Source of the DNA: Thermoleophilia bacterium
GTDB taxonomy: Bacteria > Actinomycetota > Thermoleophilia > Miltoncostaeales > Miltoncostaeaceae
Direction: 5' to 3'
NCBI GenBank assembly: GCA_020438485.1
Contig: JAGQUM010000027.1
Span: 1 to 32,589 of the forward strand
DNA: 32,589 nucleotides
Made by a program: the position numbers and the translations under genes
Shown here: piece after piece, positions 1 through 32,589 of the stretch
Layout: every line of letters begins with the position of its first letter
How positions within the stretch are numbered: the first letter of the stretch is position 1
The notes under the pieces: generated by a model
Told to the model about the DNA's origin: nothing
What the model saw: the letters and a program-made list of their open reading frames with translations, nothing else
Database searches by the model: none

Positions 1-365
1 CGACGCGCCGGCTCCCGGCAGGCCGCGGGCGGCGCGCGCGGGCGGGGAGCCGCACGAGCGCGGCCTCCACCGCGTCCGCACCCACCCGTCGGGGCCGGGA
101 TGAGCACCTCGTGCGCCGGACGCCGGCGAAGGCCGCGCGACGCACTCCCCCGGGGGTGGCCGGACGCCGGCGCGGCGACGCTCACGTCGGCGTCCAACAC
201 GGTCCTCAGGCGATTCCGCGTCCGTCTCGCGCTCGTCCCTCACGTGGCGCACCACGTCGTCGCCCTGGGCGGGGATCGGTCCCCCGGTGCCCGGCGGGTC
301 CCGATCGGCGGGCCGGGCGAGCAGAGCCGCCGCGTTGGGGGCACGCGCGCCGCCGGTCCGTCGGC
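1..365. other. Gene-poor spacer at window edge
   Basis: No gene that I can support. A plus-strand ORF of 89 codons (100-369) is open here, but its product is rich in Arg, Gly and Pro, matches no family I know, and shows no convincing ribosome binding site. Very GC-rich DNA produces such open frames by chance because stop codons are AT-rich. The stretch may be the end of the intergenic region of a gene lying outside the window. Confidence 0.4.
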
Positions 366-629
366 CTAACGGCGGAAGTTGCGTCCCACCGCGTGGACGC
401 CGGCGAGCGCCACCGTCACGACGGGGCTGCCGACGTACGTGGCCGTGACGGGCCCGGCCCTCAGGCCCCGCGCACGGCGGGCGCGGCGCAGCGGGCGGGG
501 GCGCGACGACAGCGGCACCACCCGCACGAACGGCCGGTTGCGGCCCATGCGCAGCAACACCCGGGTGGGACGCACCTCCACGCCGATACGGCCCACCTCC
601 ACGCAGACGGTGCGTTCCACGCCGGCCAC
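366..629 (-). CDS. Small hypothetical basic protein
   Basis: Unrecognised protein of about 87 aa. The frame has almost exclusively G/C at third codon positions while second positions vary, as in the recognised genes of this window, and the product is rich in Val and Arg rather than the Arg/Pro/Gly mix of chance ORFs. The C-terminal half contains a run of basic residues followed by a hydrophobic Val/Thr/Ala stretch ending in a basic tail (RNFRR). No signal peptide, Cys motif or known domain is visible. I placed the start at a GTG at 629 with a GAGGCG sequence upstream; a second GTG at 620 is possible. It is divergent from the D,D-carboxypeptidase gene, with about 97 nt between the starts. Function unknown, and it may not be a gene. 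Confidence 0.4.
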   Translation of the reverse strand: MAGVERTVCVEVGRIGVEVRPTRVLLRMGRNRPFVRVVPLSSRPRPLRRARRARGLRAGPVTATYVGSPVVTVALAGVHAVGRNFRR

Positions 630-714
630 GCGGTGGGCGGGGGACGCCTCGCGGCGGCGCAGCGGCAGGAGGCGGCGGGGGGCCTCGGGCGGAGGGGGCT
701 CGGCGGAGTGTTGG

Positions 715-720
715 TACCAT
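715..720 (+). promoter_or_regulatory. -10 box of carboxypeptidase gene (leaderless type)
   Basis: TACCAT ends 6 nt before the GTG start at 727, so transcription would begin at or next to the start codon. No clear -35 hexamer is seen. The arrangement is shared with several other genes here (12284, 16408, 16870). Confidence 0.45.
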
Positions 721-726
721 CGCGCC

Positions 727-1866
727 GTGACGACCTCCCGGCTCGTCGCGCGGCTGGCCCTGGTCCTCGCCCTCTGGTACGCGACCGCGGTGGCGGCCTT
801 CGCGGCTCCTCCCGCCATGCACGCGCGCGCGTACATGCTGTTGAACCCCGACACGGGCGAGATCCTCGCGTCGCGCAACCCGGATATGCGTCTGCCGATG
901 GCGTCCACGACGAAGATGATGACGGCGCTGACGGTCATCACGGCGACGGGCGGTAACGGCGTGGCCGTCGTGCCCGCCGACGCCGTGGCCACGGGGGAGT
1001 CCAGCGCCGGCCTGGTGGCGGGCGAGCAGATCGGCGTCCGCGACCTCCTGAAGGGGCTGCTGGTCGGCAGCGGCAACGACGCCGCCGTGACCCTGGCCGA
1101 CCACGTCGCGGGCTCCCAGCCCGGGTTCGTCCGCATGATGAACGCCCGGGCACGCCGGATGGGCCTCACCGGGACCCGCTTCGCCAACCCCCACGGCCTG
1201 GACGCGCCGGGGCACCACTCGACGGTGCGCGACCTCATCCGCATGGCCCGCGCCGTCATGGCCGACCCCGTGCTGCGGCCCATGGTGGCGCACCGCACCG
1301 GCACGATCCCCGGCCCCGGCGGCGTCGGCACCCGGCTGCTGGAGGGCGAGAACGACCTGCTGGACATCGACCGCGAGGCCGACGGCGTCAAGACCGGCCA
1401 CACGAACGGCGCCGGCTACGCGCTGGCCGCCCACGCCCGCCGGCCGCGGCTGGGCGTGCAGCTCTACGCGGCGGTCATCGGGGCCCCCAGCCGCGACGTG
1501 CGGGCCCGCGAGATGCGGGCGCTGCTCGACTGGGGCTTCGCGCAGTACGGCACGGCCGTCGTGCTCGACCCGTCGCGCACCGTCGCCGACGTGCCGATGG
1601 CCGACCGCGATGGCGTCACCGTGCCCGTGCGGGCCGGCGGCCCGGCGGTGCGGCGCGCGCTGCGCATCGGGGCCCCGCTGGACGTGGCCATCGCGCTGCC
1701 CGGACGCGTCGGCGGCGACGTCGCACGGGGCGAGGCGCTGGGAACCGTCACGGTACGGCAGAATGGGCGTGTGCTCGCGACCCGTCCGCTGGTCGCCGCC
1801 GCGGATGTCGCGGGGGCAGGGGTTGTCGAGCGTGTCCGCTCCACCCTGGAGTCGCTGCTGCCGTGA
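727..1866 (+). CDS. D-alanyl-D-alanine carboxypeptidase (penicillin-binding, S11 family)
   Basis: Low-molecular-weight penicillin-binding protein of 379 aa that trims the terminal D-Ala from peptidoglycan stem peptides outside the membrane. All three serine-peptidase motifs are visible: STTK with the catalytic Ser at residue 60 and Lys at 63, SGN at 115-117 and KTG at 222-224. Residues 1-27 form a signal peptide with a hydrophobic core ending in an Ala-rich cleavage region. The C-terminal third resembles the beta-rich PBP5-like domain, but I see no clear C-terminal amphipathic anchor. The GTG at 727 was chosen because it starts the signal peptide directly; the frame stays open upstream but with poor coding character. 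The stop overlaps the next gene by 4 nt (GTGA), so the two are probably co-transcribed. Comparable to DacF/DacB of other actinobacteria; the exact paralogue is not assigned. Confidence 0.93.
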   Translation: MTTSRLVARLALVLALWYATAVAAFAAPPAMHARAYMLLNPDTGEILASRNPDMRLPMASTTKMMTALTVITATGGNGVAVVPADAVATGESSAGLVAGEQIGVRDLLKGLLVGSGNDAAVTLADHVAGSQPGFVRMMNARARRMGLTGTRFANPHGLDAPGHHSTVRDLIRMARAVMADPVLRPMVAHRTGTIPGPGGVGTRLLEGENDLLDIDREADGVKTGHTNGAGYALAAHARRPRLGVQLYAAVIGAPSRDVRAREMRALLDWGFAQYGTAVVLDPSRTVADVPMADRDGVTVPVRAGGPAVRRALRIGAPLDVAIALPGRVGGDVARGEALGTVTVRQNGRVLATRPLVAAADVAGAGVVERVRSTLESLLP

Positions 1867-2816
1867 TCGTCACCATCACGATGAACGCCGCCCTCGACCG
1901 CACGGTGTCGGTGCCCAACTTCCAGCCGGGCACCCGCAACCGGGCCATCAGCGCGGTCGAGCTGCCGGGTGGCAAGGGTGTCAACGTCGCCCGGTCGCTG
2001 AAGCGCCTGGGCATCCCGGTCATCGCCACGGGGCTGGCGGGCGGCAGCACGGGCACGGCGATCATCGAGGGGCTCACCGGCGAGGGCATCCTCAACGACT
2101 TCGTGCGCATCCGCGCCGAGTCGCGCACCAGCACGGCCATCATCGACCCCAACGGCCGCCAGACGGAGGTCATCGAGTACGGTCCGGAGATCACCGAGGA
2201 CGAGCTCGGCCTGTTCGTCGAGAAGCTGCGGTTCCTGGCCCGCGGCGCCGACATGATGGTGCTGGCGGGCTCGCTGCCACGGGGCGTCGACATCGGCTTC
2301 TACGGGGTGCTGCAGCGCGAGCTTGCCGACGCCGTGTTCATCGCCGTCGACGCGCAGGGGCCGGCGCTGCGCGCGGCCCTGGCCGCCGGGCCCCACCTGG
2401 TGAGCCCCAATGCGCGCGAGGCCGAGGAGATCGTCGGCTACGAGTTCAGCGACGTCGACGACATCGCCGTGGCCGCCCAGACCCTCACCGACCTGGGCGC
2501 GGCCGCGGCGATCATCCACCACCCCGACGGCTGCGTGGCCCGCGAGCGTCACCCCGACGGCAAGGGCGGCACGGCGTGGAGCGCGGTGCTGGAACACCGC
2601 GACGTGCTCACGAGCGTCGGCTCCGGCGATGCGCTGCTGGGCGGCTATGTGGCGGCCGTGTCGCGCGGCGAATCCATGGAGGGGCGCCTGCGGCTGGCGG
2701 TCGCGTGCGGCGCGGCCAACACGCTGATGCCGGGCGCCGGCGTGTTCGACCTGGCCGACGTGGAGGCGCTGGCGCGCCAGGTCGAGATCTCCCACATCGG
2801 CACGCCGGAGGGGTGA
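1863..2816 (+). CDS. 1-phosphofructokinase family hexose kinase (PfkB fold)
   Basis: Cytoplasmic sugar kinase of 317 aa from the ribokinase/PfkB family. The N-terminal substrate signature GGKGVNVA lies near residue 36, and the C-terminal ATP/anion-hole signature appears as VGSGDALLGGY near residue 258, with Asp as the expected catalytic base. The opening (TITMNAALDRTV) is typical of the 1-phosphofructokinase/tagatose-6-phosphate kinase subgroup, so fructose 1-phosphate is the likeliest substrate; a 6-phosphofructokinase-2-like role is possible. It begins at a GTG overlapping the carboxypeptidase stop by 4 nt. No PTS gene (fruA, fruB) lies beside it, so the usual fructose-operon context is missing, which weakens a fruK assignment. 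Confidence 0.88.
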   Translation: MIVTITMNAALDRTVSVPNFQPGTRNRAISAVELPGGKGVNVARSLKRLGIPVIATGLAGGSTGTAIIEGLTGEGILNDFVRIRAESRTSTAIIDPNGRQTEVIEYGPEITEDELGLFVEKLRFLARGADMMVLAGSLPRGVDIGFYGVLQRELADAVFIAVDAQGPALRAALAAGPHLVSPNAREAEEIVGYEFSDVDDIAVAAQTLTDLGAAAAIIHHPDGCVARERHPDGKGGTAWSAVLEHRDVLTSVGSGDALLGGYVAAVSRGESMEGRLRLAVACGAANTLMPGAGVFDLADVEALARQVEISHIGTPEG

Positions 2817-2883
2817 TCCGCGACCGTCGGCGCCGGGCCCGTCACTCCTTCCGCCCGGGGCGGCGTCGTCCGCCCCGGTCCGC

Positions 2884-2889
2884 TAGCCT
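2884..2889 (+). promoter_or_regulatory. Possible -10 box for guaB3-guaA
   Basis: TAGCCT embedded in GCTAGCCTGG, matching the -10 type seen at 31216 (GGTAGCCTGG) and 16870. If used, the transcript would start near 2896 and carry a leader of about 135 nt containing the hairpin at 2935-2969. No -35 match is seen. Confidence 0.4.
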
Positions 2890-2934
2890 GGACGTCTCAT
2901 TGTGAGGTCCGCACCGCCGCAACGCCCCTTTCAC

Positions 2935-2969
2935 GAAACCCAGGAACGGCCCGAGGGCCCCTGGGTTTC
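2935..2969 (+). promoter_or_regulatory. Strong leader hairpin upstream of guaB3
   Basis: Perfect inverted repeat: GAAACCCAGG (2935-2944) pairs with CCTGGGTTTC (2960-2969), and GGCC (2948-2951) pairs with GGCC (2956-2959) around a CGAG loop. Only a 3-nt bulge (AAC) interrupts the 14 base pairs. The outer stem is AT-richer than its surroundings. It lies about 65 nt before the guaB3 start and about 120 nt after the kinase stop. No T-run follows, so it may be a regulatory leader element, an upstream terminator or a protein-binding site. Confidence 0.6.
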
Positions 2970-3019
2970 GGCGTATTCGGCGCCGTTGCACGGGGCGTGA
3001 CCGAACCACGGACGCGAGC

Positions 3020-3027
3020 GGGGGGAG
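3020..3027 (+). promoter_or_regulatory. Ribosome binding site that sets the guaB3 start
   Basis: GGGGGGAG ends 5 nt before the GTG at 3033. The in-frame GTG at 2997 lacks a comparable site and would add 12 residues not expected in the family. Confidence 0.6.
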
Positions 3028-3032
3028 CCCAG

Positions 3033-4186
3033 GTGGAGATCGAGATCGGGCGTGGCAAGAAGGGCCGGCGGGCGTACGGGTTCGACGACATCGCGATCGT
3101 GCCCAGCCGCCGCACGCGCGACCCCGAGGACGTCGATCTCACGTGGACCATAGGGGAACACGAGTTCTCCATCCCCATCCTCGCGTCCGCGATGGACGGC
3201 GTGGTTGACGTGACGACGGCCGTCGCGCTGGGCAAGCTCGGCGGCCTGGGCGTGCTGAACCTGGAGGGCATCCAGGTGCGCTACGACGACCCCGCCGCCG
3301 AGCTCGAGCGCATCGCCGGCTACGACAAGGCCGCGGCCACGCAGGGCCTGCAGGAGATCTACCAGACGCCCCCGCGGCAGGATCTCATCGCCCGGCGCAT
3401 CCGCGAGATCAAGGACGCCGGCGTGGTGGCATGCGGCTCGTTCACGCCGCAGAAGGTGCGCGAGCACATCGACGTGGCGCTCGAGGCGGGCCTCGACATC
3501 CTGGTCATCCAGGGCACCGTGGTCAGCGCCGAGCACGTCTCGACGGTTGCCGAGCCGCTCAACCTCAAGAAGTTCATCGCCGAGTTGCCCATCCCGGTCA
3601 TCGTGGGGGGCTGCGCCAGCTACCAGACGGCGCTGCACCTCATGCGCACCGGGGCCGTCGGCGTGCTGGTGGGCGTGGGCCCCGGCGCGGCGTGCACCAC
3701 CCGCCAGGTCATCGGCGTGGGCGTGCCGCAGGCGACGGCCATCGCCGACGCCGCCGGCGCCCGGATGCAGCACCTGCTGGAGACCGGCAAGTACTGCCAC
3801 GTCATCGCCGACGGCGGCATGGCGTACGGAGGCGACCTCGCCAAGGCCGTCGCGTGCGGCGCCGACGCGTGCATGATCGGCTCGCCGCTGGCCAAGGCGT
3901 CCGAGGCTCCCGGTCACGGCTACCACTGGGGCATGGCCACGTTCCACCCCACGCTGCCGCGCGGCACGCGCGTGAAGACCACCACCATCGGCACGCTCGA
4001 GGAGATCCTCGTGGGTCCCGCGCACGAGAACGACGGCTCGCTCAACCTGGTGGGCGGCCTGCGCACCGCCATGGCCACGTGCGGCTACGACTCCATCCAG
4101 AGCTTCCAGAAGTGCGAGGTGATGGTGGCACCCGCCCTGAAGAGCGAGGGCAAGCGGCTGCAGCAGAGCCAGTCCGTGGGCATGGG

Positions 4187-4190
<4 letters not shown>
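3033..4190 (+). CDS. guaB3: GuaB3 family IMP dehydrogenase-related protein
   Basis: TIM-barrel protein of 385 aa from the IMP dehydrogenase/GMP reductase superfamily. The N-terminus ([10 protein letters not shown] followed by [14 protein letters not shown]) is characteristic of GuaB3. The nucleotide-binding and catalytic loop [17 protein letters not shown] is intact, with the catalytic Cys at about residue 221, and [12 protein letters not shown] and MIGSPLA match the phosphate-binding part of the barrel. No CBS regulatory domain is inserted, in contrast to canonical GuaB. Some GuaB3 proteins are reported to have IMP dehydrogenase activity; whether this one acts on IMP is inferred. The next gene, guaA, overlaps by 4 nt, which supports a role in XMP/GMP supply. 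No canonical guaB is present in the window. The start at 3033 is preferred to a GTG at 2997 because of spacing to a ribosome binding site. Confidence 0.92.
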
Positions 4191-5752
<1,562 letters not shown>

Positions 5753-5767
5753 CCCGGGCGGGGCGGG

Positions 5768-6181
5768 TCAGCGGGCGCCGCCCTGTGGGGCCCGCGTTCG
5801 GCCCAGGCGCCGGTCGAGTTCGGCCCGGGTGATCGCGCCGCCGGCGCGGTCGATGCGGAATACGCCGTCGCCCTCGTCGCGCAGGAACTCGTGCAGGGCC
5901 GTCAGCTGGTCGGGCGACAGCACGCGCGCCAGCTCCGTGGCGGTCACGACCGCGCGCTCGTCGAGCACCGCCTCGCCGGCCAGGATGGGCACCTCGGAGG
6001 CGGGCAGGGAACCGGCGTCGGGGGCGCGCCGCGGACGCGCCGCCCCCATGCGGCTGGGGGCCCAGACCTTGCGGCTCTGGGTGTGGTGCCAGCAGTACGG
6101 GCTGCCACGGTACGTGGTCTGCTGGCAGCGGCGACCGTGCGCCGCGACGGCGATGCAGCGGTCAACGGAAGTGGGTGTCAC
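5768..6181 (-). CDS. Hypothetical protein with N-terminal Cys/His knuckle (DUF5763-like)
   Basis: Protein of 137 aa, not firmly assigned. The first 35 residues carry an ordered Cys/His set: C9, C19, C30 with WHH at 31-33, in the pattern [12 protein letters not shown] then SPYCWHH. This resembles the short zinc-binding motif of DUF5763-type proteins; metal binding is inferred. A basic linker follows, then a C-terminal part (about 80-125) containing [20 protein letters not shown] and [19 protein letters not shown], probably helical and possibly nucleic-acid-binding. The frame extends to 6286, but the GTG at 6181 begins the conserved-looking part. No ribosome binding site is clear. It converges on guaA with a 15-nt gap and diverges from rplM. 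Confidence 0.65.
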
Positions 6182-6203
6182 GGCAAACTCGCAGAGTCTC
6201 GGT

Positions 6204-6227
6204 ACCGCGCCCGGGCACGGGCGCGGT
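6204..6227. repeat. Perfect inverted repeat between divergent genes
   Basis: ACCGCGCCC (6204-6212) and GGGCGCGGT (6219-6227) form a 9-bp perfect stem around GGGCAC. It sits 23 nt upstream of the minus-strand start at 6181 and about 75 nt upstream of the rplM -35. It could be an operator or a hairpin in the minus-strand leader; no regulator is linked to it here. Confidence 0.5.
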
Positions 6228-6302
6228 GCACTACGCCGCCCATTGTCGCGCACGTCGCCCCGCGCGTCCATGCGATGGGGCTCCACCGCGCGTGATGTTC
6301 AC

Positions 6303-6331
6303 TTGCGCGGCGCGCGTGAGTCTCGTAATCT
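6303..6331 (+). promoter_or_regulatory. Promoter of rplM-rpsI
   Basis: TTGCGC (6303-6308) and TAATCT (6326-6331) are separated by exactly 17 nt, the best housekeeping-type promoter visible in the window. Transcription would start near 6338, leaving a leader of about 60 nt. Confidence 0.65.
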
Positions 6332-6338
6332 CCACGGT

Positions 6339-6362
6339 CGGCCCCGCGCTCGGAGCGGGCCG
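6339..6362 (+). promoter_or_regulatory. 5' leader hairpin of rplM-rpsI mRNA
   Basis: CGGCCC (6339-6344) and GC (6346-6347) pair with GCGGGCCG (6355-6362): an 8-bp stem with one bulged C and the loop GCTCGGA. It would lie at the very 5' end of the predicted transcript, where it may protect the message or bind a ribosomal protein. Autoregulatory leaders are known for L13 operons in other phyla; this one is not recognised as one of them. Confidence 0.4.
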
Positions 6363-6398
6363 CGCGTGCCGTGTGACTACCGGAGGGACGAACAGCTC

Positions 6399-6851
6399 GT
6401 GAAGACCGTCAGCGCCAAGCCGGGAACCGTCGAGCGCAAGTGGTGGCTCGTCGACGCCGACGGCGAGAACCTGGGCCGCCTGGCCAGCGTCATCGCCGAG
6501 ACCCTGTCCGGCAAGCGCTCCCCCTGGTACACCCGCCACTGCGACACCGGCGACTTCGTCGTCGTGGTCAACGCGGAGAAGATCGCGGTCACCGGCAAGA
6601 AGCTGCAGGACAAGCGGTACTATCGCCACTCGGGTTACCCGGGCGGCCTGCGCTCGCGCACGCTCGAGGAGCAGCTTGAGCGGCGTCCCGAGGAGGTACT
6701 GCGGGCTGCCGTCAAGGGCATGCTCCCCAAGAATCGCCTCGGCCGTCAGCAGCTGCTGAAGCTGAAGCTCTACGCGGGTCCCGAGCACCCGCATCAGGCG
6801 CAGGCACCGGAGCCGCTGCGGCTCACGCGGAAGGCGGAGGTGGCATCGTGA
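6399..6851 (+). CDS. rplM: 50S ribosomal protein L13
   Basis: Ribosomal protein of 150 aa, an early-assembling 23S rRNA-binding protein of the large subunit. Diagnostic segments are [16 protein letters not shown] at the start of the fold, the conserved Tyr/His/Gly stretch [12 protein letters not shown], and [21 protein letters not shown] near the C-terminus, followed by the usual GPEHPHQAQ tail. The GTG at 6399 is preceded by CGGAGGG. The frame runs much further upstream without coding character. The stop overlaps rpsI by 4 nt (GTGA), the universal rplM-rpsI pairing. Confidence 0.97.
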
Positions 6852-7249
6852 AGCAGGACAAGCACGGGCGGTTCATCGCGACCGGCAAGCGCAAGAGCTC
6901 CGTGGCCCGCGTCATCCTGACGCCCGGCGACGGCACCGTCACCTGCAACGGCCGCCCGGCCGACGAGTACTTCGGCCGCAAGGTGCTGGTCACGTCGGCG
7001 CTCAAGCCTCTGGTCGACACCGGCACGATGTCGACGTACAACGTCATCGCCCGCCTCGACGGTGGCGGCACGGCGGGCCAGAGCGGCGCGCTGCGCCACG
7101 GCATCGCCCGCGCGCTGTGCGCGGCCGACGAGAACCTGCGCGCGGACCTGAAGAAGGAAGGCTTCCTCACCCGCGACGCCCGCGAGACCGAGCGCAAGAA
7201 GGCCGGCCTCAAGGGGGCCCGCAAGCGCCCGCAGTTCTCCAAGCGCTAG
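6848..7249 (+). CDS. rpsI: 30S ribosomal protein S9
   Basis: Ribosomal protein of 133 aa whose C-terminal tail reaches the P-site tRNA anticodon. The sequence shows the family pattern: [10 protein letters not shown] near the N-terminus, the GRPADEYF turn, [19 protein letters not shown] in the centre and the basic ending [17 protein letters not shown] with the invariant SKR terminus. The start is a GTG overlapping the rplM stop, preceded by GGAGGT. Length is normal. glmM follows after 13 nt and may share the transcript. Confidence 0.98.
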
Positions 7250-7262
7250 CCGACCTCCAGGC

Positions 7263-8606
7263 GTGAGCACCACCCCGGCCCGGCGCCTGTTCGGCACGGA
7301 CGGCGTTCGCGGCGTCGCGAACGCCGAGCTCACCCCCGAGCTCGCCCTGTCGATCGGCCGGGCGCTCGGAACCGTCCTCGGTGGCTCCGGGACTGTCGTG
7401 ATCGGCCGCGACACGCGCCGCTCGGGCCCCATGCTGGAGGCCGCGCTGGCCGCCGGCATCACCGCCGCCGGGGCGGACGTGCGGCTGGTCGGCGTGCTGC
7501 CCACGCCGGCGATCGCCGAGGAGGTCCCGGCCTCCGGCGCGGCGGGCGGCGCCATCATCAGCGCGTCGCACAACCCGTTCGCCGACAACGGCATCAAGCT
7601 GGTCGGGCCCGACGGGTTCAAGCTGGCCGACGCGCAGGAGGCCGCGGTCGAGGCGGCCATGGAAGCCGATGCCGACCGCCCCGTCGGCGCGGCGCTGGGC
7701 ACCATCGCGGCCGACGACGACGCCCGCGGCCGCTACATCGGCGCGCTGTGCGCACGGTTCCCCACCCGCCTGGACGGGGTGCGCGTGGTCATCGACTGCG
7801 CCAACGGCGCGACCGTCGCCACGGCGCCCGAGGCCCTCGGGCTGCTGGGCGCGACGGTCATCGTGACCCATGCCGACCCGGACGGCGTCAACATTAACGC
7901 CGACTGCGGGTCGACGCACCTCGGATCGTTGCAGCGGGCCGTCGTGGCCGAGGGTGCCGACCTCGGCCTGGCGTTCGACGGCGACGGCGACCGCGTGCTG
8001 GCGGTGGACGAGGCGGGGGCGGTGGTCGACGGCGACCAGATCCTCGCGATCCTCGCGCTGTGGATGAAGGATGCCGGCCGCCTGCCACACCAGACGGTCG
8101 TCACCACCACCATGACCAACCTGGGGTTCCGCCGCGCCATGGCCGAACGGGGCGTCGAGGTGAAGTGGACGGACGTCGGTGACCGCTACGTGCTGGCCGA
8201 GATGCGCCGCGGCGGCTTCGTGCTGGGCGGCGAGCAGAGCGGGCACCTCATCAACCTGGACAGCGGCCCGACCGGTGACGGCCTGGCCACGGGGTTGATG
8301 CTGCTGGACGCGCTGGTGGAGGGCGGCACCCGCCTGGCGGCCGCGGCGTCGGTCGTTACGCGCCTGCCGCAGAAGCTCGTCAACGTGCCCGGGGTGCGCA
8401 AGGCGGAGCTGGCCGATGCGAAGGGCGTGTGGGACGAGGTACGGGCGTTCGAGCGCGAGTTCGGCGAGGACGGCCGCGTGGTGGTGCGTCCCAGCGGCAC
8501 CGAGCCCCTCGTGAGGGTGATGGTCGAGGCCCCCACCGCGGACGCGTGCGACGCGTGGTGCGCGCGGATCGCGGACCGCGTCCGGAAGGACCTCGGGGGA
8601 GCGTGA
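7263..8606 (+). CDS. glmM: Phosphoglucosamine mutase
   Basis: Alpha-D-phosphohexomutase of 447 aa converting glucosamine 6-phosphate to glucosamine 1-phosphate for UDP-GlcNAc synthesis. Landmarks in order: RLFGTDGVRG at the N-terminus, the phosphoserine loop SASHNPF (catalytic Ser102), the Mg-binding loop DGDGDR (239-244), the sugar-specificity loop GGEQSGH, and the phosphate-binding loop RPSGTEP in domain 4. All are intact and the length matches the GlmM subgroup. The GTG start lies 13 nt after rpsI, with only a weak ribosome binding site, which suggests coupling to upstream translation. Together with glmS after the spacer, it forms the amino-sugar branch of wall synthesis. Confidence 0.97.
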   Translation: MSTTPARRLFGTDGVRGVANAELTPELALSIGRALGTVLGGSGTVVIGRDTRRSGPMLEAALAAGITAAGADVRLVGVLPTPAIAEEVPASGAAGGAIISASHNPFADNGIKLVGPDGFKLADAQEAAVEAAMEADADRPVGAALGTIAADDDARGRYIGALCARFPTRLDGVRVVIDCANGATVATAPEALGLLGATVIVTHADPDGVNINADCGSTHLGSLQRAVVAEGADLGLAFDGDGDRVLAVDEAGAVVDGDQILAILALWMKDAGRLPHQTVVTTTMTNLGFRRAMAERGVEVKWTDVGDRYVLAEMRRGGFVLGGEQSGHLINLDSGPTGDGLATGLMLLDALVEGGTRLAAAASVVTRLPQKLVNVPGVRKAELADAKGVWDEVRAFEREFGEDGRVVVRPSGTEPLVRVMVEAPTADACDAWCARIADRVRKDLGGA

Positions 8607-8613
8607 CGCCGGC

Positions 8614-8639
8614 TCCGGTGGCGGCGCGTCGCCACCGGA
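8614..8639 (+). terminator. Terminator-like hairpin after glmM
   Basis: TCCGGTGGCG (8614-8623) pairs perfectly with CGCCACCGGA (8630-8639) around GCGCGT, starting 8 nt after the glmM stop. There is no T-run, which is common for terminators in high-GC actinobacteria, so termination is inferred from position and stem strength. Confidence 0.6.
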
Positions 8640-8828
8640 TGCGGGACGCGGCGCGTTCCCCGCGAAGGCGCCGTGCGGCCTTCTGGCCGTCGCGTCGCCG
8701 TGCACGTCGGTGGACCGCCGGGATCCGCACCGGCGCGCCGCCCGAGTCGCACGATGCCGGCCGGCCATCGCCCCGCGCGCGACGGGCACGGGGTGGGTGT
8801 CGCGGAATCATCGGCCTCTGCAACCATG

Positions 8829-8860
8829 CGCCATCAGCGGCGCCGGCGCCGCTGATGGCG
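8829..8860. repeat. Perfect 32-nt palindrome
   Basis: The left arm reads CGCCATCAGCGGCGCC (8829-8844) and the right arm is its exact reverse complement with no spacer. It lies in the middle of the glmM-glmS spacer. It could be a dimeric-protein site, a cruciform-forming element or part of a terminator for a transcript from either side. No coding frame explains it. Confidence 0.75.
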
Positions 8861-9263
8861 GTCCCGCGCTGCTCACGGGGTCGCCGTCCACCTGCCCGCG
8901 CCTCGTCCGCCGAACGCACACCCGGCCTGGCGCTCACCACCGACTCGCCGGTTGCCCCGGGGGATCGGGCGATACCGGCGGCCGGGAGCGCGCTGCGGGT
9001 CGCGGGTCGCGCGTTCATCCGGTCCCCTGCGGAGCCCGACGGCCGCGTGCTCAGCGGGGCGGGCCGCTGATGCGTCCGCCCGGGCTGGACGGGCGGACCG
9101 TACCAATGGGCGGGCAGATCCCGGCGCCGATGGGCGAAACTGTGCGCCGTGGCGCCGCACCCGGTTCCGGTGCGCGCGTGTGGTGCGGCCGGATCGCCGC
9201 ACCGTGTCGACGATGGGGTGTGGCGGCCTTCGCGTGCCCGCCAGGTCCGGGAGGGGAGTCCAT

Positions 9264-11111
9264 ATGTGCGGGATCATCGGATACGTCGGGGGCCGCCCCT
9301 GCTACGAGCTGATCGTTCGGGGCCTCGAGCACCTGGAGTACCGCGGGTACGACTCCGCCGGCTTCGCGCTGCTGGACGCCGAGCGGGACCGGTTCTCGCT
9401 GGTGCGCTCCGTCGGCAAGCTCGAGGACCTGCGCCGGGCCTCCAACGGCAGCGCCGAGCGGCTCGCCGGGCCCACGACGGGCATCGGCCACACCCGCTGG
9501 GCCACGCACGGCAGGGTGACTCTGGAGAACGCCCACCCACACCTGTCGGGCGACGGCGAGGTGGCCGTCGTCATGAACGGCATCATCGAGAACTACGTCG
9601 ACCTGCGGCACCGGCTGCAGGACGAGGGCGTGGTGTTCGCCAGCGAGACCGACACGGAGGTGCTGCCGCACCTCATCCGCAAGCACTACGCGGGGGACCT
9701 GGTGGCCGCCGTGCGCGCCGTGCTGGCCCAGATCGAAGGTCACTACGCGTTCGTGGCGTCGCACGTCTCGGAGCCCAACCGCCTGGTGGCCGTCCGCCAC
9801 GAGTGCCCGCTGGTGGTGGGGGTCGGCACCGAGGAGACGTTCGTCGCGTCCGCGCTGCCGGCGTTCCTGGGGGAGACCCGCGACGTGATCTACCCCGACA
9901 ACGACGAGCTGGTCGTCGTGGACGCCGACGGGGTCACCGTACTCGACCTCTCGGGCGAGCCCGTCGTGCGCGAGCCCTCCACGTGGGAGGGCAGCGAGGA
10001 GACCGCCGAGAAGGGCGGGTACGACACGTTCATGCTCAAGGAGATCCACGAGCAGCCCGCGGCGCTGTGGGACACGATCGGCTCGCGCCTGGGTGCGGAC
10101 GGCACGGTGACGCTGGACGGCATCGGCCTGGAGGACCCCACGCTGGCGCGCGTCGAGCGCGTCCACATCGTCGCGTGCGGCACGTCGTTCCACGCCGGCC
10201 TGGCGGGCCGCTACCTCATCGAGGACTGGGCCCGCATCCCCGTGAGCGTGGAGGTGGCGTCCGAGTACCGCTACCGCACGTGCCTCGCGGGTCCCGGCGA
10301 CCTGGTCATCGGCATCACCCAGAGTGGCGAGACCGCCGACACGCTGGCCGCCATGCGCGTGGCGCGTGAGCGCGGCGCGCACGTCGTGGCGCTCACCAAT
10401 CAGACCGAGTCGCAGGCCACGCGCGACGCCGACGGCGTGCTGCTGACGCGGGCGGGGCTCGAGATCGGCGTGGCCGCCACCAAGACCCACACCGCCCAGA
10501 TCATGGCCCTCGCGCTGCTGGCGCTGAAGCTGGGGCGGATGCGCTGGGCCATCACCGAGGCGGGGGCGCGCGAGCTGGCGGAGGAGCTGCGCCGTCTGCC
10601 GGACGCCATCGAGGCGTACCTCGAATCGCCCGCACCGGCCGCCGTCGCGGACGTGGCGGCGCACTTCGTGGAGCGCGACTTCTTCCTGTACCTGGGCCGC
10701 CACGTCGGCGTGCCCGTCTGCTACGAGGGCGCGCTGAAGCTCAAGGAGATCAGCTACGTCCCGACCGAGGCGTACCCGGCGGGCGAGATGAAGCACGGGC
10801 CCATTGCGCTCCTGGACGAGGGATCGCCCGTCGTCGTGGTCGCCCCGGACGGGCACGTGTTCGACAAGGTCGTGTCGAACATCCAGGAGGTCCGCGCCCG
10901 CGGCGCCCGCGTCATCGCGGTGGCCACCGAGGGCAACGGCGAGATCGCCAGCCACGCCGACCACGTGCTGTGGGCCCCCCGCACGCCCGCGCTGCTCGCG
11001 CCGATCACCACCATCGTTCCGCTTCAGCTGTTCGCGTACGAGATCGCCAAGGGCAAGGGCCTCAACGTGGACAAGCCACGCAACCTCGCCAAGACCGTCA
11101 CCGTCGAGTAG
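9264..11111 (+). CDS. glmS: Glutamine--fructose-6-phosphate aminotransferase (isomerising)
   Basis: Enzyme of 615 aa making glucosamine 6-phosphate from fructose 6-phosphate and glutamine, the committed step to UDP-GlcNAc. The N-terminal Ntn-type glutaminase begins MCGIIGYVG, with Cys2 as nucleophile after removal of Met, and contains TRWATHG and the Asn/Gly oxyanion region NGIIENY. Two SIS isomerase domains follow: the first has VACGTSFHAG and TQSGETADTL, the second EGALKLKEISYVPTEAY. The protein ends in the typical KPRNLAKTVTVE. The ATG at 9264 has a strong GGGAGGGGAG site 5 nt upstream. acpS begins 11 nt after the stop. Confidence 0.98.
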   Translation: MCGIIGYVGGRPCYELIVRGLEHLEYRGYDSAGFALLDAERDRFSLVRSVGKLEDLRRASNGSAERLAGPTTGIGHTRWATHGRVTLENAHPHLSGDGEVAVVMNGIIENYVDLRHRLQDEGVVFASETDTEVLPHLIRKHYAGDLVAAVRAVLAQIEGHYAFVASHVSEPNRLVAVRHECPLVVGVGTEETFVASALPAFLGETRDVIYPDNDELVVVDADGVTVLDLSGEPVVREPSTWEGSEETAEKGGYDTFMLKEIHEQPAALWDTIGSRLGADGTVTLDGIGLEDPTLARVERVHIVACGTSFHAGLAGRYLIEDWARIPVSVEVASEYRYRTCLAGPGDLVIGITQSGETADTLAAMRVARERGAHVVALTNQTESQATRDADGVLLTRAGLEIGVAATKTHTAQIMALALLALKLGRMRWAITEAGARELAEELRRLPDAIEAYLESPAPAAVADVAAHFVERDFFLYLGRHVGVPVCYEGALKLKEISYVPTEAYPAGEMKHGPIALLDEGSPVVVVAPDGHVFDKVVSNIQEVRARGARVIAVATEGNGEIASHADHVLWAPRTPALLAPITTIVPLQLFAYEIAKGKGLNVDKPRNLAKTVTVE

Positions 11112-11122
11112 AGGTTGAGTCT

Positions 11123-11488
11123 GTGGCGGTCGTGGGCATCGGCATCGACCTAATCGAGATCGAGCGCATCGCCGAGACGCTGCGGCGCTGGCCGAAGTTC
11201 GCCCAGCGCTGCTTCACTCCCGACGAGGAGGCCTACTGCGCGTCAAAGGCGTTCCCGCCACAGCACTTCGCCGCCCGCTTCGCCGCCAAGGAGGCGGTCG
11301 GGAAGGCGCTGGGCATCGGCATGACCCGCTGGCGCGACGTGGAGGTGGTGCGGGGGCGCGGGGCCCCCACCATCGCCCTGAGCGGCCTGCACGCGGCCCG
11401 CGCTGCCGAGCTGGGCGTCACCCGAATCCACGTCACGCTGACGCACGCCAAGGACACCGCCGCGGCCGCCGCCGTCGTGGAGGCGTAG
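11123..11488 (+). CDS. acpS: Holo-[acyl-carrier-protein] synthase
   Basis: Phosphopantetheinyl transferase of 121 aa that activates acyl carrier protein using CoA. The opening GIGIDLIEIERI carries the Mg-binding Asp, and FAAKEAVGKAL holds the Glu and Lys of the second conserved motif. The C-terminal beta segment VTLTHAKDTAAAAAVVE is typical. Length fits the short bacterial AcpS group. I chose the GTG at 11123; a second GTG at 11132 is possible. It lies 11 nt downstream of glmS and is probably co-transcribed with it, as in many actinobacteria. Confidence 0.95.
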   Translation: MAVVGIGIDLIEIERIAETLRRWPKFAQRCFTPDEEAYCASKAFPPQHFAARFAAKEAVGKALGIGMTRWRDVEVVRGRGAPTIALSGLHAARAAELGVTRIHVTLTHAKDTAAAAAVVEA

Positions 11489-11530
11489 GCCTGCTCGTCG
11501 GCGTGGCCCCCCCGCGCATCTAATCCACTG

Positions 11531-11554
11531 CACAACCGTACAGTTGTGTATAGT
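11531..11554 (+). promoter_or_regulatory. Promoter with TetR-like operator for DUF2892/AhpD operon
   Basis: CACAAC (11531-11536) and GTTGTG (11543-11548) form a perfect inverted repeat around CGTACA, immediately followed by the -10 box TATAGT (11549-11554). The repeat therefore fills the space between -35 and -10, where a bound dimer would block RNA polymerase. The core ACAACCGTACAGTTGT resembles many TetR-family operators. The regulator is not in the window. Confidence 0.65.
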
Positions 11555-11617
11555 GGTGCCGATGGATGGATCGGTGCGAAGGAAATCGCGACGCGGGACG
11601 ACCGACGGAGGTTGACG

Positions 11618-11818
11618 ATGGAGCGGGTGCTGTTCGGGTTGGCGGGGACCGTCGCGCTGGTCAGCGCGGCGCTGGCGGTGTTCGTGAGTCCGTGGTTTCT
11701 GTTGCTGACCGCGTTCGCGGGTCTCAGTCAGCTCTCGTTCGCGGCGTTCGGCGTCTGCCCCGCGTCGTGGGTGCTCGGTCGGGTGACGAACCTCCAGACG
11801 TGCGGCGGGGCACGGTGA
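11618..11818 (+). CDS. DUF2892 family small membrane protein
   Basis: Membrane protein of 66 aa with two hydrophobic helices (about residues 5-22 and 25-42) and the segment GVCPASWVLGR, whose Cys-Pro pair after the second helix is characteristic of DUF2892 (YgaP membrane-domain-like) proteins. Members often occur beside rhodaneses or redox enzymes; their function is unclear. The ATG at 11618 has a GGAGG site 6 nt upstream and lies about 57 nt after the predicted transcription start. Its stop overlaps the AhpD-family gene by 4 nt (GTGA), so the two form an operon controlled by the promoter at 11549. Confidence 0.8.
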   Translation: MERVLFGLAGTVALVSAALAVFVSPWFLLLTAFAGLSQLSFAAFGVCPASWVLGRVTNLQTCGGAR

Positions 11819-12258
11819 CGGCCCTCACCGCCCTGCGCGAGGGCTCCCAGGACGCCCACCGTGGGCTCGCGGCGCTCACGCGCGCGGGCTCCGGCCTTGA
11901 CCTGCTCACCGCGGAGCTGGTGAAGGTGCGGGTGTCGCAGATCAACGGGTGCGCGTACTGCGTGGACCTCCACGTGACGAAGGCCGTCGAGGGCGGTGAG
12001 GACCCGCGGCGACTGCACGCTCTGGCGGTGTGGCGCGAGGCCCCGTTCTTCGACGACCGCGAGCGGGCGGCCCTGGGGCTCTCCGAGGCCCTGACGCTTC
12101 CGCCGCTGGGTCCGGTGGCCGAGCCCGTGGCCGAGGAGGTGGCGCGGCACTTCGCGGGCGACGAGCTCAACGCGCTGGTGGCCACGATCATCGGCATCAA
12201 CGCGTGGAACCGCGTGATGATCGTGGAGGGCGTCGCGCCGCCCGCGCTCGAGGGCTGA
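11815..12258 (+). CDS. Carboxymuconolactone decarboxylase / AhpD family protein
   Basis: Protein of 147 aa with the alkylhydroperoxidase AhpD core. The active-site motif NGCAYCVDLH gives Cys46 and Cys49 with His53, the CxxC-plus-His arrangement of AhpD-type thiol peroxidases and reductases. The preceding VKVRVSQI and the C-terminal INAWNRVMI stretch (Trp-Asn in the last helix) fit the single-domain subgroup. A role in reducing peroxides or organic oxidants is inferred; the substrate is unknown. The GTG start overlaps the upstream membrane-protein gene. No partner peroxiredoxin (ahpC) is adjacent, so it is not the classical AhpC reductant pair. Confidence 0.88.
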   Translation: MTALTALREGSQDAHRGLAALTRAGSGLDLLTAELVKVRVSQINGCAYCVDLHVTKAVEGGEDPRRLHALAVWREAPFFDDRERAALGLSEALTLPPLGPVAEPVAEEVARHFAGDELNALVATIIGINAWNRVMIVEGVAPPALEG

Positions 12259-12283
12259 CCGCGGCGCCGCGGGGGCCGCCCAC

Positions 12284-12289
12284 TAGGAT
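12284..12289 (+). promoter_or_regulatory. -10 box of nnr (leaderless type)
   Basis: TAGGAT followed by 9 nt and the ATG at 12299. No ribosome binding site is visible, which favours a leaderless transcript. The gap to the previous gene is only 40 nt. Confidence 0.5.
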
Positions 12290-12298
12290 GGGCGGCCC

Positions 12299-13840
12299 AT
12301 GAACGACACCGCCGATCGCGCAGACCCGCCGCCCCTCGAAGGTGCCGTGCCCCTGCTTGACGCGGCCGGAAAGCGGGCCGCCGACGCGGAGGCCCAGCGC
12401 CGCGGCATCGCCTCGCTGCTGCTGATGGAGCGCGCCGGCGTCGAGGCGGCCCTGGCGATCCTCGAGTGCTATCCGGGTGCCCGGTCGGCGACGGTGCTCG
12501 TGGGGCCCGGCAACAACGGCGGCGACGGCATGGTGGTCGCGCGCCGCCTGCACGAGGCGGGCCTCGACATCCGGGCGTTCTCCCGCGACGGAGAACCCCC
12601 CGGCACGCCGGACGGCCTCACGGTGTCCACCGCGTCCGGCGTCCACGTTGGCCGCTTCGACCCCCGGGCGACGCCCGCGCCCGCGGACGTGGTCGTGGAC
12701 GCGATCCTCGGCACCGGCCAGACCGGTGATCTGCGGGCCCCCATCGACGCGATGTGCCGGTGGGCCAACGACCAGCCCGCGCCCGTCGTGGCGCTGGACC
12801 TGCCGACGGGCGTGAACGCCGACACGGGCGCGGCCGCCGCCGACGCCGTGCGTGCCTCGCTCACCGTGACGTTTCACGCCGACACGCTGGGCCTTCGCCT
12901 GGCGCCGGGTCGCGGCCTGGCCGGGGACGTGCGGGTGGTGCCCATCGGCGTGCCCCGCGACCACCGCGACCGCCCGGCGGCGTGGGGCGTCGACTCCCGC
13001 GCCGTGCGCGCGGTGCCGCCGAAGGGAGAGGGGGGCGACAAGTACGCGGCGGGCGCCGTGCTGGTGGTCGGCGGCTCTCGGGGCATGTCCGGCGCCGCCC
13101 GCCTGGCGGCGACCGCGTGCCTGCGGGCCGGTGCCGGTCTGGTCACCGCCGCCGTCCCCGCCGACGTCGCCGACCTCGTGGCCGGCGGGCGCGCGGAGGT
13201 GATGGTGGACGCGCTGCACGCCCACGGGGGGCACCTGGCGCCCGGCGACGTCGCCGACATGGTGGCCCGGGCCGGACGCTTCGCCGCTGTGGCCGTCGGC
13301 CCCGGGATGGGTCGCCACGACGACTCCGGCCCCGCTCTGCGCGACCTGCTGGCGTCGCTCGACATGCCCGCCGTGGTCGACGCCGACGGCCTGTGGCACC
13401 TCGTGGGCCACGTCGACGGGCTGGGCCGCCGCTCGGCGCCGACCGTCATCACACCCCACGCGGGCGAGGCTGCCCGGCTGCTCGGCGTTCCGCGGGGCGA
13501 CGTCGACGCGGCGCGCCTGGACGTCGCCGCGGAACTGGCACGCCTCAGCGGCGCGACGGTGGTGCTCAAGGGGCCCGGCACCATCGTCGCCGCGGAGGGC
13601 CACGCGCCCCTGGTGTGCCTCCCGGGTGGGCCCGAGCTGGCCACGGCCGGCAGCGGCGACGTCCTCACCGGCGTCGTGGCGGCGTTCCTGGCCCGCGGGG
13701 TCCCGGCGCGGGTGGCGGCCGGCGCCGCCGTCGCCATCCACGCCCGCGCCGGCGCCCTGGCCGGGCGCGGCGACGGGACACTGGCGGGGGACGTGGCCGA
13801 TGCGCTGCCGGCCGCCGTCGCGGAGGGGCGCGGGGCGTGA
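12299..13840 (+). CDS. nnr: Bifunctional NAD(P)HX epimerase / ADP-dependent NAD(P)HX dehydratase
   Basis: Metabolite-repair enzyme of 513 aa that restores hydrated NADH and NADPH. The N-terminal epimerase domain (about 20-225) has LLMERAG, the nucleotide loop GPGNNGGDG and DLPTGVNADTG. The C-terminal ribokinase-like dehydratase (about 235-505) starts at KGEGGDKYAAGAVLVVGGS and contains GPGMG, ITPHAGEAARL, LKGPGTIV and TAGSGDVLTG with the catalytic Asp. Both domains appear complete, giving the fused form common in bacteria. The start is an ATG with a -10 box nearby and no ribosome binding site. Its stop overlaps alr by 4 nt, the standard actinobacterial nnr-alr pairing. Confidence 0.95.
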   Translation: MNDTADRADPPPLEGAVPLLDAAGKRAADAEAQRRGIASLLLMERAGVEAALAILECYPGARSATVLVGPGNNGGDGMVVARRLHEAGLDIRAFSRDGEPPGTPDGLTVSTASGVHVGRFDPRATPAPADVVVDAILGTGQTGDLRAPIDAMCRWANDQPAPVVALDLPTGVNADTGAAAADAVRASLTVTFHADTLGLRLAPGRGLAGDVRVVPIGVPRDHRDRPAAWGVDSRAVRAVPPKGEGGDKYAAGAVLVVGGSRGMSGAARLAATACLRAGAGLVTAAVPADVADLVAGGRAEVMVDALHAHGGHLAPGDVADMVARAGRFAAVAVGPGMGRHDDSGPALRDLLASLDMPAVVDADGLWHLVGHVDGLGRRSAPTVITPHAGEAARLLGVPRGDVDAARLDVAAELARLSGATVVLKGPGTIVAAEGHAPLVCLPGGPELATAGSGDVLTGVVAAFLARGVPARVAAGAAVAIHARAGALAGRGDGTLAGDVADALPAAVAEGRGA

Positions 13841-14943
13841 CGGGTACCCCCGAGCGAGCCACGTGCCGCATCGACCTGGCCGCCGTCCGGCACAACGCCG
13901 GGGTGCTGGCGCGCGCGGCCGGGCGCGCCGAGCTGGTGGCCGTCGTGAAAGCCGACGGGTACGGGCACGGGGCGCCGCAGTGCGCCCGCGCGGCCCTGGA
14001 GGGCGGTGCGACGCGCCTGGCGGTGGCAACGGTGGGGGAACTGGAGGAGCTGCGCGCCGCGGCGGTCGACGCGCCTGCCCTCGTGCTGGGTCCCTTGACG
14101 GGCGGCGAGTGGGCGCGGGTGGCGGCTGCCGGCGGCGACGCGGCAGCCTGGAACCCCGAGGGCGTCGCGGCCGCCCGCGCCGCGGGAATCCGCGGCGTGC
14201 ACCTGAAGCTCGACACCGGCATGGGGCGGCTGGGCGCCCGCCCGGACGAGATCGATGGGCTGGTGGCCGAGGCCTCGCGCGACCCGGGCCGCGTCGCCGG
14301 CCTGATGACGCACTTCGCGTCCGCGGACGAGCGCGAGGGCCCCAACGCGGGGTTCACACGCGAGCAGGCGGTGCGCTTTCGTCGCATCACGGCCCACCTG
14401 GCGGCCGCGTTCCCCGGGGCGCTGCGGCACGCGGCGAACTCGGCGGCCACGCTGCGGGACCCGGAACTGGCGTTCGACGCCGTCCGCTGCGGCATCGCCC
14501 TGTACGGGTGTTGCCCATTCGGCGGAGACCCGGCCGATCACGGCCTGCGCCCCGCGATGACCATCACGTCGCGCCTGGCGTCCATCAAGACGCTGCGCTC
14601 GCGCGACTCGGCGGGCTACGGGCGCACGTGGCGGGCGCCGCGCGGCACGCGCGTGGCGGTGGTGCCGCTGGGATACGCGGACGGCTACACGCGCGCGCTC
14701 GGCAACCGCGCGTGCGTGCTGGCGGGCGGGCGCCGCGTCCCCGTCGTGGGCGCGGTGTCGATGGACCAGATCACCGTGGACCTCGGCCCCGAGAGCACCG
14801 ACGCGGTGGACGACCCGGTGGTCGTGATGGGCGTCATGGGCGGCGAGCGCGTGCTGGCCGAGGAGCTCGCGCACCTCAGCGGCACCATCAACTACGAGGT
14901 GACGTGCGGTATCGCGGCGCGCGTCACCCGCGTGTATGACTGA
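13837..14943 (+). CDS. alr: Alanine racemase
   Basis: Fold-type III PLP enzyme of 368 aa supplying D-alanine for peptidoglycan. The PLP lysine lies in VVKADGYGHG (Lys38) and the second catalytic base, Tyr261, in SAGYGRTW; HAANSAATL and RCGIALYGC are further conserved parts of the barrel, and the C-terminal beta domain holds GAVSMDQITVDLG. The GTG at 13837 overlaps the nnr stop, with GGAGGGG upstream. In many actinobacteria alr is followed by tsaE/tsaB; here the next gene is a nucleotidyltransferase overlapping by 8 nt, so the usual order is broken. Confidence 0.96.
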   Translation: MTGTPERATCRIDLAAVRHNAGVLARAAGRAELVAVVKADGYGHGAPQCARAALEGGATRLAVATVGELEELRAAAVDAPALVLGPLTGGEWARVAAAGGDAAAWNPEGVAAARAAGIRGVHLKLDTGMGRLGARPDEIDGLVAEASRDPGRVAGLMTHFASADEREGPNAGFTREQAVRFRRITAHLAAAFPGALRHAANSAATLRDPELAFDAVRCGIALYGCCPFGGDPADHGLRPAMTITSRLASIKTLRSRDSAGYGRTWRAPRGTRVAVVPLGYADGYTRALGNRACVLAGGRRVPVVGAVSMDQITVDLGPESTDAVDDPVVVMGVMGGERVLAEELAHLSGTINYEVTCGIAARVTRVYD

Positions 14944-16339
14944 CCCGCTCGCGGCCCTGCGCCCGCCGCTGGCGGCCGCCGCCCCCGGCGGATGGATCGT
15001 GGGGGGAGCCCTGCGGGACGCCGCCCTGGGGGCGCCCGTCCGGGACGTGGACCTGGCGGTGCCCGGCGACGCGGGTGACGCGGCCCGGCGCCTGGCGTCC
15101 GCGACGGGGGCCGCGCGGTTCCCCCTGTCGGGCGCGTTCGGCTCGTGGCGCCTGACGGGTGGTTCCCTGGGCGTGCAGGTGGACATCACGCCGCTGCAGG
15201 GGACCTCCATCGAGGAGGACCTGGCGCGCCGCGACTTCACGGTGAACGCCATGGCCGTGCCGGTGTCGGGTCCGGCGGAGGTCGTGGATCCCACGGGCGG
15301 CGCGGCGGACGCGCGCGCGGGCGTGCTGCGCGCCGCGTCGGGCCACGCGCTCGACGACGACCCGGTGCGGGTGCTGCGCGCCGTGCGCATCGGCCAGGGG
15401 TACGGGCTGGCCATCGACGGCGCCACCCGCGCCGCCTGCCGCCGCTCGGCGCCGCGTCTGTGGGACGCACCGGGCGAGCGGCTGCGCGCCGAGGTGTACG
15501 CGATGGCCAGGCTGCCCCGGGCCGACCTGGCGTTCGCCGGGCTTGACGACCTGGGCGGCCTCGGCGTGCTGGTGCCCGAGCTGGAGGACGGGCGGGGGAT
15601 GGAGCAGAACGCGTTCCACCACCGCGACGTCCTGGGCCACACGCTGGCGGTGGTCGAGAACGGCTGCGCCATCGCCGCTGACCCCTCCGGGGTGTTCCGG
15701 GACGCCGCCCCCGCGATCGCCCGGGACCTGGCGGAACTGGCCGGCGACGACGTCACACGCCGCGAGGTGATGGTGCTGTCGTGCCTGCTGCACGACATGG
15801 CCAAGCCCGCCACGCGGGCCGTCGCGCCGGACGGGCGCGTGACCTTCATGCACCACGACACGGTGGGGGCCGACGCGGCCGCCGCCCTGATGGAGCGGCT
15901 GCGGGCCGCACGCCGGGTGGTCGAGGCCGTCGCCGCGTGCGTTCGGTGGCACCTGGTGATCGGCTTCATGATCCATCTCCAGCCCCTGTCGCTGCGCCAG
16001 CTCGACCGCTTCTTCCGGACCGTCGGGACAGTTGACACGGAGTCTTTCGCGTTGAGCGCGGCCGACCGCCTCGCCACCCGGGGCGTGCGCTCGCGCGACG
16101 CGCAGCTCCGCCGTCACCTGCGGCTGGTGTACGAGCTCGCCGCCGTGCGCCCCGCGTGGCGCGCGCGGGCCGCGGAACCCCCCGTGCTACGGGGAGACGA
16201 GATCGCGCGGATCGTGGGACGCGCGCCCGGGCCGTGGCTGGCCGACGCGGTGGAGCGCCTGCGGGTGGAGCAGCTGATGCGTCCGGGGATGACCGTCCCC
16301 GCCGCACGGCGCTTCGTCCGAGGACTCATTCCGGAATGA
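14936..16339 (+). CDS. CCA tRNA nucleotidyltransferase / poly(A) polymerase family with HD domain
   Basis: Class II nucleotidyltransferase of 467 aa. The head has GGALRDAALG (23-32), the metal-binding Asp pair in RDVDLAV (Asp37 and Asp39) and the ARRDFTVNAMA motif near 97-107 typical of CCA-adding enzymes. DDPVRVLRAVR begins the RNA-binding neck. An HD-type domain follows, with HH at about 228-229 and LLHDMAKP (His286-Asp287), suggesting an added phosphohydrolase activity. A tRNA 3'-end CCA-adding role is the best inference; the poly(A) polymerase branch cannot be excluded from sequence alone. It starts inside alr (8-nt overlap), so co-translation is likely. Confidence 0.85.
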   Translation: MTDPLAALRPPLAAAAPGGWIVGGALRDAALGAPVRDVDLAVPGDAGDAARRLASATGAARFPLSGAFGSWRLTGGSLGVQVDITPLQGTSIEEDLARRDFTVNAMAVPVSGPAEVVDPTGGAADARAGVLRAASGHALDDDPVRVLRAVRIGQGYGLAIDGATRAACRRSAPRLWDAPGERLRAEVYAMARLPRADLAFAGLDDLGGLGVLVPELEDGRGMEQNAFHHRDVLGHTLAVVENGCAIAADPSGVFRDAAPAIARDLAELAGDDVTRREVMVLSCLLHDMAKPATRAVAPDGRVTFMHHDTVGADAAAALMERLRAARRVVEAVAACVRWHLVIGFMIHLQPLSLRQLDRFFRTVGTVDTESFALSAADRLATRGVRSRDAQLRRHLRLVYELAAVRPAWRARAAEPPVLRGDEIARIVGRAPGPWLADAVERLRVEQLMRPGMTVPAARRFVRGLIPE

Positions 16340-16340
16340 G
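16325..16340. terminator. Palindrome over the stop of the nucleotidyltransferase gene
   Basis: CTCATTCC (16325-16332) and GGAATGAG (16333-16340) form a perfect 16-nt palindrome that includes the stop codon. As RNA it would give a 6-bp stem with a CCGG loop, followed by GATATTT, one of the few AT-rich runs nearby. It may be a weak terminator or a protein site. Confidence 0.35.
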
Positions 16341-16407
16341 GATATTTGCAAGTTGCCGTGGCGGAGAATCTGGCGAATTGCTCGATGCCGATCGGAGACG
16401 CCCCGCC

Positions 16408-16413
16408 TAGGGT
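16408..16413 (+). promoter_or_regulatory. -10 box of CAP-domain gene (leaderless type)
   Basis: TAGGGT followed by 7 nt and the GTG at 16421. No ribosome binding site lies between. Confidence 0.45.
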
Positions 16414-16420
16414 GCCTCGC

Positions 16421-16861
16421 GTGCCCCCTCTTCCCCGCCCCGTAAAGGCGGCGGCCGCGGCCATCTGCGCTCTCGCGCCGGTGAGCACCGCCGCGGCCGC
16501 ATGTCCCAGTACCGAGACGGCCTCCGCCCGCGAGATCGGCTCGCAGATCAACGCCACCCGTGCCGCGTCCGGCGTCGCCCCGCTCAAGGGCTCGCTGATG
16601 CTCCTGCGCACCGCGCGCGCCCACAGCGCGGCGATGGCCTCGACCCGGACGCTCTGGCACGACCCGCTGCGGTGGGCCCGCCGCCGGAGCGCCGGCCAGA
16701 ACGTGGGCATCGGCGTCACCGCGCAGCAGGTGTTCACCGCGTTCATGGCCAGCCCCCCGCACCGGGCGGCGATCCTGAACCGCCGGTTCTCGCGCATGGG
16801 GGTCAGCGCGGCCCGCAGCTGCAGCGGCACGCTGCTGGTGACCGTCAACTTCATGTCGTAG
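16421..16861 (+). CDS. Secreted CAP-domain (SCP/YkwD-like) protein
   Basis: Small secreted protein of 146 aa. Residues 1-26 form a signal peptide (basic start, Ala-rich hydrophobic core, AAAAC cleavage region). The rest is a compact CAP domain: INATRAASGVAPLKGS at its start, AHSAAMA with the first conserved His, GQNVGIG in the middle and FMASPPHRAAILNRRFSRMGVS with the second conserved His near the end. Two Cys, one after the signal peptide and one in ARSCSG, could form a disulfide. Bacterial CAP proteins of this YkwD type are extracellular and poorly characterised. The GTG at 16421 is chosen because it begins the signal peptide and sits just after a -10 box. Downstream genes also act at the envelope. 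Confidence 0.82.
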   Translation: MPPLPRPVKAAAAAICALAPVSTAAAACPSTETASAREIGSQINATRAASGVAPLKGSLMLLRTARAHSAAMASTRTLWHDPLRWARRRSAGQNVGIGVTAQQVFTAFMASPPHRAAILNRRFSRMGVSAARSCSGTLLVTVNFMS

Positions 16862-16869
16862 TGACGCGG

Positions 16870-16875
16870 TAGGCT
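16870..16875 (+). promoter_or_regulatory. -10 box of adenosyltransferase gene (leaderless type)
   Basis: TAGGCT within GGTAGGCTGGGCG, followed by 6 nt and the GTG at 16882. It shares the TAGNNTGGGCG pattern with the nnr promoter at 12284. Confidence 0.5.
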
Positions 16876-16881
16876 GGGCGC

Positions 16882-17445
16882 GTGGTCCGGCTGACCCGCA
16901 TCTACACGCGTCTGGGCGACGACGGCCAGACGCACCTGGGCGACATGTCCCGCGTGGGCAAGGACAGCGCACGCGTCGCCGCGTTCGGAGACGTGGACGA
17001 GGCCAACAGCGCCATCGGCGTGGCCCGCGCCGTCGGCGTCGGCGACGCGGCAGACGCGTGGCTGGCCCGCGTACAGAACGACCTCTTCGACGTGGGCGCC
17101 GACCTGTGCACTCCCGACGACCCGTCCGCCGCCCGTTCGCCGCTGCGCGTCACGGCCGCCCAGGTCACCCGCCTGGAGGAGTGGTGCGACGAGGCCAACG
17201 CGGCGCTCGAGCCTCTCGCGAGCTTCGTGCTGCCGGGAGGGACACCCGCCGCCGCGGCGCTGCACCTGGCGCGCGCCGTGGTGCGGCGGGCCGAGCGCGG
17301 GGCCGTCGCGCTGGCCCGGACCGAGGCCGTCAACCCCGAGGCCCGGCGTTACCTCAACCGTCTGTCGGACCTGCTGTTCATCCTGGCGCGCGGCGCGAAC
17401 GGCGCGGGCGGCGACGTGCTGTGGGTGCCGGGCGGCGACCGGTGA
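16882..17445 (+). CDS. Cob(I)yrinic acid a,c-diamide adenosyltransferase (PduO type)
   Basis: ATP:cob(I)alamin adenosyltransferase of 187 aa that makes adenosylcobalamin. The N-terminal ATP-binding segment TRLGDDGQTHLGD is clear, VDEANSAIGVAR is the second conserved helix, and VNPEARRYLNRLSDLLFILAR near residue 150-170 carries the Arg and Asp residues typical of PduO/MMAB-type enzymes. Length matches the single-domain form. No cobalamin biosynthesis or B12-dependent enzyme gene is adjacent, so it probably serves salvage or repair for enzymes elsewhere. The deacetylase gene begins 7 nt after the stop and may share the transcript. Confidence 0.93.
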   Translation: MVRLTRIYTRLGDDGQTHLGDMSRVGKDSARVAAFGDVDEANSAIGVARAVGVGDAADAWLARVQNDLFDVGADLCTPDDPSAARSPLRVTAAQVTRLEEWCDEANAALEPLASFVLPGGTPAAAALHLARAVVRRAERGAVALARTEAVNPEARRYLNRLSDLLFILARGANGAGGDVLWVPGGDR

Positions 17446-17452
17446 GGCGCGC

Positions 17453-18394
17453 GTGCCGGGCGAGGCTCGGCCCGTGAACGTCGACAAGTACTTCGTGCGC
17501 CGGGCCGTGGCGCTGGCCGTGCTCGTGCTGGCTGTGGTCGGCGGGTTCAGCCTGGTGCGCGCCGCGTTCGGCGGCGGTGGCGACGGTGCCGCGCCGCCCA
17601 CCACGCCCACGACGGCGGCCGGCGAGCCCGCGCCGACGTCCACGAATGTCGGCACCGTCCCCGAGAACACCCGCACGGACAACGCGGCGCAGATCGCCCG
17701 CGCCAACGTCCCGGTGCTGTGCTACCACCAGGTCCGCCCGATGACGGCGTCCGACAGCGCCGCCTACGTCACCGAGCCGTCCACGCTCGACGACCAGCTG
17801 GACGCGATCAAGGCCGCCGGGTACACCACGATCACGCTCGACCAGTACGTCGCCCACATCAAGGACGGGGCGACGCTCCCCGCGAAGCCCATCCTGCTGA
17901 CGTTCGACGACGGCTCCGAGGGGCACTACACGCAGGTGCTCCCGCGGCTGCAGGAGCGCGGAATGGTGGCGACGTTCTTCATCATGACCGTCACGCTGGG
18001 CAACGAGAACTGGCTCACCCGCGAGCAGGTGCAGGAGCTCGACGCGGCCGGCATGTCCATCGGGTCACACACGTGGGACCACCACGACGTCACGGGGCTG
18101 CGCACGGCCAAGGACTTCCGCACGCAGCTCACCGAGCCGCGCCGGACCCTCGAGAAGCTGCTGGGGCACCCGGTGACGGTGCTGGCGTACCCGTTCGGGC
18201 TGTGGAACCGCTCGGTGGTGCCGCACGTGGAGCGGGCTGGGTACACGTCGGCGTTCCAGCTGGCCGAGAAGGCCGACCCGCGTTATCCCATGCACTCCAT
18301 CCGCCGCATCGCGGTGGGGGAGGAATCCGGCGCCGACTTGGTGCGCCAGATCCGCGGGGCGTTTCCCGCGACCACGCCCGCGCTGGCGAGCTGA
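17453..18394 (+). CDS. Polysaccharide deacetylase family protein (NodB/CE4 homology)
   Basis: Membrane-anchored or secreted deacetylase of 313 aa. One hydrophobic segment (about 18-38) follows a basic N-terminus; a Gly/Pro/Thr-rich linker leads to the NodB domain at about 85-300. The first metal motif is LLTFDDGSEG with Asp152 and Asp153, the second is SHTWDHHD with His206 and His210, and LAYPFG is the third conserved segment. This fits metal-dependent removal of N-acetyl groups from peptidoglycan or another envelope polysaccharide. The start is either the GTG at 17453 (GAGG 5 nt upstream) or the GTG at 17474 (GCGAGG 8 nt upstream), 7 residues shorter. It follows the adenosyltransferase closely and converges on the NlpC/P60-like gene after about 280 nt. 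Confidence 0.88.
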   Translation: MPGEARPVNVDKYFVRRAVALAVLVLAVVGGFSLVRAAFGGGGDGAAPPTTPTTAAGEPAPTSTNVGTVPENTRTDNAAQIARANVPVLCYHQVRPMTASDSAAYVTEPSTLDDQLDAIKAAGYTTITLDQYVAHIKDGATLPAKPILLTFDDGSEGHYTQVLPRLQERGMVATFFIMTVTLGNENWLTREQVQELDAAGMSIGSHTWDHHDVTGLRTAKDFRTQLTEPRRTLEKLLGHPVTVLAYPFGLWNRSVVPHVERAGYTSAFQLAEKADPRYPMHSIRRIAVGEESGADLVRQIRGAFPATTPALAS

Positions 18395-18616
18395 CGCGGG
18401 GGAGCGGCCGGCGCGTGGGCGCCCTCTCCGCGCACCGCGACGGCCGGGCGACGTACGGGGCGGCGCGGGCGGGGTCGTCGCCGATCCACCGCGCCCTCGG
18501 GGCGAGCGTGCCTGGTCGTACCACGCCGTCGCCGGGCTCCAACGGGCAACGCGACGCGACGTCGCGCGGGCGCCAGGACGCATCAGCCGCGTGAGGCGCC
18601 CAGGGAACGCCGCCGA

Positions 18617-18642
18617 CGGCCCGCGCGCCACGGCGGGCGGGC
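18617..18642 (-). terminator. Hairpin downstream of the NlpC/P60-like gene
   Basis: GGCCCGC and GCGGGCC arms (7 bp) flank a 12-nt loop, between the converging deacetylase and NlpC/P60-like genes and about 35 nt past the latter's stop. No T-run; termination is inferred from position. Confidence 0.4.
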
Positions 18643-18659
18643 CCTCGCGTTCGGCGTGA

Positions 18660-18679
18660 GGCCGCCGGAGAACCCTCTA
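18660..18679 (-). repeat. 3'-end motif, copy 1
   Basis: On the minus strand the gene's TAG stop continues as AGGGTTCTCCGGCGGCC. The same 20 nt occur with two differences at the stop of the acidic-protein gene (22998-23017). It may be a shared post-stop signal. Confidence 0.4.
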
Positions 18680-20065
18680 GATGCGGCGGGCGCCCAGGTA
18701 ACTGGCGGCCCACACGGGGTCGTACATGGACGCCAGGCGCACCACGTCGCCGGGGCCCGCGGCGTGGACGAACTGGCCGGCGCCCAGGTAGAGGCCCATG
18801 TGCACCACCCGGTTGCCCGTCGCGGCCGATCCGAACAGCACCACGTCGCCCGCCCGCAGCCGCATCGGGCCGATGGGCTCGCCCTTCAGTCCCAGGGCGT
18901 TGGGGCGCGTGGGTAGCGAGACCCCCTGGGCGGAGTACGCCGCGCGCACCAGGCCGACGTCGTCCAGGCCGCCCCGGGGCTGCTGCTGCGGGTGCGGCGT
19001 GCCCAGCAGCTCCAGCGCGTCGGCCGCGGCGGCCGGGCCCGCGTTGGTGACCGCCGGGGTGGCGAGACCCTGGGTGGGGGCGAACACGGGGGCGGCGACC
19101 GGGGTGGGGGCGGGGGCGCCCGTGAACACCGGTGCGTTGGGGTCGCCGCCCTGCGCGGCGTAGTACATCCCGACGTTCTGGGTCCAGTGGTTGTTCAGGT
19201 TCCCCGGGTCGTTCGCCGCGCCGATGGGGGCCCACACGCCCGCGATGGACCCGATCGTGGTGTGGCCGCGGCCCAGGTACAGGGGGCCCGCCAGGTTGGA
19301 CGCGGCGTAGCGGATCGCCTCGGGCCACGACGCAAAGTCCATGCCCGGGCCCAGGCCGAACGGGTTGTGGATGGTCTGGCTGGGGCCGTACGTGCCGAAC
19401 GAGGTCTCGGCGCCGGCGATGGCGACGATGAAGCGCGGGTCCAGGCCGACGCGCTGCGCCTCGGCCACGAACACGGCCCCCAGGCCCGTGAGCGGGCTGC
19501 CCTTCGCGGCCAGGAACGCGTCGATCGAGGCGGCGTCCGCGGCGCCGCCCGCCGCGGGCGCCGGCAGGGCGGGGACGGCGGGGGATGAGGTGACGGCCGG
19601 TGGCGCGGCGTCCGCGGCAGGCGGGGTGGCGGACACGTCGAGCGACCCGGGGGCCAAGACCACGCCCGTCGTGCTTGGGGCGGCGGCCTGCCGGTCGGCC
19701 TCGCCCGCGGCGTCCCGTTCGTCCTCGGCGATTCGCGCGGCGTCCTCGGCGGCGCGCCCGACGCCGTCCACGCGCAGGTCCTTCAGGGCCTCCAGGCGGG
19801 CCTCCTCCTCGCGCAGCGCATCTCCCTCCTCGGGCGTCGCGCCCACCATGCGCTGGCGCAGCTCGCTGAGCTGGGCCGAGACGGCGTCGACGCGGGCCTG
19901 CGCGGTGGCGATGCGCGCCTGGGCGCCCTCCACGCGCGGCGAGTCGGCCACCGCGGCGGCCTGAGCGTCGATCGACGGCACCGGCGTGGGAGCGGCGAAC
20001 GCGGGGGTCACGGCGGCCAGGGCACCGGCGGCCGCGATTCCGATGAGGAGTCGGCGGGGCATCAT
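18677..20065 (-). CDS. Secreted lysozyme-like protein with NlpC/P60-type domain lacking its catalytic Cys
   Basis: Exported protein of about 462 aa. Order: signal peptide (1-25), Glu/Arg/Ala-rich coiled coil (about 40-130), Ala/Pro linker, lysozyme- or glucosaminidase-like domain (about 178-310) with RFIVAIAGAETSFGTYG and a candidate catalytic Glu220, a second Pro/Ala linker, and a C-terminal NlpC/P60-type domain (about 350-462). That last domain keeps RLRAGDVVLF, HMGLYLG (His422) and FVHAAGPGDVV (His434), but the DCSG motif of the family reads DDVG, so Asp369 replaces the nucleophilic Cys; the codons read clearly as GAC GAC GTC GGC. It is therefore probably a non-catalytic binding domain. 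The start is uncertain (ATG 20065 or 20062, or an upstream GTG at 20095). The intact paralogue lies 103 nt upstream on the same strand. Confidence 0.85.
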   Translation of the reverse strand: MMPRRLLIGIAAAGALAAVTPAFAAPTPVPSIDAQAAAVADSPRVEGAQARIATAQARVDAVSAQLSELRQRMVGATPEEGDALREEEARLEALKDLRVDGVGRAAEDAARIAEDERDAAGEADRQAAAPSTTGVVLAPGSLDVSATPPAADAAPPAVTSSPAVPALPAPAAGGAADAASIDAFLAAKGSPLTGLGAVFVAEAQRVGLDPRFIVAIAGAETSFGTYGPSQTIHNPFGLGPGMDFASWPEAIRYAASNLAGPLYLGRGHTTIGSIAGVWAPIGAANDPGNLNNHWTQNVGMYYAAQGGDPNAPVFTGAPAPTPVAAPVFAPTQGLATPAVTNAGPAAAADALELLGTPHPQQQPRGGLDDVGLVRAAYSAQGVSLPTRPNALGLKGEPIGPMRLRAGDVVLFGSAATGNRVVHMGLYLGAGQFVHAAGPGDVVRLASMYDPVWAASYLGARRI

Positions 20066-20168
20066 GGGGGCACCCATTGGATCGCCCGCGGGCACGCAAA
20101 GCTTGAGCGCCGCGCGTCCCGGCGCGCCGCCACGGCGGTGCGGCCGGGCCGGTGGGCCGCCGGCGGGG

Positions 20169-21326
20169 CTAGTAGGGCCGCACCGCGCCGGCGTACGAGC
20201 CCGCGCGGTCGGACAGCGGCGTGATCTTCACCACGTCGCCGGTGTGCGGTGCGTGGATGAACTGGCCGTTGCCGATGTAGATGCCCATGTGGTGCAGGTC
20301 GCTGTAGAAGAACACCAGGTCGCCGGGCTGCAGGTCGCCCGACGACACCTTGGGGAACTGCCCCCAGATGGCGCCCGTGTAGTGGGGCACGCTGATGCCC
20401 AGCTGCCCGTACACGTACGACGCGAGGCCGGAGCAGTCGAACCCGGACGGCGACGCGCCCCCCCACACGTACGGCACGCCCAGGTACCGCATCGCGATGG
20501 ACACGGCCTGCTGGCCGGTGCTGCCCGCGGGGCCCGCGGCCGGTGCGGACGCCGGGGCGGACGGAGCTGACGGGGCAGCCTGCGACGCGGGGCTCGACGG
20601 CGCCGACGGGGCCGACGGGGCGGCGGACCTCACGGCGGCCTCGCGCGCCGCGGCGGCGCGCTGGGCGGCCAGCGCGGCCTGCTTCTGGCGCTCGGCCTCG
20701 GCGCGCTTGCGGGCCTCCTCGGCCGCGATCATGCGGCGCAGCTCGCCGCGGGCGCCCTCGACGACCCGGCGGCGCTCGGCCAGCAGCGCCTCCACCTGGC
20801 GCTTGTGCTCGGCGGCCTGGGCCACCTTGACCTTCTGGTCGGCGCGGTCCCGGTTCAGCTGCCGGCGCGCCACGTGCAGCTGGTCCAGGTCGCTGCGGAT
20901 GCCGCGCACGATCGACCCGTCGCGCTCACCCACGCGCTCCATCAGGTCCTGGCCCTCCACGGCGGCCACGACGCTGCCGCTGGACGCCAGCACCTCCACG
21001 ATGGACGGCTCGGGGTTGGCGTACATCGAGCGCACGCGCTGGGCCAGCACGCCCTGCGACCTCTTGAGGCGCTTCGTGGTCTCCGTGGTGCGCCGCGTGT
21101 TGGTGACGATGCGCCCCTCGATCTGCTGCTGCTCCCACCGGGCGCCGTTGTACTGCTCGGCCGCCTGCGCCGCCCTGTCGTCGATGGCGGCGAGCTGGGC
21201 CTCGAGACGGGCGACCTCCGCGCGCTTCGAGCCGATGCCCGCAGGCTGCGCCGTGGTCATCGACACCGGGACCGCGACGGCCAGAGACCCGGCGACCGCG
21301 GCGGCGGCGATTACGCGGCGGGCCAT
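20169..21326 (-). CDS. Secreted NlpC/P60 cell-wall endopeptidase with coiled coil
   Basis: Peptidoglycan hydrolase of 385 aa of the RipA/CwlO-like architecture. Residues 1-26 are a signal peptide; a long coiled coil follows (about 32-225), containing VRSMYANPEPSIVEVL typical of this group; then a Ser/Ala/Pro-rich linker (about 225-270) and the NlpC/P60 domain (about 270-385). The catalytic set is complete: GFDCSGL with Cys298, HMGIYIG with His346 and FIHAPH with His358. It should cleave stem peptides, probably D-Glu to diaminopimelate bonds. The ATG at 21326 begins the signal peptide; no ribosome binding site is obvious. The gene upstream is a divergently oriented M23 endopeptidase. Confidence 0.93.
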   Translation of the reverse strand: MARRVIAAAAVAGSLAVAVPVSMTTAQPAGIGSKRAEVARLEAQLAAIDDRAAQAAEQYNGARWEQQQIEGRIVTNTRRTTETTKRLKRSQGVLAQRVRSMYANPEPSIVEVLASSGSVVAAVEGQDLMERVGERDGSIVRGIRSDLDQLHVARRQLNRDRADQKVKVAQAAEHKRQVEALLAERRRVVEGARGELRRMIAAEEARKRAEAERQKQAALAAQRAAAAREAAVRSAAPSAPSAPSSPASQAAPSAPSAPASAPAAGPAGSTGQQAVSIAMRYLGVPYVWGGASPSGFDCSGLASYVYGQLGISVPHYTGAIWGQFPKVSSGDLQPGDLVFFYSDLHHMGIYIGNGQFIHAPHTGDVVKITPLSDRAGSYAGAVRPY

Positions 21327-21416
21327 GAGGGTGCGGTCGGTTCGGATCGGGAGGACTCCTTCGTGCGCTCGGGGCGGGGAGGCGCCAGCGTCCAATGATC
21401 GCAATGTGCGGACGTT

Positions 21417-21431
21417 GGTCAAATCCGGCGG
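21417..21431 (-). promoter_or_regulatory. 15-nt motif upstream of the NlpC/P60 gene
   Basis: Minus-strand CCGCCGGATTTGACC, ending 91 nt before the start at 21326. An identical copy ends 88 nt before the acidic-protein gene (23879-23893). TTGACC could be a -35 hexamer, but a good -10 is not seen at 17 nt. Confidence 0.45.
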
Positions 21432-21478
21432 GTCGAGGATGGTGTCGGCGGCGTTTGTGGCAGCCTTGATCCCTGTGC

Positions 21479-21497
21479 GCCGACCGCTCCGGTCGGC
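21479..21497. repeat. Inverted repeat between divergent hydrolase genes
   Basis: GCCGACCG (21479-21486) and CGGTCGGC (21490-21497) flank CTC: an 8-bp perfect repeat ending 11 nt before the M23 start and directly before a CAGAAT -10 candidate (21497-21502). The position suits an operator for the M23 gene. Confidence 0.5.
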
Positions 21498-21508
21498 AGA
21501 ATGCGGGC

Positions 21509-22942
21509 GTGAGGTTTCGTCGATCGTACGTCGCCGTCGTGGCCGGGGTGATGGCGGTTTCGCCTTTGGGCGTGAACGCCGCGTTGCGCGCCGCCGCGGG
21601 CCCGCCGCCCGCCGGGGGCGCCGCGAACGTGCGTGCCTACGGCGTTCTCAGCCAGTCCGGCGGCTCGGCGACGGCCGTTGCAAACGTTGCAGGTTCCCCG
21701 CACCGCAGCGCGCGTGCGCGGGACGTGACGGACGCCCGTGGCACTGTCGCGTCCGTGTCGGTGGTGGTCGACGCCCGCCGCTCGCCGACCGGCAGCGACG
21801 TCTCCGGGCGGGTCGATGCGACGGGCGTCACGCTGTTCGGCGGCCGCGTGACCATCGCGTCGCTGCGGGTGGGCGCCCGCGGCCGGGCCGACGCTGCCGC
21901 GGCCGAGGGGGCCGTCGACGGCGTGCAGGTGGGACAGGTGGTGGTCGACGGGAACCCCGTCGCGGTGGCCCCCGGGGCGCCGGTGGACGTGCCCGGTGCC
22001 GGGTCGTTCGTCGTGGGCCAGTCCTCGCGCGAGGGCGGCGTGGTGAGCGTCAACGCGCTGACGGTGAACGCCGCCGACTCCCCCGGCCTCGCCCCGCTGG
22101 TGATCGGCAACATCACGCTCACCACGGCCCCGGGGGCCGACGCGGTGAGCCCGCCCGACCCGGCGCCCGCGCCCGCCCGGACGAACGCCCCGGCGCCCGC
22201 ACGGACCCCCGCGGCACCCGCTCCCGCGTCGGCCGAGCCGGGCCGCCCCGACGGGGCCGACGTCATCCCCCCCGCCGCCGCCCCGTCCGCACCCGTGGCG
22301 CCCCGCGTGCTGCCCACGCCGCACCTGCTCCCCGGCACGCCGCCCCCGTCTCGCGCACCCGTCACCGGCGGCGTGCGCGGCAACGTGTTCCCCGTGCAGG
22401 GCGCGTACACGTACTCGTCCGACTACGGGGCTCCGCGGGCCGGCACCGGCTGGCACCACGGCAACGACGTGTTCGCGCCGGTCAGCACTCCCGTCGTGGC
22501 CGTGGCCGACGGCGTGCTGTCGAAGGTCGGGTGGAACAACCTCGGCGGTAACCGCCTATGGCTGACCGACGCGGGCGGCACGTCGTACTACTACGCGCAC
22601 CTGTCCGCGTACTCCACGTCGGCCGCCGACGGTGCCATCGTCCGCGCCGGCGACGTGATCGGCTACGTGGGCAACACGGGCCAGGCGTCCACCACGCCGC
22701 CCCACCTGCACTTCGAGATCCACCCGGGCGGCGTCCCGGCGCCCAGCATCAACCCGTACCCGTTTCTGCAGGCGTGGGAGGCATCCGTGCCACGGACCTC
22801 GTTCGGTATCGCCCAGAGCGAGCGGGGCGACGCGCCCGCCCCGGTCGCCGACGCCGGCGCGGGGGCCGTCATCATCGGCGTCGTGGTCGACCGCCCCACG
22901 GCGCCTCGCGTGGGAGACGGGTCGGCCCGCTCCGCGCGCTGA
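21509..22942 (+). CDS. Secreted M23 (LytM-type) metallopeptidase
   Basis: Exported protein of 477 aa. Residues 1-26 are a signal peptide. Residues about 40-205 form a beta-rich, Val/Gly/Ala-rich domain that resembles choice-of-anchor-type surface domains; this is a weak assignment. A Pro/Ala-rich spacer (about 210-285) leads to the LytM domain (about 290-415), which holds the zinc ligands: WHHGND (His316, Asp320), YAHLS (His364) and HLHFEIH (His399 and His401). It should cleave peptidoglycan cross-bridges or stem peptides. The GTG at 21509 follows a CAGAAT -10-like sequence by 6 nt, matching the leaderless pattern here. It is divergent from the NlpC/P60 gene and converges on the acidic-protein gene. 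Confidence 0.9.
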   Translation: MRFRRSYVAVVAGVMAVSPLGVNAALRAAAGPPPAGGAANVRAYGVLSQSGGSATAVANVAGSPHRSARARDVTDARGTVASVSVVVDARRSPTGSDVSGRVDATGVTLFGGRVTIASLRVGARGRADAAAAEGAVDGVQVGQVVVDGNPVAVAPGAPVDVPGAGSFVVGQSSREGGVVSVNALTVNAADSPGLAPLVIGNITLTTAPGADAVSPPDPAPAPARTNAPAPARTPAAPAPASAEPGRPDGADVIPPAAAPSAPVAPRVLPTPHLLPGTPPPSRAPVTGGVRGNVFPVQGAYTYSSDYGAPRAGTGWHHGNDVFAPVSTPVVAVADGVLSKVGWNNLGGNRLWLTDAGGTSYYYAHLSAYSTSAADGAIVRAGDVIGYVGNTGQASTTPPHLHFEIHPGGVPAPSINPYPFLQAWEASVPRTSFGIAQSERGDAPAPVADAGAGAVIIGVVVDRPTAPRVGDGSARSAR

Positions 22943-22949
22943 CGGGGGA

Positions 22950-22997
22950 CCCCTCCGGTGGACCGGAGGGGGCGGCGACGCCAGGAACCGCCCCCTC
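22950..22997. terminator. Two overlapping hairpins between converging genes
   Basis: Hairpin 1: CCCCTCCGGT (22950-22959) with ACCGGAGGGG (22962-22971). Hairpin 2: GAGGGGGCGG (22966-22975) with CCGCCCCCTC (22988-22997). They share bases 22966-22971, so only one can form at a time. Hairpin 1 is first met by M23 transcripts and hairpin 2 by transcripts of the minus-strand gene, a bidirectional terminator arrangement. Confidence 0.65.
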
Positions 22998-23017
22998 GGC
23001 CGTCGGGGAACCCTCTA
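22998..23017 (-). repeat. 3'-end motif, copy 2
   Basis: Minus-strand TAG stop followed by AGGGTTCCCCGACGGCC; 18 of 20 positions match the copy at 18660-18679. It directly abuts hairpin 2 of the bidirectional terminator. Confidence 0.4.
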
Positions 23018-23791
23018 GGCGACGTCCAACTCGTCGCGCCGCCGGGACGCCAGGCGGGCCTCCTCGCGGGCCACGGCGGACTCGAAGTAGCGCAGGACCT
23101 CGGCCGGGACCGGGCCGCTGGGGACGTCGTCCCACGTGGGCATGGCGGGGCGGCGGGCGGAGCGGTCGTCGCGCGTGGAGAACGACGCGCGGGCCGTGTC
23201 GAACATGTCCGTCTCCTCATCAACGGTGGGGTGCGGGGATGAGGGCTCGGGAACGTCGGTGTCGTGGTCGGCGCCGGGCCGCGCGGACGGGGTCTCCGCC
23301 GCGGGCTCGATGCCGTCGTCCGGCTCCGTCTCGCCGTCGTCGGCAGGGGGCGCGTCGTCCGCGGGCGCGGCGGCCCACAGGTCGTCGGCCCCGGCCGTGA
23401 TCAGCGGGTGCTCGGCCGTCGACTCGCGCGGTTCGTCCGCCGTGAACGGCGCCTCGAGCGCAGGCTCGAGGTTGTCGTCGGACGGATCGCCGCCGGGGGC
23501 GGCGTCGCGGTCGGGGCGGGCGTCCTGGCCCGCCGGGCCGATGACGGTGACCATGTCGTCGGGCAGCTCGACACCGTCGAGCCGGACCTCGTGTGCGATC
23601 TCGCCGTCCGCCTCCACCACGATGCGGTAGTTGCGTGCGGCGGCCCCGTACGTGATGGCCAGCCGGTCGCGCTCGTCCGATGCCGCGGCGAGCGCGTCGC
23701 GTTCACGCCGGTGACGGGACACCTCGCTGCGCTGAGCGGCGGATGCCCCGCCCAGCCCGATGACCGCCACGGTGAAACGCTTGCGAACCAT
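23015..23791 (-). CDS. Acidic hypothetical protein
   Basis: Protein of 258 aa, not recognised. The first 17 residues are mildly hydrophobic after a basic start (MVRKRFTVAVIGLGG), followed by an Arg/Glu-rich helical part (20-45) and a small beta-like segment containing NYRIVVEADGEIAHEVRLDG, with no cleavage site evident. Residues about 90-195 are a disordered, Asp/Glu/Pro/Ala-rich region. The C-terminal 60 residues are mixed-charge and helical (EVLRYFESAVAREEARLASRRRDE could form a coiled coil). Codon use matches neighbouring genes, so it is probably real. The ATG at 23791 has GAGGG 4 nt upstream. It converges on the M23 gene and shares upstream and downstream sequence motifs with the NlpC/P60 genes. 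Function unknown. Confidence 0.7.
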   Translation of the reverse strand: MVRKRFTVAVIGLGGASAAQRSEVSRHRRERDALAAASDERDRLAITYGAAARNYRIVVEADGEIAHEVRLDGVELPDDMVTVIGPAGQDARPDRDAAPGGDPSDDNLEPALEAPFTADEPRESTAEHPLITAGADDLWAAAPADDAPPADDGETEPDDGIEPAAETPSARPGADHDTDVPEPSSPHPTVDEETDMFDTARASFSTRDDRSARRPAMPTWDDVPSGPVPAEVLRYFESAVAREEARLASRRRDELDVA

Positions 23792-23866
23792 GTTCCCTCA
23801 CCACCGGCACGGTGTATGTGCCGTTTGTCTCGTGCACCGACAACGTTAGAGACGGCCTCGGCTGTC

Positions 23867-23881
23867 ACCCGTGTCACGGGT
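23867..23881. repeat. Short palindrome upstream of acidic-protein gene
   Basis: ACCCGTG and CACGGGT around a single T: 7-bp arms, centred about 83 nt upstream of the start at 23791 and partly overlapping the 15-nt motif. Possible operator. Confidence 0.4.
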
Positions 23882-23893
23882 CAAATCCGGCGG
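23879..23893 (-). promoter_or_regulatory. 15-nt motif upstream of the acidic-protein gene
   Basis: Minus-strand CCGCCGGATTTGACC, identical to the copy at 21417-21431 and at nearly the same distance from the start codon (88 against 91 nt). It suggests common control of the two genes. Confidence 0.45.
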
Positions 23894-23934
23894 CTCTCCC
23901 GTCCGTCAGGGTACCCGCCGGAGCCGCCCGGGCC

Positions 23935-23954
23935 GACCCCCCTCGTGGGGGGTC
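23935..23954. terminator. Strong hairpin in spacer
   Basis: GACCCCCC (23935-23942) and GGGGGGTC (23947-23954) with a TCGT loop: an 8-bp perfect stem. It may end read-through from either side; no T-run follows. Confidence 0.4.
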
Positions 23955-24504
23955 TCACATGCCGAGGAGGTTCGGGCGACTGCGCCTCGACGGGTCCCGT
24001 CCGTGCCGGGCCGCCCTTCCGCGCCAGTGCGTCGCGTGGGGCGGGACCTCGACCGCGAGAGCAGGCGCCCGGCCGCGCGAGCAGGCCCGCCCCCGATCCG
24101 GGTCGAAACGCCCGTCCGGACCGCGCACCTGCGCGGCCGATGCGAGGACCTCGCCCGTGAGCGGCGCGACGACTCACCATCAACCCCATGGTGACCGGCG
24201 AGCTCGCCCTCGCCCGATCGCCGACCGGAGGCACTGGCCGGCCCCGCGCGCCCGTCCTGCGGCGTGCCGGCGGCCGGCCGCGGCGAGGTGCGGACGCCTG
24301 TCGACGAGTGCCGACTCACGGCCCCGGCAGCCTCGTCGATACCCACGTGCCGGCGTCCACGCGCGCCTCGCCCGGAGGCCCGTCTCCGGACGCTCGCCCG
24401 CCGCCTCCACGCAACGCCGGCGCCCTCGGGGTGCGCCGCTCCCCGCGTGGGACCCGCGACCCCCGGGGCCGCCGCCTGCTCCCCGTTCGCGAGGATCGCG
24501 TCGC

Positions 24505-24945
24505 CTACGCGCTGAACGAGTCCCCGCAGCTGCACGTGCTGGTGGCGTTGGGGTTCTGGATGCGAAAGCCCCGGCGCAGCAGGCCGTCCTCGTAGTCGAT
24601 GCGCGAGCCGGTCACATGGATCGCGCTCTTCAGGTCCATCGCCAGCGTGACGCCCCTCGACTCCACCACCCTCTCGGCGGGGGTGGGGGGCTCGGCGGGG
24701 TCCAGCAGGTCGAGCTTGTACTCCAGTCCCGAGCATCCCCCGGCCAGGATGCGCAGGCGGATGCCGGGCGCCCAGCCCTGGCGGGCCGCCGCCTCCTTCA
24801 CGCGCTCGGCCGCGGCGTCGGTGACCTCCACCACGGCGTCGCCGGCCCCCGCGGCCTGCGCCGCGCGCGCCGCCCGGGCGCGGGCCCTCGCGGCCTCCTT
24901 CTTCTGCTCCAGGGTGAGGGGCGCGGCGGCCTGGGCCTCAGCCAT
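24505..24945 (-). CDS. A-type Fe-S carrier protein (HesB/IscA/SufA family)
   Basis: Iron-sulfur carrier or scaffold of 146 aa. The C-terminal A-type domain (about 36-146) has the three expected Cys: GGCSGLEY (Cys71) and CSCGDSFSA (Cys138 and Cys140). Residues about 10-35 are an unusual Ala/Arg/Lys-rich helix ahead of the fold, not found in most SufA/IscA/ErpA proteins. Last gene of the suf operon; its ATG overlaps the sufT stop by 8 nt. The context suggests transfer of clusters from SufBCD to target proteins. Whether it corresponds to SufA or ErpA cannot be decided from sequence. Confidence 0.92.
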   Translation of the reverse strand: MAEAQAAAPLTLEQKKEAARARARAARAAQAAGAGDAVVEVTDAAAERVKEAAARQGWAPGIRLRILAGGCSGLEYKLDLLDPAEPPTPAERVVESRGVTLAMDLKSAIHVTGSRIDYEDGLLRRGFRIQNPNATSTCSCGDSFSA

Positions 24946-25255
24946 AGCCCATCACCTTCATCATGAACTTGCCCTCCTCGGTCATCGAGTCGGGCGTCCA
25001 CGGCGGGTCCCACACCCAGTTGATGTCGACGCCCTTCACGCCCTCGAGGGGCTCCAGCGCGGCGCGGCTGTCGTCCAGGATCTTCTCGGTCAGCGGGCAT
25101 CCCATCGACGTGAGCGTCATGTCGAGCACCACGTTGCCCTCGTCGTCCTGGTTGACGCCGTACAGCAACCCCAGGTCGACGATGTTGATACCCAGCTCGG
25201 GGTCCTCCACCGACTTCATGGCGCTGAGGATGTCGTCCTTAGTCGCTGCGGCCAC
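24938..25255 (-). CDS. sufT: SufT-type Fe-S assembly factor (MIP18/DUF59 family)
   Basis: Protein of 105 aa of the MIP18/PaaD-like family, auxiliary in maturing Fe-S proteins. The conserved start SVEDPELGINIVDLGLLY and the motif TSMGCPLTEKI with Cys53 are intact, and WDPPWTPDSMTEEGK near the C-terminus is typical of the SufT branch. The GTG start lies inside sufU (17-nt overlap), so translation is coupled. In many actinobacteria the same gene follows sufU. Known SufT proteins assist particularly when Fe-S demand is high; that role here is inferred. Confidence 0.9.
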   Translation of the reverse strand: MAAATKDDILSAMKSVEDPELGINIVDLGLLYGVNQDDEGNVVLDMTLTSMGCPLTEKILDDSRAALEPLEGVKGVDINWVWDPPWTPDSMTEEGKFMMKVMGYG

Positions 25256-25700
25256 CGGTCGCCTCCTTGGGGTCGTCCACGGATTGAAGCGCGTCCTTGA
25301 GGGCCATCCACGCCAGCAGGGCGCACTTGACCCGGGCGGGGAACCTCGCCACGCCCGACAGGGCCTCGGCGTCGCCCAACTCCACGTCGTCGGGGGCGGG
25401 GTCGCCGTGCATGACGCGGCGGAACGCCTCGATGCTCTCCAGCGCCTCGCCGGGGGTGCGGCCCACCATCTGCTCGCTCATCATCGACGCGGCGCTCTGC
25501 GAGATGGAGCACCCCTGCCCGCTGTGGGCGAGGTCGGCGATGCGGCCGTCCTCCAGGCGCACGTCCACCCGGATCTCGTCGCCGCACATGGGGTTGTTCT
25601 GCGTCACGGACACCGTCGGGTCGGCCAGCGTGCCGCGATGCTTGGGCGCCTTGTAGTGGGTGAGGATGATCTCCTGGTACAGGTCCTCGATGCCGGGCAT
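25239..25700 (-). CDS. sufU: SufU sulfur-transfer protein
   Basis: IscU-like zinc protein of 153 aa that accepts persulfide sulfur from SufS. Metal-binding residues are visible: NNPMCGDEIRV (Cys39 and Asp41), SGQGCSIS (Cys64) and RVKCALLAW (Cys126). The stretch between Cys64 and Cys126 contains the extra segment that distinguishes SufU from IscU, and the Lys/Arg-poor chaperone-binding motif of IscU is absent. The ATG shares its A with the sufS stop (TGATG), showing tight coupling with its enzyme partner. Confidence 0.95.
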   Translation of the reverse strand: MPGIEDLYQEIILTHYKAPKHRGTLADPTVSVTQNNPMCGDEIRVDVRLEDGRIADLAHSGQGCSISQSAASMMSEQMVGRTPGEALESIEAFRRVMHGDPAPDDVELGDAEALSGVARFPARVKCALLAWMALKDALQSVDDPKEATGGRSD

Positions 25701-26944
25701 CACGCCACCCCCATGAACGCGCGCGCCGACGCGATGGCCGCGCCCAGGCGGTCGACGTCGTCGGGCGTGGTGTAGACGTATGCGCTCGCCCGCGTGGTGG
25801 CCGGAACACCCAGCGACCGCATCAGCGGCTTGGCGCAGTGATGCCCGGCGCGCACGCACACGCCGTCGCGATCGACCAGCTGGGCCAGGTCGTGCGGATG
25901 GATGTCGGGGAGCGAGAAGCTGACGGGCGACCCGCGGCGGGCCACGTCGCGGGGGCCGTAGACCGCGATGCCCTCCACCGCGCCGAGGACGTCGAGCACC
26001 CGGCCGGTGAGCGCGGTCTCGTGCGCGCGCACGTTCTCCATCCCCAGGGCCATCAGGTACTCGGCGGCGGCGCCGATGCCGACCGCCTCGGCGATGGGGG
26101 GCGTGCCCGCCTCGAAGCGGTGGGGGATGTCGGCCCACGTCGAGCCGTCGGTGCGGACGTCGCGGATCATCTCTCCTCCGCCCAGGAACGGCTCCATTGC
26201 GTCCAGCGCGTCGCGCCGGGCGGCCAGCACGCCGATGCCGGTGGGACCCAGCATCTTGTGGCCGGTGAACACCATGAAGTCCGCGCCGACGTCGTCGAAC
26301 ACGACGGGCATGTGCGGCACGCTCTGTGACGCGTCGACCAGGCTGAGGGCGCCGGCGTCGCGGGCCATGCGGGTGATCGCGGCGACCGGGTTGATGGTGC
26401 CCAGCACGTTCGAGACGTGCACGACGCCGACCATGCGCACGGGCTCGGTGGCCAGCAGGCGTTCCAGCACCGCCAGGTCCAGCACGCCGTCGTCGACCAC
26501 GGGCACGAACTCCACGCGGGCGCCCGTGAGACCCGCGACGATCTGCCACGGCACGATGTTGGAGTGGTGCTCCATCTCGGTGACCACCACGACGTCGCCG
26601 GCGCGCAGGTTGCGCAGGCCCCACGCGTACGCCACCACGTTGACGGCTTCGGAGGCGTTCTTGGCGAACACGGTCGCCTCGGGGCGGGAGCCGACCAGGC
26701 GGGCCACGGACGCGCGGCCCGCCTCGAACCTCTCGGTGGCCTCGGCGGCCAGCGCGTACACGCCGCGGTGCACGTTGGCGTTGGCCTCGCGGTAGTACGC
26801 GTCCATTGCGGCGAGCACCGCCGCCGGCTTCTGCGACGTGGCGGCGCTGTCGAGGTACGCCAGGGGCCGACCGGCCGCGTCGGCCTCGGCCAGGATCGGC
26901 ACATCGGCCCGCACCGCGCGGGCGTCGAATCCGGCCCCCGTCAT
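25700..26944 (-). CDS. sufS: Cysteine desulfurase SufS
   Basis: Group II PLP-dependent cysteine desulfurase of 414 aa, the sulfur source for cluster assembly. YLDSAATSQKP near residue 30, MEHHSNIVPW at 124-133 and the PLP Lys230 in FTGHKMLGPTG are all present. The active-site Cys370 is in RAGHHCAKPL, the short-loop form typical of SufS and requiring a partner such as SufU, which is the next gene. Length is normal. It begins 16 nt after sufC. Confidence 0.97.
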   Translation of the reverse strand: MTGAGFDARAVRADVPILAEADAAGRPLAYLDSAATSQKPAAVLAAMDAYYREANANVHRGVYALAAEATERFEAGRASVARLVGSRPEATVFAKNASEAVNVVAYAWGLRNLRAGDVVVVTEMEHHSNIVPWQIVAGLTGARVEFVPVVDDGVLDLAVLERLLATEPVRMVGVVHVSNVLGTINPVAAITRMARDAGALSLVDASQSVPHMPVVFDDVGADFMVFTGHKMLGPTGIGVLAARRDALDAMEPFLGGGEMIRDVRTDGSTWADIPHRFEAGTPPIAEAVGIGAAAEYLMALGMENVRAHETALTGRVLDVLGAVEGIAVYGPRDVARRGSPVSFSLPDIHPHDLAQLVDRDGVCVRAGHHCAKPLMRSLGVPATTRASAYVYTTPDDVDRLGAAIASARAFMGVA

Positions 26945-26960
26945 CGCATCACCCGCGCCG

Positions 26961-27728
<768 letters not shown>

Positions 27729-27755
27729 GAAGAAGTCTCCTCGAACGCTCGGGTC

Positions 27756-28085
27756 TTAGTCGGAAAAGGGGTGGGGGTGGCTGGGGGAGGGGTCCACCAG
27801 CACGCGGCCGTCGCGCACCTCGGTGGGGAACACGGGCAGGGGGCTCGACGCGGGGGGCGTCACGACCTCGCCGGTGTCCAGCCGGAACTGCGCGCCGTGG
27901 CGGGGGCACTCGATGACGCCGTCGTCGACGTAGCCCTCGCTCATGGACGCCTTGGCGTGCGTGCACACGTCGTGCACGGCGGCGACGCCGCCGGCCGTGC
28001 GCACCAGGCACACGGGCCGGCCGTCCACGTCGACGCGCACGGGCGCGCCGACGGCGAGGTCGTCCAGGGCGGCGACGTCGATCAC
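27756..28085 (-). CDS. Rieske [2Fe-2S] ferredoxin of the suf operon
   Basis: Small soluble Rieske protein of 109 aa. The cluster motifs are VCTHAKASMSEG (Cys41 and His43) and CPRHGAQF (Cys60 and His63), the spacing expected for Rieske ferredoxins. It should carry electrons in the cytoplasm, perhaps for reductive cluster assembly; the partner is unknown. Its GTG overlaps the sufD stop by 4 nt. A Rieske gene between sufD and sufC is seen in other actinobacterial suf operons. The product ends in a short Pro/His/Ser tail. Confidence 0.93.
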   Translation of the reverse strand: MIDVAALDDLAVGAPVRVDVDGRPVCLVRTAGGVAAVHDVCTHAKASMSEGYVDDGVIECPRHGAQFRLDTGEVVTPPASSPLPVFPTEVRDGRVLVDPSPSHPHPFSD

Positions 28086-29308
28086 GCCTGCACGCCGAGC
28101 TTTCGGGCGACGGCGGCCTCCAGCTCGTGGCGCAGCTCCTCCAGGCGGACCTCCTCGAGGACCTCCTGCAGGAAACCGAGCACCACCAGCTGCTTGGCCT
28201 CGGCCTCGGGCACGCCGCGCGAGCGCAGATAGAACAGGTGCTCGTCGTCGACGCGGCCCACCGCGCCGGCGTGTGAGCACTTCACCTCGGCCGTCTCGAT
28301 CTCGAGAAACGGGATGGTCTCGGCCGATGCGCCCTCGTTCAGCACCAGGTTGCGGTTGGTCTGGTAGGCGTCGGTGCCCGGCGCGCCGGGGGGGACCACC
28401 AGGTTGCCGAAGAACACGGTGCGGGCGGTGTCCTTGAGCGCGCCCTTGTACAGCAGGTTGCTGTACGCGGCGGGCGCCTCGTGGCGCGACACCACGCGGT
28501 GCTCGAAGTGCTGGTCGCCGTCGGCGAAGAACAGGCCGAGGGCCCGGGCGTCGGCACCCTGGCCGCGGCAGAACATGGTGGGCTCGACGCGGACCACGTC
28601 GCCGCCCAGCGACACCACGACGCTGCGCACGCGGGAGTCCTTGGCGGCCGATGCGGCCAGAGTGGCGTGGTGGTGCACGCCGGAGCCCCAGCCGATGATG
28701 GTGATGTGCTCCAGCTCGGCGCCGGGCCCCACGACCAGCTCGGTGACGGTGGAGGCCTGGACGGTGCCGCCCAGGTCGGGCGAGAGGCAGCGGTCGATGA
28801 CCGTGGCCTTCGCACCCTCCTCCAGCACCACCAGCGTGCGGCCGTACACGCGGCCCGCGGCGCCCGTGGCGGTCAGGAGCGCCTCGATCGGCAGCTCGAC
28901 GGCCGCGCCGCGGGGCACGTACACGAACAGCCCGGCGTCCCAGCGGGCGGCGTTCAGCGCCCCCGGGCGGGTGTCGGTGCCCACCAGCGACCCCAGATGG
29001 GGGCGCACCAGGTCCTCGTGCGATGCGAGGGCCTCGCCGAGCTCGGTGACGATCACGCCGTCGGGCAGGCCCTGGGCGTCGACGGTGCCGGCGGCGCCGT
29101 CGACCAGCGCCAGGCGGGCGGCGCGGCCGCCCTCTCCCAGGGCTCCGGCGGCGCCCGACGCGCCCGGAGCGGCGACGTCTCCGCCGTCAAGGCCCAGCGC
29201 GGCGGGCTCGGTGAACCGCCATTCCTCCTCCTCGCCCGTGAGGGCGGGCAGGGCGGCCAGCTTCTGCTCGGCGTCGTTCCGGGCCGCCTCGGCCCACGCG
29301 CTAGCCAA
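28082..29308 (-). CDS. sufD: Fe-S assembly protein SufD
   Basis: SufBD-fold protein of 408 aa, partner of SufB in the scaffold. The right-handed beta-helix core (about 110-345) is followed by the SufBD signature [14 protein letters not shown] with His346 (equivalent to the cluster-assembly His of E. coli SufD) and [22 protein letters not shown]. The N-terminal 100 residues are Ala/Gly-rich and diverge from SufB. The start is a TTG at 29308 preceded by GGAGGG at 6-nt spacing inside sufB, an 8-nt overlap; no better in-frame start exists nearby. Functional equivalence is inferred from the family. Confidence 0.95.
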
Positions 29309-30707
29309 TCGATCCCTCCATCTGCAGCTCGATCAGGCGGTTCAGCTCGACCGCGTACTCCATGGGCAGTTCCTTGGCGATGGGCTCGATGAACCCGCGC
29401 ACGATCATCGCCATGGCCTCCTCCTCCGACAGCCCGCGGCTCTGGAGGTAGAAGATCTGGTCGTCGGCAACCTTCGACACCGTGGCCTCGTGCCCGATGG
29501 ACGTGTCCTCCTCGTGGATGTCCATGTAGGGGTACGTGTCCGAACGGCTGTCCTCATCCAGCAGCAGCGCGTCGCACACCACGGAGGCCTTGGCGCGCCG
29601 GGCGCCGGGGTCCACCTGCACGAGGCCGCGGTACGACGTGCGTCCCCCGCCGCGCGAGATGGACTTCGACACCACGGTCGACGACGTGTCGGGGGCGACG
29701 TGCACCATCTTGGCGCCGGCGTCCTGGTGCATCCCCTCGCTGGCGAACGCCACGGACAGCACCTCGCCTCGTGCGCCGCGGCCCTTCAGCCACACGGCGG
29801 GGTACTTCATGGTGACCTTGGAGCCCAGATTGCCGTCGACCCACTCCATGGTGGCGTTCTCCTCGCACACCGCCCGCTTGGTGACCAGGTTGTAGACGTT
29901 GGTCGACCAGTTCTGGATGGTGGTGTAGCGGCAGCGCGCGCCCTTCTTGACGATGATCTCCACCACCGCCGAGTGCAGGCTGTCGCTGGAGTACACGGGG
30001 GCGGTGCAGCCCTCGACGTAATGCACGAACGAGTCGGGCTCGCAGATGATGAGCGTCCGCTCGAACTGCCCCATGTTCTCCTGGTTGATGCGGAAGTACG
30101 CCTGCAGCGGGATCTCGACCTTGACGCCCGGCGGCACCCAGATGAACGAGCCGCCCGACCACACGGCGCTGTTGAGCGCGGCCAGCTTGTTGTCGCCCGG
30201 CGGGATGACCGTGGCCCAGTGCTCGCGGAAGATGTCCTCGTGCTCGCGCAGCGCGGTGTCGGTGTCGCAGAAGATGACGCCCTTGGACTCCAGGTCCTCG
30301 CGGATGGAGTGGTAGACGACCTCGCTCTCGTACTGCGCGGACACGCCCGACAGGTACTTCTGCTCGGCCTCGGGGATGCCCAGGCGGTCGAACGTGTTCT
30401 TGATGTCCTCGGGCACCTCATCCCAGTTGCGGCCCTGCTTGTCGGCCGCGCGGATGAAGTAGTAGATGTCCTGGAAGTCGATGCCGTCGAGTTCGGCACC
30501 CCACTCGGGCATGGGCTTGCGGTCGAAGATCTCCAGAGCCCGCAGCCGGAACCTGGTCATCCACTCGGGCTCGCTCTTCAGCGCCGAGATCTCGCGCACC
30601 ACGTCGGCGTTCAGCCCTTTCTTGGGCGTGAACGCGTAGTGCGTCGGGTCGTGCCAGCCGAACTTGTACTGCCCGATTCCCTCGAGCTCGGGGGGTGTGG
30701 TGGACAC
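29301..30707 (-). CDS. sufB: Fe-S assembly protein SufB
   Basis: Core scaffold protein of 468 aa and first gene of the minus-strand suf operon. It opens with the typical [14 protein letters not shown] and contains [14 protein letters not shown], the beta-helix core (about 180-400), the probable cluster-ligand Cys378 in [15 protein letters not shown], and the C-terminal [21 protein letters not shown] signature. Length and conservation are normal, and it is the best conserved Suf protein here. The GTG at 30707 has AGGAGGAAC immediately upstream, so it is preferred to the upstream in-frame start at 30746. Confidence 0.98.
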
Positions 30708-30818
30708 CGTTCCTCCTGGGTAGGCAGGACCACGCGGCCCGTTCACGGTCCCGGCGACCGCTCGGGGTGTGACGCGCGCGTGGAGACTACGCGCGCCCGC
30801 CGGGCGCCGCCTCTCTTT

Positions 30819-30824
30819 AGGATA
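30819..30824 (-). promoter_or_regulatory. Possible -10 box of the suf operon
   Basis: Minus-strand TATCCT, in one of the least GC-rich spots of the sufB-sufR spacer (TATCCTAAAGAGAGG). The predicted transcript start is about 100 nt before sufB. No recognisable -35. Confidence 0.3.
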
Positions 30825-31215
30825 CGCACATTGCCGGTAGGAGGTAGGGCGCAGGTGAAACGGGTCGCGCGTGGCGATGCCTCACGGTGGGACCGGTCTC
30901 CCGCCCGTGGCTCCGCGGTGCGCGCGACGACATGCGCGCGGCTCGCTGCGGAGCTTCCCGCGTGCCGCCGAGGACGCCGCGCGCCGGGGGGCAACGGGGG
31001 TCGCCCGTGCCCGGCCCTGGCGCGTCGGCGGCGCACGGTGGCGCGCGCCGCCGTCCGCTCGCGGCTCGTCCCCGACGATCCGGCAGATCAGCCGAGGGAC
31101 GTGCCGGCGGAAACGTCCGCGCCGGCACCGGGTCGGGGTGGTGTGGGCATTTCCCGTCAACGGTGCGCCGGTGGGCCGCAGCGACGCGTCACCCGTCGCC
31201 CGGAGGGCCCGGTGG

Positions 31216-31221
31216 TAGCCT
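31216..31221 (+). promoter_or_regulatory. -10 box of sufR
   Basis: TAGCCT in GGTAGCCTGGCGGGG. Eight nt follow to a GTG at 31230 (leaderless start, 271 aa); GGGAGGG (31245-31251) serves a second in-frame GTG at 31260 (261 aa). Confidence 0.5.
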
Positions 31222-31259
31222 GGCGGGGCGTGGACAAGCGGTGCGGGAGGGCACCTGCG

Positions 31260-32045
31260 GTGAGTGACAGCGAGGGGCACGTGGTCGCCGGGATGGTGCA
31301 GCGCGATCCCAACGAGGAGGAGATCGGACGCCTCGCCACGGCGCTCGGCGACCCGACGCGGCGCAAGGTGTTCTTCGCGGTCCGCCACGCAGGCGGGTGG
31401 CTGAGCAAGGACGAGGTGGCCGAGGAGGTCGGCATCGACAGGCGCTTGGCGGGTCACCACCTGGACAAGCTCGTGGACCACGGTTTCCTGGTCGCCGACT
31501 TCCAGCGCCGCTCGGGCCGCACGGGCCCCGGCGCGGGCCGCCCCGCAAAGCGCTACTCGTTCCCGCAGGGCGAGCAGGCCACCGTCCTGCCCGAGCGCCA
31601 CTACGACCTGCTGGCATCGCTTCTGCTCGAGGCGTCGGCCGCCGGGCCCTCCGAGACCCGCGAGCACGCGCTCGAGCGCGTGGGCTACGCGTTCGGCTAC
31701 CGGGTGGGGCAGGCCGAGGTGGAGGCCGGGCGCACCCGGCCCGGCGAGGACGGCGTGAACGCCGTGGCCGAGGTCGTCCGCCTGCTGTCGCGGTTCGGCT
31801 TCGCCGCCCAGCAGGAGGGCGCGGACGTCATCCGCGCGTGCTCGTGCCCGTTCGAGGAGCTCGCGAAGGCCGATCCCGCGCGGGTCTGCGGCCTCGACCG
31901 CTCCATCTGGCGCGGCATGCTGGCCGCGTTCGACGGCGAGGCCAGGCTGCGGCTCGCCGAGGACACCCGGGCGCAGGGCGCGCCCGACTGCATCGCCGAG
32001 GTCGCGCCGGTCGGCGCACCCGAAACCCCCCGCAGGGAGGCGTAG
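31260..32045 (+). CDS. sufR: SufR-like Fe-S-sensing transcriptional regulator
   Basis: Winged-helix regulator of 261 aa. The DNA-binding domain (about 20-85) contains LATALGDPTRRKVFFAVRH, LSKDEVAEEVGIDRRLAGHHLDKLVDHGFL and, after a Gly-rich turn, GAGRPAKRYSF, the wing region of SufR/DeoR-type proteins. The C-terminal domain has four Cys: 194 and 196 in ACSCPFEEL, 210 in ARVCGLD and 244 in APDC; three or four of them could ligate a [4Fe-4S] cluster, as known for SufR of cyanobacteria and mycobacteria. It is divergent from sufB, so repression of the suf operon when clusters are sufficient is likely. In mycobacteria sufR is the first gene of the operon in the same direction; here it is split off. 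A GTG at 31230 is an alternative start. Confidence 0.88.
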   Translation: MSDSEGHVVAGMVQRDPNEEEIGRLATALGDPTRRKVFFAVRHAGGWLSKDEVAEEVGIDRRLAGHHLDKLVDHGFLVADFQRRSGRTGPGAGRPAKRYSFPQGEQATVLPERHYDLLASLLLEASAAGPSETREHALERVGYAFGYRVGQAEVEAGRTRPGEDGVNAVAEVVRLLSRFGFAAQQEGADVIRACSCPFEELAKADPARVCGLDRSIWRGMLAAFDGEARLRLAEDTRAQGAPDCIAEVAPVGAPETPRREA

Positions 32046-32589
32046 TGAGCACACCGGACGTCCTCGTCGTCACCGCCGGCGCCGAGGAGGGCATGCACCT
32101 GGCGCTGCCCTCCGAGGGTCTCACGCTGGGCCGCGACCCCGAGCAGGTCGACGCGGTGCTCACCGACCCCCGCGTCTCGCGCCGCCACGCGCGCATCTGG
32201 AACGACCGCGGCGTGCTGATGGTGGAGGATCTCGGCTCGACGGGCGGCACGCTGCTGAACGCGGAGCCCATCGACCGCGCCATGCCGCTGCGCCGCGGCG
32301 ACGTCATCGGACTGGGCGCCACCACGCTCACCGTGGCGTGGGTGCCCGCGCCGGCGGCCACGGTGATCGGCACCGTCCCGCCCGAGCTGCGCTCCGGCGC
32401 GGGAGAGCCCGGCGACACCGACGGGGCGGCGCTCTGGCCGCACCGGGGGTCCGCGCCGGTCACGCCCCCGGCGCCCGCTCCCGCGGAATCGTCCACCCAG
32501 GCCGCGTGGCCTCCGCCGCCGGTGGCGCCGCCCGCCGGGGCCGGGCCCGTCGCCGAGCCCGAGTCCGCATCGGAGCCCGTCGTCGAGCC
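32045..32589 (+). CDS. FHA-domain protein, truncated by window end
   Basis: Partial gene; 181 codons are visible. Residues about 6-95 form a forkhead-associated domain that binds phosphothreonine peptides: LTLGRDPEQ, the SRRHARI loop and LGSTGGTLLN are the three hallmark motifs. A Pro/Ala-rich, probably disordered region follows and runs out of the window. The GTG at 32045 shares one base with the sufR stop (TAGTG), with GGGAGG 4 nt upstream, so the two are co-transcribed. FHA proteins often pair with Ser/Thr kinases or secretion systems; no partner is visible. It has no signal peptide in the visible part. Confidence 0.85.
   Translation, partial: MSTPDVLVVTAGAEEGMHLALPSEGLTLGRDPEQVDAVLTDPRVSRRHARIWNDRGVLMVEDLGSTGGTLLNAEPIDRAMPLRRGDVIGLGATTLTVAWVPAPAATVIGTVPPELRSGAGEPGDTDGAALWPHRGSAPVTPPAPAPAESSTQAAWPPPPVAPPAGAGPVAEPESASEPVVE

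Follow-up and report, generated by a model that had tools for sequence, protein, structure and literature searches.

A degenerate NlpC/P60 domain fused to a predicted GH73-type glucosaminidase in the Miltoncostaeaceae

RipC of Mycobacterium tuberculosis, a protein with a coiled coil and an NlpC/P60 domain, is an active enzyme controlled by FtsEX. Both a dead NlpC/P60 domain and the combination of a GH73 domain with an NlpC/P60 domain are already known, each in a separate protein. RipD of M. tuberculosis (Rv1566c) is secreted and has the NlpC/P60 fold without the catalytic Cys, and its dead domain binds peptidoglycan (PMC12067865). It has no glycan-hydrolase domain, its triad reads Ala-Ser-Glu and it carries a C-terminal pentapeptide repeat. 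Ecd09610 of Clostridioides difficile, a putative prophage endolysin, has a GH73 glucosaminidase domain and, C-terminal to it, an NlpC/P60 domain; both are lytic, and the catalytic domains alone suffice for binding to cells (PMC9405191). CwlT and CdCwlT33800 also unite a glycan hydrolase and an NlpC/P60 domain in one secreted protein. In CdCwlT33800, the lysozyme-like domain (PF13702) was inactive in assays while the peptidase domain was active, and isolated endopeptidase domains bind cells (PMC12542765).

The window analysed here (the whole stretch of 32,589 nucleotides from contig JAGQUM010000027.1 of a Thermoleophilia bacterium) encodes a secreted two-domain protein of 462 aa, P0001 (18677..20065, minus strand; ATG at 20065, stop at 18677), which has orthologues in the same family. 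According to the translation, a signal peptide, a variable coiled-coil-like region, a GH73-type domain and a C-terminal NlpC/P60 domain follow each other in this order; the protein ends with the last of these and has no C-terminal pentapeptide repeats. The putative signal peptide (residues ~1-25, MMPRRLLIGIAAAGALAAVTPAFA-A; 19991..20065, minus strand) has an RR pair, a hydrophobic stretch and an AFA-A site. Like the signal peptide, the Ala/Glu/Arg-rich, coiled-coil-like region (residues ~43-125; 19691..19939, minus strand) was read from the sequence by eye; it is short and varies among orthologues.

Fold, lost nucleophile, purifying selection and a conserved Glu together give good support for the view that P0001 is a glycan hydrolase carrying an NlpC/P60 domain without catalytic activity. 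In contrast to RipD, P0001 keeps both His residues and has its dead domain fused to a GH73-like domain. In contrast to Ecd09610, its NlpC/P60 domain is dead and its gene lies among housekeeping genes. CdCwlT33800, with an inactive hydrolase and an active peptidase, shows the reverse of the state predicted for P0001. An earlier note on this DNA had called the architecture unusual; the combination itself was confirmed, but is less unusual in view of Ecd09610 (PMC9405191) and RipD (PMC12067865). A narrow literature search of a limited set of papers found no glucosaminidase described with an NlpC/P60 domain that is dead in some orthologues of a family and intact in others.

The degenerate NlpC/P60 domain comprises residues ~340-462 (18680..19048, minus strand). 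Where active members have FDCSG, residues 367-371 of P0001 read LDDVG (CTG GAC GAC GTC GGC), and Asp369 (codon GAC, 18959..18961, minus strand) replaces the nucleophilic Cys. The codons thus bear out the reading of DDVG in place of DCSG in the earlier note, and the loss is wider than it stated: the Ser following the Cys of DCSG is missing as well, and the YVWGG motif is replaced by PHPQQQPRGG. The orthologue alignment placed His422 (18800..18802, minus strand) at the position of the catalytic His and His434 (18764..18766, minus strand) at that of the third, polar catalytic residue; both are retained. The Pfam profile PF00877 matched residues 366-461 with 54.7 bits (cut-off: 23; E-value 1e-14). 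An AlphaFold2 model of the domain reached a pLDDT of 91.7 with an alignment of 24 sequences; this alignment includes ten active neighbours, so that the model leans on active members, whereas the Pfam match is independent of them. The model was superposed on the crystal structure of an NlpC/P60 enzyme (7cfl) with a Z score of 19.6 (119 residues, 1.9 Å) and on RipD (4jxb) with a Z score of 15.9. By profile and model, the C-terminal domain is predicted to have the papain-like NlpC/P60 fold, in agreement with the scaffold with two His residues proposed earlier. The profile E-value, the match to 7cfl and the absence of Cys in 12 of 14 orthologues show that the degenerate domain is not a chance resemblance. 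The NCBIfam model of RipD scored 32.2 bits on P0001 (cut-off: 215), and that of RipC matched P0001 via the NlpC/P60 part only (46.6 bits). Three NlpC/P60 domains are encoded in this genome, two of them intact (in the neighbour P0002 and on contig 59) and that of P0001 dead. Counts of NlpC/P60 domains hence overstate the number of endopeptidases per genome, with one in three dead here.

The hydrolase domain of P0001 comprises residues ~177-316 (19118..19537, minus strand). The PF01832 (Glucosaminidase) profile gave 19.7 bits, which is below its curated cut-off of 30.2, and we therefore use 'GH73-like' as the safe term. A profile (A3) matched 8yxk, the glucosaminidase domain of Ecd09610, with an E-value of 1.3e-18. 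The AlphaFold2 model (pLDDT 90.5) was superposed on 8yxk, the closest solved relative, with a Z score of 18.8 (140 residues, 2.2 Å) and on LytB with a Z score of 15.2. E220 (19406..19408, minus strand), present in all 14 two-domain orthologues, aligned with the catalytic E585 of LytB, the residue mutated in entry 7pj4. These comparisons point to a GH73-type fold with its catalytic Glu, and we predict glucosaminidase activity with E220 as the putative catalytic residue. Of the earlier description of this domain as lysozyme- or glucosaminidase-like, the glucosaminidase half fits better than the lysozyme half. Pfam matches to P0001 up to an E-value of 1 did not include the PF13702 lysozyme-like domain, and a CwlT-type lysozyme was rejected, as GH73 fits better by both profile and structure match to 8yxk. 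Two more GH73-like paralogues occur in the same genome (L155, contig 78:46609-47055; L156, contig 87:82089-82514); they are fused to other sequence and have no NlpC/P60 domain.

We searched for orthologues in 61 genomes of relatives, 399 genomes of the class and GTDB contigs. Including P0001, 14 two-domain orthologues were obtained, all from Miltoncostaeaceae (Thermoleophilia). The nucleophile column holds Asp in seven of them, Ala in four, Pro in one and Cys in two. With Cys missing from 12 of 14 orthologues, a sequencing error or an isolated mutation is ruled out as the source of the loss. The conserved trait is the missing nucleophile and not the Asp itself: with Asp, Ala or Pro at this column, nothing points to a special role of Asp369. 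The two orthologues with Cys (L012 and L015) keep FDCSG, YVWGG and the remaining motif. Since intact and dead orthologues coexist in one family, the conversion of a peptidase into a module can be tested directly by comparing the two states.

These alignments also bear on the idea that the NlpC/P60 domain of P0001 is still an enzyme, with a changed mechanism in which Asp369 would act instead of Cys. In its favour, Cys is most often replaced by Asp (7 of 12), and the two His residues are kept. Against it, five orthologues have Ala or Pro at this position, and the loss extends to YVWGG and to the Ser of DCSG. In addition, the nucleophile of papain-like enzymes is Cys, or Ser in some families (PMC10318531), which also counts against the idea. 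We regard a changed mechanism as extremely improbable.

Among the 12 dead orthologues, His422 is kept in 11 and His434 in ten (Asn in L007, Gln in L014). In four dead members, the Asp preceding the lost Cys is Thr, Asn or Ser; given these substitutions and the loss of YVWGG, the substrate groove is partly changed. The most degenerate orthologue (L018:381-755) has Pro at the nucleophile position, Arg at that of the catalytic His and a very long branch. One orthologue (L017:1399-2292, genome G004) stops right after the hydrolase domain, and no NlpC/P60 sequence was found downstream in that frame. No two-domain orthologue was found in other nearly complete genomes of Miltoncostaeaceae among the 399 class genomes searched. 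The loss of His422 in L018, the missing domain in G004 and the genomes without an orthologue indicate that the NlpC/P60 domain is dispensable in some lineages.

Some observations favour a decaying relic, an inactive domain on its way out with no function of its own: the nucleophile position is occupied by differing residues, L018 is very diverged and lacks His422, and G004 has lost the whole domain. However, the open reading frame and the domain profile were maintained in 12 dead orthologues from several genera, and purifying selection acts on the dead domain. For six closely related pairs of dead domains, dN/dS ranged from 0.08 to 0.47 and was thus below 1 throughout (Fisher p 3e-4 to 4e-23); it was ~0.2 or lower in five pairs and 0.47 in the sixth, the pairs being few and not all independent. 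At high GC content, codon bias should inflate these ratios rather than lower them. For the two closest pairs, constraint was somewhat weaker on the dead domain (0.13 and 0.20) than on the hydrolase domain (0.04 and 0.18). We consider a decaying relic unlikely.

The ancestral NlpC/P60 domain was likely active. In a tree of the NlpC/P60 domains rooted with the RipC-like neighbours, L015 and L012 branched first and all dead sequences formed one clade (support 99/99), although this grouping may have been pulled by losses of active-site residues common to the dead sequences. A species tree from three genes (SufB, GlmS and GuaA) placed the genomes with Cys apart from the dead ones with weak support (70/1). 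In a tree of the hydrolase domain only, the Cys pair fell without resolution among the dead sequences, and a single dead clade was not rejected (p 0.13). One loss fits all three trees; several losses may also have occurred.

We favour, with a probability of roughly 0.6, the reading that P0001 is a secreted glucosaminidase held on peptidoglycan by a former peptidase domain that would now be a binding module. The Cys has been lost, yet the fold was kept and the domain was retained across several genera, for which reason the dead domain is probably a grip on the cell wall. Wall binding is suggested by analogy with RipD and with the isolated domains of CdCwlT33800 and Ecd09610. The GH73-like domain would cut glycan strands with E220 as catalytic acid. 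In the dead domain, the old active-site groove would still bind stem peptides without cutting them, and this binding may raise the affinity of P0001 for the wall or direct it to certain wall sites. Peptide cutting would be left to the intact RipC-like endopeptidase P0002. The retention of His422 and His434 in most dead members despite the missing nucleophile and the presence of an intact endopeptidase gene upstream at most loci were counted in favour of a binding module; the changed groove residues, L018 without His422, G004 without the domain and the genomes without an orthologue were counted against it.

The intact paralogue reported next door was found as described. P0002 (20169..21422, minus strand; true start probably near 21326) is the upstream neighbour of P0001 at a gap of about 100 bases. 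By translation it resembles RipC, with a coiled coil and an NlpC/P60 domain with intact motifs (YVWGG...FDCSG); the NlpC/P60 gene on contig 59 has these motifs too. The NCBIfam RipC model gave 126 bits, under its cut-off of 425. At ten family loci (nine with a two-domain orthologue, the tenth with the truncated L017), the gene immediately upstream on the same strand is RipC-like and has an intact Cys; at three further loci (L064, L071 and L074), such a gene lies 1-2 kb upstream. As the genome also encodes an FtsX with an extracellular domain, control of the RipC-like enzyme by FtsEX is possible.

The degenerate LytM proteins EnvC and NlpD are activators that switch amidases. By analogy, the dead domain of P0001, together with the coiled coil, might bind the endopeptidase P0002 or FtsX and switch cutting on or off. 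As a pseudoenzyme regulator of P0002 it would couple glucosaminidase and endopeptidase and be an NlpC/P60 counterpart of EnvC and NlpD. The recurrence of the same-strand gene pair in related genomes, the FtsX with its extracellular domain and the coiled-coil-like regions of both P0001 and P0002 are consistent with such a role. However, the pair also exists in L012 and L015, where the domain is intact, so that gene pairing does not track inactivation, and the hydrolase domain joined to the dead domain has a catalytic Glu of its own. We consider a switch acting on P0002 or FtsX unlikely, and the same applies to the coupling of the two activities. A decoy that binds proteinaceous endopeptidase inhibitors and thereby shields the active neighbour would also draw on the retained fold, and IseA in complex with LytE (entry 8i2e) is an example of an inhibitor bound to an NlpC/P60 domain; we judge a decoy to be very unlikely.

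A phage origin of P0001 was rejected, as its gene is surrounded by housekeeping genes and none of the phage records reached 80% coverage of the protein. The best match labelled as phage was an unverified Listeria phage contig encoding a GH73-like and NlpC/P60 protein with 25% identity and an intact IDCSA motif. This protein (L157:155-1198) is membrane-anchored and retains the Cys, and the contig may be bacterial DNA.

Several wall-related genes lie close together at 16346-22942 of the window, their names being taken from translations only. Besides P0001 and P0002, they encode a CAP-like secreted protein (16346-16861), a polysaccharide-deacetylase-like protein (17453-18394) and a divergent M23-like peptidase (21509-22942), all three on the plus strand.
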